Origin: Catalimonadaceae bacterium JC749
Lineage (GTDB): Bacteria > Bacteroidota > Bacteroidia > Cytophagales > Cyclobacteriaceae
Reading direction: 5' to 3'
Assembly: GCA_021730635.1 (NCBI GenBank)
Contig: JAJNNC010000008.1
Span: 62,001 to 126,000, forward strand
Length of the DNA: 64,000 nt
Shown here: piece after piece, positions 1 to 64,000 of the stretch
Position numbering within the stretch: the stretch's first letter is position 1
Layout: the number at the start of each line of letters is the position of its first letter
Made by a program: the position numbers and the translations under genes
Notes under the pieces: generated by a model
Databases searched by the model: none
The model's input: only the letters and a program-made list of their open reading frames with translations
What the model was told of the DNA's origin: nothing

Positions 1-73
1 TTTGGATATTTTGTGCAGGACCGCAAGCCATTACAATAACAGATACAATGAATATATACATGAAAGCTTTCAT
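1..73 (-). CDS. Lipoprotein, 5' end only (partial)
   Basis: Reading leftward from an ATG at 73-71, the first 24 codons encode a short basic start, a hydrophobic stretch and the lipobox VMAC followed by GPAQNIQ, a typical type II signal peptide. The rest of the gene lies outside the window, so its function cannot be told. The 250 bases between it and the end of the NfeD-like gene hold no other reading frame that I trust; a 14-bp AT-rich palindrome sits at 94-107. Confidence 0.6.
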   Translation of the reverse strand, partial: MKAFMYIFIVSVIVMACGPAQNIQ

Positions 74-325
74 AGCAGATTCGTTTAATAATGATCTATA
101 TATAGATAGAACAAAACAGGCTTTTGAAAAGTTGACAGGCTTCTTTCAGGAAACTTATTAAAACTCTACTGCAACCTGTGATTGTTAAGTTATCCTATAT
201 AATAAACGAATAGCCCTGTTTGTCCATTGTATGATAAGGGATGTATTATCGCAGTTTAAAAAATGCAGGATCGGACTGGCAAACTGATGGGTATGAGGCT
301 TCCTGGCGTGATAACTTCCGAGGTA

Positions 326-1726
326 TCAGTAACTCTTCTCCGACTCCACATCTTTGGCTAGTTTTACCCGCAGAGAAGAACCTTCATCGCTGACTACAAT
401 TACTTTCTCTCCCCGGTTGATATAATCACCCCGGGTGAAGGCATCATACAATTCATCCTCAATCATTACCTTACCACTTGGGCGCAACACCGTATAGGCA
501 GTTCCTTCTTTGCCCACAAAACTCTCTGTCTGAAATCTGGAGGTATATCCCTCTGCGCTGGATTGTTTATGCTGGAGCGACACTCTTTTAAAAGCAGCCG
601 TATTGGTCAGGCGAACGCCACCAAAAAACATGAGTACGATGCCCCCCAAAGTACCTACCAGGGCTGTGATAGCAGCTTCCAGTACTTCATTGATGTCTAC
701 AAAAAAGAAATCAAAAGTATTATTGTTGAGCATCATCAAAACGAGAGAGCCAATGGTCAGCACGAGTCCTCCGATGCCGGCGATACCAAAACCCGGGATC
801 ACAAAGACTTCCAGCCCCAGCAGAGCCAGTCCCACAAAGAAGGTGGCAATCTCCCAGTGAGCAGCCAGTCCATTCAGATAGTAAGGTGTGAGGTATAAAA
901 CCAGGGCGACCAGCGCTGCCAGCAAGGGAAAACCAACACCCGGTGTCTGTAGCTCAAAATAAATACCTCCCAGCATGATCAGGATGAGTAGTCCGCTGAT
1001 GACAGGGTTGATGAAAAAGGAGATTATTTTTTCGGTCACTCCCAGTTCATACCGGGTAAGGGTCGCGTCCTCCATGCCCACACGCTCCAGAATTTCATCA
1101 ATAGAGCTAACGCCGGCCGTACAATAGCCGTATTTGATAGCTTCCGTAGTAGAAAAAGTGATCACCTGGCCAGCCGATGAGATGCTGTCTATTTCCAGCG
1201 ACTCGTCTACCATCGCTTCCGCAATTTTGGGATCACGCCCTGTGGCTTCAGCGGTAGAGCGCATAATGGATCGCATATACGACTGATATTTATCAGGGGC
1301 TGCTTCCCCGGTGCCTCCGTTCACCACCGTCGCGGCCCCAATGCTGGCACCCGGTGCCATATAGATACTATCGCAGGCAATAGAAATCAGCGCACCCGCA
1401 GAAGCAGCATCTTTGTTGATAAACACATAGACTGGCTTTTCATATTCTAATATTTTTGTGCGTATATCATCAGCATCGTACAGTGCGCCTCCATAGGTGT
1501 CCATGTCAATCAGGATCAGGTCTGCCTCAATCTCATCAGCTTTCTCCATCGCCAGATTTACATAACGGCTCATGCGTGCATCAATTTCTGAGCGAATTTC
1601 CATGATCAGCACTTGCTGGGCTGAGTCTTGCTGCGCCATGACAGGCGGCATACAGAAGAGCCACCCCAACCAGAGGAAAAGGTAGGGTTTCTTGTAATTA
1701 TTCTGCCATCTATTTGAAAGCCTCAT
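326..1726 (-). CDS. NfeD-like membrane serine protease (ClpP class)
   Basis: Predicted 466-residue membrane-bound protease of the NfeD/SppA-like family. After a signal peptide (MRLSNRW... to VMAQQ) comes a ClpP-fold domain with the motif KDAASAGALISIA, whose Ser-Ala-Gly is the expected nucleophile position. Three to four hydrophobic segments follow (from SFFINPVISGLLILI onward), then a C-terminal OB-like NfeD domain around GKEGTAYTVLRPSGKVMI. The frame stays open 60 codons further upstream, but the ATG at 1726 is chosen because the signal peptide begins there and the upstream residues look non-coding. Families of this kind are thought to act in membrane protein quality control; the substrate is unknown. 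The gene is divergent from the next one. Confidence 0.85.
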   Translation of the reverse strand: MRLSNRWQNNYKKPYLFLWLGWLFCMPPVMAQQDSAQQVLIMEIRSEIDARMSRYVNLAMEKADEIEADLILIDMDTYGGALYDADDIRTKILEYEKPVYVFINKDAASAGALISIACDSIYMAPGASIGAATVVNGGTGEAAPDKYQSYMRSIMRSTAEATGRDPKIAEAMVDESLEIDSISSAGQVITFSTTEAIKYGYCTAGVSSIDEILERVGMEDATLTRYELGVTEKIISFFINPVISGLLILIMLGGIYFELQTPGVGFPLLAALVALVLYLTPYYLNGLAAHWEIATFFVGLALLGLEVFVIPGFGIAGIGGLVLTIGSLVLMMLNNNTFDFFFVDINEVLEAAITALVGTLGGIVLMFFGGVRLTNTAAFKRVSLQHKQSSAEGYTSRFQTESFVGKEGTAYTVLRPSGKVMIEDELYDAFTRGDYINRGEKVIVVSDEGSSLRVKLAKDVESEKSY

Positions 1727-1745
1727 AAAACCTATAAATTTGTAG

Positions 1746-1762
1746 CAGCACAGGATGTGCTG
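1746..1762. promoter_or_regulatory. Inverted repeat in divergent intergenic region
   Basis: CAGCACA-gga-TGTGCTG is a perfect 7-bp dyad with a 3-bp spacer, about 20 bases upstream of the NfeD-like start codon and between divergent genes. It could be an operator or a small leader hairpin; no promoter box could be matched next to it. Confidence 0.3.
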
Positions 1763-1887
1763 TTGTTTAGGAATCCGGATTTTGGTGATCAGTGGCCAGG
1801 TCAGTACAAACTGTTTGCCGGCGACCTGCGACCATACCCTGAATTCATAAAGACAATAATATACAAAAAACATCATTTCCGAAAAAG

Positions 1888-2673
1888 TTGAGACGCAGGG
1901 ATTCACATCAGTTTGAGGGCAAGATATGGAACATGATCGCTGATCCCAGAGCCCATTATCTGTTGCTGGAAATACGACAGGAAATACGGCACCAGGTCAG
2001 CTTTGCCCTGCTGGACCTGAAAGAAGACCATTTGGTTTGGAAGGAAGTCACTTTTGAAGAACCCTGGTGGATTGGTGCCACGGCTACAGATGGCAAGACC
2101 CTGGTCCTTCACATCTTTGAAGACACTCAGAACCCTGAAGCGAAGCGTTTTATCGCCGTGGATATCAAATCCCGAAAAACTATCTGGCAATCTGCCACTT
2201 TTCAGGTGATAGCCATCCGGGAAGAATGGTTGCTGGGTTATGAGAAACAGGACGATCAGCGGCTGTATCAGCTAGTCTCCATGAAGGATCAATCTTCAAC
2301 AGCTGTCTCTGAAGAAGAACGAGAGCGTTTGCTGGAAGCAGAAAATAAAAACCTGCGATTTCCGTTTCATTACACGGAAACACACCCTTATTTTGACACT
2401 GTTAAACAATTTATTATACAATATACCCATACGACACCCGTAAGGGGTTGTGAATATCTAGAGCAACAAGATTTGATTTTGATGTCTTATTACATCCATG
2501 AATCTCAAGCTTTGGCGAACTATTTGTTAGTAATTGACCAGGAAGGCCGTTTGTGTCTACAGGAAAAGCTAGATCAAGCGCTTACACAAATAGGTCTGGG
2601 AACTTTCTTTACAACGGACGATCATCTTGTATTGATTAAAGAAAAAAGCCAACTCATTAGTTATGCATTGTAA
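1888..2673 (+). CDS. DUF4905-like protein of unknown function
   Basis: A 261-residue soluble protein without signal peptide or membrane segment, rich in beta strands; I associate the pattern FEGKIWNMIADP...LLLEIR with the Bacteroidota-restricted DUF4905, but cannot confirm it. The frame opens with TTG at 1888; the first ATG (1933) would remove the GKIW segment that seems part of the domain, so the TTG is kept. Its end overlaps the LysM gene by 11 bases, which suggests co-translation and a link to the cell envelope. No catalytic motif is visible. Confidence 0.65.
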   Translation: MRRRDSHQFEGKIWNMIADPRAHYLLLEIRQEIRHQVSFALLDLKEDHLVWKEVTFEEPWWIGATATDGKTLVLHIFEDTQNPEAKRFIAVDIKSRKTIWQSATFQVIAIREEWLLGYEKQDDQRLYQLVSMKDQSSTAVSEEERERLLEAENKNLRFPFHYTETHPYFDTVKQFIIQYTHTTPVRGCEYLEQQDLILMSYYIHESQALANYLLVIDQEGRLCLQEKLDQALTQIGLGTFFTTDDHLVLIKEKSQLISYAL

Positions 2674-3796
2674 AATTTTCACAGGTGTCTGTTTTTTCCT
2701 TTTTACTCTTCTGTATTACCCTACCCCTTCCCACGCTAGACAGTCTTTGGCAGATTCTATCGGCATTGAGAAAAAGGCCGGTGAGGTATTTATCCTGCAT
2801 CAGGTTAGCGAAGGAGAAACGTTATTCTCTATCTCACGATTGTACGGCGTGCATGTGGATGAGTTGAAAAGTACGAATCCTGAAGTAAATATCAACAAAC
2901 TGAAAGTGGGCGATACCCTGAGGATTCCGCTGTTTCCTGAACTTTTCCGGGGCAAAAAAACCCAGCATGTGGTTAAAGAAAGTGAAACTTTGTTCAGAAT
3001 ATCACAGCAATATGAAGTCAGCGTGGAAAACATCCGCTTGTGGAATGCCCTGGGTAACCATCCTCTTTCTATAGGTCAGGAACTTATCATTTACCTGGAA
3101 AGCCCTTCCAACGATCTGTCAGCCTCGTCCACGGACTTCAACCGGTATATTACCCATGTAGTGCGGGAAGGAGAAACACTCTATGCTATCTCCCGGGCTT
3201 ACCATATAGGCATAGACAGTTTAAAAGACATCAACCGCCTTTCGGATGAGTCTATTGCCGTAGGAAAAACACTGCTGATCAGAGAGAAAAAAGAAAGTCA
3301 GTATACGCCGGATAAATTAATTAAAAAAGTGTCTATTCCCGCTGAAGAGAAAGCAACATCCAAAAAGGAAGAGCACAGTGAAGAGAGCGAAAGTGAAGAA
3401 GATACCGCAGAAGTGATGGAAGTTGATAACCAGGGACGGAAGCTCAGCCGTGCAGAAGCCCTGGAGAGAGAAAAGGAAAGGATCAAGACAATCAGAGCAG
3501 AAGAGAAGAAAGCCTTATCTGAATATAAGAAAACTTCAGAGAATGGCTTTGCTGCTGCTATTCCCGGCCATACAGAAACCAAGAAATTTCTGGCCCTGCA
3601 TCGTACAGCTCCCGTAGGCACCATCATGCAGGTGCGCAATGAAATGAATAACCTCAGTGTTTTTGTGCGTATTGTAGGAAAACTACCTGAAACAGGGATG
3701 AATGATAAGGTAACCATCCGCATCAGCCAAGCGGCTTACGAAAAACTCGGTGGTATTAATGAACGATTTCCGGTAGAGATCACTTATTTGAAGTAG
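2663..3796 (+). CDS. LysM-repeat protein with RlpA-like C-terminal domain
   Basis: 377-residue secreted peptidoglycan-binding protein. A signal peptide (to about residue 26, SHARQ) is followed by three LysM repeats beginning near HQVSEGETLFSISRLYGV, HVVKESETLFRISQQYEV and HVVREGETLYAISRAYHI. A charged Glu/Lys-rich linker (about residues 215-285) leads to a double-psi beta-barrel resembling RlpA (GFAAAIPGHTETKKFLALH ... GTIMQVRNEMN). LysM domains bind glycan strands; RlpA-like domains in some bacteria are lytic transglycosylases, in others only bind septal glycan. The 11-base overlap with the preceding gene and the close following genes indicate one operon. Confidence 0.88.
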   Translation: MHCKIFTGVCFFLFTLLYYPTPSHARQSLADSIGIEKKAGEVFILHQVSEGETLFSISRLYGVHVDELKSTNPEVNINKLKVGDTLRIPLFPELFRGKKTQHVVKESETLFRISQQYEVSVENIRLWNALGNHPLSIGQELIIYLESPSNDLSASSTDFNRYITHVVREGETLYAISRAYHIGIDSLKDINRLSDESIAVGKTLLIREKKESQYTPDKLIKKVSIPAEEKATSKKEEHSEESESEEDTAEVMEVDNQGRKLSRAEALEREKERIKTIRAEEKKALSEYKKTSENGFAAAIPGHTETKKFLALHRTAPVGTIMQVRNEMNNLSVFVRIVGKLPETGMNDKVTIRISQAAYEKLGGINERFPVEITYLK

Positions 3797-3816
3797 ACTC
3801 TTGGAAATATTTTTAT

Positions 3817-4407
3817 ATGCATCATCATCCGAACACCGAAAAAAAAACGTTCTTACAAATTGTCTGGGATATTGTTTTCATTTTTTTCTATCCCATCATC
3901 ACTACTTTTGCCCTATTGTTTGTAGGACTGGTTTTTATTGTCTCTTCACTTTCCCGATTACTTTCCCGCCTCACTCCCAGCAAGGAGACTGTTGTAGAAG
4001 TTAAAAAGCCCGAATGGGAGCCTTTGACTACCTGCGCTTCATTTGACGTAGAAAGATTATGGGTAGATGAGATAATGTTTGGTCCTGCCTATTACCAACT
4101 CCGGACAAAACCTGCTATGCAGTCGGTGGCTTCTCTTTACTTTGGTGACTTCCATGTATCCTGTTTTGGAGGCCTGTTGCTGCAAAAGTGGAATACCACT
4201 GTCCCTAAAGAACTGCCCGACTTTGACCTGGTCTTTTTAGACGGCCAAACCGGTGAGTTGCAAACGCTTAAAACGATCAAAGCTTTTAACTGGAACGCCG
4301 AAGTTTTAGAGGAAGATAAGGTACTGGTCAAATGGTTTACCGGGACGGAGGGAGGACAGATGGAGATCTCCAGAAAAGATGTGGTCCGGGATCAATCGCT
4401 AGCCTAA
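3817..4407 (+). CDS. Single-pass membrane protein, unknown function
   Basis: 196 residues. One strong membrane segment lies at about residues 13-46 (IVWDIVFIFFYPIITTFALL onward), followed by a soluble beta-rich domain of about 145 residues facing one side of the membrane. No family was recognised and no catalytic motif is apparent. It starts 20 bases after the LysM gene and ends 6 bases before the TIGR02757 gene, so it is probably co-transcribed with both. Codon use looks like that of its neighbours. Confidence 0.7.
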   Translation: MHHHPNTEKKTFLQIVWDIVFIFFYPIITTFALLFVGLVFIVSSLSRLLSRLTPSKETVVEVKKPEWEPLTTCASFDVERLWVDEIMFGPAYYQLRTKPAMQSVASLYFGDFHVSCFGGLLLQKWNTTVPKELPDFDLVFLDGQTGELQTLKTIKAFNWNAEVLEEDKVLVKWFTGTEGGQMEISRKDVVRDQSLA

Positions 4408-4413
4408 TTTGTT

Positions 4414-5199
4414 TTGATTATACCTAAGAAATTTAAGACACTCCGCGATTTTCTGGAAGAGAAGGTAGTAGCCTATAACCAACCTTCTTTTATTGCCCAT
4501 GATCCGATCAGTATTCCGCATCGGTACCAGAAAAAGCAGGACATTGAAATCAGTGGTTTTGTGGCGGCTATTCTGGCCTGGGGGCAGCGCAAGACGATCA
4601 TCAATAAATGTACGGCCTTTTTCAAACTGATGGACGATGCCCCTTATGACTTTATCCTCCACCACCAGGAGAAAGACCTGAAGCCTTTCCTGGACTTCAA
4701 ACACCGTACTTTCAACGCTACCGATGCGTTGTACTTCATAGCCTTTTTCCGGTGGTATTATCAGCAATATGACTCCCTGGAAGCGGCTTTTACCGCTGGA
4801 CTACAGCCGGATAGCCAGGACATGACCCAAAGTCTTATCCACTTTCACCACCTGTTTTTCAGCCTGCCTGATTTCCCGTCCCGTACCCGTAAACATATTC
4901 CGACTCCTGCGAGGAATTCTGCCTGCAAACGTATCAACATGTTTCTGCGGTGGATGGTCAGAAAGGATGAGGGAGGCGTTGATTTTGGCCTCTGGCCTGC
5001 CATACGTCCGGATCAGCTGGTATGCCCCTGCGACTTACATGTAGACCGGGTAGCCCGCTATCTGGGTCTTATCGACCGTAAGCAAACCGATTGGCAAACG
5101 GCTATAGAACTCACTCAAACGCTGAAACAGTTTGATGCCAAAGACCCGGTCAAGTATGATTTTGCCCTTTTTGGTCTGGGTGTTAATCTTCAACTGTAA
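4414..5199 (+). CDS. TIGR02757 family protein
   Basis: 261-residue soluble protein matching the conserved family of unknown function TIGR02757: the early HDPISIPHRY and ISGFVAAILAWGQRKTII segments and the late RPDQLVCPCDLHVDRVAR segment are characteristic. The end resembles helix-hairpin-helix DNA glycosylase folds, so nucleic-acid work is possible but not shown. The frame begins with TTG at 4414; no ATG exists before the conserved core, so TTG or a nearby non-ATG codon must serve. It is the last gene of the rightward run and converges on the DUF2520 gene. Confidence 0.82.
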   Translation: MIIPKKFKTLRDFLEEKVVAYNQPSFIAHDPISIPHRYQKKQDIEISGFVAAILAWGQRKTIINKCTAFFKLMDDAPYDFILHHQEKDLKPFLDFKHRTFNATDALYFIAFFRWYYQQYDSLEAAFTAGLQPDSQDMTQSLIHFHHLFFSLPDFPSRTRKHIPTPARNSACKRINMFLRWMVRKDEGGVDFGLWPAIRPDQLVCPCDLHVDRVARYLGLIDRKQTDWQTAIELTQTLKQFDAKDPVKYDFALFGLGVNLQL

Positions 5200-5242
5200 A
5201 AAGCGAGCATTCCAGCATCTATTGCAACTTTCATTAGGCTAT

Positions 5243-6043
5243 TTATTCATCCAGATAGCTCATGTCCAGAATATGCTGGGTAATGAGCTTGTAAATTTCA
5301 GCGTAATCATGGTCAAACCCCTTCAGATAATCCATATGTTTCTCTAAGGTAACCAGATCGCCCCGGGCAGCCGGCCCCGTTTGTGATCGTTGTGGGCCCA
5401 ATGACAAGCTCTTATGGATTGTTTCCGTGATCAAGGGTTTCAATAATGAAAAATCGAGCTGCTTTCTATCCAAAAGGGTTTCCGCCATCCCTAACAAATG
5501 ATTCGTGAAGTTACAGGCAAAAACAGCAGCGATATGCAGCAGCAGCCTCTCCCGGGAATTGACCAGCTTTACGGTAGGGCTGATACTTCTCGCCAGTTTG
5601 GTTAGCGTTTTTAGCACATCGCTGTGGTCCGACTCCAGACAAATGGGTATTTGACTAAAGTCGACCTCTTTCTCTTTGGTAAAAGTTTGCAAAGGATAAA
5701 AAACACCGGTAAAAGGGGTGTTGGCTCCTGCCAGCGCTTCCAACGGCTGGCTACCAGAGGTATGGACTACAATGGTTTCATGCGCAGGTAACAACAGGCG
5801 GGAAGCTACTGTCTGGATGGCATCGTCCGCTACGGTAATGATAAATATTTTGGAGATGCTTTCTGAAAAATCGGGTTGATCCAATACGTTTGCCTGGTAC
5901 AAACGCCTGGCTAGTTTTCTCGCTTCTGCGTGACGCCGGCTGTAAACCTCCTGCACAGCATGCCCTGCGTTTTCCAAGGCAGGTGCCAAATGCCAGGCGA
6001 GCCTACCGGCACCAATGATAGAAATCGAATAGTATTTTCCCAT
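5243..6043 (-). CDS. DUF2520 Rossmann-fold oxidoreductase-like protein
   Basis: 266 residues. The N-terminus carries a Rossmann dinucleotide-binding motif (ISIIGAGRLAWHLAPAL), then VADDAIQTVA and VHTSGSQPLEAL, which mark the DUF2520 family related to F420/NADP oxidoreductases and pyrroline-5-carboxylate reductases. The C-terminal half is helical (AAVFACNFTNHLLGMAE), as in the ProC dimerisation domain. The substrate is unknown. Its ATG overlaps the stop of the gene upstream (TAATG at 6045-6041), so the two are probably translationally coupled. Confidence 0.85.
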   Translation of the reverse strand: MGKYYSISIIGAGRLAWHLAPALENAGHAVQEVYSRRHAEARKLARRLYQANVLDQPDFSESISKIFIITVADDAIQTVASRLLLPAHETIVVHTSGSQPLEALAGANTPFTGVFYPLQTFTKEKEVDFSQIPICLESDHSDVLKTLTKLARSISPTVKLVNSRERLLLHIAAVFACNFTNHLLGMAETLLDRKQLDFSLLKPLITETIHKSLSLGPQRSQTGPAARGDLVTLEKHMDYLKGFDHDYAEIYKLITQHILDMSYLDE

Positions 6044-6762
6044 TACTTTTCAGGCAAACTTTTTTTGGTGAGTAAAGAATCCTGTTGAGCAGTCGTCAGG
6101 CTGTCTGTCAGATTTTGTGCGGTAATGATATTTTGACTGAGATCATCAGCTGATGGGTAAGGCTTCAAGTGTAAATAAGGACTTGTGTTGTGCATCATAT
6201 TAAAACTTTTGATAAAGCCAGCCACTCCTCGTGGACCCCGGGAAGTAAAAAAAGTAAAATAGGCAGGCCCGCTGATGCCAGGATGGTTAGCAAATATATC
6301 ATCGGCGGGTTGAACTACCACAGCTGCGTACCATTGTAACAACAGTATATTATTACGAGCATGAATTTCCTGCCTCGAGGGGCGAAGCATGACCACAGCT
6401 TTTTTAAATTCTTTTTCCATAGGCATAAAGCGCACTTCTATTTCTTCTAACAAACGAACCGCCGGCTCCAGGCTGATAACAATATAGGGTTGCTGCTTTT
6501 CCTGAGCATTCAGCAAGTAATGATGGTAACCTACATAGCTTATTTCAATGGTATCCTGAAGATCAATCGCTATGGCAAATCTTCCGTTCTTATCAGCAGC
6601 CATACCTTGCCGATGGTTTTTGGTGATATGAGTATAGGGCAGAGGATTAAAGTTTTTCGCATCTATGATTACGCCGGACAAGACAACTGTGTTTTCCTTA
6701 TTTTGTGCTTTAAGCATGAAGGAAGCACTGCAAAGACAGCAAATAAAAAATAGCATTTTCAT
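6043..6762 (-). CDS. Secreted protein with carboxypeptidase-regulatory-like domain
   Basis: 239 residues with a signal peptide (MKMLFFICCLCSASFMLKAQ). Residues 27-110 form the beta-sandwich CarboxypepD-regulatory-like domain (LSGVIIDAKNFNPLPYTHI ... ISYVGYHHY), usual in Bacteroidota outer-membrane and surface proteins. The rest is unassigned and mentions no enzyme motif. The domain normally occurs at the start of TonB receptors, but here no receptor barrel follows. ATG at 6762 is used; the Met two codons later is equally possible. It is coupled to the DUF2520 gene. Confidence 0.75.
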   Translation of the reverse strand: MKMLFFICCLCSASFMLKAQNKENTVVLSGVIIDAKNFNPLPYTHITKNHRQGMAADKNGRFAIAIDLQDTIEISYVGYHHYLLNAQEKQQPYIVISLEPAVRLLEEIEVRFMPMEKEFKKAVVMLRPSRQEIHARNNILLLQWYAAVVVQPADDIFANHPGISGPAYFTFFTSRGPRGVAGFIKSFNMMHNTSPYLHLKPYPSADDLSQNIITAQNLTDSLTTAQQDSLLTKKSLPEK

Positions 6763-6856
6763 AGCTGTACCCTAAAAATAAAAGCTGCTCTGCTCAATTT
6801 ACTAAAAATTAAAATAGGATGCCAGAGACCTTTATGACGAAAAAAAAAGAGAAGGC

Positions 6857-6888
6857 TTGCATTACAGTTAGCTCATACCCTAACTTTG
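6857..6888 (+). promoter_or_regulatory. Bacteroidota-type promoter of pheS
   Basis: TTG at 6857-6859 and TAACTTTG at 6881-6888 are separated by 21 bases, fitting the Bacteroidota sigma-factor consensus (TTG, about 19-21 bases, TAnnTTTG). Transcription would start near 6895, giving a leader of roughly 18 bases before the pheS ATG at 6913. Confidence 0.55.
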
Positions 6889-6912
6889 GTGCTTACTTAA
6901 GGATTTTCTGAT

Positions 6913-7941
6913 ATGAATGAAAAAATAGAAGCATTGCTGGAAGAAATCAACCAGTATCAGGCTGCCAGTGATGAAGCCCTGGAGGAATACCGGATGCGGT
7001 TTATCAGTCGTAAGAGTGTGGTGGGAGATCTGTTTGGAGAAATGAAAGATGTGGCGCCTGAGCAACGCAAAGCAATGGGTGTAAAACTTAATGAGCTGAA
7101 AAATACGGCACAAGAAAAATTCAAACAGCTCATTGCTCAGTTAGAGCAATATAAAGCAACAAAAGGGACCCAAGCGGTTCCCGACCTGACTTTACCGCCC
7201 ATCCCTGACACCTTGGGCGCTATGCATCCACTGACACAGGTCAGGAACAGGATTGTGAGTATCTTCGAAAGAATGGGTTTTAATGTAGCGGAAGGACCGG
7301 AAATCGAAGACGACTGGCATAATTTCACTGCTTTAAATTTTCCGCTCAACCACCCGGCCCGGGAAATGCAGGATACTTTTTTTATTGAGAAAGACCCGGA
7401 TATTGTACTTCGCACTCATACTTCTTCCGTACAGGTACGGTTGATGGAAACACAAAAGCCACCGATCCGGGCCATTATGCCGGGCAGGGTCTACAGAAAC
7501 GAAGCGATCTCAGCCAGAGCGCACTGTGTCTTCCATCAGGTAGAAGGTCTGTATATTGATCGCAATGTAAGCTTCGCCGATCTGAAGCAGACACTCTTGC
7601 ATTTTGCCCGTGAGCTATACGGAAAAGAGACCAAAATCCGCCTTCGTCCTTCTTTTTTCCCTTTTACGGAGCCTAGCGCCGAACTGGACATCTATTGGGG
7701 CACTGAAACGGAAGCCGACCGGCGGGTCACGAAAGGGACGGGGTGGTTAGAAATTGGCGGTTGTGGCATGGTTGATCCCTTTGTGCTGGAAAGCTGTGGC
7801 ATAGACTCCCAGGAGTTTACTGGCTTTGCCTTTGGTATGGGTATTGAACGGATGGCCATGATCAAATACCAGATCAAAGACCTAAGGTTATTTACAGAGA
7901 ATGATATACGCTTTCTGAAGCAATTTACGCCGTTCAATTAA
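6913..7941 (+). CDS. pheS: Phenylalanyl-tRNA synthetase alpha subunit
   Basis: 342-residue class II aminoacyl-tRNA synthetase subunit, of normal length. An N-terminal coiled coil (residues 1-90) that contacts tRNA precedes the catalytic core, with motif 2 around PGRVYRNEAISARAHCVFHQ and motif 3 GFAFGMGIERMAMIKYQI. Together with the beta subunit (pheT, not in this window) it charges tRNA-Phe in the cytoplasm. pheS stands alone here with its own promoter; the separation of pheS from pheT is common in Bacteroidota. Confidence 0.97.
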   Translation: MNEKIEALLEEINQYQAASDEALEEYRMRFISRKSVVGDLFGEMKDVAPEQRKAMGVKLNELKNTAQEKFKQLIAQLEQYKATKGTQAVPDLTLPPIPDTLGAMHPLTQVRNRIVSIFERMGFNVAEGPEIEDDWHNFTALNFPLNHPAREMQDTFFIEKDPDIVLRTHTSSVQVRLMETQKPPIRAIMPGRVYRNEAISARAHCVFHQVEGLYIDRNVSFADLKQTLLHFARELYGKETKIRLRPSFFPFTEPSAELDIYWGTETEADRRVTKGTGWLEIGGCGMVDPFVLESCGIDSQEFTGFAFGMGIERMAMIKYQIKDLRLFTENDIRFLKQFTPFN

Positions 7942-7950
7942 CGTTAGCCT

Positions 7951-7982
7951 ATGGGAGTGAGCGAATAAAAAGTCATTCCCAT
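7951..7982 (+). terminator. Possible hairpin after pheS
   Basis: ATGGGAGTGA at 7951-7960 pairs with TCATTCCCAT at 7973-7982 (one G-T wobble) across a 12-base loop. It begins 9 bases after the pheS stop, but no T-run follows, so it is at best a weak terminator or a 3'-end stabilising structure. Confidence 0.35.
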
Positions 7983-8067
7983 TGTATTGTTAGCTTACTT
8001 TATCTCAACCTCTGAGGCGGGAATCAATTTACCAGGCGGGTTGTTAGTCCGTTACAATTATTTGCAT

Positions 8068-8505
8068 ATGTATACATGGCTTAAGTGCATAGGAATCATA
8101 GCAGGGCTGTCCGGCGTTCTGTCGGTAGCCAGTTGTGAGAGTGACAATTTTATAGATGCCATTCCTTATGTATTGGTAGACACTACCCTTAATTTAAGCA
8201 ACCAGCAATATTTACCCTTGCGGGTTGATGGAGGCTATGTAGAAATTCTGGGAGGTTATAAAGGTATCATCATTTACCGGGAAAATGCGGATACGTATAA
8301 GGCTTTCGAGAAAGCAAGTCCTTACCACCCTGATGAAGCTTGCGGCGAAATATTTGTAGACCAATCCGGGCTATTTATGCGGGATGGCTGTGATAACTCT
8401 ATCTATGATTTTGACGGCAACCCCAGCGGCGGTTTTGCCCAATACCCACTCCGGCAGTATGCCACTGCGCTGAATGGCAACTACCTGCACATTTTCAACC
8501 AATAG
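8068..8505 (+). CDS. Rieske-fold-like lipoprotein lacking cluster histidines
   Basis: 145 residues. The ATG at 8068 begins a lipoprotein signal peptide ending in SVASC; upstream codons of the open frame look non-coding. The remainder follows the layout of small Bacteroidota Rieske [2Fe-2S]-like lipoproteins: GYKGIIIYRENADTYKAFE, then PYHPDEACGEIFVDQSG, then DGCDNSIYDFDGNPSGG. In a true Rieske protein the motifs are CxH and CxxH; here they read CGE and CDNS, so both cysteines remain and both histidine ligands are missing. It therefore probably does not hold a classical cluster. The role is unknown. Confidence 0.65.
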   Translation: MYTWLKCIGIIAGLSGVLSVASCESDNFIDAIPYVLVDTTLNLSNQQYLPLRVDGGYVEILGGYKGIIIYRENADTYKAFEKASPYHPDEACGEIFVDQSGLFMRDGCDNSIYDFDGNPSGGFAQYPLRQYATALNGNYLHIFNQ

Positions 8506-8516
8506 CTGATTGCTTT

Positions 8517-9482
8517 TCAGAGTAATTTTTCTATGATATGATCCACCGTAATACCTTCTGCTTCCGCTTTGAAGTTACGGACAATACGATGTCGTAAAAT
8601 AGGTTTAGCAACCTTCTGTACATCTTCAATGTCCGGAGAGTATTTGGCACTGAGCAGAGCGTTACATTTAGCCGCTAAAACCAGGTACTGAGAAGCGCGG
8701 GGTCCGGCTCCCCATTCCAGAAATTCATTGGAAAAATTACTGGCCTTTGCGGTGTTTGGACGCGTCTTATGGGCCAGCGACACGGCATATTCTACTACAT
8801 TGTCTGCAATAGGAACCCGACGTACCAGATGTTGATACTGCACAATTTGCTCACCCGTTAACACCTCCTGCACCTGTACTTCTTTGTCGGTCGTCGTAGC
8901 CTTCACGATCTCTACTTCCGATTCATAAGCAGGATAGTTTAGCTGTATATCAAACATAAAACGATCCAACTGTGCCTCCGGCAAAGGATAGGTACCTTCC
9001 TGCTCGATAGGGTTCTGTGTGGCCAGCACGAAAAAAGGACGATCCAGCGGATAATCCATCCCTGCTACCGTTACTTTGTACTCCTGCATGGCTTCCAACA
9101 GGGCTGCCTGCGTTTTTGGAGGTGTCCGGTTGATCTCATCAGCCAGGATGATATTGGCAAAAATAGGACCCTTGATGAACCGAAAGTTGCGATCTTTGTC
9201 TATGGTTTCAGCACCTATGATATCAGAAGGCATCAGGTCAGGCGTAAATTGAATACGACTGAAACTCAGGTTTACCGCTGAAGCGATGGTATGAATCAAC
9301 AAAGTCTTGGCCAGACCAGGTACGCCAATAAGCAGGCTGTGGCCCTGGCAAAAAATAGAGGTCAACAATAATTTAATAACCTCATCCTGTCCTATGACTA
9401 CTTTACTGATTTCATTTTTAAGTTTTTGATAATCTTCATATAAATTATCGGCAATGGCTACTTCTGAGCTGTGCTGATTCAT
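8517..9482 (-). CDS. MoxR-family AAA+ ATPase
   Basis: 321 residues. Walker A is GVPGLAKTLL, Walker B ILADEINR, followed by the MoxR signature TPPKTQAALLEAMQE and sensor 1 FVLATQNPIEQEGTYPLPEA; the C-terminal lid domain ends in HRIVRNF. MoxR ATPases act as chaperones that mature metalloenzymes or surface proteins, often together with DUF58 and von Willebrand factor proteins, none of which is in the window. It is the last gene of the leftward foldase operon, 83 bases after the SurA-like gene, so a role in envelope protein maturation is a fair inference. Confidence 0.93.
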   Translation of the reverse strand: MNQHSSEVAIADNLYEDYQKLKNEISKVVIGQDEVIKLLLTSIFCQGHSLLIGVPGLAKTLLIHTIASAVNLSFSRIQFTPDLMPSDIIGAETIDKDRNFRFIKGPIFANIILADEINRTPPKTQAALLEAMQEYKVTVAGMDYPLDRPFFVLATQNPIEQEGTYPLPEAQLDRFMFDIQLNYPAYESEVEIVKATTTDKEVQVQEVLTGEQIVQYQHLVRRVPIADNVVEYAVSLAHKTRPNTAKASNFSNEFLEWGAGPRASQYLVLAAKCNALLSAKYSPDIEDVQKVAKPILRHRIVRNFKAEAEGITVDHIIEKLL

Positions 9483-9565
9483 ATCTGGCAGCTTATTTAA
9501 GGGTGTAAGATTTGATTAAGAATAAAAAATTAAACGCTGGTACCTGACAAATGTTTTATGCCCCC

Positions 9566-10927
9566 TCATATGGTACTGGCAATGCTACAATGGGCATACT
9601 CAGGGTCTATTTCAATATAAACCTGTTTTCTGGCTTCTTCAAACCAATCGTTCAAGGCTCTTCCTTTCTTTTCCTGCAGCGCCACATTGTAAATCTTTTG
9701 ATAATCGTCTTGTAAGTTGGCCCGATGCGGTTTATTTCTTGACTTATAGTAGAATATTCTGACGGCAGGTTCTCCACTGTCCATCCGATAGGTAATGGGC
9801 TGGGTGACTTCACCAACCTGCATGGTGTCCAGGGTAAAGAAAATGACCGGATCCAGTTCTTCTGTCGGCACACGGTTGGAGCCATCCTGGGCTAAAAAGA
9901 ACCCGCCACTGGCCGCTGTTTCCTTATCATCAGAATGTTCCTTAGCGGCCTTTTCAAAGGAAATGCTGTCATTTACAATTTGGGTCCTCAGACTATCGAG
10001 AAAATCCTCCGCATATTTGATATCCAGCTCAGAAGAATTGGGTTTCAACAAAATGTGGCGGCTGTTATAGCGGTTTCCTCTTCTTTCTATCAATTGAATC
10101 AGGTGAAAGCCAAAATCAGATTCCACTGGTTGTGAAAGCTCACCTGGCTGCATTCTCATGGCTGCTGCCTCAAATTCAGGAACAAACTGACCTCTGTTAA
10201 CAAAACCTAGCTCACCGCCAGCCACCGCCGATCCGGGATCTTGTGAATGTTCTTTGGCTAGCGCACCAAAATCTTCACCATCCAGAATTCTTTCACGAAT
10301 TTCCAGCAGCTTCTTGCGGGTTTCCTCTTTTTGGGTTCGGCTAACCGTTGGCTGTTTTACGATCTGAGCCACAGCCACCTCTGTAGAATAATAAGGTAAA
10401 CTATCAGCCGGAATGGCATTGAAAAACTTTCTTACCTCTGCAGGCGTCACCTCTACATCTGCCGTAATAGTTCTTTGCATCTCCTGCACAATCAGCTGAT
10501 TGCGGATGTCATCCCGCAATTCTTCTCTGAACTCTTCTATACTTTTGCCAAACTGCTCTACAATATTTTCCTCTCCATACTGACTGACCATGTACTGTAA
10601 GCGACGGTCCAATTCACCAGTCACGCGATCGTCACCTACCGTCACTGAGTCAATCTCGGCTTTGGCTAACATGAGTTTTTCTACTACCAGTTGCTCCAAG
10701 ACCTGGCAACGGTCAACCAATCCGTTGACCCTACGCATCGCCAGCGCCTCTTGAAAAGCATTCTCCAGGTCAGATTTCAGTACGATATAGTTATCTACTT
10801 TGGCTACTATTTTATCTATATCAATACCACCCGCGTATTGGGCTGAGGCAGGCTTGGCCAACAGAAAAAAAATCAATAAAAATAGCTTACTGATGATGTT
10901 GTACGGGAGTTTTCGTTTCTGTATCAT
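9566..10927 (-). CDS. SurA-like periplasmic peptidyl-prolyl isomerase
   Basis: 453-residue parvulin-type foldase and outer-membrane-protein chaperone. The signal peptide (to AKPASAQ) is followed by a SurA-like N-terminal domain (GGIDIDKIVAKVDNYIVLKS) and two PpiC rotamase domains, one at EVAVAQIVKQP...GFHLIQLIE and a second, shorter one beginning SRHILLKPNSSELD. The frame opens earlier, but the ATG at 10927 is preferred because the signal peptide starts there. The start lies 41 bases inside the preceding gene in another frame, so the pair is translationally coupled. Confidence 0.9.
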   Translation of the reverse strand: MIQKRKLPYNIISKLFLLIFFLLAKPASAQYAGGIDIDKIVAKVDNYIVLKSDLENAFQEALAMRRVNGLVDRCQVLEQLVVEKLMLAKAEIDSVTVGDDRVTGELDRRLQYMVSQYGEENIVEQFGKSIEEFREELRDDIRNQLIVQEMQRTITADVEVTPAEVRKFFNAIPADSLPYYSTEVAVAQIVKQPTVSRTQKEETRKKLLEIRERILDGEDFGALAKEHSQDPGSAVAGGELGFVNRGQFVPEFEAAAMRMQPGELSQPVESDFGFHLIQLIERRGNRYNSRHILLKPNSSELDIKYAEDFLDSLRTQIVNDSISFEKAAKEHSDDKETAASGGFFLAQDGSNRVPTEELDPVIFFTLDTMQVGEVTQPITYRMDSGEPAVRIFYYKSRNKPHRANLQDDYQKIYNVALQEKKGRALNDWFEEARKQVYIEIDPEYAHCSIASTI

Positions 10928-11879
10928 CTTGTCGGATAGATTGTGATTGCGTCGTGAATATTTCAAATTTCTTGTTTTCTTTAGCTTCGTTAAATATTTC
11001 CTCTTCCAGTTTGCGGGTCAAGGCAATTTTGCGTTTGCTCCTAATAATCTTGATGATATCATCTCTCACAAATTCCAAAGGGGAAATCTGGTCTGATATT
11101 TTATAATCCGTAATTCTAAGAAAATACACATATAAATCATCAGAAGTTTCCACAAACTTATTTTCCCGCAGAAATTGAACTTTGTTAGGAATACTGACCA
11201 AAGGAGTATGCTTGATAATGTCCTCAAAATTATACCAGACAGAGTCATCCAATGAATAGGAAGCGGCAAAGCTCAGGCAGTAGGATTTAATTTCCTCCCG
11301 CGCTCCTTCGTCTGGCTTACTCTGAAAAAGGGTTTTCAACCTTCCGATGCGCGGCGCTTCCTGAGGCACCTTGGCAAATATCCCTTTGATGATATTTTGT
11401 TTCAGCTCAAAATTAGCTTTATTATTTTTATAGTACTCCTCAATTTCCTCTTCAGATACATCATGTTCTACTTCCTGGTTCACATGATTTTTTTCGTACT
11501 CATAGACCATCAAGGCATAGCGATAATCCAGCATTTTACGTTCCAGCTCGGCTTCATCAAAATCAATTTGTGAGGCAGCCTCTGCAATCAGCAATTGTTT
11601 CCTGATCCAGCTGTCGATATACCGGCTCACAATGCTGGCACTGTCAGCAGGGGAGGTGCCTTTGTCTACGATACCTTCCAAATCCTGTTCATACAGGTAG
11701 TTGTCATACACTTTGGCTACCGGTATGCGCTCTTCCCCTTCTTCTGCTTCCTGATTTTTAAACTTCAGAAAGTCAGGAAGATGCCGCTCGTTACAGGCTA
11801 CTGTGAATAATAACGTAAAAAACACCAGTATCTTATGGAGACGGATAGCTGGCAATGAGTTGTTGCAATACATTTTCAT
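10887..11879 (-). CDS. SurA-N-like lipoprotein, no rotamase domain seen
   Basis: 330 residues, lipoprotein signal peptide with lipobox TVAC. The section from about residue 50 (IPVAKVYDNYLYEQDLEGIV) to 160 resembles the helical chaperone domain of SurA/PrsA, including DSWIRKQLLIAEAA. The C-terminal half is helical and lacks the glycine-rich PpiC motifs of its neighbours. It is likely a chaperone-only partner of the flanking foldases. It overlaps the gene before it by 47 bases and the gene after it by 41, an unusually tight arrangement. Confidence 0.8.
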   Translation of the reverse strand: MKMYCNNSLPAIRLHKILVFFTLLFTVACNERHLPDFLKFKNQEAEEGEERIPVAKVYDNYLYEQDLEGIVDKGTSPADSASIVSRYIDSWIRKQLLIAEAASQIDFDEAELERKMLDYRYALMVYEYEKNHVNQEVEHDVSEEEIEEYYKNNKANFELKQNIIKGIFAKVPQEAPRIGRLKTLFQSKPDEGAREEIKSYCLSFAASYSLDDSVWYNFEDIIKHTPLVSIPNKVQFLRENKFVETSDDLYVYFLRITDYKISDQISPLEFVRDDIIKIIRSKRKIALTRKLEEEIFNEAKENKKFEIFTTQSQSIRQDDTETKTPVQHHQ

Positions 11880-13899
11880 AAACTTCTACCGGATACTTTT
11901 GGCGGAGTGAAGCAATCCATTGCTTGTCCAGGTAAGTTTGGTAGTCTGCAATTACAATGCCCTTTATCTCATCCAATTTCTTAAATTCTGGCGGCAATAC
12001 TTCATGTATGATTATATAATACATTCTATCGTCATGGGTGACCTGCTGGGTTCCTTTTTTCCAGGCAACCTGATCTATCACAGACTCTGCTGTTGTGCGA
12101 TAACCATCTTTCTCATAGATTCCCTGATGAATTTGTAAAACCAGCGGAGAGGCAGTATTAAATCTTTTTTCTATAGAGGTTATCTGCTCTGGCTCCAGCG
12201 GCATCTTCAGGCCTTGTATGGCTTTCTTCACACTGTTAATTGTTTCTTCATCCTGGGCATCAAAGAGCGTAGCGCCTACCCGTTCTCCCCACTTATATTT
12301 ATTGCGGTGGTTCTCAAAGAAAGCTTGTAGCCCGACCGAATCTTCGGAAGCCTGAGACCAGACCTTTTGCTCCATAATGTCAAAGAGCAGGATCCCGTCG
12401 CGATATTCTTTCAATAACAGGCGGTAATTTTCATACTTATCGGCTAAATGGCTTTCCTCATCATTCATGATTTGTTTGGCCTCAAACTGCTGATACAACC
12501 GATGCGCTGTCATACTATCCGTTTTTAGACCATTCAGTTGTTGTCTGACAAAATCAAGAAAATCGCTGACCTTGAAACTGTTTTTACGGATAGAGAACAA
12601 ATTCGCATCAGCAGGAGGGACAGAAACTTCCGGTGTATTGGCATACAAAGAACTGACCGTTGTAGCAATGTTTTCATTGTCGGGCTGGAATCCATTCTCC
12701 TTTTTTAACCTTTCTACCATATCCTGCAACAATCCTTCAGATCTGACACTACGCTCAATATTTCTTTCAAGCGTAGGACGCAACTCACTCAAAGGGGCTA
12801 ACCCCTGCCTGTCGATCAGTTTAATAATATGCCAGCCATAGCGGGTTTTGATGGGTTGAGAAATATCGCCCGTATTGTTCAGGGCAAAGGCGGCTTCTTC
12901 AAAATCAGGCATCATATTGCCAGTGCCGAAATAAGGTAACTCTCCTCCGGAAGAACGGGTAGCCACATCCTCAGAGAAACGTTCTACCATATCTTTCCAG
13001 TCGGCCCCTTTCTGTAGCTGCTCGTAGATCTGTGTGGCTTTGGTATGTGCTTCAGAAGACGCTCCTTCCTGTTCATTGGGTTGGGGACGCACCAAAATAT
13101 GAGCTACTTTTACCTGACCTTGCGAAGGTCTTTTGTCCTGCACTTTTACAACATGATACCCAAATCGGGTTTTGAAAGGATGAGAAATATCGCCCGCTGC
13201 CGTCGTATACGCTGCATTCTCGAAGGGATACACCATCTGCAAAGCAGAAAAATAACCTAAATCACCTCCATTGCTGGCAGCCGAGGGATCATCTGAATGC
13301 TGCTCTGCCAACATGGCAAAAGAAGCCCCTTTGAGTGCTAAAGTACGCAGGCTATCAATCAGTTGATAAGCCTTCAGCGTATCAGCCGGAGAGGCATTTT
13401 CATCCACGGCGATAAGAATGTGAGAAGCTCGCACTTCCTGTTTGAGTCTCTCATAAGCTTCCTGTATCAGTTGTTCGGTCACTCGGTTTTCTACCAGATA
13501 GGGTTTGGCTAGTTGCTTCCGGTATTGAGCCAATTCTTGCTGAAAACTGGTTTGCTTGTCCATACCCGCTTCCTCTGCCGCTTTCACTTTGAGACGAAAA
13601 TTGATGTATAGGTCCAGATACTCGCGGATGGCTCCTGCGCGTTGCTCCGGTGTCATCCGCCGGCTGCTGTCAGCATTGCTTTTCTCATACACATACAGAA
13701 ATTCACGGGCCGTGACCGAATCTCCAGGGTAGGCAAACAAAACAGCGCTGTCCGGGTTAAAGGCTTGGGATGGCAGGGGCGACACAGAGCGCCGGGCTGG
13801 AGAACAGGCCGTCAGTATTGCGACAAAGGACAAAACCTGTATGATCCGGGAGAATTTCACTGTGGAGATAATTCTGTATATGACTTCCTGATTGCTCAT
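11833..13899 (-). CDS. Two-domain parvulin peptidyl-prolyl isomerase lipoprotein
   Basis: 688 residues. Signal peptide with lipobox LTAC and a somewhat long N-region. Two consecutive PpiC domains follow: VRASHILIAVDENASP ... TRFGYHVVKVQDKRP and VKVAHILVRPQPNEQ ... TRYGWHIIKLIDR. The last 300 residues are mostly helical and unassigned. As a lipid-anchored isomerase it should act in the periplasm on outer-membrane proteins. It is first in the operon with the SurA-N-like gene, the SurA-like gene and MoxR. No promoter box could be matched upstream. Confidence 0.9.
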   Translation of the reverse strand: MSNQEVIYRIISTVKFSRIIQVLSFVAILTACSPARRSVSPLPSQAFNPDSAVLFAYPGDSVTAREFLYVYEKSNADSSRRMTPEQRAGAIREYLDLYINFRLKVKAAEEAGMDKQTSFQQELAQYRKQLAKPYLVENRVTEQLIQEAYERLKQEVRASHILIAVDENASPADTLKAYQLIDSLRTLALKGASFAMLAEQHSDDPSAASNGGDLGYFSALQMVYPFENAAYTTAAGDISHPFKTRFGYHVVKVQDKRPSQGQVKVAHILVRPQPNEQEGASSEAHTKATQIYEQLQKGADWKDMVERFSEDVATRSSGGELPYFGTGNMMPDFEEAAFALNNTGDISQPIKTRYGWHIIKLIDRQGLAPLSELRPTLERNIERSVRSEGLLQDMVERLKKENGFQPDNENIATTVSSLYANTPEVSVPPADANLFSIRKNSFKVSDFLDFVRQQLNGLKTDSMTAHRLYQQFEAKQIMNDEESHLADKYENYRLLLKEYRDGILLFDIMEQKVWSQASEDSVGLQAFFENHRNKYKWGERVGATLFDAQDEETINSVKKAIQGLKMPLEPEQITSIEKRFNTASPLVLQIHQGIYEKDGYRTTAESVIDQVAWKKGTQQVTHDDRMYYIIIHEVLPPEFKKLDEIKGIVIADYQTYLDKQWIASLRQKYPVEVYENVLQQLIASYPSP

Positions 13900-14170
13900 A
13901 CCTTCTGGCGTCTTCCAGTTGTTTTTATGAAGATACTATTTCGGGTTGTAATGTTAATAAATTTTTTGTGATGAATCGCAGGCTTTGAAAGGATGACCGG
14001 GCAATTAAGCACGATCATCATGGCTTACTAACGCCAATTGTAAGAATAAAATTCTAATAATTTCATGGAAATCCTGTTCGTTTCTGTCTCACATCTTACG
14101 TAATACTGCTGAAGCGAGAGCATTGATGAACTATTCCGGCTGGTAGGTTTATACTGTCCGGGTTAATCCT
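13900..14170. other. Divergent intergenic region, no gene seen
   Basis: About 300 bases separate the foldase operon from lysS. I find no coding frame, tRNA or strong hairpin here; the only signal is the candidate lysS -7 box at its right end. Confidence 0.5.
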
Positions 14171-14178
14171 TATTTTTG
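14171..14178 (+). promoter_or_regulatory. Candidate -7 box of lysS
   Basis: TATTTTTG fits TAnnTTTG and lies 23 bases before the lysS ATG. No clear TTG is found 19-21 bases upstream (only TTT at 14148-14150), so the match is partial. Confidence 0.35.
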
Positions 14179-14201
14179 CGCGATAAAAATTAAATAGATA
14201 T

Positions 14202-15935
14202 ATGTCATTAAGCGATCAAGAGATTAGAAGACGAGCAGAGCGGGAAGAGTTGTTGCGTATGGGGATCAATCCCTATCCTGCAGAACCTTTTGAGGTCAAT
14301 GTCAGCACGGAGAACATTTTACGCTATTACGAACAGCGGAAAACGGATTATAAAGACGTCAGGCTGGCAGGGCGTTTGATGAGCCGCCGGATCATGGGGT
14401 CTGCTTCTTTCGCCGAAATACAGGATGCTACCGGCCGTATTCAGATTTATGTCCAACGGGACGAGATTTGCCCGGGTGAGGATAAGTCTCTTTATAATAC
14501 TGTTTTTAAGAAACTGCTGGACATTGGTGACATCATTGGTATCAAAGGGTATGTCTTTACCACCCAAACCGGCGAAATTACAGTGCATGTGACTTCCTTA
14601 AAATTATTATCCAAGTCTTTGCACCCCCTCCCTATTGTGAAAGAAACCAAAGATGCAGAAGGCCATGTCGTCACCTATGACGCTTTTGCCGATCCGGAGC
14701 AACGCTACCGGCAGCGGTATGTCGACCTGCTTGTGAACCCCAAAGTAAAGGAGACCTTCCGGAAACGCACCCAGCTGGTCAATTCTATGCGGAACTTCCT
14801 CAACGAAAAAGGGTATATGGAAGTAGAAACGCCTATTCTCCAACCTTTGTATGGAGGTGCTGCCGCCCGCCCTTTTAAAACTTACCACAATACGCTGGAT
14901 ATGACGCTGTATCTGCGCATCGCCAATGAACTCTACCTGAAACGACTGATTGTAGGAGGTTTTGAAGGTGTCTTTGAGTTCGCCAAAGATTTCCGCAATG
15001 AGGGTATGTCGCGTTTCCATAATCCGGAATTTACCCAGATGGAGCTATATGTGGCTTATAAAGACTACAACTGGATGATGGAACTGGTAGAAGAAATGAT
15101 AGAAAAGATTGCGCTTGATCTGCATGGTACCACGGAGGTGAAGGTAGGAAACCATATGATAGATTTCCAGCGCCCCTGGAAACGCTTTACCATGTTTGAG
15201 GCTATTCAGCATTATACCAATATTGATATCAGTGAGATGAGCGAAGAAGCCCTGCGGGAAACCTGCAGGCAGTTGAATGTGCCTATTAACAACACCATGG
15301 GGAAGGGAAAGCTGATTGATGAAATTTTTGGCGAACTTTGTGAGCCTTATCTCATTCAACCTACTTTCATCACCGATTACCCTGTGGAGATGTCGCCCCT
15401 GGCCAAAAAACATAGAAGTAAAGAAGGGCTGGTAGAACGCTTTGAGGCTATCTGCAATGGCAAAGAGATCTGCAATGCTTTTTCTGAACTCAATGATCCG
15501 CTCGACCAGCGGGAAAGGTTTGAAGAACAGCTAAAGCTGGGGAAACGGGGCGATGAAGAAGCCATGGTACTGGATGAAGATTTCCTGCGGGCACTGGAAT
15601 ATGGTATGCCGCCTACGGCAGGACTGGGTATTGGTATCGACCGCCTGGCTATGATCATGACCAATAGCCCTTCTATACAGGATGTACTGTTCTTCCCTCA
15701 GATGAAACCGGAAGTGAGGCAGAAAGAATCGTCGGATCAGGAACTGATTGACCGGGGCATCAGACCGGAATTGATTCCGATTTTGCAGCAATTGGGGGTA
15801 GTTTCGATAGAACAACTGACTGCGGCATCTCCCAGCAAACTGCACAATGATATTTGCGGCATGCGGAAGAAGATGAAATTGAAGGATGTGCAGAATCCTA
15901 CCAAAGAAGAAGTAGAAGCATGGATTAAAGGATAG
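14202..15935 (+). CDS. lysS: Lysyl-tRNA synthetase, class II
   Basis: 577 residues, about 70 longer than the usual enzyme. The OB-fold anticodon-binding domain (residues 50-170, [18 protein letters not shown]) precedes the class II core with motif 2 [20 protein letters not shown] and motif 3 [16 protein letters not shown]. The extra C-terminal segment (from about residue 515, [19 protein letters not shown]) looks like a helix-hairpin-helix tail common in Bacteroidota LysS. It charges tRNA-Lys in the cytoplasm. The ATG at 14202 begins [11 protein letters not shown], the usual family start. Confidence 0.97.
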
Positions 15936-16043
15936 GCCTTCCGTGGTTTTGCAGGCGTATGGGCATGCACCCTAAACTTTGAAATTCATTCGCTCATTCA
16001 ACCATTCTATCAATCAAACATTCACTCTTTCTATTATTCATTC

Positions 16044-16532
16044 ATGAACATACGGGTAGGATTTGGCTATGATGTGCACAGGCTGGAAGCGGGAAGAGCT
16101 TTCTGGCTGGGTGGTGTGCGCCTGGAACACACCCATGGGCCCAAAGGACATTCTGATGCCGATGTGCTGATTCACGCCATCTGCGATGCGCTGCTGGGAG
16201 CCGCCAATCTGCGGGATATAGGGTACCACTTTCCTGATCATGATCCACAATATAAAGGAATCGACAGCAAGCTGTTGCTTCAGGAGGTAATGGCCCTGAT
16301 CCGAAAGGAAGGGTACGAACTCGGTAATATTGATGCCACGGTTTGTCTGGAAGTGCCTAAGGTGAACCCTTATATTCCGGAAATGAAACAGTGCCTGGCC
16401 CAGGTGATACAGACAGAGGAAAAAAACATATCCATCAAAGCGACTACATCTGAAAAAATGGGATTTGTAGGCAGAAAGGAGGGCATAGCGACCCATGCGG
16501 TAGTATTAATTTATAAAGTTAATCCTATTTAA
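16044..16532 (+). CDS. ispF: 2-C-methyl-D-erythritol 2,4-cyclodiphosphate synthase
   Basis: 162-residue trimeric enzyme of the non-mevalonate isoprenoid pathway, converting CDP-ME-2-phosphate to the cyclic diphosphate. Metal ligands are in GFGYDVHRL and HSDADVLIHAICDALLGA; the C-terminal KATTSEKMGFVGRKEGI is the family signature. Length is normal. It is followed after 2 bases by mnmD, so both are probably one transcript. The 60 bases before it hold five irregularly spaced CATTC words of no known meaning. Confidence 0.97.
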   Translation: MNIRVGFGYDVHRLEAGRAFWLGGVRLEHTHGPKGHSDADVLIHAICDALLGAANLRDIGYHFPDHDPQYKGIDSKLLLQEVMALIRKEGYELGNIDATVCLEVPKVNPYIPEMKQCLAQVIQTEEKNISIKATTSEKMGFVGRKEGIATHAVVLIYKVNPI

Positions 16533-16534
16533 AT

Positions 16535-17233
16535 ATGGATAAAAATATCCGGATTATGGAAACGGAGGATGGTTCGCATACGCTGCTCAACATAGCGATG
16601 AACGAAACCTATCATTCCCGACACGGCGCTTTGCAGGAATCTGAGTACGTCTTTATTGAACAGGGTTTATATTACTGGATGAGCCATCATCAGGCCAGTC
16701 CGCAAATCCAGATAATGGAAGTGGGCATGGGGACTGGCCTGAATGCCATTCTTACCGTCAGAGAAGCCATGCAACATCTAGGGCTTCACTTTTATTACAC
16801 CACGCTGGAGCCTTATCCTATTGAAGAAGAAACCGCTGAAAAACTCAATTACCTGCGCTTTTTGCCCAAGATTTACACCATACAGGCAAAATTCCGGGAA
16901 TTACATGCCTGCGAATGGGAAAAAGATGTACCCCTGCTGGAAAATTTTACCCTGCTCAAACGCAAACAGAAGCTGGAGTCAATGGAAACCGTTCCGTGCT
17001 GTTATGATTTGATTTACTTTGATGCTTTCGCCCCTAACAAACAGGCAGAACTCTGGACCCAGGAAATACTGGAGAAAATAGCAGAGATGATGAAACCTTC
17101 GGGTGTGTTTGTCACCTATTCTGCCAAAGGACAGCTGAAAAGGGATCTCAAATCACTGGGCTTGGAGGTAGAGACCCTGCCAGGCCCTCCGGGAAAAGCT
17201 GAGATGGTACGTGCCGTCAAACCCTCGCTTTGA
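16535..17233 (+). CDS. mnmD: tRNA mnm5s2U34 methyltransferase MnmD
   Basis: 232-residue S-adenosylmethionine-dependent methyltransferase corresponding to the methyltransferase half of MnmC, without the FAD oxidase half. The SAM site is MEVGMGTGLNAILT; the family motif DLIYFDAFAPNKQAELWT and the ending GPPGKAEMVRA are present, as is the substrate loop NETYHSRHGALQES. It should complete the wobble-uridine modification in tRNAs for Lys, Glu and Gln. Its TGA overlaps the ATG of the next gene (TGATG at 17231-17235). Confidence 0.93.
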   Translation: MDKNIRIMETEDGSHTLLNIAMNETYHSRHGALQESEYVFIEQGLYYWMSHHQASPQIQIMEVGMGTGLNAILTVREAMQHLGLHFYYTTLEPYPIEEETAEKLNYLRFLPKIYTIQAKFRELHACEWEKDVPLLENFTLLKRKQKLESMETVPCCYDLIYFDAFAPNKQAELWTQEILEKIAEMMKPSGVFVTYSAKGQLKRDLKSLGLEVETLPGPPGKAEMVRAVKPSL

Positions 17234-17733
17234 TGGATACACTGATCAATCAGCTGACAGAAGATAACCCTCAAGCAGTGACCACGATGCGGCAAAACCG
17301 GCAAGCATTTGATACCGTATTTCAGGCCATGTTTGAGGCTGATCCGGTGCTCAGAGCCAGAGCGGCCAACGCTGTAGAAAAAGTAGCCAGAGATCATCCT
17401 GTCTGGCTTCGTTCCCACCAGGAGCAAATCTTCCGGCATCTGGATAAACTCTCCACACCTTTCAGTGTAAAAATGGCCACTGCGATGCTCATCAGTTACC
17501 TGCCTTTAAAAGGAGATACCCTTTCACAAGGCATTACCATCCTGCAACACTGGCTTCATACGGATGCCAATAAGTTTGTCAAGGTAAACTGCCTGCAAGC
17601 GCTTACCAATCTGGCCCTGCAACACACATGGTTCAAAGCGGAAGTGATAGCGATGGTAGAAGAAGAAATGGTGAAAGGAAGTGCGGCCATACAAGCCAGA
17701 GGGCGAAAGTTGTTGCAACAGTTGAAAAAGTAA
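17233..17733 (+). CDS. Small helical-repeat protein, unknown
   Basis: 166 residues, entirely helical, with repeated pairs of amphipathic helices (LRARAANAVEKVARDHPVWL, KVNCLQALTNLALQHTWFKA) like HEAT/armadillo repeats; no signal peptide or membrane span. Such small repeat proteins usually act as binding scaffolds. The ATG shares bases with the mnmD stop, so it is translationally coupled and last in the ispF-mnmD run. No specific family was recognised. Confidence 0.72.
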   Translation: MDTLINQLTEDNPQAVTTMRQNRQAFDTVFQAMFEADPVLRARAANAVEKVARDHPVWLRSHQEQIFRHLDKLSTPFSVKMATAMLISYLPLKGDTLSQGITILQHWLHTDANKFVKVNCLQALTNLALQHTWFKAEVIAMVEEEMVKGSAAIQARGRKLLQQLKK

Positions 17734-17774
17734 ATTCTCAGCTAATACTTTTTTTTCTGTATGATATGAAATCT

Positions 17775-18025
17775 CTACAGATAGACTCCTTCTTTTTGAA
17801 CATTTTGGAATAAGGGTGTCATAGCGTATTTAGTTTCCCATTCGCATGTAGAAAAAATAAATGTAGAAATGGCTTCGCCCGTTTCCAACGCTACATCAAA
17901 TAAGGCTTCCCGGTATTCTTTCTCAGTTTTTCTGTCCACATGAGGTGTATTGAGGAGAATCAATATATCTCAATCAGAATACCTTTTTTCCTGTCCTCTG
18001 TAGCAGTACCTCCCAGATTGTGATA
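17775..18025 (-). pseudogene. Decayed MNT-type nucleotidyltransferase
   Basis: The last 60 codons read LILLNTPHVDRKTEKEYREA, then LFDVALETGEAISTF and ending LFQNVQKEGVYL, the usual C-terminus of minimal nucleotidyltransferase-domain proteins. Just upstream in the same frame the catalytic SDIDILIL motif is broken to SD-stop-DILIL (TGA at 17976-17974 region). Further upstream, the GTATED part of the GSxARGTATED motif is found in a different frame (about 18001-18020), and no start codon can be placed. It therefore carries at least one nonsense change and one frameshift. Intact family members are often paired with HEPN toxins; no HEPN partner is visible. Confidence 0.65.
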
Positions 18026-18540
18026 AATTTAAAGAGCTGACAACAAGCAACTTACAAACAAGCGAGAGATAAAAGTTGTCATTTTATATTCTAATAACAT
18101 AACAAATACTTATACTTGTACGTTGAAAATGCATTAACAAAACGATTTTTTAGTCTGAAGGTAGCTAGTGATCTATTTTTTATTGAAGGTTTTATGACGC
18201 TTACTCCACCCTGAATCCAAATAATCCCCCTTATCAAACAAGGCTCATTGCTGCTCCGTCAGTTTTTAGCATAGCGCTTGTTTTACAGAACGCTGTTTGA
18301 AGCTTTCTGCCCTTTTTTCATACTATTCACATTTCCGTTTACGATCAGTCATTTTATTCTTTTGCTCTTTGCATGATGAAAGTTGTAGAGGACACTTCTT
18401 ATAATAAATGCTTTTTTCCCGCTGCTTACAGGGTTACTGTGTTTTCTCTGGCCCGTGATTTATCCGATAGGGGCCTATGGCATTTGAGCACTAAAACCAT
18501 TTACCGCTTATCCATGAATTAACAGAAAAACTACGATGCT
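18026..18540. other. Long intergenic stretch, nothing convincing
   Basis: AT-rich DNA between the nucleotidyltransferase remnant and the DUF418 gene. A 49-codon frame at 18373-18522 (ATGATG start) has no recognisable features. No hairpin with T-run and no promoter consensus was found. Confidence 0.4.
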
Positions 18541-19767
18541 ATGAAGCCAGCCGCACCTGTTATACAAAATACAAAAAGTCGTGTTTCTTCCATTGATGGT
18601 CTGCGGGGTTTTGCCCTGCTACTGGTTTTGATCACACACTTTGTGGGGCCTTTTCCAGGGTATACTCTATTATTCACAGAAGAACAGCTAGCTGCTTTAC
18701 CGATGCCTGATTTGGATGCCCTGCTCGACAGGCTGAATCAGTTGCTCTTCAACGATAAAGCCAGAGCGCTGTTTTCTTTTCTGTTTGGCTTAAGCTTTTA
18801 TTTTCAGCTCAACAAGGCAGAACGTCTTGGTATTTCTTTTAAGAAAAACTTTACCCGAAGACTGATCATCCTGCTGGTGTTCGGGCTTCTGCATGCTTAC
18901 CTGCTATGGTGGGGCGATATTCTGAGATGGTATTTTGTGGCTGGTATCGTCCTCCTGTTTAGTTATCATCTGAGCCCCCGGGTTATTCTGCTGATGGGTA
19001 TCCTCTGTATGTTTGCCATACCCATTGCAGAAAATATTGCAGAGCCTCTCATGGCCCGAAGTCCCGAACGTTTTATTTCCTTAGCTGCAGCCCGGAATGG
19101 TTTTTTAAGTGATTCTTATTTTGAAATGCTGAAAGCTAACCTGTTATGGGATTTAAACATGAGTCTGAATCCCTGGTACCGTATTCCACATACGATCAAC
19201 ATATTGGGTTTCTTCTTTCTGGGACTCTGGGCAGGCAAAACCAGTATATTTAAAAAAGTAGATGAGTATGGTAAGCATTTTATGCTTGGGTTGGTCATCA
19301 GCTTTTTTGTCTTTCTGTTAGGTACTTATGTATATCTTTACGTCCCTGCCGATATAACAAATCATGAGGTATTCTCCAGACTCATACGAGCTACCGGCGG
19401 GCGTCTGAACGATGTAGGGTTGTTTGTTTTTTATGTCTGTGGTTTTGCCTTGCTTTTTCATTTTACAAAAGTCCGGTATTTACTGACTGCTTTTATACCG
19501 ATAGGTCAGATGACGCTGACCAATTATATTATGCAATCTGTGGCAGGTATTTTTCTTTTTCATGGAATAGGACTTGGATTAATGACGAAAGTGGGGCCTT
19601 CCGTTACCATGCCTGTAGCCCTTGTATTCTTTGCCCTTCAAATTGGCTTTAGTCTGCTGTGGCTGAAATATTTCACGATGGGTCCTTTGGAGTGGCTGTG
19701 GCGTGCCCTGGTAGCAGGTAAATTTCAGCCCCTTCTGAAGAAAAAAACAGAACCTATTTATTCTTGA
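18541..19767 (+). CDS. DUF418 family multi-pass membrane protein
   Basis: 408 residues with about ten hydrophobic segments. The N-terminus SRVSSIDGLRGFALLLVLITHF is the opening shared by DUF418/YeiB-like and acyltransferase-3 proteins; the end GQMTLTNYIMQSVAGIFLF ... MGPLEWLWRAL is the DUF418 signature. These are putative inner-membrane transporters or acyltransferases of unknown substrate. The gene stands alone between two non-coding stretches and has no clear promoter box. Confidence 0.88.
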   Translation: MKPAAPVIQNTKSRVSSIDGLRGFALLLVLITHFVGPFPGYTLLFTEEQLAALPMPDLDALLDRLNQLLFNDKARALFSFLFGLSFYFQLNKAERLGISFKKNFTRRLIILLVFGLLHAYLLWWGDILRWYFVAGIVLLFSYHLSPRVILLMGILCMFAIPIAENIAEPLMARSPERFISLAAARNGFLSDSYFEMLKANLLWDLNMSLNPWYRIPHTINILGFFFLGLWAGKTSIFKKVDEYGKHFMLGLVISFFVFLLGTYVYLYVPADITNHEVFSRLIRATGGRLNDVGLFVFYVCGFALLFHFTKVRYLLTAFIPIGQMTLTNYIMQSVAGIFLFHGIGLGLMTKVGPSVTMPVALVFFALQIGFSLLWLKYFTMGPLEWLWRALVAGKFQPLLKKKTEPIYS

Positions 19768-19824
19768 TAAGAACGCGCCTTATGTGTTTAAAGACTTGAA
19801 AGCACTATCTGTAATGATGATAGG

Positions 19825-19938
19825 CTAACTGTCAGAGTGGCTGGCAAAATGCACCGGTGTATGCTCGTCATAGTAGCCCAATTGCTTTTGCACATAAGTG
19901 ACTAACTGCACGCCAAATAAAGTATCTATCATTTCCAT
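19825..19938 (-). pseudogene. Short frame, possible gene remnant
   Basis: A 37-codon frame from ATG at 19938 reads MEMIDTLFGVQLVTYVQKQL and then GYYDEHTPVHFASHSDS. Its composition looks protein-like rather than random, and the upstream codons (SLSP) could belong to it, but the frame is cut by the 23-bp array upstream. I do not recognise the family; it may be the 3' end of a lost gene or chance. Confidence 0.25.
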
Positions 19939-19978
19939 GGGAGATAGGCTGGTACTCGAGTGCCCATATAATACCTAC

Positions 19979-20139
19979 CATTAGAAGGATAAGGGGATTA
20001 TCATTAGAATGAGAGGGTGGTTGCCATTCTAATGAAAGGGTGGTTGCCATTCTAATGAAAGGGTGCGTGTCATTAGAATGATTTGGTGTAAAGCATTCTA
20101 ATGAAAATCGAAAAACCATTCTAATGAAAAATAATTCAC
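19979..20139. repeat. Seven-unit 23-bp tandem array with CATTCTAATG core
   Basis: The 10-mer CATTCTAATG or its reverse complement CATTAGAATG begins at 20002, 20025, 20048, 20071, 20094 and 20117, exactly 23 bases apart; a 9-of-10 copy (CATTAGAAGG) lies at 19979, again 23 bases away. Orientation is rev, rev, fwd, fwd, rev, fwd, fwd. The 13-base spacers are related in the middle units (AAAGGGTGGTTGC) and diverge toward both ends. The arms CATT...AATG are palindromic and only the central dinucleotide (CT/AG) gives direction. A 124-codon frame crossing the array on the minus strand simply translates the repeats. Confidence 0.85.
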
Positions 20140-20184
20140 TATCCTTGAGGTTGGCAGTGCTTTTAAGACCATACTGAAAGGCGG

Positions 20185-20577
20185 CTATACAAACTGATAA
20201 GCCCAATAGATAAGCCCTGCCTGCAAAAAAAGCCTGGCCCATAAAACCCAGGAAGGGATTTTCTTGAATCTGTCAGACCTTATCATGTAGAGATGCACTG
20301 GCAGAAAAGCTATCAACATAATCATAATTCCCCAGGCAGCGATGCTGCGGATGGTTGAGAAAAGAAGACACACTCCCAAAATGATTTCAGCCACACCGCT
20401 GACATATACCAGGACTAAAGCATAAGGCAGGTAAGGAGGGATGATCCTGGTGTAAAAGGCAGGCTTTATAAAATGGGCTAAACCAGCCATGATATATACA
20501 CCTGCCATGACATACAGGCTCGCTATGCTGCCTCCATCTCCATACTGCATTTCCAAATATATAAAAGATAGGGTCAT
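20185..20577 (-). CDS. DoxX-like small membrane protein
   Basis: 130 residues with four predicted membrane helices: ASLYVMAGVYIMAGLAHFI, YALVLVYVSGVAEIILGVCL, AAWGIMIMLIAFLPVHLYMI and LWARLFLQAGLIYWAYQF. The pattern HFIKP near helix 1 and SGVAEIILG in helix 2 fit the DoxX/MauE-like superfamily, whose members often serve as membrane partners of redox enzymes. ATG at 20577 is used; the Met at codon 10 is also possible. It is divergent from the oxidoreductase gene. Confidence 0.8.
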   Translation of the reverse strand: MTLSFIYLEMQYGDGGSIASLYVMAGVYIMAGLAHFIKPAFYTRIIPPYLPYALVLVYVSGVAEIILGVCLLFSTIRSIAAWGIMIMLIAFLPVHLYMIRSDRFKKIPSWVLWARLFLQAGLIYWAYQFV

Positions 20578-20653
20578 TTCTTTTCATTTTACAATAATCC
20601 CGTATCTTAGTTGACACAACACTAATCACAACGCATAACCTATTTTGTCTGCT

Positions 20654-21943
20654 ATGGACCGAAGAAATTTCATTAAATCTACGGCTTGTGCCAGTCTGGC
20701 CTATTCTGCTTTTGCCATTCCTGCTCCCCGTCAAAATAAAAAATATACCACTGCCCTGATCGGTTCCGGCTGGTGGGGTGGCAATATCTTACAGTTTGCC
20801 CTGGAAGCGGGAGAATCAAGACTGGTAGCTGTGTGTGATGTAGACCAGAACCAGCTAGACACAGCCATTGCCAATGCCGGCAAGCTCAGCAGTGACCGCC
20901 CGAAGCGCTATACAGATTATCGCGAATTGCTGGCCCAGGAGAAGCCGGAAATTGTCATTGTGGCTACCCCGGACCATTGGCATCCGCTCATCACAGTAGC
21001 GGCTGTAGAAGCTGGCGCTCATGTGTATGTTGAAAAACCCATCAGCCACACCATCAATGAGGGGAAGGCCATGGTGAAAGCAGCCCGGCAGCATGACCGG
21101 ATTGTGCAGGTAGGCACGCACCGGCGGGTATCACCGCACAACATGTCTGGTATGGAGTTTCTGAAATCAGGCAAAGCCGGGAAAATCGGTATGGTGCGCG
21201 CCTTTGTGCATTATCCGGGTGGCCCCGGAGAAACTGTTCCTAATTCGGAACCCCCGGCAGGACTGGATTGGGATATGTGGTGTGGACCGGCCCCTCTGGT
21301 TCCTTACAATGAAAAAATCCACCCCAAAGGGTTTCGCCAGTTTCTGGATTTTGCCAACGGACAGATTGGCGACTGGGGTATCCACTGGCTGGATCAGATT
21401 CTGTGGTGGACAGAAGAAAAAGCCCCCAGGTCTGTTCATTCCGTAGCTGCCCGCCATATCAAAGAAGATAATACCACCGCCCCTGATACACAGGTGGTAA
21501 ACTATGAATTTGAGGATTTTACGGCTGTCTGGGAACATCGGCAATTTGCCGGAAATGAGGCGGAGAAGCACAACATTGGCTGTTACTTTTATGGAACGGA
21601 AGGCACCTTCCATATGGGATGGCTGGATGGCTGGACATTTTATCCCAGCAACAAGGATAAGCAGATCATTCACGAAGAGCCACAACTGCACGAGCCAGAC
21701 CAGCAGAATATCAGAGAACTCTGGGCCAATTTTCTGAGCTCCATCAAAACCGGGAAAAAACCTGTTTGTGATATAGAGATTGGTTACCACTCTACCAACA
21801 TGAGCCTGTTAGGCATGCTATCGCATAAACTGGGTAGAAGTGTCCGGTGGGACTGGGAGAAAGGAGAGATTCCGAACGATCCGGAGGCCAATAAGCTACT
21901 TACCAGAGCTTACCGTAGTCCCTGGGATTATCCCATTGTGTAG
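20654..21943 (+). CDS. Gfo/Idh/MocA family oxidoreductase with Tat-like signal
   Basis: 429 residues. The ATG at 20654 starts MDRRNFIKSTACASLAYSAF, a twin-arginine export signal with double Arg. The NAD(P)-binding Rossmann domain follows (TALIGSGWWGGNIL, then VEKPISHTINEG with the catalytic-region EKP), and then the C-terminal alpha/beta domain (IGDWGIHWLDQILWW). Such exported family members act on sugars or glycosides in the periplasm and are common in Bacteroidota. Substrate unknown. A TTG three codons upstream is less likely as start. It converges on yihY with a 2-base gap. Confidence 0.92.
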   Translation: MDRRNFIKSTACASLAYSAFAIPAPRQNKKYTTALIGSGWWGGNILQFALEAGESRLVAVCDVDQNQLDTAIANAGKLSSDRPKRYTDYRELLAQEKPEIVIVATPDHWHPLITVAAVEAGAHVYVEKPISHTINEGKAMVKAARQHDRIVQVGTHRRVSPHNMSGMEFLKSGKAGKIGMVRAFVHYPGGPGETVPNSEPPAGLDWDMWCGPAPLVPYNEKIHPKGFRQFLDFANGQIGDWGIHWLDQILWWTEEKAPRSVHSVAARHIKEDNTTAPDTQVVNYEFEDFTAVWEHRQFAGNEAEKHNIGCYFYGTEGTFHMGWLDGWTFYPSNKDKQIIHEEPQLHEPDQQNIRELWANFLSSIKTGKKPVCDIEIGYHSTNMSLLGMLSHKLGRSVRWDWEKGEIPNDPEANKLLTRAYRSPWDYPIV

Positions 21944-21945
21944 CC

Positions 21946-22854
21946 TTATTCTTCTTTTTCTATTTCTTTGATTTCTACTTTCACGGAGTGCTTTTTAGGC
22001 CGGATATACCTGCCGGCCTGAATAGTATACACTTTGGTAAAAGTAGCCCCTATCAAGACCAGGAGAGAAGAGTAGAATACCCATACCAGAATACCGGCCA
22101 GGGAACCTGCCGCACCATAGGTAGTAGCGATATTGGTATTGGCCAGCAGTTTGCCAATCAGAAACTTGCCGATGGTGAACAGCACCCCCGTGACCAAAGC
22201 GCCCACCCCTACGTCTTTCCATCGTATTTTAGCGTCTGGAAGAAACCTGAATATCAGGCCAAAGATAAAGGAAACCACCACCAGGTATACCAGGTAATTC
22301 AACACATTCATGATATCTACAGTGAAAGCAGACAAGACCCGATTGAGTAATTCCTTAAACATATTCAGCATTGTATCTATGATCAGAGATACCAGCATGA
22401 GGAACCCGAGAATGATAATGATAGATAAGGAAAGCAGACGGTCCTTCAGAAATTTAAGAAATTCTCTTTTAGGTTTAGGCTTCACATCCCAGATAGCATT
22501 CAGAGCCTTTTGGATGAACCCGAAGATGACAGTAGCACTAAACAGCAGGAATACGATTCCCGCAATACTGACAAGTGTGTTGGACCCGTTGACGGATCTT
22601 TTCTGAATAATTTTCTGGATCTCCTCCGCACTGGTGGTACCGATCAACGAATGAATTGACTTAGACAATTGTCGTGCGACCGTCTCTTCCTCCCAGATGG
22701 CACCAATCACCTGAACAATAATGATCAGAACAGAAGGAAGAGAAAAAACGGTAAAAAAAGCAATAGCGGCTGCGTATACCACGGGATCATACTCCTGAAA
22801 CGCCGCAACAGTCTCCCTGATCAGCGACCAGACACGTTTGAAGAACTTCTGCAT
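21946..22854 (-). CDS. YihY/BrkB family inner-membrane protein
   Basis: 302 residues with six membrane segments, matching the YihY/virulence-factor BrkB family: early AAAIAFFTVFSLPSVLIIIV, IRWKDVGVGALVTGVLFTIG, and YGAAGSLAGILVWVFYSSLL. Formerly called ribonuclease BN by mistake; the true role is unknown, perhaps transport. The C-terminus is a short charged tail. It ends 2 bases from the convergent oxidoreductase gene, so no space remains for a terminator of its own. Confidence 0.92.
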   Translation of the reverse strand: MQKFFKRVWSLIRETVAAFQEYDPVVYAAAIAFFTVFSLPSVLIIIVQVIGAIWEEETVARQLSKSIHSLIGTTSAEEIQKIIQKRSVNGSNTLVSIAGIVFLLFSATVIFGFIQKALNAIWDVKPKPKREFLKFLKDRLLSLSIIIILGFLMLVSLIIDTMLNMFKELLNRVLSAFTVDIMNVLNYLVYLVVVSFIFGLIFRFLPDAKIRWKDVGVGALVTGVLFTIGKFLIGKLLANTNIATTYGAAGSLAGILVWVFYSSLLVLIGATFTKVYTIQAGRYIRPKKHSVKVEIKEIEKEE

Positions 22855-22930
22855 AAATTATCTGCTTATGATTCCTATAACTATAGAAATCAGGAATGTG
22901 TTAAAGCAGCAGGAAAACAGAAGCGTTTAT

Positions 22931-25378
22931 TCAATAGAAGACTACCTTACAGTTGGGGTGCCAGCCTTTGAACTTATCTACTTCTTTAGAGGAGATGCGG
23001 GTGTTATAACATCTAAGTTCTTTGATTTCGTATAGTCCCTTCAGGGGTTTTAATTTTTTGACATCGGTATTGTAGCATTCCAACTGTTTCAGGTTGATCA
23101 AGGAAGAAAGAGGTTTCAGGTTTCTTACCTGGGTACCCGAGCATTTTAATACTTCCAGCTCTATAGAATTTTTCAAGGGCTTTAAATCCTCTACCGGTGT
23201 GTTTGAACAATCCAGATAAGCCAGGTTCAACATTTCACCCAAAGGCTCCAGCGACCGGATCGGATTACGGGCACAGGTGATGGAGCGCAAGGTAGTCAGG
23301 CGGCTGAGAGGGGAGAGGTCAGAAACCTGTGTATTTGAAATAACCAGATCTGTCAGTCTGACAAACTCCTGCAAGGGTGTCAGATCATGTATATCCGTAT
23401 TTTCTTCGATAACCAGCTTCTCGATGAAAGCAATTTCATGCAGTTGTTCAGGCGTAGGGACTCCGGAGATGTTCATCTCTTCCATAAAGACAGTCTTCCA
23501 GGCAGGAGCCAGTTCATTCCACCATAAAGACAAAGCATCCGATTTGTAAATAACTACACTCTCCGGGTGCTGCCGGATAAACTCCAGTACTTCCCTGTCT
23601 TCTACCATCGTATTTTCACAACTCAACTTTTTGATGCTGGGAATATCTGACAAAGGAGCCAGGCTGCTGACCTGTGTATTATCTATAATCAAAGCCTGAA
23701 GATTGCGTGCATTGTTAAGAGCCCCTATGCCATTTACACTGGTATTGGCACAGTCAAGATACTGCAATTCTATCATTTCACTTAGAGGCGCCAGGCTATT
23801 GATACTGGTGTACGCACATCTTAATATCTTCAAGTTGGTAAGCTTGGCAAGTGGCTCCAAACTTTTTATCGAGCTATGGTTGGTAATATCAATTTCTGTC
23901 AGGTTGGCAATCTGTGCCAGCTTTTCCTTAGACAAAGAATCAATATCAACATACTGCTTAAAAACTTTTTGCCAGCTTTGGTCCAGGTCCTCCCACCAGT
24001 CTTGCAATTCTCCGGTTTCAAAGATGATCAGCGTTTTAGGGTTGATCGCCATAAACCGGTTCGCCTGCTGCTGCGTAATCGGCGTTTTGTCGCAGTACAC
24101 TTTTTCCAGCGCAGGCAATCCTTTCAGCGGATCAAGATCCTGCACCTGGGTGTTGTTGCAGATCAGTATCTGCAATTGGGTTGATTTACTCAGAGGTGAC
24201 AAATCGGTGACAGGCGTATCCTCAATATTCAGCCAGCTTAACTTAGTGGTTTGGGTCAGCGGTTGCAAATCCTTAACCCCTGTCTGTGCACAATCGAGCG
24301 AAACCAGGTGCGGCATTTTAGCCACCGGCACCAGGGAAGTGATAGACGTGCGGGCACAGTGAAGATCTTTCAACCCAGGCAAAACACTCAGTTCGTATAA
24401 GGGGGTACCTTCGCAGTAAAGTTTCTCGAGCTTGGAAAAATTGGTTAAAATACGCAGATCCCGGATGAGTGTGTTGTTACAGATCAGTTCCCGCAAATTA
24501 GTAGAGTATTTCAGTGCTTCCAGGTCGGCTATCTGCGTGTTGGAGCAGATAAGGGTTTCCAGTTTGGTAAGGTTCCGCAGAGGCACTAAACTACGCACAT
24601 TGGTGGCTGTGATATCCAGGTATTTTAAATTAGAGAGCTTGGCCAAGGGTTCCAGTTCAAACACATTTTTTCGATTGGCCACCACCACTCTTTCCAGGTT
24701 CACGATCTCTCGAAGCATGCGGAAATTGGCAGAATCCATGCCCCGTGCACCAATCTGTTCTAAAAAGAAAACACGCCATGCCGGAGGCACTTCAGACCAC
24801 CAGTTGGCCAGTTCTTCCCTCTCACTGAGCTTGGTCGTGTAGATGCTGGCGATCTTCAGATCCTTTTCTGCTTCGTTCAGGTTGATTTCTACATAGCGGA
24901 TCTGATTGGCATTCACGGTATCTCCTCCCACGGTAATGCCCTGCAGGTTTCTGTTAACGGTTACCCGGAAAAAGATACGTCCGTTGCTGGTTACATAGTA
25001 GCTTACGTCAGTGACGTTCAGCTCAAACTTAGCCTGTTGAAAGAAAAAGTCGATGTCTTTCAGATAAGCCTGCACATTCTTATTGGTCACTACCTGCCGG
25101 TCTTCATCCAGGTCATCTTCTATCTGTACATTTTCATTCTTAAAAGCTTTGCTGTAGCTCTGGTGAATGATGGTTTCTTTTTCCTTGGTAGAGGCTTTTT
25201 CATTGCCCAGTAAGTTCATCATATATTCCAGGAAAGACACCATCTGCCGCGCCTGTTCTTTGTATTCCTCCACTTCCTCCGTACTGAGCTCTTGTGGCTG
25301 CTGAGCCCACACGCAGTGCGTGCCCACCACCATCATGAGGGTCACCAGCCAACACTGTATGGGAAAATATTTAATCAT
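22931..25378 (-). CDS. Secreted leucine-rich-repeat protein with three WW-LRR modules
   Basis: 815 residues. Signal peptide to about residue 25 (CVWAQQ). Residues 35-185 form an alpha/beta domain that also makes up most of the 191-residue neighbour. Three modules follow, at about 192-458, 460-617 and 619-815. Each opens with a Trp-rich helix (NWWSEVPPAWRVFF, DWWEDLDQSWQKVF, LWWNELAPAWKTVF), continues with 22-23-residue leucine-rich repeats of the type LxxLxCxNTxVxDLxPL, and closes with a strand after HP/NP (INPKTLIIF, HPESVVIY, HPNCKVVF). LRRs of this internalin-like kind bind proteins; no anchor or sorting domain is visible. The start overlaps the preceding gene by 8 bases. Function unknown. 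Confidence 0.9.
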   Translation of the reverse strand: MIKYFPIQCWLVTLMMVVGTHCVWAQQPQELSTEEVEEYKEQARQMVSFLEYMMNLLGNEKASTKEKETIIHQSYSKAFKNENVQIEDDLDEDRQVVTNKNVQAYLKDIDFFFQQAKFELNVTDVSYYVTSNGRIFFRVTVNRNLQGITVGGDTVNANQIRYVEINLNEAEKDLKIASIYTTKLSEREELANWWSEVPPAWRVFFLEQIGARGMDSANFRMLREIVNLERVVVANRKNVFELEPLAKLSNLKYLDITATNVRSLVPLRNLTKLETLICSNTQIADLEALKYSTNLRELICNNTLIRDLRILTNFSKLEKLYCEGTPLYELSVLPGLKDLHCARTSITSLVPVAKMPHLVSLDCAQTGVKDLQPLTQTTKLSWLNIEDTPVTDLSPLSKSTQLQILICNNTQVQDLDPLKGLPALEKVYCDKTPITQQQANRFMAINPKTLIIFETGELQDWWEDLDQSWQKVFKQYVDIDSLSKEKLAQIANLTEIDITNHSSIKSLEPLAKLTNLKILRCAYTSINSLAPLSEMIELQYLDCANTSVNGIGALNNARNLQALIIDNTQVSSLAPLSDIPSIKKLSCENTMVEDREVLEFIRQHPESVVIYKSDALSLWWNELAPAWKTVFMEEMNISGVPTPEQLHEIAFIEKLVIEENTDIHDLTPLQEFVRLTDLVISNTQVSDLSPLSRLTTLRSITCARNPIRSLEPLGEMLNLAYLDCSNTPVEDLKPLKNSIELEVLKCSGTQVRNLKPLSSLINLKQLECYNTDVKKLKPLKGLYEIKELRCYNTRISSKEVDKFKGWHPNCKVVFY

Positions 25379-26204
25379 TTTCGTAATAGATGTACTTGAT
25401 CAGTAACTTTTTTTCCTGAGGAGTAGCTTTGGTTAAATCAGAAATCAGCCAGCCCCGGTTGTAGCCAGGCCGGTTGAAGCGGGACAGTTGAAAATACCAA
25501 CCATCCAATTGAAAAAAATGAAACTTCACATTATTGATCGTTTTGAATTTCAGGCTGGAGTTTTTGATTTCATACAAGAAGATAGACAAATAATCCGGAT
25601 GATACCCCCGGGCTGTATACAGATCTACCTTATCTTTGTTATCCTGAAAAACCCGCCTTAGATTCATAAAATCCAGTTCATGACTCAGAGGGTGCAGAAA
25701 ATTACCTTGCGTGGTGGTATCACTTTGAAAAAGGCTGGCAAAAGGCTTAAAGTAAGCTTTGGTGAAAATCCATTTAGAGCCTACTTTTTCCTCCTGCAGT
25801 TTGAGAAACAGCGTGGCTTTTTCCTCCTTGCCTCTGTATACAAAAGTACCTGTGACTTCCGCAAACCATTCTCCTCCATGAAAATTAAGATAATCAGGGC
25901 GGGATTTGCTGGTTACCTGCTGAATGAACTCATTTTTCAGGCTGGAGGATAACCCTTTGTTTTGATTGTCGAACAACATTTCCAGGTATTTTCTCCTGAG
26001 TTGAACATCGCGGTACTGAGCATCTCCTTTATAATACCGGTTGCCTTCCGTGTCTTCTTCTCCGTTGAATCGTCTGAAAAACTGGTTAACCTGTTTGGTT
26101 TCTGCATATAATACGCTTTCATCTCCCAGATATTCTCCAACACCCTGTGCCCGCAAGCTACAGCATGCCAGACAGAATATACTCATCAAAAATAATATTC
26201 GCAT
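25371..26204 (-). CDS. Secreted protein of unknown function in LRR operon
   Basis: 277 residues with a signal peptide ending near CSLRAQ (a cysteine pair CC precedes, so lipidation is conceivable). The middle part (RRKYLEMLFDNQNKG ... WFAEVTGTFVYRGKEEKATL) mixes helices then beta strands, and the end contains FFQLDGWYFQLSRFNRPGY. No family was recognised. It starts 5 bases after the 191-residue gene and overlaps the LRR gene by 8 bases, so it is firmly part of this operon. Confidence 0.75.
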   Translation of the reverse strand: MRILFLMSIFCLACCSLRAQGVGEYLGDESVLYAETKQVNQFFRRFNGEEDTEGNRYYKGDAQYRDVQLRRKYLEMLFDNQNKGLSSSLKNEFIQQVTSKSRPDYLNFHGGEWFAEVTGTFVYRGKEEKATLFLKLQEEKVGSKWIFTKAYFKPFASLFQSDTTTQGNFLHPLSHELDFMNLRRVFQDNKDKVDLYTARGYHPDYLSIFLYEIKNSSLKFKTINNVKFHFFQLDGWYFQLSRFNRPGYNRGWLISDLTKATPQEKKLLIKYIYYEND

Positions 26205-26209
26205 TTACC

Positions 26210-26785
26210 CTATGTTGTTGTTTCGGCTACTCTGATGTCTCCCAGCAGTACATCCCAGAAGTCGATGATCCTGCCGCCAATTTGTGTTTCTTTTTTTTGT
26301 ACAAAAACGGTAATATCCTTCTTCGTAGTATCTTTATACTCTAAACCATCGTCTGAAGTCCCTTCAAATCTTTGGTAAATTGTAATAACACCCACATAAG
26401 TACCATCGGGCTGGCGCTCTAAGTCGCTGATATACTGAATGTCGTACCATTTGATTGTCACTTTGTCGTAATTCAGTGCCATCAGGTGCTCAAAATAGGC
26501 TCTGACATTGAAGTATTCAACCTCCGGACGTTTCAGGGAAGAAACCCCGATCTGAGCCCCATCCGCAAACAATTCTGTCGCTCTTTCCATGACCCGGTTG
26601 GCTTCGGAAAAGGGCGTTTCTTTATTGCCGATAATGCTGATATATTTACTTAAGTCCCTTACTTTTTCCAAGGCCAGTGAATCAATGGCTTGTTTTCTTT
26701 CAGGGCTGATTTCGTCTTGTGCCAGTGCCATGGTAGCGGATACCATGCCTACCCAAAGAATAAGAAAGAATTTTGTTTTGTTCAT
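26210..26785 (-). CDS. Secreted protein sharing a domain with the LRR protein
   Basis: 191 residues, signal peptide to about MALAQ. Residues 40-185 align by eye with residues 45-185 of the LRR protein: YISIIGNKETPFSEANRVME matches FLEYMMNLLGNEKASTKEKE, and NVRAYFEHLMALNYDKVTIK matches NVQAYLKDIDFFFQQAKFEL. Helices followed by several strands suggest an NTF2-like fold, which is inference. It lies 2 bases after the lipoprotein gene. No known function. Confidence 0.75.
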   Translation of the reverse strand: MNKTKFFLILWVGMVSATMALAQDEISPERKQAIDSLALEKVRDLSKYISIIGNKETPFSEANRVMERATELFADGAQIGVSSLKRPEVEYFNVRAYFEHLMALNYDKVTIKWYDIQYISDLERQPDGTYVGVITIYQRFEGTSDDGLEYKDTTKKDITVFVQKKETQIGGRIIDFWDVLLGDIRVAETTT

Positions 26786-26787
26786 TG

Positions 26788-27417
26788 TTAATAACTTTTG
26801 ATAAGTTCGACTTCTTTAATTTTACCATTGGCATCATACTCCAGATTCTGTATTTGTGCCGGTTGGCTTCTGGTATCCTTCAGATAGTTGAGATATTTTC
26901 CAATGGTTGTGGGTTCATCATAATCTGTTTGACCACCACTCTGGCTGATGATAATCAGAACGGGTGTTTCCGTAGAAGAAAATAAACCCAGCGTTTCTCT
27001 GATTTTAGCGTTGGCCACATCATTATTACCAGACCGCGCTACTTCCTGGAAGAGACTGGACACCCGTGTATAACCATCTTCATTGGCTCCCGTACGAGGC
27101 TTTTCTGCAGTTTGCTTTTCTTCTGCCTCTGCCGCTCTTTGTTCCTCGATAGCCATTTCCGCCCTGTCGATAAGATCCAGAATTTCAGGATCCTGCAGGT
27201 TCATCGCTTTGACACGCTCCAGGTCTTGTTCATTTTCCTCTAGTGAGCGGGTTTTGTCATTAATGATAGCCAGCAGTGTGGTTTTAGCTTCCGCTATTTT
27301 AGCATCCAGGGCTTCCTGTCGGGCACGCGCCTCTTTTTTCGCCTTACATCCTACTGTTCCGAAAGATATTGAGGCAATGAAGGCCAGTACAATCAGTTGC
27401 TGAATACTCAGCTTCAT
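26788..27417 (-). CDS. Lipoprotein, first gene of LRR operon
   Basis: 209 residues from ATG at 27417, where a clean lipoprotein signal peptide begins (MKLSIQQLIVLAFIASISFG with lipobox TVGC). The frame stays open to an ATG at 27486, which would add 23 mostly basic residues and is less likely. Residues 25-100 form a charged coiled coil (EARARQEALDAKIAEAKTTL); the end has IISQSGGQTDYDEPTTIGKY and a beta-hairpin. No family was recognised. The coiled coil and lipid anchor suggest a scaffold holding the other operon products at a membrane, which is inference. Confidence 0.75.
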   Translation of the reverse strand: MKLSIQQLIVLAFIASISFGTVGCKAKKEARARQEALDAKIAEAKTTLLAIINDKTRSLEENEQDLERVKAMNLQDPEILDLIDRAEMAIEEQRAAEAEEKQTAEKPRTGANEDGYTRVSSLFQEVARSGNNDVANAKIRETLGLFSSTETPVLIIISQSGGQTDYDEPTTIGKYLNYLKDTRSQPAQIQNLEYDANGKIKEVELIKSY

Positions 27418-27979
27418 GAGGTAATGCCGCATTTGTTTTTTAAAATCGCTACCCCTGCGGGTTGTCCGTATTGTTTTTGTATTCATAAATGTATTGGTTA
27501 GTAGATCAGGCTAATGAGCCATTCTCAGTCAAGAAAATTTTGTACCAAAATGCACCGTTCTTGTAAAAATATTATATTATAATACTTTAAACACAAGTTT
27601 CTGACCTTGAGGCCTTTGGAAAAGCTTTTGTAAAATCAAACTGCAAGTATACAAACATATTTTTTTGTATGAAGAATAAAAAGGTTAAATTCTGAAGCAC
27701 AGAAGGTCAAATCCTAAACAGCAGAAATAGGAATGACAAAAAATGATAGTACTATCCAATATATTTTATAAACTTGCCTGCTTTCTTGACTTCTTTTTCT
27801 ATACTACGCAAATCAGCTTTTAGTGAACTTTTTCACACAAATTGGGGTAAAAATTTTATGAAATATAAAAATACGCTGTCGTTTGACACTCAGTATTCAT
27901 TTCAACCATAACGCGCTATCCATAAATTTCTAACATCGTTTAGGGATCTTCGCTAAGGCTATAAAATAGGAATACAAGA
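27418..27979. other. Divergent intergenic region, no gene seen
   Basis: Roughly 500 AT-rich bases between the LRR operon and the histidine kinase. One box matching TATGTTTG on the minus strand (27652-27659) lacks a TTG at the right distance. No tRNA, stable hairpin or coding frame was found. Confidence 0.45.
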
Positions 27980-30616
27980 ATGGCTTGGATTAAGATCAGA
28001 AAATTCGTTCGTTTTTACCTGCTGGCATTTCTATCGGCTTTATTCTTACTCATTTTAACGATCGTTACTTTCTGGGAAATTCAAAAAAGAGTAGCAGAGC
28101 GGAACAAAAACCTGTTTCATTTACGCACAGAAGCTGCCACCACGGCTATCAAGAAGCGGATGCAGGACTATATCCAAATTCTCAAGGGAGGCCAGGGTCT
28201 GTTTGAGGTCAGTGATTCCGTTACCCGTGAAGAATGGAAAGGCTATGTGCAGACTATTCATGTGGATGAGCATTACCCTGGTATCCAGGGGATAGGGTAT
28301 ACCCTTCTGGTTTCTCCCCAGCACTTAGCATCCTTTGAAGAACGCATACAAAACAATGGTTTTCCCCAATTTAAGGTGTGGCCGGAACAGGAAAGATCTC
28401 TCTATACCTCCATACTTTACCTGGAACCTTTTGATGCCAGAAACCAGCGGGCCTTTGGCTATGATATGTTTACTGACTCTACCCGGAGAGAGGCTATGGA
28501 AAGAGCAAGGGATACCGGTGAACCTGCCCTCTCCGCCATGGTGACACTGGTACAGGAAACCGAGGTAGGTGTCCAAAAAGGATTCCTTTTATACTTACCC
28601 CTGTACAAAAAAGGCACAGCACCTGCTACAGCGCAGGATAGGCGAAAACTGATCACAGGTTATGTGTACAGTCCCTTTCGAGTGAATGATCTGATGAATG
28701 GTATATTGGGAAACCGCTACCCGGAATTGAACCTTGAAATCTACGATGGATCGTTGATAGCACCCCATACCCTACTGTACATTAAGGATTCTGCCGGCGT
28801 CGACAGTAAAGCTTCCGAACCCAACCTGCAAAGAACCTCTTCTATTCAAATAGGAGGGCATGCCTGGAAATTACATTTTACCCCACTCTCAGATTTTGGT
28901 TATGATACGGTCTTTCCCTACTTTGTATTAGGCGGCGGGCTTCTCATCAGCGCCCTGATCTTCATCATCATGTTCTCACTGTCTAATATTGAGAAGTCTG
29001 ATTATCTGAAGCAGGTAATTACCGACAATGCCTCTGCCGCCCTCTTCATTGTAGATACCAAAGGCTACTGTACCTTTATGAATCCTGCGGCCGAAGTATT
29101 GACAGGCTATAGTTTTCAGGAAGCGCACGATCATACCCTGCATGCTTTGCTGCATCATAGTTATCCGGATGGCTCTCCTTACCCTGCACAACATTGTCCT
29201 ATTACACAGGTCCTGTCGGCTCAGGGTGCTATAGACAGGCATGAAGATGTATTCATTCACAAAAACGGAACTAGATTTTATGCCAATGTCAACGCTCAGC
29301 CTATCTATGAAAACAAACGTATTGTCGCTTATCTGATTGAGGTAAGAGACATCAGCCAGGAGAAGAAGGCGGAAATTGCTTTAAAGGAGAAAAATCGTAA
29401 CCTCCAAACCCTAAACAATATAGGCATCAATTTATCGGCTGAGTTAGACCTTAAAAAATTACTGCAGGTCATTACGGATTCCTGTACGGAACTCACCGGA
29501 GCGGAATTCGGCGCTTTCTTTTATCAACAGATTAATGAAAAAGGAGAATCTTATATGCTTTATACGCTTTCGGGGGTAGACCCTGAAGCTTTTGCTCATT
29601 TCCCGATGCCCAGAAAAACCAAAATCTTTGCCCCTACTTTTCATGGCGAAGGGATCATCCGATCAGATGATATTACCCTGGATGAGCGATATGGGCAGAA
29701 TCCTCCTTATCATGGCATGCCTGAAGGCCATTTACCCGTAAAAAGTTATCTTTCCGTACCCGTTATCTCAAGGAACGGAACGGTGCTGGGCAGTCTGTTC
29801 TTTGGCCATCATAAACCCGCTGTGTTTACCAAAGGTACGGAAGAGATTGTCAAAGGAATCGCTGCCCAGGCAGCCATTGCTATTGATAATTCACAGCTAT
29901 TTGAGACCATCCGCACTAAAAATGACGAGTTGGTCAGGATCAACAATGACCTGGATAATTTTGTCTATACGGCTTCTCATGATCTGAAAGCGCCTGTATT
30001 GAATATTGAGGGCTTGGTGCATACCCTTAAGAGTGCTTTGAAAGAAAAGAATACAGAGAAAGTACAGCTGGTGATTAAGATGATGAAAATTTCTGTACTT
30101 AAATTTAAAGAAACGATTCAGGCACTCACCGAAGTATCCAAAGCAAAAAGTGACCTGGATGATGAAAAACAATGGGTCCGCCTTCCGGAACTGCTCCATG
30201 ATATAGAATTAAGCATACAGGATGTCATACAAGAGTCTGACGCCAGCATAAGGGCTACCTTCGAGTGTCCTGCTGTCAGGTTTTCGCAAGCCAACTTAAG
30301 GAGTGTGCTATTAAACCTGATTACCAACGCTATCAAGTACCGGTCCCCTTTGCGGAAGCCTGTGATTGATATTAGCTGTAAGAGAGAAAATGAAAAAATT
30401 TTACTGAAGGTATCTGACAATGGCCTGGGAATTCCTGAGCACTATCTGTCCAAGGTTTTTATGATGTTTAAAAGGTATCACTCCCATGTGGAAGGAACCG
30501 GGATAGGTCTGTATCTGGTAAAACGAATTGTAGAGAATCACGGTGGCAGTGTTGAAGTAAAAAGCCAGGTAGATCAGGGTACTGTTTTCACCATCATTTT
30601 GCCGGATCAATCGTAA
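27980..30616 (+). CDS. CHASE-PAS-GAF hybrid-less sensor histidine kinase
   Basis: 878 residues. Membrane helix 1 at about 10-30, periplasmic CHASE domain at about 75-270 (GIQGIGYTLLVSPQHL), helix 2 near 312-334, then PAS (ITDNASAALFIVDTKGYCTF), GAF (about 480-640) and the kinase core. The phosphoacceptor box is FVYTASHDLKAPVLN; ATP-binding boxes are LITNAIKYRS, KVSDNGLGIPEHYLSKVF and GTGIGLYLVKRIVENHGG. CHASE domains sense small extracellular molecules; the ligand is unknown. No response regulator gene is nearby, so it is an orphan kinase. Confidence 0.94.
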   Translation: MAWIKIRKFVRFYLLAFLSALFLLILTIVTFWEIQKRVAERNKNLFHLRTEAATTAIKKRMQDYIQILKGGQGLFEVSDSVTREEWKGYVQTIHVDEHYPGIQGIGYTLLVSPQHLASFEERIQNNGFPQFKVWPEQERSLYTSILYLEPFDARNQRAFGYDMFTDSTRREAMERARDTGEPALSAMVTLVQETEVGVQKGFLLYLPLYKKGTAPATAQDRRKLITGYVYSPFRVNDLMNGILGNRYPELNLEIYDGSLIAPHTLLYIKDSAGVDSKASEPNLQRTSSIQIGGHAWKLHFTPLSDFGYDTVFPYFVLGGGLLISALIFIIMFSLSNIEKSDYLKQVITDNASAALFIVDTKGYCTFMNPAAEVLTGYSFQEAHDHTLHALLHHSYPDGSPYPAQHCPITQVLSAQGAIDRHEDVFIHKNGTRFYANVNAQPIYENKRIVAYLIEVRDISQEKKAEIALKEKNRNLQTLNNIGINLSAELDLKKLLQVITDSCTELTGAEFGAFFYQQINEKGESYMLYTLSGVDPEAFAHFPMPRKTKIFAPTFHGEGIIRSDDITLDERYGQNPPYHGMPEGHLPVKSYLSVPVISRNGTVLGSLFFGHHKPAVFTKGTEEIVKGIAAQAAIAIDNSQLFETIRTKNDELVRINNDLDNFVYTASHDLKAPVLNIEGLVHTLKSALKEKNTEKVQLVIKMMKISVLKFKETIQALTEVSKAKSDLDDEKQWVRLPELLHDIELSIQDVIQESDASIRATFECPAVRFSQANLRSVLLNLITNAIKYRSPLRKPVIDISCKRENEKILLKVSDNGLGIPEHYLSKVFMMFKRYHSHVEGTGIGLYLVKRIVENHGGSVEVKSQVDQGTVFTIILPDQS

Positions 30617-30641
30617 AAGGCAGGCCATATAGCCCCATGGC

Positions 30642-31343
30642 TTATTCGTTACATTCCACAAATTTGTTGATATCCTGCGACTTGCCCATGACAATCAACA
30701 TATCAGATTCATAAAGGACGGTCTCCGGTCTGGGTACGCCAATGACATGCTGTGCCTGCACCGTTTCGCCGTTTTTCTTCTCTTCTTTGAAAGTTCTCTT
30801 AATAGTAATCAAGTTAATATCATAACTCTCTCTGAGCCCGATATCTCTGACTGTCTGGTTCACCAGCCGCTTGGGCGTCCGGATTTCTACTATCTCATAA
30901 TCGTCTGGCAGCTCAAAATAGGACCTGAGACCTGGTTGTAGCAGGGTTTCCGCTACGGTTTTTCCTACGGTTTCTTCAGGCGAAAGAATCTCTTTGACTC
31001 CTATTTTTTCGAGAATCATACGCTGCTGTAAGTTAGCGGCCCGGGCGATCACTCTCTTCACTTTCAGATCCAGCACATGGGCAGTAGCCAGCAACAACGC
31101 CTCAAAATCTTCACCAATGGCTATCACAGCCGCATCCACCTGCTGTATATCCTGTGCACTCAGAGCTTTGATATCGGTAGCATCCAAAGCTACAGCGTAA
31201 GCGACATCTTCCTTGATTTGTTCAATTTTATTCAGATCATTGTCGATAGCAATTACTTCGGCGCCATGATCGGCTAGGGTTTTGGCGATAGATGTTCCAA
31301 ATCTTCCTAAACCGATGACCGCAAAGATACCATTCCCATTCAT
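30642..31343 (-). CDS. KtrA/TrkA-type potassium-channel regulatory subunit
   Basis: 233 residues with RCK-N (AVIGLGRFGTSIAKTLADHG, an NAD/ATP-binding Rossmann motif with downstream acidic IAIDND) and RCK-C (about 140-225, ELPDDYEIVEIRTP). Such cytoplasmic gating rings bind nucleotides and regulate K+ uptake through TrkH/KtrB-like membrane subunits; no such channel gene is in the window. Its ATG overlaps the udk stop by 4 bases, so it is the last gene of the rdgB-udk run. Confidence 0.92.
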   Translation of the reverse strand: MNGNGIFAVIGLGRFGTSIAKTLADHGAEVIAIDNDLNKIEQIKEDVAYAVALDATDIKALSAQDIQQVDAAVIAIGEDFEALLLATAHVLDLKVKRVIARAANLQQRMILEKIGVKEILSPEETVGKTVAETLLQPGLRSYFELPDDYEIVEIRTPKRLVNQTVRDIGLRESYDINLITIKRTFKEEKKNGETVQAQHVIGVPRPETVLYESDMLIVMGKSQDINKFVECNE

Positions 31344-31972
31344 AGTAATTTAGATTTTAAAAACGCCACTAACACTTCTACAGCGGCCGGCAGCTCATCA
31401 TGCTGACACATTTTGTTGTTAGGAATGATCAAATCTGCTTCATGCCGGTATGGAGCGATATATTTTTCGTAGGCTGGTGCCACATGATGGGTATATTTGA
31501 ATAAAATGTCTTCTAAGGGATATCCTCTTTCCACCTGATCCCGGGTAATCCGGCGATGAATTTTAAGATGCTCTTTGGCCTCAATAAATATTTTAAGATC
31601 CAGCAGTTTACTGATCTCCGGAAAATAGAAAACAAAGATACCCTCTACCAGTATGATAGGGGCAGGATAAAATTCCAGCAATCTGGGACTTTTAGCAGGG
31701 TTATTAAAAGTATACTCTCTTCTGGTTATTTTCCTGCCTTTTTTAAGCTGTTCCAGGTCGCTGGCAAATTGTGCGGCCTCTATGACATCAGGCTCATCAA
31801 AATTAGTAATTTTATTTTCCTCCTGATTATGCGTAGTGCGGTTGCGATAGTAGTTATCCTGAGATATCAAACACAACTGATCGGGCTCCAAAGCATTTTG
31901 CAGCCACTTCAACAATTGAGTCTTACCCGAACCACTACCCCCGGTGACACCAACCACAATGGGCTCTTTCAT
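31340..31972 (-). CDS. udk: Uridine kinase
   Basis: 210 residues, normal length. P-loop GVTGGSGSGKTQLL, substrate loop SQDNYYRNRTTHNQEENKI and FDEPDVIEA, lid region RRITRDQVERG. It phosphorylates uridine and cytidine to UMP and CMP in pyrimidine salvage. The start overlaps the rdgB stop by 4 bases (ATGA arrangement) and the end overlaps the K+ regulator likewise, indicating a tightly coupled operon. Confidence 0.94.
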   Translation of the reverse strand: MKEPIVVGVTGGSGSGKTQLLKWLQNALEPDQLCLISQDNYYRNRTTHNQEENKITNFDEPDVIEAAQFASDLEQLKKGRKITRREYTFNNPAKSPRLLEFYPAPIILVEGIFVFYFPEISKLLDLKIFIEAKEHLKIHRRITRDQVERGYPLEDILFKYTHHVAPAYEKYIAPYRHEADLIIPNNKMCQHDELPAAVEVLVAFLKSKLL

Positions 31973-32553
31973 GGATTAAATTGGTTTTGTAAAAAATCTA
32001 CTAATTTTCTGATAGCTTTGCCACGATGACTTATCTTATTTTTCTCCTCTAAACGCATGGAAGCAAATGTCTGGGCATAACCGTCGGGAACAAAAACAGG
32101 ATCATAGCCAAAGCCACCCCTGCCTGAAGGTTCCCGGAGAATGGTCCCCCGCACAACCCCTTCAAACTGATACTTCTTTTCATCCAGCACCAAAGTTATT
32201 ACCGTACGAAACTGCGCCGAACGGTCTTCTTTTGCTGACAGCTTTTCTAACAGCAGGCGTATATTAGCTTCATTGTTTCGCTGCGGTCCGGCATACCGCG
32301 CCGAATACACGCCCGGTTCTCCGGATAAAGCATCCACTTCCAGACCGGTATCATCGGCAAAGCAGGCCACCTGATAGCGCTGGTATACGTACATCGCCTT
32401 TTCTTCCGAATTACCTTCCAGTGTAGACTGATTTTCGGGCAATTCTTCTGTACAGCCAATATCAGCCAGGCTGACCACCTGAAAATCAGCTCCTAACAAT
32501 GGTATAACTTCATGCAGCTTGTGGAGGTTATTGGTAGCAAAACATATTTGCAT
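31969..32553 (-). CDS. rdgB: XTP/dITP diphosphatase (HAM1 family)
   Basis: 194 residues. Signature segments ICFATNNLHKLHEVIPLLG, CFADDTGLEVDALSGEPG and EPSGRGGFGYDPVFVPDG, and SHRGKAIRKL at the end. The enzyme hydrolyses non-canonical purine triphosphates to keep them out of DNA and RNA. It lies 12 bases after the FKBP lipoprotein gene and overlaps udk. Confidence 0.96.
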   Translation of the reverse strand: MQICFATNNLHKLHEVIPLLGADFQVVSLADIGCTEELPENQSTLEGNSEEKAMYVYQRYQVACFADDTGLEVDALSGEPGVYSARYAGPQRNNEANIRLLLEKLSAKEDRSAQFRTVITLVLDEKKYQFEGVVRGTILREPSGRGGFGYDPVFVPDGYAQTFASMRLEEKNKISHRGKAIRKLVDFLQNQFNP

Positions 32554-32565
32554 ACACTATTCAAG

Positions 32566-33543
32566 TTAGTTGACGGACTCTACCTCTATGTCAAACCGGA
32601 GTACGGCAAAAGGAGGAATTTTTTCAGCATAACCCAGCCCGGGGTTGATCCATCCGTTTTCCAGCAAATCGCGGATGATAGACCGGGGAATGATGGTAGC
32701 ACTGCCTTCATAGCCGGCATGAGAAGGAATTAAAATAATACCTTTTTCGCCTTCCTGCATTTGCCTGAGGCCCGTTTCAAAACCTTCGATGACGCTGGTA
32801 TTACCAATAGCTACGGGAAAAGGATCATCATCCTCCAGGTTGCTGTCGAAAACTGTGCTGTCCAGCAAGCTTCCTGTATAGCGGACCTCCACCAACTTTC
32901 CATCCGTGATAGCGGTACTATCTCCCGCCTCAGTCTGTATATAATAAACACCGGAGGTAAGGCTGTCGGCCCCTGCCAGTCCTTTCTGAGCTAAATAGGC
33001 TTTAATCTGCGCATCTTCCACCTGCTTTTCCTCTCCTGCATTCAGTACCTCTGCAATTTTGAGCTGCATTCTGACAATGGCATTCTGCGGGATAAGATTG
33101 GTCTTGGAGAAATTTTGGTAAGCGTTTTGAGACGGAAGAAAAAACTCATACGTTTCTCCTTCCTTCATCATGGCGATCGAGGCTTCCAGCGCTACCGGCA
33201 CTTTAATGATGTTGCTTCCAAAAGCTACTTTCGCAGGCATATCGGTTCCTTCTCTTTTCTCTTCAATCAGCTGCCCTTCCAAAGTACTCAACCGGTAGTA
33301 AAAGCTGACAGCGTCTCCTGTCTTAGGAGCTGTTCCGCTGGGGTTTTCCGTGATGGCATGATAATAAAACTGACGGGTATCTTCAGTGGCATCAATATTA
33401 TTCTCTGCCAGGAAAGATTCTATCGTTTCCATCTGTTGCTGGACAAGTCCATCATTTGGGTCGTTGGTGTCATTATCCAGACAAGCCTGGGTAAGCAGCA
33501 TGGATGCGACAATCCACAACATGCTTAATCTTTTGTTACTCAT
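32566..33543 (-). CDS. Tandem FKBP-type peptidyl-prolyl isomerase lipoprotein
   Basis: 325 residues with lipobox TQAC. Two FKBP-like domains: a degenerate one at about 65-165 (GDAVSFYYRLSTLEGQLIEE) and a more canonical one at about 210-320 (KLVEVRYTGSLLDSTVFDSN, EGFETGLRQMQEGEKGIILI). The second has an insertion between GYEGS and IPPFAVLRFDIEV where the usual AYG...IPPNATL loop lies. Some FKBP lipoproteins of this phylum (GldI) aid gliding, but nothing here proves that role. It follows its paralogue but is separated by a terminator-like hairpin. Confidence 0.9.
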   Translation of the reverse strand: MSNKRLSMLWIVASMLLTQACLDNDTNDPNDGLVQQQMETIESFLAENNIDATEDTRQFYYHAITENPSGTAPKTGDAVSFYYRLSTLEGQLIEEKREGTDMPAKVAFGSNIIKVPVALEASIAMMKEGETYEFFLPSQNAYQNFSKTNLIPQNAIVRMQLKIAEVLNAGEEKQVEDAQIKAYLAQKGLAGADSLTSGVYYIQTEAGDSTAITDGKLVEVRYTGSLLDSTVFDSNLEDDDPFPVAIGNTSVIEGFETGLRQMQEGEKGIILIPSHAGYEGSATIIPRSIIRDLLENGWINPGLGYAEKIPPFAVLRFDIEVESVN

Positions 33544-33555
33544 ACGTTAGCTGAT

Positions 33556-33582
33556 ATAAAAAATCCGGTGGATCACCGGATT
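33556..33582 (-). terminator. Intrinsic terminator between FKBP genes
   Basis: On the minus strand AATCCGGTG-atc-CACCGGATT is a perfect 9-bp stem (33582-33562) followed by T6. It would end or reduce transcription from the upstream FKBP gene before the second one starts 13 bases later. Confidence 0.75.
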
Positions 33583-33609
33583 AATAACGAAAACAGAAAA
33601 TGATTCATT

Positions 33610-34521
33610 TTAATTTTTAGCCCCTTCTTTTACGTCTACCAGTTCTACATCGAACACCAGAATAGAATTTGGAGCGATGACACCGCCTGCCCCCTGAGGA
33701 CCATAGGCCAAGGGAGAAGGTATGTAGAGTGTTGCCTTACTTCCTTCATTCAGCAGGGCTATTCCTTCATCCCAACCAGGGATTACCATACCCTGACCAA
33801 TAGGAAATCCAAAGGGCCCCTGATTGCGCTCATAAGAAGAATCAAACTGCGTTCCATCCAGCAATTTACCTGTATACTGTACAAAAACAGAATCGCCCGG
33901 AGAAGGCTGTACGCCGCTTCCTTTCTTGGTAATCACATATCTTACGCCCGATTCGCTGGTTTGCGCATCAATTTTATTTTCTTTCAGATACGCTTCAATT
34001 TTAACACTATCGGTTGACATTTGCTCCGACTGTTGAGAAAGCATGGCTTCCCGCTGCTTCTTCATTTCCTCCATACGGAAGGTTTGGAAATCCTCTTCTG
34101 TCATCACATCGGCCACTCCTACATTAAAAGTAATAGCGCTGGCAGAATCCACAAAAGGAGGAATTTGCGAACGGAAGGTTTTGACAAATACATCTTCTGC
34201 CGGAACCTTAAACTCAACACTATCCCCTTCTTTCAGCATGGCAAACCCTTCATAAATCATACCGGTGGCACTGCTGTCAATTTGAATTAACACAGGGGAA
34301 CCCTGGTCTGCCGTATTAAACAGCACTGAATCATCGGCTGTCTTATAACTCATATTGATAGAAAGAATTTTACCATTCTCGGCTTTATCACCCTCTCCTT
34401 GCTTCACATATTTATATTGTAATCCAGAATCAGTAGACTGGTATCCTCCTTCATTCTGTTGTCCACAAGCTGCCAGACCCACGATTGCCAGCAGTAAAGT
34501 ATGTATTCCTAAATGTTTCAT
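33610..34521 (-). CDS. Tandem FKBP-type peptidyl-prolyl isomerase lipoprotein
   Basis: 303 residues, lipobox GLAAC. The first FKBP-like domain (about 30-130) is degenerate; the second (about 205-300) is canonical: GDSVFVQYTGKLLDGTQFDS, GWDEGIALLNEGSKATLYIP, LAYGPQGAGGVIAPNSILVF. It should accelerate prolyl isomerisation of exported proteins in the periplasm. It starts 1 base after the nrnA stop, so it is co-transcribed with it. Confidence 0.92.
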   Translation of the reverse strand: MKHLGIHTLLLAIVGLAACGQQNEGGYQSTDSGLQYKYVKQGEGDKAENGKILSINMSYKTADDSVLFNTADQGSPVLIQIDSSATGMIYEGFAMLKEGDSVEFKVPAEDVFVKTFRSQIPPFVDSASAITFNVGVADVMTEEDFQTFRMEEMKKQREAMLSQQSEQMSTDSVKIEAYLKENKIDAQTSESGVRYVITKKGSGVQPSPGDSVFVQYTGKLLDGTQFDSSYERNQGPFGFPIGQGMVIPGWDEGIALLNEGSKATLYIPSPLAYGPQGAGGVIAPNSILVFDVELVDVKEGAKN

Positions 34522-34522
34522 G

Positions 34523-35563
34523 TTACGTTAAATGTAGTTCTTGTTCTTTTAAACTTTTATGCAATTGAGATTTATACAATGGAAGCAATTGAAGAAACTT
34601 CTTCACAGTCTCTTCCAGCGACTGATGAGAAATACCTCCTGCCGCGTTTTTATGACCACCACCCTCAAAATGTTTGGCAGCTAACTCATTGACGGGGAAA
34701 TCGCCGATAGAACGAAAAGACAGTTTCACCGCTTCCGAACGATCGATAATAATGGCTGCCATGGTGATACCTTCAATAGAAAGAGCATAGTTAACCAGCC
34801 CTTCCGTATCTCCGGTACGGGAATTAAACTTTTCAAGGTCTTTGGCTGTAATAGCAAAATAAGCTGTATTATACTCTGGCAAGACTACCAGTTTTTCACT
34901 GAGGGCGTAGCCGATGAATCGGAGCCGGTCCATAGAGTTATTATCATAGACCAGTTTACTGACTTTGGATACGTTAGCGCCTAATTCTATCAGGTCTGCC
35001 ACTACTTCATGCACATGTTTGGTGGTATTAGGATGCCTGAATGATCCGGTATCGGTCATGATGCCTGCATACAGGCACTCTGCCATGTCTTTGTCTATCA
35101 AGCGCCTCTCACCTAAATCTATGATCAGCTGATAGAGCAACTCACAGGTAGCGGCCGCCTGCACATCCCAGAACTCGAAATCAGCAAACATTTCCTTACC
35201 CATATGATGGTCTATCACCACTTTTAGTGCTTTCGAGTTCCTGACAATCTCTCCCATATCCTCTATTCTGTTCAGTGACGAAAAATCCAGACAAAAGATC
35301 ATATCTGCTTCTTCCATCAAGAGCGTAGCCTTTTTTTCCTGCCCGTTGCTGTAAACCATCACCTCTTTCTGTCCGTACATCCAATGCAGAAACTGAGGAT
35401 AATCAGTGGGTGTGATCACCTGAACCTGGTGCTGCTTCTTTTTTAAATAGGAAGCTAACCCCAGGGCGGCTCCCAAAGCGTCAGCATCCGGATTACTATG
35501 TGCCGTAATGACTACTTTTTTAGGAGTATCCAGTAATTGTTGAAATGCTTTTAAATCTTGCAT
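34523..35563 (-). CDS. DHH-family phosphoesterase, NrnA-like
   Basis: 346 residues. Motifs AHSNPDADALGAALGLASYL, FCLDFSSLNRIED, VVIDHHMGKE (the DHH box), and the DHHA1 glycine motif FEGGGHKNAAGG. These are the marks of bifunctional oligoribonuclease/pAp phosphatase NrnA, which degrades 2-5-nucleotide RNAs and 3'-phosphoadenosine 5'-phosphate in the cytoplasm. Length is normal. First gene of a leftward run with the FKBP lipoproteins. Confidence 0.93.
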   Translation of the reverse strand: MQDLKAFQQLLDTPKKVVITAHSNPDADALGAALGLASYLKKKQHQVQVITPTDYPQFLHWMYGQKEVMVYSNGQEKKATLLMEEADMIFCLDFSSLNRIEDMGEIVRNSKALKVVIDHHMGKEMFADFEFWDVQAAATCELLYQLIIDLGERRLIDKDMAECLYAGIMTDTGSFRHPNTTKHVHEVVADLIELGANVSKVSKLVYDNNSMDRLRFIGYALSEKLVVLPEYNTAYFAITAKDLEKFNSRTGDTEGLVNYALSIEGITMAAIIIDRSEAVKLSFRSIGDFPVNELAAKHFEGGGHKNAAGGISHQSLEETVKKFLQLLPLYKSQLHKSLKEQELHLT

Positions 35564-35946
35564 TATTTAATAAACTGCCGTCCTTAACCCTTGCGGCGTT
35601 TGTTAAATACTAAACCACAAAAGTGGAAATAAAAAACCTGAAAAACAAAACACCTCTTGTCACTTTCACTTCAGCCTATTATTACGATATAACCACTTTT
35701 ACCGACAACACCTGTTAGCAATACACCTTCGCCAACGAATATATGGCTGCTTTCTGAATGGATGGTCGGCCGCCTGGCTGTTAAGAAATATATATACAAA
35801 GAATGGTTAAAATAAGTTCGTATTCAATCTTCCTTTGCTTTCAGCTATTTTATCATTTTTTTTGCCGATACATTGAGATGTCCTCAATAGTGAACTTATC
35901 AACTATCGTTTCGTTTATCCAGTATACAGGTATTAAACTTATTTTC
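35564..35946. other. Divergent intergenic region, no gene seen
   Basis: About 380 AT-rich bases between nrnA and nfu. The nfu frame is open through the last part (from 35803), but those codons are hydrophobic and unlike the family, so they are treated as non-coding. A tiny CCAC-aaaa-GTGG hairpin lies near 35613-35624. No promoter consensus was matched. Confidence 0.45.
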
Positions 35947-36543
35947 ATGGAAACTTATCAAGAAAGAACTCAGCAAAGAAAAATTCATATTTATCTGGAG
36001 TCTAACCCTAATCCTAATTCTCTTAAGTTCGTTTTGAATTTTATGCTGTTTCCGGAGGGTGAAAGTTATGATTTTCCCGATGAAGCCAGCGCTGAAAAGG
36101 CCCCACTGGCGAAGGCTCTTTTTGGACTTCCCCATGTGAAAAGAGTATTTTACATGAGTAACTTTATTACGGTAACCAAGAGTGATGAGGTGGAGTGGGT
36201 AGCTATTCAGGAAGATATCAAACAATTTATCATAAATTATCTAGAAGAAGGAAAGCCTGTGTTGGTCGATGAAGCTTTTACCAATGGCACTACCATTCGG
36301 GATGAAGACAGCGAATCGGTCAAGAAAATCAAGGGAATTCTGGAGGAATATATCCGGCCCGCTGTAGAACAGGACGGAGGCGCTATCAGTTTTCACTCTT
36401 TTCACGATGGCGTAGTCAAGGTATTGCTACAAGGTTCGTGCAGCGGATGTCCCTCTTCTACCATTACGTTAAAAGCTGGGATTGAAAACCTTTTAAAAAC
36501 CATGTTGCCTGAAGTAAAAGCAGTAGAAGCTGAAGGTATTTAA
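35947..36543 (+). CDS. Nfu-type iron-sulfur cluster carrier
   Basis: 198 residues. The ATG at 35947 starts METYQERTQQ; the N-terminal Nfu_N domain has IYLESNPNPNSLKFVLNFML and HVKRVFYMSNFITVTK, and the C-terminal NifU-like domain has VEQDGGAISFHSFHDG and the cluster-binding GSCSGCPSST (CxxC). It delivers [Fe-S] clusters to target proteins in the cytoplasm. A longer frame upstream is rejected because family members begin near this Met. Confidence 0.94.
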   Translation: METYQERTQQRKIHIYLESNPNPNSLKFVLNFMLFPEGESYDFPDEASAEKAPLAKALFGLPHVKRVFYMSNFITVTKSDEVEWVAIQEDIKQFIINYLEEGKPVLVDEAFTNGTTIRDEDSESVKKIKGILEEYIRPAVEQDGGAISFHSFHDGVVKVLLQGSCSGCPSSTITLKAGIENLLKTMLPEVKAVEAEGI

Positions 36544-36590
36544 TCTATTCTCCAAAGGCATGGCATTCTGTAAAATATTAGTCATGCCTT

Positions 36591-36773
36591 TTATCTTACC
36601 AACACATACAGCACAAACAACGCCAGCAAAGGTAAACCATAATAGGTAAGAACCTTTTTCCGGTTTGCCTGATCCAACCACCACAGGGCCAGCCAAGGCC
36701 TGTATAAGCCAAACAATGTCAGGAATAAGAATCCCCATATGAGGCCGTAGAGGGTATTACTTAGAAATTGCAT
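36591..36773 (-). CDS. Small membrane protein of unknown function
   Basis: 60 residues with two membrane helices (LIWGFLFLTLFGLYRPWLAL and YYGLPLLALFVLYVLV) joined by a basic loop LDQANRKKVL. It resembles short hypothetical proteins of other Cytophagales, but I know no function. It sits between nfu and infB; the infB terminator (36788-36816) lies just upstream of its start, so it needs its own promoter or read-through. Confidence 0.55.
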   Translation of the reverse strand: MQFLSNTLYGLIWGFLFLTLFGLYRPWLALWWLDQANRKKVLTYYGLPLLALFVLYVLVR

Positions 36774-36787
36774 GACAGTTTACCAAA

Positions 36788-36816
36788 TAAAAAAGCCCCT
36801 GCATGGGCAGAGGCTT
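36788..36816 (-). terminator. Terminator of rimP-nusA-infB operon
   Basis: On the minus strand AAGCCTCTGC-ccat-GCAGGGGCTT forms a 10-bp stem with one A-G type mismatch, followed by T4-T6. It begins 22 bases after the infB stop. Confidence 0.8.
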
Positions 36817-36838
36817 CTGACATAAACAATTTTATCCT

Positions 36839-39802
36839 TTACAGAGATCTTTTTACTTCTCTTTCTTCAAAACCTTCTATTATATCGCCTACTTTAATGT
36901 CGTTAAAGTTTCTGATGCTCAAACCGCACTCATATCCTGCTTTCACCTCATTGACATCATCTTTTTCACGCTTAAGCTGGTTGATTTCCCCTGTGTAAGC
37001 GACAATACCGTCACGAATTAGCCGGATCTGATTATTTCGCTTGATGCTCCCTTCGGTTACATAACATCCGGCGACAGTACCCACTTTGGAAATTTTGAAC
37101 ACTTTTCTCACTTCCACATTTCCGGTAATCACTTCTTCCACTTTCGGTGCCAGCATACCTTCCATCGCATCTTTCACCTCATTGATAGCATCGTAAATGA
37201 TAGAATATAAGCGTATTTCAATCTCTTCTTTTTCAGCAAGGTTTCTGGCGCTGGGAGAAGGTCTCACCTGGAATCCTACAATGATGGCATCGGAGGCGGA
37301 GGCCAATAGCACATCCGATTCAGAAATCTGTCCTACCGCTTTACTGATAATATTGATCTGCACCTCTTCGGTAGACAACTTAAGGAGCGAATCAGACAGG
37401 GCTTCTACCGAACCATCCACATCGCCTTTTACTATCACATTCAACTCTTTAAAAGAGCCAATGGCTAATCTTCTGCCAATCTCATCCAGTGTGATATGCT
37501 TTTTGGTTCGCAAGCTCTGTTCGCGTTGGATTTGTTCGCGGCGGTTGGCAATTTCCCTGGCTTCCTTGTCAGATTCCATTACATTAAACAGGTCGCCAGC
37601 CTGAGGAGCACCATCCAAACCCAACATCTGCACCGGTGTGGCAGGAATTGCTTCCTTAATACGATTGCCCCGATGGTCTGTCATGGCCTTCACTTTGCCA
37701 TAATGAGCACCTGCCAGAATCACATCGCCTATCCGCAAGGTTCCTCCTTGTACCAGCAGCGTAGTGACATAACCACGACCCCGATCGAGGGTGGCTTCAA
37801 TCACAGTACCCATCGCAGGCTTGTCAGGATTAGCCTTCAATTCCAGCATCTCTGCTTCCAATAATACTTTTTCCAGCAGATCCTCAACGCCCTGCCCGGT
37901 CTTTGCTGAGATTTCCTGGCATTGGTATTTACCTCCCCAGTCTTCTACTAATATATTGATATTAGCCAATTCTTCACGAATTTTGTCCGGATTGGCGTTA
38001 GGCTTGTCTATTTTGTTAATTGCAATAACAATAGGTACGCCTGCTACCTGGGCATGGTTAATTGCTTCTTTGGTTTGGGGCATCACGTTATCATCGGCAG
38101 CTACCACTACAATGACAACGTCTGTCACTTTAGCACCCCGGGCTCTCATGGCCGTAAAGGCTTCGTGACCTGGAGTATCTAAAAACGCAATTCTTTTTCC
38201 ACTATCGGTAGTCACATCATAAGCGCCAATGTGCTGCGTAATACCTCCGGCTTCTCCCTCTGTTACCTTTGCTCTCCTGATATAATCCAGCAATGACGTT
38301 TTTCCATGATCTACGTGCCCCATAATAGTAACGATAGGCGCTCTGGGTTGCAGGTCTTCCTCTTTGTCTTTTTCTGTCTCAACAGACAGTTCCTCTTCCG
38401 CATCGATGAACTCTACATCATAGCCAAATTCGTCGGCAATCACGGTAATGGTTTCAGCATCCAGCCGTTGGTTGATAGACACAAACATACCCAGCGACAT
38501 ACAGGTAGAGATCACTTCATTCACGCTCACATCCATCAGGGAAGCCAAGTCATTGGCAGAGACAAATTCCGTGACTTTCAGCAAGTTGGATTCCTGCTGT
38601 TCCTGGAGCATTTGCTCTTCTCTCTCCCGGCGGTCGCGGCGTTTTTCCTGGCGCATTTTAGCCCCTCTGGAGGCTTTTCCTTTCTTTCCACCACCGCTCA
38701 ACTTCGCCAGTGTTTCCTTAATCTGATCCTGAATTTCTTTTTCAGAAGGCTCTTCTTTTTTCGGCTTAGCCTTTTTGAATTTACTTCTCTTTTCAGGAAT
38801 TCTACTACGTGTACCTCTATCTCCTCCTCCTCTATCCTGGTTTTCATTTTCAGAACGAATACGGCGGCGGCGCTTTCTCTTTTTCTTATTCCCTCCTTCA
38901 TCGGAAGAAGCCACAGGTTTAGCCTTTCTTTTAGGCTCTTCTGGTAAATCTATCTTTCCTAAAACGGTAAGTCCCTTCAACTGATCAGCCCGGGCATTGA
39001 TAACTTCAACTTCTTCTTCCTGTTCTGCCTCAGGCTCCGGCTTTGGAGCAGGAGTAAAGGGTGCTTTTTCACGGGTTTTGGGATCTTTGTCAACTTTTTT
39101 AGGTTCTGCTTTGACTTCTGGCTCCCGTTTAGGTTCTTCTTTTATAACTTCCTTAACTTCTGGTTCTCTTTTAACTTCAGTTTCTTTTTCTCTGACCTCA
39201 GCTGCCACTTTCTTTTCTTCCTTCTGTGGTTCAGGCTCTTTCGGCTCAACCTTGGCTTCTATTTTCTGTTCAGGCTGAACGACAGGCGCTTTGGCTTCCG
39301 GCTTCTCTTCTTTCAAAGGGGCTGCCGGCCGTTTCCGGTTCAGGCTATCCAAATCAATCTTGCCTACCACTTTAATCCCTTGTAGCCTAGGTGCTTCGCC
39401 TGGCGACCGATGTTCTCTTTCCGGCTCTTCTTGAGCAGCAGCCTGCTTTGCCTCTTCTTTCTTATCGACAGGCGAATTTTTCTGTTCTTTGGCAGCCGTC
39501 AGGTTTTTGATAAACAATTCTTCTTCTTCCTGTGTGTCTTTTTCTTCTTTCCTGCGACCTGAATCAATTACCTGATTTTCATAGTGCTTGCTACCAATGG
39601 TGAGGCCAGAGGCTTCCTCTTTGTCTAATGCAGAAGACGCAAATTCCTTGGCAAGCAGATTAAACTGCTCGATAGGGATCTTCGCATTAGGCTTGTTTTC
39701 TACTTCGTAGCCTTTATTCGCAAGATGCTCAGTGATTGTAGAAAGACCTACATTCAACTTTCTTGCTACTTGGCTAAGCCTCATCATTTTTTCCTCTACC
39801 AT
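36839..39802 (-). CDS. infB: Translation initiation factor IF-2
   Basis: 987-residue GTPase that places initiator tRNA on the ribosome. The start at 39802 gives [19 protein letters not shown], the family's usual opening; a longer frame adds 15 unconvincing residues. An IF2-N winged helix is followed by a long Glu/Lys/Pro-rich linker (about 60-400) containing two Bacteroidota-type repeats ([12 protein letters not shown] and [12 protein letters not shown]). The G domain has [20 protein letters not shown] and NKID; domains II-IV end in [11 protein letters not shown]. Third gene of the rimP-nusA-infB operon, 37 bases after nusA. Confidence 0.97.
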
Positions 39803-39839
39803 ACTCAAATATGAATTATTTTTTACTCTTTTTGAAATT

Positions 39840-41087
39840 TTATTCAAATTCTTGTTTTAAAACCCTAAAAATATCGTCTATGGTTTCTTCTTCTAAATCT
39901 GTTCGGCGTACCAGATCTTCTTTAGAGAGAGAAAGAACACTTTTAGCCGTATCCAGTCCGATACGCTTTAATTCATCTATAATCCAACCTTCTATTTCAT
40001 CTGAAAATTCTTCCAGATCCACATCCTCCTCGTCTTCTATGCCTGCGGTTTCTCTGAAAACATCAATTTCATACCCTACCAGCCGGCTGGCTAATTTGAT
40101 ATTCTGGCCACCTCTTCCGATCGCTAAGGAAACCTGGTCTGGTTTTAGAAAAACGGAAATACGACCTCCGTCAGGATCAGCTTTTATAGAGGAAATTTTG
40201 GCTGGGCTCAGGGCTCTGGAAACAAATAATTCCAGGTTGTCAGTATAATTGATGACATCAATATTTTCGTTCTGTAATTCTCTTACCACGCTATGAATTC
40301 GTGAGCCTTTCATACCTACACAGGCCCCCACCGGATCGATCCGGTCATCGTAAGATTCGACAGCCACTTTCGCTCTTTCGCCCGGCTCCCGGACTGTCCT
40401 ACGGATAGTAATCAAACCATCGTAGACTTCCGGCACTTCCATTTCAAATAATCTTTCTAAAAACTTGGGAGAGGTACGGGAGAGAATAATTCTCGGATTG
40501 CCATTGACCATTTCCACTCGGTGTATGATCGCTCTTACCGAGTCTCCTTTACGAAACTTATCCTTAGAAATCTGCTCTGATCTAGGCAGTATAAGTTCGT
40601 TCCCTTCCCCATCAATCAGCAGTATTTCCCGGCTCAGGATCTGATAAACCTCTCCGGTAATGATTTCTCCTACCAGATCCTTGTATTTATGAAAGAGAAT
40701 ATCTTTTTCAAGATCTTTTACTTTTTGAATCAGAGTTTGTCGTGCGGTCATGACCGCTCTTCTTCCGAAATCCTCCAGTTTGATTTCTTCGGCCACCTCT
40801 TCTCCAATTTCAAAATCAGGCTCAATTTTTCTGGCTTCTGAGAGGCTGATTTTATCATGATCCCAGATATCCTCAGAGTTATCGTCTACAATCTCTCTGA
40901 AACGCCAAATCTCAAGGTCTCCTTTATCGGCATTGATAATAACATCGAAGTTGTCATCCACGCCATATCTTTTCCGAATCATGGTGCGAAACACATCTTC
41001 CAGAATGCGGATCATCGTAGGCCGGTCTATATTTTTGCCCCGGGCAAACTCCGCAAAAGATTCAATTAATGTTGTAGTATCCATCAT
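39840..41087 (-). CDS. nusA: Transcription termination/antitermination factor NusA
   Basis: 415 residues. N-terminal RNA-polymerase-binding domain (1-125), S1 domain (about 130-200, [19 protein letters not shown]), KH1 ([18 protein letters not shown]) and KH2 ([17 protein letters not shown]), then a short helix-hairpin-helix tail ([17 protein letters not shown]). It lacks the duplicated C-terminal acidic repeats of E. coli NusA, as is usual in this phylum. It starts 1 base after the rimP stop. A second Met directly after the first is an equally good start. Confidence 0.97.
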
Positions 41088-41088
41088 G

Positions 41089-41565
41089 TTATTTAAAGGA
41101 AGCTAAGACGTTAGTTTTTTTTATATCATCGAAAGCTATTGACCTTTCTTTCAATTCCGTTTTCTTTTTTGCTGTTTTCACCTCTTCGTGCACGATAATC
41201 TGCCTTCCCTCAACTTTGATCAGTTTACCTTTTACTAGCTGATTATCCTGTAATAGCACCTTGATATTTCGCCCAATATTTTTTTTGTACTGTCGCTTCA
41301 ACTTCAAAGGTTGATCCAAACCAGGAGAAGAAACTTCCAGGGTATATTGTTCGCTAATCAGATTTTCTTCGTCCAACACACCAGCCAATGTCCGGCTGAT
41401 TTCGGCACATCCCTCAATTGAAACGCCTGCATCACCATCTACATATATCACTATTTTCTGCCCGGCTTTAGGGTGAGAAACCAGCACATCCACTACAAAT
41501 AGTGCAGGATCTTTTTCCTGAACAATTTTATGGGCCAGTGATTCTATATCATGCTTGTCCACCAT
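41089..41565 (-). CDS. rimP: Ribosome maturation factor RimP
   Basis: 158 residues, normal length. N-terminal domain with ALFVVDVLVSHPKAGQKIVI and GCAEISRTLAGVLDEE; the signature YTLEVSSPGLDQPLKLKRQY precedes the C-terminal SH3-like domain (GRNIKVLLQDNQLVKGKL). It assists 30S subunit assembly. First gene of the rimP-nusA-infB operon; its leader contains a terminator-like hairpin (see separate entry). Confidence 0.95.
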   Translation of the reverse strand: MVDKHDIESLAHKIVQEKDPALFVVDVLVSHPKAGQKIVIYVDGDAGVSIEGCAEISRTLAGVLDEENLISEQYTLEVSSPGLDQPLKLKRQYKKNIGRNIKVLLQDNQLVKGKLIKVEGRQIIVHEEVKTAKKKTELKERSIAFDDIKKTNVLASFK

Positions 41566-41583
41566 GTACTGCTACTAAATAAC

Positions 41584-41610
41584 AAAAAAGAGGGGACGAT
41601 TGTCCCCTCT
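41584..41610 (-). terminator. Terminator-like hairpin in the rimP leader
   Basis: On the minus strand AGAGGGGAC-aatc-GTCCCCTCT is a perfect 9-bp stem (41610-41589) followed by T6, only about 19 bases before the rimP ATG at 41565 and downstream of the candidate rimP promoter. It may act as an attenuator for the operon, or as the rmlA terminator for transcripts coming from the right. Confidence 0.75.
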
Positions 41611-41635
41611 GCATAGTTTTCTATACAAATCCCCG

Positions 41636-41665
41636 CAAAGCTAACAAATATTAATACTAAATCAA
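41636..41665 (-). promoter_or_regulatory. Candidate rimP promoter
   Basis: On the minus strand TTG (41665-41663), 19 bases, then TAGCTTTG (41643-41636) match the Bacteroidota consensus exactly. Transcription would begin near 41629, giving a leader of about 65 bases that includes the hairpin. Confidence 0.6.
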
Positions 41666-41875
41666 ATTTGCTATGCTACAAACTATCGACAGAGAAATCT
41701 ATTCTAATCTAAAATCTCAATTAGAATTTATTAGTTGAACACTATATTCTTAAAAGGAATTCCTCATAAGATAATTTTTTAAGTATTAATTTTTGTGAAA
41801 AATTAATAAACGGGCAAAAGGCGGATCAAACTATAAATAACCAGCACTCACCCTGGCAGGCTCTTCATGATGAAT

Positions 41876-42748
41876 TTACACGACGCTAGGGTCAATGAGT
41901 TTCATCAAGTATTCTCCATACCCGCTTTTCAGTTGCTGTTGCGCCAGTTTCTCCACCTGTTCGGCACGGATATATTTCATACGGTAAGCCACTTCTTCGA
42001 TACATCCGATTTTCAATCCCTGCCGGTGCTCAATAACCTGCACAAAATTGCTGGCCTGCATCAGAGAATCAAAGGTGCCCGTATCCAGCCAGGCAGTGCC
42101 CCGGTTCATAATGCTCACCTGCAGTTTGCCCATAGCCAGGTAAGCTTTGTTGACATCGGTAATTTCATATTCTCCCCGGGCGCTGGGCTTCAGGTTGCGG
42201 GCAATATCCACTACCTGATTGTCGTAGAAATACAATCCCGGAATCGCATAATTGGATTTAGGCTGCTTGGGTTTTTCCTCTATTGAAATCACTTTCTGGT
42301 CTTTGTCAAACTCTACGACACCGTAGCGCTGAGGATCATTCACGTGATAAGCATAAACAATACCTCCATCAGGATTTGCATTATTCTGTAATTGTTTATT
42401 CAGGTCGCTGCCATGAAAGATATTATCGCCTAAAATAAGCGCTACTTTATCCTGTCCGATAAACTCGCTTCCAATGGTAAAAGCCTGCGCCAGCCCTTCC
42501 GGTTTTTCCTGCACCGCATAGGTAAAGTGACACCCCAACTGCTGCCCGTCGCCCAGTAATTTTTGAAAAAGGGGCATGTCATGAGGGGTGGAAATGATCA
42601 ATATTTCACGGATCCCTGATATCATCAGAATAGATAAGGGATAGTAGATCATAGGCTTATCATAGACAGGCATTAGTTGTTTACTGACAGCCAGCGTAAG
42701 GGGATGTAAGCGGGTCCCTGAACCTCCGGCCAAGACAATTCCTTTCAT
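41876..42748 (-). CDS. rmlA: Glucose-1-phosphate thymidylyltransferase
   Basis: 290 residues. Nucleotide-binding motif [20 protein letters not shown], then [27 protein letters not shown] and [14 protein letters not shown]. It makes dTDP-glucose, the first step to dTDP-rhamnose and other deoxysugars for surface polysaccharides. The usual partners rmlB, rmlC and rmlD are not in the window. It is transcribed toward the rimP leader and is divergent from ccmB. Confidence 0.96.
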
Positions 42749-42900
42749 AAGAGCAAAAAGTTAATGATCAATAGAATATATGAACTTTGGGTATTGTAAA
42801 TTCGCACCACGGAATTTCCTGCAATATTAAAAGTCTTCTGATAGAAAAGCTATTGGCTTACAGAATTACAGGCGATTCATGTAAGGTAGTACTGGATTTT

Positions 42901-43569
42901 ATGCTTTTTCGGGAAATTACATTATTGCTAAAAAAAGAAATAATTCTGGAATGGAGACAGCGGTATGCACTCAACGGAATCCTGCTGTATGTAGTCAGTG
43001 CTGTTTTTGTGTGCTATCTTAGTTTTAATCTGCAAAGGGGTTTGCTCAATGTAGTCACCTGGAATGCCCTCTTCTGGATCATCATGCTGTTTGTGGCTTT
43101 CAATGCCATCTCTAAAAGCTTCATCCAGGAAAGATATGGCCGCCTGATATACTACTATACAATTGCCAGCCCCCAAGGAATTATTTTAGCCAAAATACTG
43201 TATAATCTGTTATTGATGTTGCTGCTCTCTGTCGCTTGTTTTGTCTTCTATGCCCTGGTAATGGGTAATCAAGTGCAGAATGGATGGCTGTTTGGTGGCA
43301 ACCTGCTGTTGGGTGCCTGTGGATTTTCAGTGACGTTGACGATGATCTCCGGCATTGCCTCTAAAGCCCATAACAGCAATACTTTGATGGCAATACTAGG
43401 GTTTCCCGTGATGGTGCCTATGCTTTTGATGATTATCAAAGTCTCTAAAAATGCCATCGACGGATTGCCAACGAACGTCAGTTATGATGAAGTGTGGGTT
43501 TTGCTGGCTATCAATGTGATGGTAGGCACTGTTTCTTACATTTTGTTTCCGTTTTTATGGCGAAGCTGA
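42901..43569 (+). CDS. ccmB: Heme exporter membrane subunit CcmB
   Basis: 222 residues, six membrane segments. The ATG at 42901 starts MLFREITLLLKKEIILEWRQ, typical for CcmB; the open frame before it is not family-like. The middle has SFIQERYGRLIYYYTIASPQ and KILYNLLLMLLLSVACFVFY. CcmB forms the ABC-transporter-like membrane part of cytochrome c System I with CcmA and CcmC. No ccmA gene lies beside it. It leads a rightward run of five cytochrome c maturation genes. Confidence 0.92.
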   Translation: MLFREITLLLKKEIILEWRQRYALNGILLYVVSAVFVCYLSFNLQRGLLNVVTWNALFWIIMLFVAFNAISKSFIQERYGRLIYYYTIASPQGIILAKILYNLLLMLLLSVACFVFYALVMGNQVQNGWLFGGNLLLGACGFSVTLTMISGIASKAHNSNTLMAILGFPVMVPMLLMIIKVSKNAIDGLPTNVSYDEVWVLLAINVMVGTVSYILFPFLWRS

Positions 43570-43585
43570 CCTTTGAAAAATATCT

Positions 43586-44377
43586 TTGTTGATAGAAAAA
43601 GAAATACTTTCTGCTGTGAATAAACTCTTTAAAAGAAGCTGGTGGAAAATTCTGGCGATCATCCTGTTAGTATATACGATTGTTGCAGGGCTGCTGGCAC
43701 CAGTCCCCCGCCTTGCCATTTTAAATGAAACCATCCGGGTATTGCATTTCCATGTTCCCATGTGGTTTGGTATGATCATTCTGCTTACTCTCTCTGTGGT
43801 ATATTCTATCAAGTATCTGCGCAACCCCGGCACCCAGCATGATATTTACGCCATTGAATTTGCCAACATAGGTGTTGTGTTTGGTATTCTGGGAATTTTG
43901 AGCGGTGCTTTGTGGGCCAATTACACCTGGGGTTCTCCCTGGAGCAGCGACCCCAAGCAAAATGGCGCTGCCATTGCCCTGCTCATTTATTTTGCTTACT
44001 TTATTTTGCGCAATTCGCTGGAAGATGAGCAGCAACGGGCTAAAATCAGTGCGATTTACAATATTTTTGCTTTTGCCGCCCTGGTTCCCCTGCTTTTTAT
44101 CCTGCCGCGTCTCACCGACTCATTGCACCCGGGCAATGGTGGTAACCCCGGCTTCAACGCCTATGATCTGGATAGCAACTTAAGAATAGTGTTTTATCCT
44201 GCCGTGATAGGCTGGACTTTGCTGGGCGGTTGGTTAGCCAGCCTTAGAATCCGTTTACAAATTATTAAAAACAAATTACATGAGAAGTTGGAAGAGAATT
44301 ATCTTCATGCTAGCCCTTATGCTGCTGCTCAACCTGGGTCTCAACCCCTTGAAAGCTCAGCAGATACCCGAAAATAG
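43586..44377 (+). CDS. ccmC: Heme-handling protein CcmC
   Basis: 263 residues, six membrane helices. The conserved Trp-rich periplasmic loop is present as WGSPWSSDPKQNGAA, with flanking histidines in VLHFHVPMW and DSLHPGNGG likely serving as heme ligands. CcmC loads heme onto CcmE. Start is uncertain: TTG at 43586 or a GTG ten codons later, no ATG fits. The last 33 codons overlap the ccmD-like gene by 98 bases in another frame. Confidence 0.92.
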   Translation: MLIEKEILSAVNKLFKRSWWKILAIILLVYTIVAGLLAPVPRLAILNETIRVLHFHVPMWFGMIILLTLSVVYSIKYLRNPGTQHDIYAIEFANIGVVFGILGILSGALWANYTWGSPWSSDPKQNGAAIALLIYFAYFILRNSLEDEQQRAKISAIYNIFAFAALVPLLFILPRLTDSLHPGNGGNPGFNAYDLDSNLRIVFYPAVIGWTLLGGWLASLRIRLQIIKNKLHEKLEENYLHASPYAAAQPGSQPLESSADTRK

Positions 44378-44543
44378 TCCGGTAACCTCTTCCGTAGAGA
44401 TGGCCGATACCTTCAGACAAGAAGGTAAAATTTATGTGGTGGTAGCCGTGATTCTACTCCTCTTCGGTGGCCTGGTCATCTATACGGTCAGCATTGACAG
44501 AAAGGTCAAACGGTTGGAAAAAGAACTGGAAATACAAGAATAA
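44280..44543 (+). CDS. ccmD: CcmD-like small membrane protein
   Basis: 87 residues. A signal-like segment (MRSWKRIIFMLALMLLLNLG, ending LKAQ) is followed by a membrane helix (GKIYVVVAVILLLFGGLVIY) and a basic, coiled tail (SIDRKVKRLEKELEIQE), the layout of CcmD, which helps CcmABC release CcmE. The ATG lies 98 bases inside ccmC. A later Met (codon 10 or 14) would shorten but not remove the overlap. Confidence 0.75.
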   Translation: MRSWKRIIFMLALMLLLNLGLNPLKAQQIPENSPVTSSVEMADTFRQEGKIYVVVAVILLLFGGLVIYTVSIDRKVKRLEKELEIQE

Positions 44544-44607
44544 AAGTATAGATCCCTGAGGGGAGTCTCCCGGTTGACAAGAAATATGCTTATTTTGTGA
44601 AATTAAA

Positions 44608-44615
44608 TACCTTTG
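44608..44615 (+). promoter_or_regulatory. Candidate -7 box before ccmE
   Basis: TACCTTTG matches TAnnTTTG 63 bases before the ccmE ATG, but no TTG is found 19-21 bases upstream. It could give ccmE and ccsA their own transcript. Confidence 0.3.
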
Positions 44616-44677
44616 GGTTCTGTTTTGCATAAGAAGCAAGTATAATCTCGTAAATCACTGAGCACAGTTTTAACCTT

Positions 44678-45079
44678 ATGAAAAAATCTCATCTATTAGG
44701 AATCCTGATCATTGCCGCTTGTGTGACCATCATTATCACTACTGCGGGAGATGCCAGCTCCTATGTTTCTTTTAAAGAAGCCCATGACATGGCTGCCCAG
44801 GGCCAGGATAAAAAAGTGCATGTGGTAGGCCAGTTAAAGAAAACAGCCAGCGGTGAAATTGTAGGTATTGAGCCCTCTGAAGATAAGCTCTCTTTTTCTT
44901 TTGTGATGGTTGACCAAAACAACCAGGAACAACAGGTTTTTTACAAAGAGCCCATGCCTGCCGATTTTACCCGTTCGGAACAGGTGGTAGTTATAGGAGG
45001 ATATCATCAGGATGTATTTGTTGCCGATCAGATCCTGATGAAGTGTCCTTCCAAATACCAAGAGCAGGAAGTTGGATAA
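44678..45079 (+). CDS. ccmE: Heme chaperone CcmE, Cys variant
   Basis: 133 residues. One N-terminal membrane anchor (HLLGILIIAACVTIIITTAG), then the OB-fold (SSYVSFKEAHDMAAQG ... VHVVGQLKKT). The heme-attachment site of classical CcmE is HxxxY; here the corresponding segment reads ILMKCPSKYQEQ, that is CxxxY, as described for CcmE of Desulfovibrio and archaea. CcmE carries heme from CcmC to the CcmF-type ligase. It lies between ccmD and the ccsA/ccmF gene. Confidence 0.93.
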   Translation: MKKSHLLGILIIAACVTIIITTAGDASSYVSFKEAHDMAAQGQDKKVHVVGQLKKTASGEIVGIEPSEDKLSFSFVMVDQNNQEQQVFYKEPMPADFTRSEQVVVIGGYHQDVFVADQILMKCPSKYQEQEVG

Positions 45080-45126
45080 CAAAAATGATTCAGAAAGAAA
45101 AAAAACACTAAATAGCCTAAACATTC

Positions 45127-47706
45127 ATGGTTCATACTTTCATTGGTAATGCCGGACATTTTTTTGTCATAGCCTCTTTTATTACTTCTCTGTTGGCTGC
45201 CTATGCTTACATACAGGCCAGCCATACACAAGACCTGGCGGCTTCCTCGTGGCGTAAATATGCACGCAATGTGTTCTATTTACATGGCTTTTTTGTCATA
45301 GGTGTTATTTTCAGCTTATTTTATATCATCTATAACCATTATTTTGAATACCACTATGCCTGGAGCCATTCCTCCCGAAACCTTCCGGTATACTATATGA
45401 TTTCCTGTTTTTGGGAAGGGCAGGAGGGAAGTTTTCTTCTTTGGATATTCTGGCAGATGATACTGGGTTTGATTCTGATCCAGACTAACAAAAACAAAGC
45501 ATGGGAGGCTCCTGTGATGGCTGTTTTTTCCCTGGTACAAGCTTTTCTGGCTTCTATGATCTTGGGCGTTGTCATTGGCGATTTGAAAATTGGCAGTTCC
45601 CCTTTCATGCTGGTGCGCGATGTGATGGAAGCGCCGGTTTTTGCGCTGAACCCTGATTTTGTGCCGGAAGACGGAACCGGGCTGAATCCTTTATTACAAA
45701 ACTACTGGATGGTGATTCACCCGCCCACCTTGTTTTTAGGTTTTGCTACCACCTTGATTCCCTTTGCCTTTTGTATAGCAGGCTTGTGGAAGAAGGAGTA
45801 TGAAAACTGGGTGAAACCAGCCTTACCCTGGTCTATCTTTTCGGCAGCTATCTTAGGACTGGGTATCATGATGGGGGCTTACTGGGCTTATGAAACCCTT
45901 AATTTCGGAGGATACTGGAACTGGGACCCGGTAGAAAATGCCGTATATGTACCCTGGCTGGTATTGGTGGCCAGCATTCATACGCTCATCATTTTTAAAA
46001 ATAACCACACTGCACTCAAAACCTCCATTGTACTGGTGATTGCCACTTTCGTGATGGTCCTGTACAGCACATTTCTTACCCGCAGTGGCATTTTAGGTAA
46101 CGCTTCCGTCCATTCCTTTACTGACCTTGGCTTATCCGGACAGCTATTGATTTACCTGCTGTTTTTCACCCTGGGAGCTGTTGTGCTGGCGGCTATCCAC
46201 TGGAAACATATTCCTACTTCCGACAAGGAAGCTTCTGCCTATAGCCGCGAATTCTGGATATTTATCGGTGCTACTACCCTTTGCCTGATGGGATTTCAGG
46301 TGTTGGTTCCTACTTCTATTCCTGTTTATAACGCCATTGTTGAAGCGTTTGGCGGTATTTCCAACGTAGCGCCACCTGCAGATCAGGTAGCCTTTTATAC
46401 AAAATTTCAGTTGTGGTTCGCGGTAGTAGTTGCGATACTTTCAGGTACCGGGCAGTTCTTTTTCTGGAAGAAGATGGATAAAGAAAAGCTGAAAAACGAA
46501 TTAGCCATTCCGCTGATCGTGACACTTTTACTGAGTGCCGTCGCTATTTTGCTCGGAAAGGTGATTGATCCCACCTATATGGTATTGATCACGGTAGCCA
46601 TCTACTCAGTGGTAGCGAATACCATGATTTTGATCCGGCTTGCCCAGGCGAAAGTACAACTCATAGGAGGCTCCGTAGCACATATAGGGGTGGCTATGAT
46701 CCTGATAGGCATATTATTTTCTTCAGGCTATTCTAACACCATTTCTATTAATAATTCGGGCTTGATCATTTTCAAAGATGCTCCTGAGCAGGAAAACACA
46801 GAAAATGTACTGCTTTGGATCAACGAGCCCAGGGAGATTCAGGATTACAAGCTGGTATATCAGGGGCAAAGAAAGGAAGTAAAAGGCGTACCGGCCTATG
46901 TGGATAAGAAGATCTTACGCCCGACTGAAAAACCTTATATGGCTGTGGCCAGAGAAGATTTTGTGCATGACGGGAAAAAATACTTCAGCAAGGGAGATAC
47001 TTTGGAATATTATGGTGAGAATACGTACCATGAAGTAGTCTTCACGAATAAAAACAATGGCTCTGAGTTTACCCTGTATCCACGTTCGCAGGTTAACCCA
47101 AATATGGGTCTGATTGCCTCTCCCGATATTCGTAAAGTTTTGCATAAAGATCTGTATGCGCATGTCAGCGCCATTCCGAATGATGAGGAGGAAAAAGACT
47201 GGGGCGAAACCACGGAAACGGAGGTAAAAATGGGTGAGCGTTTCTTCATCAATGATTATGTGGCGGAATTACAGGGAATTGAAAGAGTGAATGAAGTAGA
47301 AGATGTAGAGCTTGCCCCGGGCGATCTGGCTGTAAAAGCTAACATCAGAGTCTTTGGTGAAAACCAAACCTATGATCTTCACCCGGTATACCTTATCCGT
47401 GACCGAATGGTGGGGCGTGTCCCTTACACACTGAATGAGCTGGGCTTACGCGTTAGCCTGATGAACATCAATCCGGAAAAGAACTCTTTTACCCTGGGTG
47501 TGAACACTACACAGAAAGATTATATTGTGCTCAAAGCCATTGAAAAACCCTGGATTAACATCCTTTGGATGGGTACCCTGCTGCTAATGGTGGGTTTTGG
47601 TATCGCTACTTATCGCCGATATAGAGATTATGTGAAGCAACAGGAAGAAAGCAGCCCTGAGGATAAGCGAAAACCCAGGCAAAAGAAAGAGTCTGCAGTC
47701 GTTTGA
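45127..47706 (+). CDS. ccmF: Cytochrome c heme lyase CcsA/CcmF
   Basis: 859 residues with about fourteen membrane helices. The WWD-type heme site reads NFGGYWNWDPVENAVYVPWL; other CcmF features are MVIHPPTLFLGFATTLIPF and YSTFLTRSGILGNASVHSF. A large soluble part at about 560-810 lies before the last helix. It attaches heme to apocytochrome c on the periplasmic face. The lysine-rich tail is cytoplasmic. It ends the ccm run; ccmG and ccmH homologues are not seen. Confidence 0.94.
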   Translation: MVHTFIGNAGHFFVIASFITSLLAAYAYIQASHTQDLAASSWRKYARNVFYLHGFFVIGVIFSLFYIIYNHYFEYHYAWSHSSRNLPVYYMISCFWEGQEGSFLLWIFWQMILGLILIQTNKNKAWEAPVMAVFSLVQAFLASMILGVVIGDLKIGSSPFMLVRDVMEAPVFALNPDFVPEDGTGLNPLLQNYWMVIHPPTLFLGFATTLIPFAFCIAGLWKKEYENWVKPALPWSIFSAAILGLGIMMGAYWAYETLNFGGYWNWDPVENAVYVPWLVLVASIHTLIIFKNNHTALKTSIVLVIATFVMVLYSTFLTRSGILGNASVHSFTDLGLSGQLLIYLLFFTLGAVVLAAIHWKHIPTSDKEASAYSREFWIFIGATTLCLMGFQVLVPTSIPVYNAIVEAFGGISNVAPPADQVAFYTKFQLWFAVVVAILSGTGQFFFWKKMDKEKLKNELAIPLIVTLLLSAVAILLGKVIDPTYMVLITVAIYSVVANTMILIRLAQAKVQLIGGSVAHIGVAMILIGILFSSGYSNTISINNSGLIIFKDAPEQENTENVLLWINEPREIQDYKLVYQGQRKEVKGVPAYVDKKILRPTEKPYMAVAREDFVHDGKKYFSKGDTLEYYGENTYHEVVFTNKNNGSEFTLYPRSQVNPNMGLIASPDIRKVLHKDLYAHVSAIPNDEEEKDWGETTETEVKMGERFFINDYVAELQGIERVNEVEDVELAPGDLAVKANIRVFGENQTYDLHPVYLIRDRMVGRVPYTLNELGLRVSLMNINPEKNSFTLGVNTTQKDYIVLKAIEKPWINILWMGTLLLMVGFGIATYRRYRDYVKQQEESSPEDKRKPRQKKESAVV

Positions 47707-47870
47707 CTCTGCCATTATTTTCCCTCTATACACTGAATAAACCAAGTGTTCTGTTTACAATCTTGAGATTTAAGAGGCTTTGATAGCTAGTAGCTTGAAG
47801 TTTGAGTAGGATAATCTAGAAATTGTATTTACCTTTTCTATAGTTCTCCATACTTCCAAATTTTCCACCT

Positions 47871-48680
47871 ATACTTTATCAGAAGTATACTCCTGCTGCT
47901 GTCTTGAAGCCTTATGTAATGTGTTATTATAGCTTGGAACACAGCCATCGTCAACCTATCCCTGTCGAGCTGCATTCACCGCCTTCCGGATTGGCAGGCA
48001 TGGTTTTCAACTACGGCGACGCTGTGTCTATTTCGTATGAAAACGGAGAGAACAGCCAAAGCCCTTCTCATTTTATAGCCGGACAATTTAAAAAAAACTA
48101 CACTTTACATCTAAAAGGACAGACAGGTATGATTGGCGCTGTATTCTGGCCAACTGCCTTACCACACTTGTTGGGTATTCCTATGGTAGAATTTACCGAT
48201 CGCAGGGTTGATGTAAGCCTGATATTAGGTTATGAAGCCGAACTTCTCAGGCAAAAAATCCTTGAGCAAGAAACCCCTGAGCACCGTATTCAAATCCTGG
48301 AACATTATCTTTTACACAAACTTCATCGAGTATCTCAAACCCTGGATATTGTTGATTGTGCGGTCAGAGCCATTCTCGACCAAAAATGAATGCTATCCAT
48401 CCGACAACTGTCGGATCATTTGTGCATCAGTCCTCGCCAGCTTTGCCGTCGTTTTACAGAGAAAGTGGGTGTTACGCCTAAGCGGTTTGCCCGGATCAAA
48501 CGCTTTAATTACATCTCTTATTGTATGATCACGGAGGGCGACAAATGGGCAGATTTAGTGTATCAGGGCGGTTATTATGACCAGTCCCATTTTATCAAGG
48601 ATATCTGCGAATTTTCAGGTAAAAATCCATCGGCATTTGTCAACTATAAGCGTGCATTAGCCCAGTTAATGGAAATATGA
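47871..48680 (+). pseudogene. AraC-family regulator broken by in-frame stop
   Basis: One reading frame spans an AraC regulator of the DUF6597 type: N-terminal CYYSLEHSHRQPIPVE, then in the same frame the DNA-binding half LSDHLCISPRQLCRRFTEKV and GYYDQSHFIKDICEFSGKNP. A TGA at 48387-48389 stands where GGA (Gly) would give ILDQKGMLSIRQL. At the other end the family-like opening LYQKYTPAAVLKPYVMCYYS is preceded by ATA at 47871 rather than ATG; the first usable codon is TTG at 47904, inside the domain. Both changes point to a gene decaying by point mutation. An ATG directly after the stop could still express the DNA-binding half alone. Confidence 0.7.
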
Positions 48681-48762
48681 GATAATGTCTCTTTTTTACA
48701 ATACTTCTCTCCGGGACATCAGTAATTTTATAGGACACTATTTGTTTTATAAACCATAACAT

Positions 48763-48768
48763 AAGGAG
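48763..48768 (+). promoter_or_regulatory. Strong Shine-Dalgarno before the SnoaL-like gene
   Basis: AAGGAG lies 9 bases before the ATG at 48778. Such a clear site is unusual in this window, where starts rarely have one, and may indicate an acquired gene or strong translation. Confidence 0.5.
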
Positions 48769-48777
48769 AATCATATT

Positions 48778-49167
48778 ATGATGACCACCGAACAAAGCAA
48801 AAAATGCATTCAGGAATATCTAACGAACGTCATGCAGGATAAATCTGAAGAGATGATTGATAAGTACGTTGATGACCCCCATCTGAAGGGCCATATCATC
48901 GTGTTTGAAACAGGCTTGCCTGGATACCAACTGATTCCTCAGGATATCATTGCAGAAAACAACAAGGTGACCGTCCGCTTTATTGCGGAGGGAGAGCATA
49001 AAGGCGAGCTTTTTGGTGTTGCCCCTACCGGCCGGAAGGTGAAAATAGACGGTATCATTATCTATGAACTAGCCAACAACAAAATTGTAAATCACTGGAT
49101 GCAGGTGGATTCTGTAGCCCTGATGCATCAAATTGGCGCTTTACCGGTAGCGGCTGGCGATCATTGA
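48778..49167 (+). CDS. SnoaL-like (NTF2-fold) protein
   Basis: 129 residues without signal peptide. Helix CIQEYLTNVMQDKSEEMIDK, then strands VTVRFIAEGEHKGELFGVAP and KIDGIIIYELANNKIVNHWM are typical of SnoaL-like ester cyclases and related NTF2-fold proteins. The substrate cannot be told. It follows the broken AraC gene, which may once have regulated it. A second Met directly after the first is an equally good start. Confidence 0.8.
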   Translation: MMTTEQSKKCIQEYLTNVMQDKSEEMIDKYVDDPHLKGHIIVFETGLPGYQLIPQDIIAENNKVTVRFIAEGEHKGELFGVAPTGRKVKIDGIIIYELANNKIVNHWMQVDSVALMHQIGALPVAAGDH

Positions 49168-49177
49168 ATCGAACAAA

Positions 49178-49204
49178 AAAGCCCGATGTGTAGGATCGGG
49201 CTTT
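49178..49204. terminator. Bidirectional terminator
   Basis: AAAGCCCGAT-gtgtagg-ATCGGGCTTT is a perfect 10-bp stem between convergent genes. On the minus strand it is followed by T6, on the plus strand by TTTCT, so it should serve both the haloperoxidase-like gene and the SnoaL-like gene. Confidence 0.85.
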
Positions 49205-49225
49205 CTATCGTTTACAGTAGGTTCT

Positions 49226-50590
49226 TTACTTTTCTATACTAGAAGTAGCCAGATTTTTATCTTTCCCCTCTTTCATTTGGAGCTGGCTTACAATAAAATT
49301 GCCGACCTGCCGTCCTTCTTTAACGCCATTATTGATGGCAGGCATGTAGTGAATGCCGCCATACAAACGGCTGATGGCTGCTTCTTCCGAGGCTTCAATG
49401 AAAGAATTAAACTCCCTAGGAGGTAATCCATAATCCACTTCAGTAGAATCCACAAAATGAAATTTATCTCCATACAGATGCGTCAGCGCAATGGCTGCTG
49501 AAGAAGAAATCACGCTATGACCACTGGGATATTCAGGGAAAGGGGGCGTTTGCAGCAGGGGCATCCACTCTTCGTCAATGTGCGTATTGATCACTGTCTC
49601 TGGCCGGATCAGATTGCTCCGGTATTTTTCATCCCAACAACTGATAAAGCCATCAAACAAGGCAATAGACACCAGGGTATAGGCCTGGATTGACTCCATC
49701 ATCGAGGCTTTTTTGAGTTGAGAAGCAATAGAAGTGATACCCATCCAATGTCCGCCAGGTGTAATTTTTTTGGTAGCAAACATCACATGGCCCTGGTGAT
49801 GGGAAACATAAGGGTTGCAATCCCAGAAACTGGCGATTTCGGATTGCTCCTGGCTTAGATTCACACCAATTTCATAGACTTCTTGGGCTTCTTTATAAAA
49901 CTGACTGCCTTCTTCCATATTAAACGGTGTAGGCTTACCCGGCTTGAACTGGCCCGCAGAATCCAATACGAAAGGCCGAATCTTGTTCCAGTGTGGCTCT
50001 ATCCCATCCATATAGTCCGGCGGCGTGGGTTGCCAGCGGCCCGGTTCGTCATTGACTGTAAACTTGGGAAAGGTACGGGTTTCTTTGTAGTTATCTTTCC
50101 CGGCCCAATCCAGTATGTGCTGCGCTACCTGATCTCCGTAAGCCAGAGAGCGTTCGTATACCTCTTCCGGTAAAGCATCCTGATACTGCTGATACACTCC
50201 TTTTTCATGTTCTTCCATCACGTCTTCAGAGAAGATCAGCGCTTTACCTACCCGTAGAAAAGCACGCATACTGGCCAGCGGAAAACAATAGGCCTGACCT
50301 GCTTCCGGTGTTGGCACATTCTCCAGCCCATTCAGCTGCCCTGCCAGCGTTTTATAGGCAGGATGATCATGGATCAACACCTCATAAGCCGCAATATTGG
50401 GATAGGCATAAATGCGACTGGCCACAGGAGGAGAAAATATGTCATGAACCATAATATCCGTTAGCTGATCCATAGCGTTGTGAATAAAATCCGGATTGTC
50501 CACAACAAAATCTTCATTTTTAGGCTGCTGACATGCTGATAACCCCAGAAGGAAAACAAGGGTAATGAGACTAAAATACCGCATTTTCAT
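49226..50590 (-). CDS. Vanadium-haloperoxidase-like PAP2 lipoprotein
   Basis: 454 residues, lipobox LSAC. The PAP2/haloperoxidase oxyanion motifs are present: KYRSNLIRP (Lys and Arg), YPSGHS (Ser-Gly-His) and SRLYGGIHY (Arg and His). The Asp that follows the final His in acid phosphatases is replaced (HYMPA), which favours a haloperoxidase rather than phosphatase. Whether it binds vanadate and oxidises halides is inference. The start overlaps the end of the FG-GAP gene by 20 bases, so the two are co-translated and probably function together on the cell surface. Confidence 0.85.
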   Translation of the reverse strand: MKMRYFSLITLVFLLGLSACQQPKNEDFVVDNPDFIHNAMDQLTDIMVHDIFSPPVASRIYAYPNIAAYEVLIHDHPAYKTLAGQLNGLENVPTPEAGQAYCFPLASMRAFLRVGKALIFSEDVMEEHEKGVYQQYQDALPEEVYERSLAYGDQVAQHILDWAGKDNYKETRTFPKFTVNDEPGRWQPTPPDYMDGIEPHWNKIRPFVLDSAGQFKPGKPTPFNMEEGSQFYKEAQEVYEIGVNLSQEQSEIASFWDCNPYVSHHQGHVMFATKKITPGGHWMGITSIASQLKKASMMESIQAYTLVSIALFDGFISCWDEKYRSNLIRPETVINTHIDEEWMPLLQTPPFPEYPSGHSVISSSAAIALTHLYGDKFHFVDSTEVDYGLPPREFNSFIEASEEAAISRLYGGIHYMPAINNGVKEGRQVGNFIVSQLQMKEGKDKNLATSSIEK

Positions 50591-53500
50591 AATACTTAAA
50601 TATTTGTAGACGATCGTTATTTTTAGCAGTGATGATAAGAGGGTATTTTCTAAGATGATTTAGGGACTTTAGCACTCTGGTTTCCCCCTTAACAACTAAT
50701 CCGCTTTCATAGGTTTCCAAAGGTACAAAATTTCCATGACTATTGCCTTTCAGTACCAACCCGTAGCTCGCATCATATCGGCCTTGTTTAGGACCTACCG
50801 CGTAGAAATTACCCGCTAGCAACAAATCCTGATGGCCATCATGGTCATAATCATGAATAGCAATGGCATGCACCGGAGCGAACTGTGCTCTTGTGGGTAA
50901 GGGCTTTACCGAAAATGTGTTCTCTCCTTTATTTTCTATGATACAGGTGGCAAACTGATAGGCCTTTTTCACCAGCGCGCTGTCCAGTTCTTTGGGTGCG
51001 AAAACATTCTCCAACGAACTATTCGCATACTCATCGTATCGAATATATTTTTTTCTTAAGGGCACAATCTGACGGGTTAATTCATCTTTGGTGAGAAAAG
51101 GATAGCTTACTCCTTGTTTATAAAAACTCAGCACCTGATCCAGGCTACCATTCTGGTCAAAATCTTTCACATGCAGGGTAGCCGGTTGATTTTCTGTGGC
51201 CTGTATCACAGCGTTCCATCCCAGATTCCCAGCCACAAAATCCTGATCACCATCGCCATCCAGGTCGGCAGCAGCGATAGTATTCCACCAACCGTGCGTT
51301 TTTTCCAGCCCTGCTATCTGAGCGACCTGCCACAGGTCATCAACATATTTCAACACGGTAACAGGCATCCATTCACCCACCAGGATCAGATCTTTTCGCT
51401 GGTCTCCGTCATAGTCGCTCCACAGGGCATCGCTTACCATACCGATTTGCTTCAAAGCCGGTGCCTTCTCCTGCGTTACATCACGGAAATGGCCCTGTCC
51501 ATCATTTTCTAACAGATAGCTGTCCGGATTCAAACCATAGCGCCCGGTGACTACCCGGCTACCCACAAACAGATCCATGTCACCGTCCTGGTCTATGTCA
51601 GACGGTCTTACACAGGAAGTATTGGCATAGATTTCAGGTAAGGCATACATAGCCCTGGTAAACGCTCCCTGTCCGTTGTTGAGATAAAGCCGGTCTTCCA
51701 GACCTTCCCTGATAAATTCGTTGCCGGCCGAAGCCACATACAAATCCAGGTCCTGATCGCCATCAGCATCAAAAAAAGCAGCATCCACATCTTCATAATT
51801 CCGGTCGGCCTGCCAAACGGCTTCAGCAGCTTTCCGAAACATGCCCTCTTTTTGTTGCAGAAAAAGGCTACCTGCCTGTCCTTTGGCACCGCCCACATAC
51901 AAATCCTCCAGGCTATCGCCATTCACATCACCTACCGCCAGGGCCGGTCCTTCCTGCGAAAGCATGTGGGGCATCAGCGCTTCGCGATTGAAATCTATAA
52001 AGGTATTTTCTTCGTGTTGGTAATCGATACCTAGTTGATCTGTCACTTCCTCGAATACAGGAGGTAGCGTCTCTTGTCGGCCATAGGTATGCCTTTGGCG
52101 GGCTTCTGACTGCGACAGGTACAAAGTCTGATCAGCCTGTACTTGTGTCAAGGTTTGTTTACGGGCATCGGGCCAGATCACTGTCAGAGAATCCAGCATA
52201 GAATTTTTACCCAACCCAAAAACCAGTGTGGGCTCTACCGATGACTCAAAACCACGGGTGGGTATCATTTCCTGATATTGCAGCTTATCCTGCTGGTAAA
52301 CAAATACTTTAGCGCCAATGCCATGGGTATTCTTTCCAGTACCCTGCAACTTGATTTTCAGGTAATGATGTTCACGCTGTGTTTCCGCATTGTTGCGGTA
52401 GAGAAAGGCAGGTTCATCAATATTATTAACGACCAGGTCCAGATCACCATCATTATCCAGATCAGCATAAGCGGCCCCATTCGAAAAGCTGGGTTGGGCT
52501 AATCCCCAGTCCGTTGCCTGATTGGTAAAAGTTAAATCTCTGTTGTTGTGATAGGCATAGTTAGCTACCTTTTCAGAAGGCATTTTCCGGATCAGGCTCA
52601 TATATTCAGAAAAATCCTCCGCCTGCAAGGCTTGCTGAACCTCCTGAGAGGAGCTGTATTTAATATAGTCCAGATTGTTAGGGCGGCGATAAATACCATT
52701 GGTGATAAACAGGTCTTTCCAGCCGTCAAGGTCCAGATCGGCAAAAAGGGCAGCCCAACTCCAATCGGTAGCAGCCACGCCGGCCAGCTGGCCAATCTCA
52801 CTGTACAGGCTGTCGCCCACATTGAGCTGTAAGGTGTTGCGGGCGTATTGGTGGTTATAGCCATATTTTAATTTAAACTGATAGATATCATAGGGGTCTT
52901 CGCCCGCCGAAATCTTCAATACCCGCTCATCTTCCGGTTTCATGTCCAACACCACCAGGTCCGGTTTCCCGTCATTGTTAAAATCAGCCACATCATTACC
53001 CATAGAAAAGCGGCTGGTATGGCCGATCACCTTTTCCAGCGATTCGGTGAAGGTGCCATCACAGTTATTATAATACAGATAATCGTTTTCGTGAAAATCA
53101 TTTCCTACGTAGATATCCGGACACCCATCCTGGTTGACATCTGACACGCTCACACTAAGGCCATAGCCTACCATACTTCCGTAGATGCCTGCCTCTTCAC
53201 TCACATCAATGAATTTTTCTCCATCCTGACGCATCAGTTTGTCGCCCACAGCACTTCGGCGCCTGCCTCTGGCCACCGGCACATAGGTATCGGTAGAGTG
53301 AACGGTGTGGTTAAGTAAATATACATCCAGGTCACCATCGTTATCATAATCAAAGAAAGCTGCCTGGGTTGCAAAGCTTTGATGGTCCAGTCCGTAGGCT
53401 GCCGCTTTTTCTGTAAAGGTAACCCCACCACGGCTGGTATCCGCATTGTTGATAAACAGTTGGTTACGGCCTTTCATGCCCTCATAATCCCCCAGGTAAG

Positions 53501-53903
53501 ACACGTACAGATCGAGCCAGCCATCTCCATTCACATCGGCCATGGTGACACCGGTAGTCCATCCTGATAAACCGGCTACGCCCGCCTGTTCTGTGATATC
53601 TGTAAAGGTAAAATCCCCTTTATTTATATATAGCTTATTAGGCAGTTCGTTGGCCGTAAAATACAGGTCCGGTAGGCTATCACGGTTTACATCACCAATA
53701 GCCACACCTCCACCGTTATAATAATACAGGTATTTCAAGATATTGAACTGCTCATTCTCTGCCAGTTTGTTGACAAAATCAACCCCTGTTTCATGAGGAG
53801 CCAGAAGTGTAAATAAGCTGGGTTCCGGTTCTTTCTCCCGACAGGCTGAGAAGGCCAACACCCCTAATATAATAATCCATAAGACTCTACCTTGACAGCA
53901 CAT
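50571..53903 (-). CDS. Large FG-GAP/ASPIC-UnbV (CRTAC1-like) lipoprotein
   Basis: 1110 residues from ATG at 53903, where a lipoprotein signal peptide begins (MCCQGRVLWIIILGVLAFSA, lipobox FSAC); 17 extra residues upstream are rejected. FG-GAP/VCBS repeats with Asp-rich metal loops recur throughout (VNRDSLPDLYFTA, VNGDGWLDLYVSY, YDNDGDLDVYLLN), forming beta-propellers. A central ASPIC/UnbV domain (GIGAKVFVYQQDKLQYQE ... GLGKNSMLDSLTVIWPDA) separates two propeller regions. Members are surface proteins of unclear binding role. It resembles the second FG-GAP gene (59737-63111) in length and layout. Confidence 0.92.
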   Translation of the reverse strand: MCCQGRVLWIIILGVLAFSACREKEPEPSLFTLLAPHETGVDFVNKLAENEQFNILKYLYYYNGGGVAIGDVNRDSLPDLYFTANELPNKLYINKGDFTFTDITEQAGVAGLSGWTTGVTMADVNGDGWLDLYVSYLGDYEGMKGRNQLFINNADTSRGGVTFTEKAAAYGLDHQSFATQAAFFDYDNDGDLDVYLLNHTVHSTDTYVPVARGRRRSAVGDKLMRQDGEKFIDVSEEAGIYGSMVGYGLSVSVSDVNQDGCPDIYVGNDFHENDYLYYNNCDGTFTESLEKVIGHTSRFSMGNDVADFNNDGKPDLVVLDMKPEDERVLKISAGEDPYDIYQFKLKYGYNHQYARNTLQLNVGDSLYSEIGQLAGVAATDWSWAALFADLDLDGWKDLFITNGIYRRPNNLDYIKYSSSQEVQQALQAEDFSEYMSLIRKMPSEKVANYAYHNNRDLTFTNQATDWGLAQPSFSNGAAYADLDNDGDLDLVVNNIDEPAFLYRNNAETQREHHYLKIKLQGTGKNTHGIGAKVFVYQQDKLQYQEMIPTRGFESSVEPTLVFGLGKNSMLDSLTVIWPDARKQTLTQVQADQTLYLSQSEARQRHTYGRQETLPPVFEEVTDQLGIDYQHEENTFIDFNREALMPHMLSQEGPALAVGDVNGDSLEDLYVGGAKGQAGSLFLQQKEGMFRKAAEAVWQADRNYEDVDAAFFDADGDQDLDLYVASAGNEFIREGLEDRLYLNNGQGAFTRAMYALPEIYANTSCVRPSDIDQDGDMDLFVGSRVVTGRYGLNPDSYLLENDGQGHFRDVTQEKAPALKQIGMVSDALWSDYDGDQRKDLILVGEWMPVTVLKYVDDLWQVAQIAGLEKTHGWWNTIAAADLDGDGDQDFVAGNLGWNAVIQATENQPATLHVKDFDQNGSLDQVLSFYKQGVSYPFLTKDELTRQIVPLRKKYIRYDEYANSSLENVFAPKELDSALVKKAYQFATCIIENKGENTFSVKPLPTRAQFAPVHAIAIHDYDHDGHQDLLLAGNFYAVGPKQGRYDASYGLVLKGNSHGNFVPLETYESGLVVKGETRVLKSLNHLRKYPLIITAKNNDRLQIFKYYENAVF

Positions 53904-53981
53904 GATCAGTGACTTCAGTTTTGTAGACTTTGCAAAACAAGCTCCGCTTTTCAATCAGATATCAAATGATGCTTAAACTAA

Positions 53982-53989
53982 CAAAGGTA
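53982..53989 (-). promoter_or_regulatory. Candidate -7 box of the first FG-GAP gene
   Basis: On the minus strand TACCTTTG matches TAnnTTTG about 79 bases before the start at 53903. No TTG is found at the right distance, so only half of the consensus is present. Confidence 0.3.
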
Positions 53990-54174
53990 ATTTTTCATTT
54001 TTAGTATTCCTAGCACTCATAAAAAGGTATATAGCCTGATGTGCTCCCCCGTGTTTTCAACTGCTCATGAGAGGGAGGTCATAACCCGGCATTTCTGCTG
54101 CTATTTTCGATTTTTTATGACAAATTAGTTACAACCATTTTGTATATTTCAGGGTCATCTTTAAAAAACTTACC

Positions 54175-56898
54175 GTGAAGTTTCTTGCCCTTAGCCTTAC
54201 CTTCCTGCTTTTGGCCACCTGTTCTCTTTTGGGCCAGAGACTTTCCGAAATGAGGGTCAACAAAAGTTTTCATCAAACTACACGAGAACAAATCTTAGAA
54301 ACACTGAGCCAGCATTATCCAGTTAATTTTTACTATAAACAACAGTGGCTTCCTACCCCAACCGTTTCTTTTCAATTCAATCAGACACCCCTGACAGAAG
54401 TACTCAGCCAATTATTTCAGGATACTGACCTGGCCTTTGTGCCCTATGGCTCTTATGCGATAGTGATTGCTCCCAAACAGGCACTGACCCAAGAATATAC
54501 GCAAACTTATTTTGCCAATAAGGCACAGCAAAGCAAGGCAGAAGGACCCGCAGCATATGATATTGTCACTTTGGGAGACTCTTCCAGAATGAGTGCTTCT
54601 GGCAAAGCTACGATCTCAGGAAAAGTGGTAGACATGATCACGGGAGAACCCTTGGCCGGAGCCGCCCTCTATATTGAGTCCGTCGATGTATCGGCCGCCT
54701 CCGATGAAGAAGGGAAATACAGGATGAGTATGCCTGTGGGGTTGTATCCGGTAGAGATCCGCTTTGTAGGATTTGAACCCAAAACTCAGTATGTCCGGGT
54801 ACTGAGTGATCAGGTATGGAATGTAGGACTGTTGCCGGAAGCTTTCGAGCTGGACGAGGTGATTGTACGGGAGAAAACGGATGATAGCAACATACAGTCT
54901 GTGCAGGCTGGCGTTGAGAAGCTGAGTGTGGCACAGATCAAGAAACTGCCTGCTTTTTTAGGCGAAGTGGATGTCATCAAAAGTTTACTCACACTACCCG
55001 GCGTCAGCACGGTAGGAGAAGGGGCCAGCGGTTTCAATGTAAGGGGAGGCACCATTGATCAGAATCTTATTATGCAGGACGAAGCACTGGTATTTAATGC
55101 TTCCCATGTGTTGGGCTTTTTCTCAGTGTTTAATCCGGACGCCATCAAAGAAGTGGTTTTATACAAAGGCAATATCCCTGCCCAGTACGGAGGCAGACTT
55201 TCCTCTGTGTTGGATGTAAAGCTGAAGGGAAGTAATTATGACGCATTCAAAGGAAGTGGCGGACTGGGTCTGGTGGCCAGCCGGCTTATGCTGGAAGGCC
55301 CTCTCATCCGGGATAAAACAGCCTTCTTGGTAGGGTTGCGTTCATCCTACTCTGACTGGATCCTTCGTCTGATGGAAAATCCGGATCTGAAAAACAGTTC
55401 TGCTTTCTTTTATGATCTGAATGCCAAACTTTCCCACCGCTTCCAGGATGGCAGTTCTCTGGCATTCTCCTATTACCAGAGTTATGATAATTTCCGGTAT
55501 TCGGATCAGTTTGGCTATGCATGGGCTACCCAAACGGCGAACCTGACCTGGAATCAGATTTTTTCTCCTGATCTTTCTTCCTCCTTCACAGCAGTATATG
55601 GCAACACGGATAACAGCTCTTATGACCCGGAGGGTTTTGACGCCTTTACGATAGAAAATGGCCCGAAATATTATAAAATAAAGGAGAACCTCTTCATCAC
55701 TCCCTTTGGAAGCCATACCCTGAACGCCGGTGCTGAATGGATACGGTACCTGTCAAAGCCGGAAGTACTGGAAAAAAGAGGGGATATCTCCAATGTGACA
55801 CCCCGCCAGGTAGAAAAAGACAACGGACAGGAAATGGCTCTTTATCTCAATGATGAATTCGAACTCAACAAACGGCTGTCTTTTTCTTTGGGTTTGCGTT
55901 ATTCTTTCTTTCAGCACATCGGACCTGCCCAGGTTTTTCTCTATGATCCTGAAATTCCCCGACGACCTGAAAACATTGTAGATTCTGTACGCTATGAATC
56001 CGGTGATAACATACAAAAATACAGCGGCTGGGAACCTCGCATCTCCATGAAAATAGGTCTGACGCCCAGTAGCTCGGTAAAATTCAGCTACAACCGGCTC
56101 TATCAATATATTCACCTGATCTCCAATACCACGGCGGCTGTCCCCGTAGATATCTGGCAGGTAAGTACCGCTTATATTCCGCCGCAGAGTACCCATAACT
56201 TCTCTATGGGCTATTTTCAGAACTTCAAGAATAACGAATGGGAAACCTCCCTGGAAGTTTTCTACAGAAAAATGAACAACGTGGTTGAGTACAAAGACTT
56301 GCCTCAGTTGCTCCTCAATGACCACATAGAGACAGAAGTACTGACCGGCATTGGAAGGGCCTATGGCACCGAACTTTCTGTTAAGAAAATAACAGGAGTC
56401 ACCACCGGATGGCTTTCTTATACCTACTCCCGCACGTTCAGCAGGGTCAACGGTAATTCTTCAGAAGAGCGTATTAACCGGGGCGCCTGGTTTCCTTCCA
56501 ACTTTGATAAACCTCATAATTTGAACTTGTCGATAAGTGTGAAGGCAAGCAGAAGGAGTCAGTTTTCCTTTAATTTCACCTATAGTACCGGACGTCCGAT
56601 TACCGCTCCGGTGGCTAATTATTTTGTGGGTTCTACTGTCATCCCACATTACTCCGACCGCAATGCGTTCAGAATCCCCGATTATCACCGCCTGGATGTG
56701 GCTTATACCATTGACAGCAACATCATCCGCAGGAAAAAGCTGAAAGGTAGTTTTACTTTTTCTATCTATAACCTATACTCCCGGAACAACGCGTTCTCTG
56801 TTTTCTTCAAACGTGATCTGCAAAGCACTGCCAATGCCTTTAAACTATCGGTACTGGGCAGTGCCTTTCCTGCCATCACCTACAATTTTGAATTCTGA
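54175..56898 (+). CDS. TonB-dependent outer-membrane receptor with STN domain
   Basis: 907 residues starting with GTG. Signal peptide to about LLGQ; an STN (secretin/TonB N-terminal) domain at about 25-100 (REQILETLSQHYPVNFYYKQ); a CarboxypepD-regulatory-like domain at about 145-235 (GKVVDMITGEPLAGAALYIE); a plug at about 250-365 (SLLTLPGVSTVGEGASGFNV); then the 22-strand barrel to the C-terminal Phe (ITYNFEF). STN-bearing receptors normally signal to FecR/FecI-type regulators, none of which is near. It imports an unknown ligand using TonB energy. First gene of a rightward run with DUF4249 and a macroglobulin-like gene. Confidence 0.93.
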   Translation: MKFLALSLTFLLLATCSLLGQRLSEMRVNKSFHQTTREQILETLSQHYPVNFYYKQQWLPTPTVSFQFNQTPLTEVLSQLFQDTDLAFVPYGSYAIVIAPKQALTQEYTQTYFANKAQQSKAEGPAAYDIVTLGDSSRMSASGKATISGKVVDMITGEPLAGAALYIESVDVSAASDEEGKYRMSMPVGLYPVEIRFVGFEPKTQYVRVLSDQVWNVGLLPEAFELDEVIVREKTDDSNIQSVQAGVEKLSVAQIKKLPAFLGEVDVIKSLLTLPGVSTVGEGASGFNVRGGTIDQNLIMQDEALVFNASHVLGFFSVFNPDAIKEVVLYKGNIPAQYGGRLSSVLDVKLKGSNYDAFKGSGGLGLVASRLMLEGPLIRDKTAFLVGLRSSYSDWILRLMENPDLKNSSAFFYDLNAKLSHRFQDGSSLAFSYYQSYDNFRYSDQFGYAWATQTANLTWNQIFSPDLSSSFTAVYGNTDNSSYDPEGFDAFTIENGPKYYKIKENLFITPFGSHTLNAGAEWIRYLSKPEVLEKRGDISNVTPRQVEKDNGQEMALYLNDEFELNKRLSFSLGLRYSFFQHIGPAQVFLYDPEIPRRPENIVDSVRYESGDNIQKYSGWEPRISMKIGLTPSSSVKFSYNRLYQYIHLISNTTAAVPVDIWQVSTAYIPPQSTHNFSMGYFQNFKNNEWETSLEVFYRKMNNVVEYKDLPQLLLNDHIETEVLTGIGRAYGTELSVKKITGVTTGWLSYTYSRTFSRVNGNSSEERINRGAWFPSNFDKPHNLNLSISVKASRRSQFSFNFTYSTGRPITAPVANYFVGSTVIPHYSDRNAFRIPDYHRLDVAYTIDSNIIRRKKLKGSFTFSIYNLYSRNNAFSVFFKRDLQSTANAFKLSVLGSAFPAITYNFEF

Positions 56899-56916
56899 CG
56901 ATGAAAAGTTGCTAAC

Positions 56917-57975
56917 ATGAGACATCTGCACAAACTTGCCTGTTTTTTTACCATACTGACGCTGGGTTGTGTAGAAAGATATAATTTCATCCCCGAAGAC
57001 CCCGTCAGTTTACTGGTAATAGATGGCAGCATTCATCAGGGTAAAGGTCCTTATGAGGTCAGACTATCCCGGACTTCTGCTTTTGGCAGTGCCCCTTTCA
57101 GCGTATCTGATGCTCAGGTCACTTTATTTGATGATCTTGGCAACCAGGAACGTTATGAGGAAGGTCTTGAATTCGGCGTTTATGAAGGCGGATTCGAAAT
57201 GCAGGGGCAACCCGGACGAACCTACTACATTGAGGTGGTCATCAGGGGCAATACCTACCGTTCGCAGCCGCAAAAGATGCCTTCTCCTATTCGGGCGGAT
57301 AGTGCCTACTTTGAAACGCTGGTGGAGCCGGTAGTATCAGAAGAGGGTAATGTAACAGAAGACAGGTTGATCAAGGTCTATGTGGATACACCCACCCGGC
57401 AGGGAGAGGGTAATGTTTGGTTGCGTTGGAAATATGATGTAAACTATGCTGTTTTTGAAAGGGACTGTGGTCCCCTGGACCTACGCAAGACCTGCTATGT
57501 CACAGAAATTACCAACACCCAGGACATTCTGTTGTATAGCAGTGAAAACACCAATGCCAATCAATTGAATGGATTTCTCATTACGACGGAAGACACCTAC
57601 CCCCGCTATGCTTTTTCTACACGTCATTATTTTAATATCTATCAGCATGCAACCACGCTGGAGGCTTACGAATACTGGCAAAAAGTCAGGCGAGTCGCTA
57701 ACCAGGTGGGCAGTGTCTTTGATGCACCTCCGGCCGCTGTCCCCGGTAACTTGTACAATGTCAATGATGCAGATGAGACCGTTCTGGGTTTTTTTGAAGC
57801 CACCGCTATTGATACTGTCCGGACGTTTATGACGAGAGGTGATCTGGCGCCTCTGGTCGTTTCTGAGTTTTGCGGATTCGCACCTAATTCTCAGCCGCCA
57901 AACCGGGAGGCCTGTTGTGAATGCCTTTTACTGGAGAACACCACGCTGGAAAGACCCGATTATTGGAACGAATGA
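56917..57975 (+). CDS. DUF4249 lipoprotein
   Basis: 352 residues, lipobox TLGC. Beta-rich N-terminal half with VSLLVIDGSIHQGKGPYEVR and VSDAQVTLFDDLGN is the DUF4249 pattern. The end has a cluster of cysteines (REACCECLL). DUF4249 genes are regularly found next to TonB receptors in Bacteroidota and probably encode a surface partner of the receptor. It starts 18 bases after the receptor gene. Confidence 0.9.
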   Translation: MRHLHKLACFFTILTLGCVERYNFIPEDPVSLLVIDGSIHQGKGPYEVRLSRTSAFGSAPFSVSDAQVTLFDDLGNQERYEEGLEFGVYEGGFEMQGQPGRTYYIEVVIRGNTYRSQPQKMPSPIRADSAYFETLVEPVVSEEGNVTEDRLIKVYVDTPTRQGEGNVWLRWKYDVNYAVFERDCGPLDLRKTCYVTEITNTQDILLYSSENTNANQLNGFLITTEDTYPRYAFSTRHYFNIYQHATTLEAYEYWQKVRRVANQVGSVFDAPPAAVPGNLYNVNDADETVLGFFEATAIDTVRTFMTRGDLAPLVVSEFCGFAPNSQPPNREACCECLLLENTTLERPDYWNE

Positions 57976-57991
57976 CTATAACGAATTGAAA

Positions 57992-59740
57992 ATGCCTATA
58001 GTAAAGTATCTTTGCTGTTTTTTGATGGTTTGTCTCGGTCAGGCTTCTCTTTTTGCGCAAGCCATATCACTGGATGAAGCTGTTCCGGAGCAGATGTATG
58101 TACATCTGGACAAACCCTTCTATGCTACCGGAGAATCGATGTGGTACAAAGTGTATTTTCTCAACCAGCAGGAGAGCAACAGCGAAATTTTATATGTTGA
58201 CCTTATTGATCCTGCCGGTAACCTGGTAACGCGCCAGAAACTTGAGAAAGACCGTTACTATGCACATGGAAACATTGAAATTCCTTTTACCTGGCAGGAA
58301 GGATACTACTTACTAAGATGCTATACCCTCTGGAACCTAAACTTCGGAGCAAAAGCTATTTTTTCCAGGCACATACCCATTTACAATCCATGGGATGAAA
58401 CTAAAACATTGTCAACACCGGAAGATGACACTGATATGGGGCAGATAACCGTAGATTCGTCTCAAAGGCAAGCACAGGACCTGCGTATCAAACTCCAAGC
58501 GGATCGAGACAGCTACGACAGAAAGGAGGAAGTACAGCTCAGCATCACAGTAACGGATGCGAACCAGAATCCGGTAGAGGCCAGCCTTTCCCTGGCAGTT
58601 ACGGATATGAGCTTAATTCCGGCAGTGATCAATACAGCTATTAAGCAGCAGTCAGCGGGAAATACGTTTGCCGATAGCGCCCTCGATAGGCAAGAAATCA
58701 CCTATGCCCCTGAGAAAAGCCTGAAGCTACAAGCTGATATTCTCGCACCCGGAACTGCTCAGCCGGTTACTACCGAATTTTTGTCTGTTTACTTTGTTGA
58801 AAAGCAAACTTTCGTCAATACCGCTATTAACCAGGGGCAGTTACAAATAAACATCCCCCATTTTGAAGGCTCGCAGACCGTTCAGATTCACAACCACAAC
58901 CCCTTCCAGGCTTCTGTGCCCAGCGTACAACTCGACCATAGAGCGGCCTTACTACCTCAACCAGAACGCCCGGCAACTTCACCACCGCGGGATGCTAGTG
59001 TTGAGAAATATTTATATTACAGCAAACTAAGACGCAAGCTGGAAGAAATTTTCGAGGCGGAGACACCCCCATCGTCTTTGTCACCTTCCTCCGGCAATGG
59101 AGTCCTTCCGCTGCAACCGGACAAATCTTACCTGATGCAGGATTTTCAGCTTCTAAAAAATGTAGAGGAATTTATCGACCACGTTTTTACCAAAGTGCGT
59201 ATTGTGAAAAAGGATGGCCGGAAAACAGTACGGTTGTTCGACCCTAATGCCCAAAAATTTCTGGAAGACCAGCCCTGGTACATGATCAACGGCTACCTGA
59301 CCGCCCGAGAGGAAGCTGTGCTGCAAATACCGGTTCAAAATATAGAGAGACTTGATGTCTTTTATCGCAGAAGTACGATTACCCAGTATTTTCCTCCCCT
59401 GATGATACGCAATGGTGTGGTGGCTATCTATACCAAAGACAGAAAAAAACCGGAAGAACTGATGGAAGCAAACAATACTTTTACCTGGGAAGGCTTGGCA
59501 CAACCCAAAGATTTTGAACTACCTGCTACCCGAAGGAATACCGCAGATAAAGTGCCTGATTTTCGCCCGCTGGTCTTTTGGCACCCTCAGATTCTGGCCA
59601 ACAACAGCGGGCAAGCCACTGTCACTTTTCCTACAACCGAAGCCGTTGGTCGGTTTCTCATTTATGTGGAAGCCGTATCCAAAGAGGGCAAAACTGGGAC
59701 AGGCTATACGACCTATATGGTTGAGTTTCCGAATCCTTAA
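57992..59740 (+). CDS. Macroglobulin-domain-like secreted protein
   Basis: 582 residues from ATG at 57992, where a signal peptide starts (MPIVKYLCCFLMVCLGQASL to FAQ); the frame is open 51 codons further upstream inside the DUF4249 gene, which is rejected. MG2-like beta-sandwich domains begin with PEQMYVHLDKPFYATGESMW, typical of alpha-2-macroglobulin-like proteins of this phylum; a linker and TonB-plug-like segment follow. No thioester motif is visible. Together with the receptor and DUF4249 it may form a surface complex. Its TAA overlaps the stop of the opposite FG-GAP gene (TTAA). Confidence 0.78.
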   Translation: MPIVKYLCCFLMVCLGQASLFAQAISLDEAVPEQMYVHLDKPFYATGESMWYKVYFLNQQESNSEILYVDLIDPAGNLVTRQKLEKDRYYAHGNIEIPFTWQEGYYLLRCYTLWNLNFGAKAIFSRHIPIYNPWDETKTLSTPEDDTDMGQITVDSSQRQAQDLRIKLQADRDSYDRKEEVQLSITVTDANQNPVEASLSLAVTDMSLIPAVINTAIKQQSAGNTFADSALDRQEITYAPEKSLKLQADILAPGTAQPVTTEFLSVYFVEKQTFVNTAINQGQLQINIPHFEGSQTVQIHNHNPFQASVPSVQLDHRAALLPQPERPATSPPRDASVEKYLYYSKLRRKLEEIFEAETPPSSLSPSSGNGVLPLQPDKSYLMQDFQLLKNVEEFIDHVFTKVRIVKKDGRKTVRLFDPNAQKFLEDQPWYMINGYLTAREEAVLQIPVQNIERLDVFYRRSTITQYFPPLMIRNGVVAIYTKDRKKPEELMEANNTFTWEGLAQPKDFELPATRRNTADKVPDFRPLVFWHPQILANNSGQATVTFPTTEAVGRFLIYVEAVSKEGKTGTGYTTYMVEFPNP

Positions 59741-62700
59741 AAGATTTGTATGGTGTTATTTTTGGAACTGGAACGGTTCACCTTGAGTACCTGCAGGGAG
59801 TCATTGTTTCTGGCAATGAGCAAGAGCTTGTCCTGCTTGCTCTGCAGTGTCAACAAAGCCCTGACCTCTCCTTGCAGCTGCAAACCTGACTGACTGGAAG
59901 GCACCACCTGCCAGCCTGCTTTCCCCTCTGCCTGCAACCACAACCCATAGCTGGCATCATAAGGGCCTACCTCCGGCTTGACAGCTCCCAGGTTGCCTGC
60001 CAGCAACAAGTCCACTGCCCCATCCTGGTTCATATCCTCTGACAGCAACCCATAGACCGGAGAGAACTGGGCCTCCACAGGCAAGACCTGCCAGTGAAAC
60101 TGCCCCTTGCCATCATTGTAAAACACCCCACTGGAAAGCTCATAGGCCTCCAGCCGTACTGCCCCTGACAACTGCTCTGCTGTGAAAATGTCCTCTACCC
60201 GCTCATTCTGGTAACTCTTGTACTTCAGATACTTCTTCTTCAAATACGGCAACTGCATCACCAGGTCATGACGCAACACCAAAGGATAAGCTGCCTCTCC
60301 CTGGTAAACACTCAACACCTGCTCGGCACTGCCATTGCCATCAAAGTCATTGACCCACATCCTGACAGGTTTCTGCCGGCTGGCCTTGAACCGGCTGTTC
60401 CACCCATGATTGCCTGCCACTATGTCCAGGTCCCCATCCTGATCTACATCCGAGGCCAGGATCTTGTTCCACCATCCCTGCAGACTGTCCATGCCTGCTG
60501 ACACCTTCTCTAGTCTGCCCTGCTTGTTGCCATACACCTCAACACTCATCCACTCCCCGGCTATGACCAAGTCCTCATCTCCATCTCCCTCTATGTCCAT
60601 CCATACCGCTGTGCTGATCATGCCGGTCTGTTGCAAGGCTGGCGCTAGCTGAGCGGTCACATCATTAAACACCCCCTTGCCATCATTGGCTAACAGATAA
60701 CCCCGTACCGGCACCCCATACAAGAATGGCTGCATGCGTATGCCTACAAACAAATCCTCATCCCCATCCCCGTCATAGTCACAGGCAGCCACCGCTCCTG
60801 TACTCTCGGCTCGTCCTGCAGGCAAAAGCTGAGATGACTTGCCCCACTGCCCTGCTCCTTGGTTGATGTAGAGCCTGTCCAACAGGGCTGAAGAACTGCT
60901 GGAAAACTCGCTGCCTCCACTGCCTACATACAGATCCTGGTCCCCATCCTGATCCACATCCAAAAACACAGCAGCCACATCCTCACTCTGTGCATCTGCC
61001 GCTAGCACGTCTTGCGCCTGCTGAACAAAACTCCCATCTGGCTGCTGCACATACAAAGCCCCGGCCTGTCCTTTGGCTCCCCCCACAAAGAAGTCCTCCA
61101 GTCCATCTTCATTGACATCCCCCTTCACCAGACAAGGCCCTTGCCGAGAGAGCATATGAAACAAGAGCCTGTCGCGGTCAAAGTCTACAAACTCATTCTC
61201 CTGATGCACAAAAGCAATACCTTTTCCTTCACTGAGCTGGCTCAGCAAAGGAGCCGACACTGTTCTTTCTGCTGCCTGTTCCACCACGCTGGCCTCACTT
61301 TGCCTGATGGTCAAAGACTGATCCACTCCCACCCCTGTCAATACACTCAGCCTGCCATCCGGCCAGTGTACCTGCAGACTGTCTATCTGACTGACTTTGC
61401 CCAGGCCAAAGTGCAGGCGAGGATCCACACTGCTCTGAAAGCCTCGCATGGGCATCTGTTCCAGATAGTAAGTAGCCCCTGAGGCTTTCACCACCACCTG
61501 GGCCCCGATGCCATAGCGGTTCTTGCCTTCTCCCTGCAGCACTACCTGCAAGTAATGATGCGCTGAGAGCAGGCTGTCAGCTTCATTGCGATACAGAAAG
61601 GCAGGCATGTTTACGTTGTTGACCACCAGGTCCAGGTCTCCATCATTGTCCAAATCTCCATAGGCTGATCCATTGCTGTGGCTCGGCTCTGCCAGTCCCC
61701 AGGCAGCTGCCTTGTTCTCAAACCGTAACCCTCCAGCATTGGCAAACATATAGTTGGCGATCCGCTCTGAAGGAATGGAATCGATGAGTTGTTTAAAATC
61801 GACTTTGTCTTTCGTAATGATAGACTTTACGGTTTGCTCATTGGAAATGAACTGTATATAATCCTGGTCGGTAAGATCCTGGTAGATGCCATTGGCCACA
61901 AAGATGTCTTTCCACCCATCATTATCTAAATCTACCATCAAAGCCCCCCAGCTCCAGTCGGTGGCATACACTCCTGCCAGACGACCGATCTCACTGAAGG
62001 TGTTGTTCCTGTTGTTAAGGTGCAACATGTTTCTGGTAAACTGATGATAGTAACCATTCTTCAGGTTATACTGATAGCGGTCCCAGTTTTCGAAGGTAGT
62101 TTTGGTTTTCAGGCGGGCATCCTCTTCAGGCAGCATCTCGGTGACAAAGATCTCCGGATAGCTGTCGTTGTTGATGTCAGCCATATCGGCACCCATAGAA
62201 GCGCCACTGATACTACGCATCTGCTCTTCCAGCTTCTCTGAAAAAGTACCGTCCTGGTTATTGATATAAATATAATCCCGCTCAAAGAAGTCGTTGGACA
62301 CATAAATATCCTGCCAGCCGTCCTTGTTAAGATCACCCACCGTGACACCCAGGCCAAAGCCAATAATACTGCCATAAATACCCGCTTCCTCGCTCACATC
62401 GGTGAAATGGCCATCATCGTTTCGATAGAGCTTATCACCCCCGACCGGATCCCGGTTAGGACGCTCATTTTTTCGTAAGTTAAAACTACCGATGGCCTGG
62501 TAGGAATTGTTCAGCAGGTAGCAGTCCAGGTCTCCGTCTTTGTCATAATCAAAAAAGGCCGCATGGGTAGAGAACCCTCTGTCGGCAATGCCGTAAGCCT
62601 CGGCTTGCTCGGTAAAAGTAAGATTGCCATTATTAATAAAAAGCTCATTTTGCTTGTTATCTCCTTTTACATCCCCTGAATTACATACATAAATATCCAG

Positions 62701-63111
62701 CCAGCCGTCTCCGTTCACATCTGCCATACTCACGCCGGTAGACCAGGCTCTTTTTCCGGCCACTCCTGCCTGCTCCGTGATATCTTCAAAAACAAAGTTA
62801 CCTTTGTTCAGATACAGCCGGTTAGGTTTCATATTGGCGGTAAAATAAATATCCAGCAACCCATCCTGGTTGACATCGCCCAGCGCTACACCTCCTCCAT
62901 TATAGAAGTTGCGGTAGGTATATATGTTAAAATTATCATCATACGCCAGTTGATTGACAAAATCAACCTTTGTTTCAGACGCAGGAAGTGAAGTGAACAA
63001 GGTGGGTTCTTTTGCTTCCTGTTGAGAAGATTGACAAGCTGTAAATGCAACCGCTATAAGAAGTAAAATCTTTGGCTTTAGCTGCTGTAATATCTTTTCG
63101 TAAACCTCCAT
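59737..63111 (-). CDS. Large FG-GAP/ASPIC-UnbV (CRTAC1-like) lipoprotein, paralogue
   Basis: 1124 residues, lipobox FTAC. Same order as the first FG-GAP protein: N-terminal FG-GAP repeats (VNQDGLLDIYFTA, VNGDGWLDIYVCN), ASPIC/UnbV (IGAQVVVKASGATYYLEQ ... HFGLGKVSQIDSLQVHWPD), then a second repeat region (VDQDGDQDLYVGS, YDGDGDEDLFVGI). The last 143 bases before residue Asn-Arg at the end are identical to the partial gene at the right edge. Sampled G+C is about 53-55% in the C-terminal half and 33-50% in the N-terminal half, which hints at a mosaic gene. Convergent with the macroglobulin-like gene by 4 bases. Confidence 0.92.
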   Translation of the reverse strand: MEVYEKILQQLKPKILLLIAVAFTACQSSQQEAKEPTLFTSLPASETKVDFVNQLAYDDNFNIYTYRNFYNGGGVALGDVNQDGLLDIYFTANMKPNRLYLNKGNFVFEDITEQAGVAGKRAWSTGVSMADVNGDGWLDIYVCNSGDVKGDNKQNELFINNGNLTFTEQAEAYGIADRGFSTHAAFFDYDKDGDLDCYLLNNSYQAIGSFNLRKNERPNRDPVGGDKLYRNDDGHFTDVSEEAGIYGSIIGFGLGVTVGDLNKDGWQDIYVSNDFFERDYIYINNQDGTFSEKLEEQMRSISGASMGADMADINNDSYPEIFVTEMLPEEDARLKTKTTFENWDRYQYNLKNGYYHQFTRNMLHLNNRNNTFSEIGRLAGVYATDWSWGALMVDLDNDGWKDIFVANGIYQDLTDQDYIQFISNEQTVKSIITKDKVDFKQLIDSIPSERIANYMFANAGGLRFENKAAAWGLAEPSHSNGSAYGDLDNDGDLDLVVNNVNMPAFLYRNEADSLLSAHHYLQVVLQGEGKNRYGIGAQVVVKASGATYYLEQMPMRGFQSSVDPRLHFGLGKVSQIDSLQVHWPDGRLSVLTGVGVDQSLTIRQSEASVVEQAAERTVSAPLLSQLSEGKGIAFVHQENEFVDFDRDRLLFHMLSRQGPCLVKGDVNEDGLEDFFVGGAKGQAGALYVQQPDGSFVQQAQDVLAADAQSEDVAAVFLDVDQDGDQDLYVGSGGSEFSSSSSALLDRLYINQGAGQWGKSSQLLPAGRAESTGAVAACDYDGDGDEDLFVGIRMQPFLYGVPVRGYLLANDGKGVFNDVTAQLAPALQQTGMISTAVWMDIEGDGDEDLVIAGEWMSVEVYGNKQGRLEKVSAGMDSLQGWWNKILASDVDQDGDLDIVAGNHGWNSRFKASRQKPVRMWVNDFDGNGSAEQVLSVYQGEAAYPLVLRHDLVMQLPYLKKKYLKYKSYQNERVEDIFTAEQLSGAVRLEAYELSSGVFYNDGKGQFHWQVLPVEAQFSPVYGLLSEDMNQDGAVDLLLAGNLGAVKPEVGPYDASYGLWLQAEGKAGWQVVPSSQSGLQLQGEVRALLTLQSKQDKLLLIARNNDSLQVLKVNRSSSKNNTIQIF
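59776..59918. repeat. 143-bp exact direct repeat, copy 1
   Basis: Identical to 63858-64000; it encodes the last part of the FG-GAP protein (…LQLQGEVRALLTLQSKQDKL…). The match continues to the window edge, so the true repeat is at least this long. Confidence 0.95.
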
Positions 63112-63233
63112 CCTTTTAAAATATGGGTGTGTTATTTACTTGCCTTAATGGCTTATATCATTTTTTCATAACTGTGGCATAGTGCTTTGGGCATGTTTAT
63201 GGTAGCGATTAGCTATTACTCAATCAGTATGGT

Positions 63234-63836
63234 TTAATCTGAACTTTTGTTAGAAGTTTTCTCTGCTTTTATCTTTTGGTCTACCGTCAAATCCGTATAC
63301 AACACATGCACGTCCTTATCGCTGGTACCTTTATAAATGCTGATCCTTCGATTTCCATCTACCTTCACATAAGCAGCTCCTTTTAGAGAATGCTCCACCT
63401 TCAGGAATCCCTTACCATACCACTTTTCGTATAGCTTTAAAACATCCAGCTGAAGGCTATCGGCAAACAGGCTTTTATTCCAGGGAGCCCAGGCCTCATA
63501 AGTAAAAGTAACAGGCATTTCATAAATTTTATCTTCATAGAAAGAAGGATAGAAATTCATGGTAGCTGGTTTTTTCAGTTCATTAACTTTGTATTCTACT
63601 GTCGTATTCTGCGGTCCTTGTTTTACCAAACCTTTTTTGTTTAAATCCCAACAGTGTGCATAGAAATCTTTAGAAGTCATGCCAAAGGTAACCCCCAAAA
63701 ATAAGGTATCATAGGTGACGCCCCGTGCCAACTCTCTCTCTACCATTTGGTGATACTCCGATGGACGGTTACATCCTGAACCCAAGATGGTGATAGTTAT
63801 ACTAACTGTAATCCACAGCCTATAAATATTCAACAT
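63234..63836 (-). CDS. Small lipoprotein of unknown function
   Basis: 200 residues, lipobox GSGC. It has ERELARGVTYDTLFLGVTFG near the start (a short helix then strands) and a basic tail. No family was recognised. It lies between two near-identical FG-GAP gene ends, 6 bases downstream of the third FG-GAP gene's stop, and is probably in that gene's transcript. Confidence 0.65.
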   Translation of the reverse strand: MLNIYRLWITVSITITILGSGCNRPSEYHQMVERELARGVTYDTLFLGVTFGMTSKDFYAHCWDLNKKGLVKQGPQNTTVEYKVNELKKPATMNFYPSFYEDKIYEMPVTFTYEAWAPWNKSLFADSLQLDVLKLYEKWYGKGFLKVEHSLKGAAYVKVDGNRRISIYKGTSDKDVHVLYTDLTVDQKIKAEKTSNKSSD

Positions 63837-63842
63837 ATGATG

Positions 63843-64000
63843 CTATAATTTTATTTTGTTCACCTTGAGTACCTGCAGGGAGTCATTGTTTCTGGCAATG
63901 AGCAAGAGCTTGTCCTGCTTGCTCTGCAGTGTCAACAAAGCCCTGACCTCTCCTTGCAGCTGCAAACCTGACTGACTGGAAGGCACCACCTGCCAGCCTG
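63843..64000 (-). CDS. FG-GAP lipoprotein, 3' end only (third paralogue)
   Basis: The last 52 codons of a gene that continues past the right edge. From the window edge to 63858 it is identical to the C-terminal coding part of the previous FG-GAP gene; after Leu-Lys-Val-Asn it diverges to end in KIKL-stop (TAG at 63845-63843). So a third large FG-GAP protein is expected next door. Confidence 0.85.
   Translation of the reverse strand, partial: GWQVVPSSQSGLQLQGEVRALLTLQSKQDKLLLIARNNDSLQVLKVNKIKL
63858..64000. repeat. 143-bp exact direct repeat, copy 2
   Basis: Second copy of the repeat at 59776-59918, at the 3' end of the next FG-GAP gene. The two copies are about 4.1 kb apart in direct orientation. 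Confidence 0.95.

Follow-up and report, generated by a model that had tools for sequence, protein, structure and literature searches.

Background

Short tandem repeats of bacteria are usually classed as minisatellites. The REP and BIME elements of enterobacteria consist of dispersed intergenic palindromic units, candidates for protein binding, in which REP sequences form longer GC-rich hairpins of alternating orientation and variable spacing. In plasmid iterons the repeats are placed about two turns apart for cooperative binding. Among Bacteroidota, the BrickBuilt element of Porphyromonas gingivalis is a MITE/minisatellite with a gapless 23-nt unit, found as imperfect copies in variable number at 19 dispersed, strictly intergenic loci, and it has a leader, a tail and terminal inverted repeats (PMC4596501).

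The element described here shares with BrickBuilt the gapless 23-nt unit, imperfect copies, variable unit number, intergenic dispersal and a host in Bacteroidota, but has another unit and core, is without leader, tail or terminal inverted repeats, and occupies 2 loci as compared to 19. It resembles REP/BIME in being made of dispersed intergenic palindromes, with both arrays near convergent gene ends, and differs in being built of 10-bp dyads spaced at exactly 23 bp. Its spacing of about two turns is that of plasmid iterons, whereas its arrays are chromosomal, with a symmetric core, two loci far apart and no initiator gene. The array is real, unusual and partly explained, and is most likely a protein-binding array with a layout that recurs across Bacteroidota.

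Anatomy and setting of the array

The window (the whole stretch of DNA analysed, 64,000 nucleotides) contains an array of seven 23-bp units at 19979-20139, 161 bp in total and free of indels (Table 1). The core, CATT-NN-AATG, is exact in six of the seven units and has a single mismatch in the first; from unit 1 to unit 7 its two central bases read AG, AG, CT, CT, AG, CT and CT. The last 5 bases of unit 7 are probably flank and not array. With up to 3 mismatches allowed, six core pairs at 23 bp were counted in the window, against a mean of 0.89 and a maximum of 4 in dinucleotide shuffles (n = 100), none of which reached the window's count. The array was also the highest-scoring one in the window in Tandem Repeats Finder. 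The strict periodicity put forward in the original prediction was confirmed, at all seven starts.

Table 1. Units of the array and the genes on either side, in window coordinates.
Feature	Position	Strand	Remarks
DUF418 membrane protein gene	18541..19767	+	flank, 3' end facing array
Unit 1	19979..20001	+	core CATTAGAAGG, one mismatch; matches left-end unit of sister array
Unit 2	20002..20024	+	core CATTAGAATG
Unit 3	20025..20047	+	core CATTCTAATG; spacer nearly duplicates that of unit 2
Unit 4	20048..20070	+	core CATTCTAATG
Unit 5	20071..20093	+	core CATTAGAATG
Unit 6	20094..20116	+	core CATTCTAATG
Unit 7	20117..20139	+	core CATTCTAATG; right end AATGAAAAATAA common to sister array
MauE/DoxX-like gene	20185..20577	-	flank, 3' end facing array

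The array is intergenic, between the 3' ends of its two flanking genes, and promoter-like sites at the array were at shuffle level. A short open stretch on the minus strand at about 19828-19963, ending ...HTPVHFASHSDS, has the look of a gene remnant. Neither a Pfam match nor, in 38 genomes, a relative was found for it, which leaves the "decayed gene" previously placed beside the array unsupported.

A sister array in the same genome

A pattern search of the genome for degenerate arrays, allowing up to 3 mismatches, together with a DNA search, gave a single sister array, on the minus strand of contig C18 (C18:3762-3890), with 88% identity over 129 bp. It reaches nine units and, like the window array, has a gene ending towards it on either side: an HU-DNA_bdg/DUF4469 gene on one and, 1.3 kb away, a CheB/CheR hybrid kinase gene on the other. 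Spacers and their order are common to the two arrays, from which it follows that these were copied as units; the "free spacer sequence" of the original prediction was not borne out. The end units also match, the left ending in RTTAT and the right having AATGAAAAATAA. The differences are interior: the window array has a doubled GGTGGTTGC unit and the C18 array has additional AAAATC-type units. Such differences by whole-unit duplication are minisatellite behaviour, and the array is in part a minisatellite.

Differences between the two arrays fell at 0/48 positions in the core arms, 5/12 in the two central bases and 17/78 in the spacers (arms vs spacers, p = 0.0002); when units were paired from the array ends, the counts were 1/40, 3/10 and 9/65, respectively. 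Arms and phase are conserved beyond the spacers, as would be expected of a protein-binding operator array, with a weaker contrast under end-anchored pairing (p = 0.08). Core centres AG, CT and palindromic CG are all present across the two arrays, CG occurring in the sister array. Since a single change turns CG into either AG or CT, inversion is not needed to produce "flipped" cores, and with these intermediates present the claim that such cores require more than duplication is not supported.

Similarity between the arrays ends at the array edge, with no common leader or tail; a terminal inverted repeat was not seen at either, nor was a clear target duplication. In an empty-site comparison with the sole congener (G001), gene order was not kept and the insertion boundary was not readable.

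These features bear on the possible, though unlikely, alternative of a BrickBuilt-type selfish repeat, i.e., a 23-bp minisatellite in a non-autonomous mobile element with no host protein bound. The symmetry of the core might then be the trace of a transposase or simply a property of the founding unit. Like BrickBuilt, the element has a 23-nt tandem unit in dispersed intergenic copies, here two arrays that differ by unit duplications. It departs from a selfish repeat in having only two copies in its genome and in the lack of leader, tail, terminal inverted repeat and clear target duplication noted above, and by eye its units have a different core from the BrickBuilt consensus, AGAYCATARTATCCTCTCRTRTG.

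Distribution of the core

With up to 3 mismatches allowed, 195 relatives in the family, the sole congener among them, gave no triple of cores at 23 bp; the array is therefore dispensable. A search of 84,980 species gave the exact triple core on 13 contigs, of which 12 were from Bacteroidota (Parabacteroides, Bacteroides, Dysgonamonadaceae, Symbiothrix, Crocinitomix and one rumen genome). In this genome and six match genomes, all core pairs 5-35 bp apart had a gap of 13 (49/49); the seven genomes were chosen for 23-bp triples, so this period is partly selected, while the extra arrays and the lack of other spacings are not. The gap of 13 is kept even where the arrays of a single genome have spacers that are unrelated (CAACGATGAACTG, GTATTCGCAATAT, ACTTGATGGTAGT). 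The present genome shows no enrichment of the core beyond its two arrays (33 sites vs 31 for a control pattern, with 11 of the 33 inside arrays), so that the check for the same 10-mer at random spacing came out in favour of the original prediction. Five Parabacteroides arrays likewise fit whole-array copying. Elsewhere, arrays are found beside genes of varied kinds, with no common regulatory position. Among the papers listed in literature searches none was relevant to the core strings, and searches for 23-bp repeats in Bacteroidetes gave none.

In IMG/VR, the phages of one lineage have 3-5 CATTSSAATG units spaced 23 bp apart. These lie between ninG-like and parB-like/terminase genes and may form a packaging or partition site. 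These phage arrays (L038-L047, e.g. L043:1681-1795) adjoin an AT-rich stretch. The lineage could suggest that the arrays described here are origin iterons, or the partition or packaging site of a former plasmid or phage, which we consider very improbable: no replication or phage gene adjoins either array, the phage spacers are unrelated to theirs, and spacers of 12 (one phage contig) and 14 (two contigs) were found, with a spacer of 13 in a single lineage. The phage matches reduce to one lineage, with other spacings present too. The genes flanking the two arrays include no adjacent replication initiator gene such as iterons have. Directly next to the array, neither a replication gene nor a transposase was seen, and the iteron and active-transposon-end readings are without support on that account.

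Arrays with another core in a relative

The relaxed core CAT-N4-ATG was found in 5 of 395 genomes of the class, the present one included, and the control in 1. One of the relatives, G313, has many arrays with the core AACAT-N4-ATGTT. Over 640 kb of G313, neighbouring copies of the motif were 23 bp apart in 23 of 25 pairs, compared to 0 for a control palindrome. Eight G313 arrays each contain exactly four units and measure exactly 83 bp; their arms are 95% identical and their spacers 45% (37% for shuffled spacers). The phase is unbroken despite near-saturated spacers, which argues for constraint on the phase, and decay of a selfish repeat alone would not preserve arms and phase while spacers saturate. 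Of all the results, this contrast speaks most strongly for function; it was obtained in a relative and not in the window. In favour of the selfish repeat, some G313 arrays have leader or tail bits in common: the pairs C1:800171 and C1:1058480, and C1:1249392 and C2:1154708, have a common leader (TTTGTTACGAATNAAAAGACAAG) or tail (AAAAGCTATCTTCAAAAGAG), which hints at a dispersed element of larger size. A pdxB-like gene lies beside an array in both a Parabacteroides genome (L036:4908-6041) and G313 (C1:900578).

The self-complementary cores could also pair across the array in a hairpin-forming RNA or single-stranded DNA, with AG/CT flips keeping the pairing. Folding z-scores of arrays were -4.4 to -8, the window centres are complementary between units 1-7, 2-6 and 3-5, and right-hand units in G313 carry GGGG where left-hand units carry mostly CCCC (pooled p = 0.002). 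This explanation is nevertheless improbable, as core-preserving spacer shuffles or random core flips folded equally well in 8-49% of trials, complementarity by order was not significant (p = 0.10 for the own array, p = 0.11 for G313), and neither an Rfam covariance-model match nor a terminator was found. Folding as RNA is largely accounted for by the self-complementarity of the core, and an array-wide mirror order of core centres is suggestive in G313 and not significant by order.

Interpretation and implications

We interpret the locus, with a probability of roughly 0.5, as a phased array of symmetric putative protein-binding sites carried on a small repeat that is dispersed between genes. 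A dimer would recognise CATT on both sides of each core, which would fix the arms and leave the central two bases and the spacers loose. Neighbouring dimers would touch, holding the 23-bp step while spacers drift; as this step is about 2.2 helical turns, successive sites would be rotated slightly round the helix. Whole arrays would be copied to new intergenic sites, with whole units gained or lost. The anatomy, the sister copy, the fixed arms and phase and the recurrence of the layout with other cores in Bacteroidota are observations. We infer the protein, its cooperativity and this route of copying, and the same applies to any influence that the array may have on the genes nearby or on the structure of the chromosome. 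As to the original proposal that the spacing itself matters in a protein-binding array, the fixed spacing of the 49 pairs and of the eight G313 arrays fits binding, while the spacers are not free.

HU-family proteins are a candidate for the binder. HU-HIG genes adjoin arrays in Parabacteroides and Bacteroides genomes, a homologous HU-like gene adjoins a G313 array, and the C18 array has an HU-family gene beside it; HU-like genes are rare, with two in 640 kb of G313. This association was spotted post hoc and is only a lead. The array-adjoining HU-HIG and HU-like genes, in four genomes, are at L026, L028, L101 (G313 C1:800171) and L011:2886-3605. A broader and rather doubtful proposal is that the arrays belong to a phylum-wide class of lineage-specific dyads (CATT-NN-AATG, TACATTATAATGTA, AACAT-N4-ATGTT, TACATACGTATGTA) at an invariant 23-bp step, which would be recognised by an oligomeric protein whose geometry is fixed while its sequence preference drifts, possibly an HU-HIG protein marking its own gene.

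In these arrays the step and the palindrome arms are fixed and all else drifts, and sporadic arrays in several orders of Bacteroidota have this 23-bp layout with other letters. The four-unit, 83-bp arrays of G313 provide a compact test fragment. If a protein reads the arrays, they would represent a new nucleoprotein structure or regulator in Bacteroidota, and would suggest that the 23-nt BrickBuilt repeats, too, may be functional.
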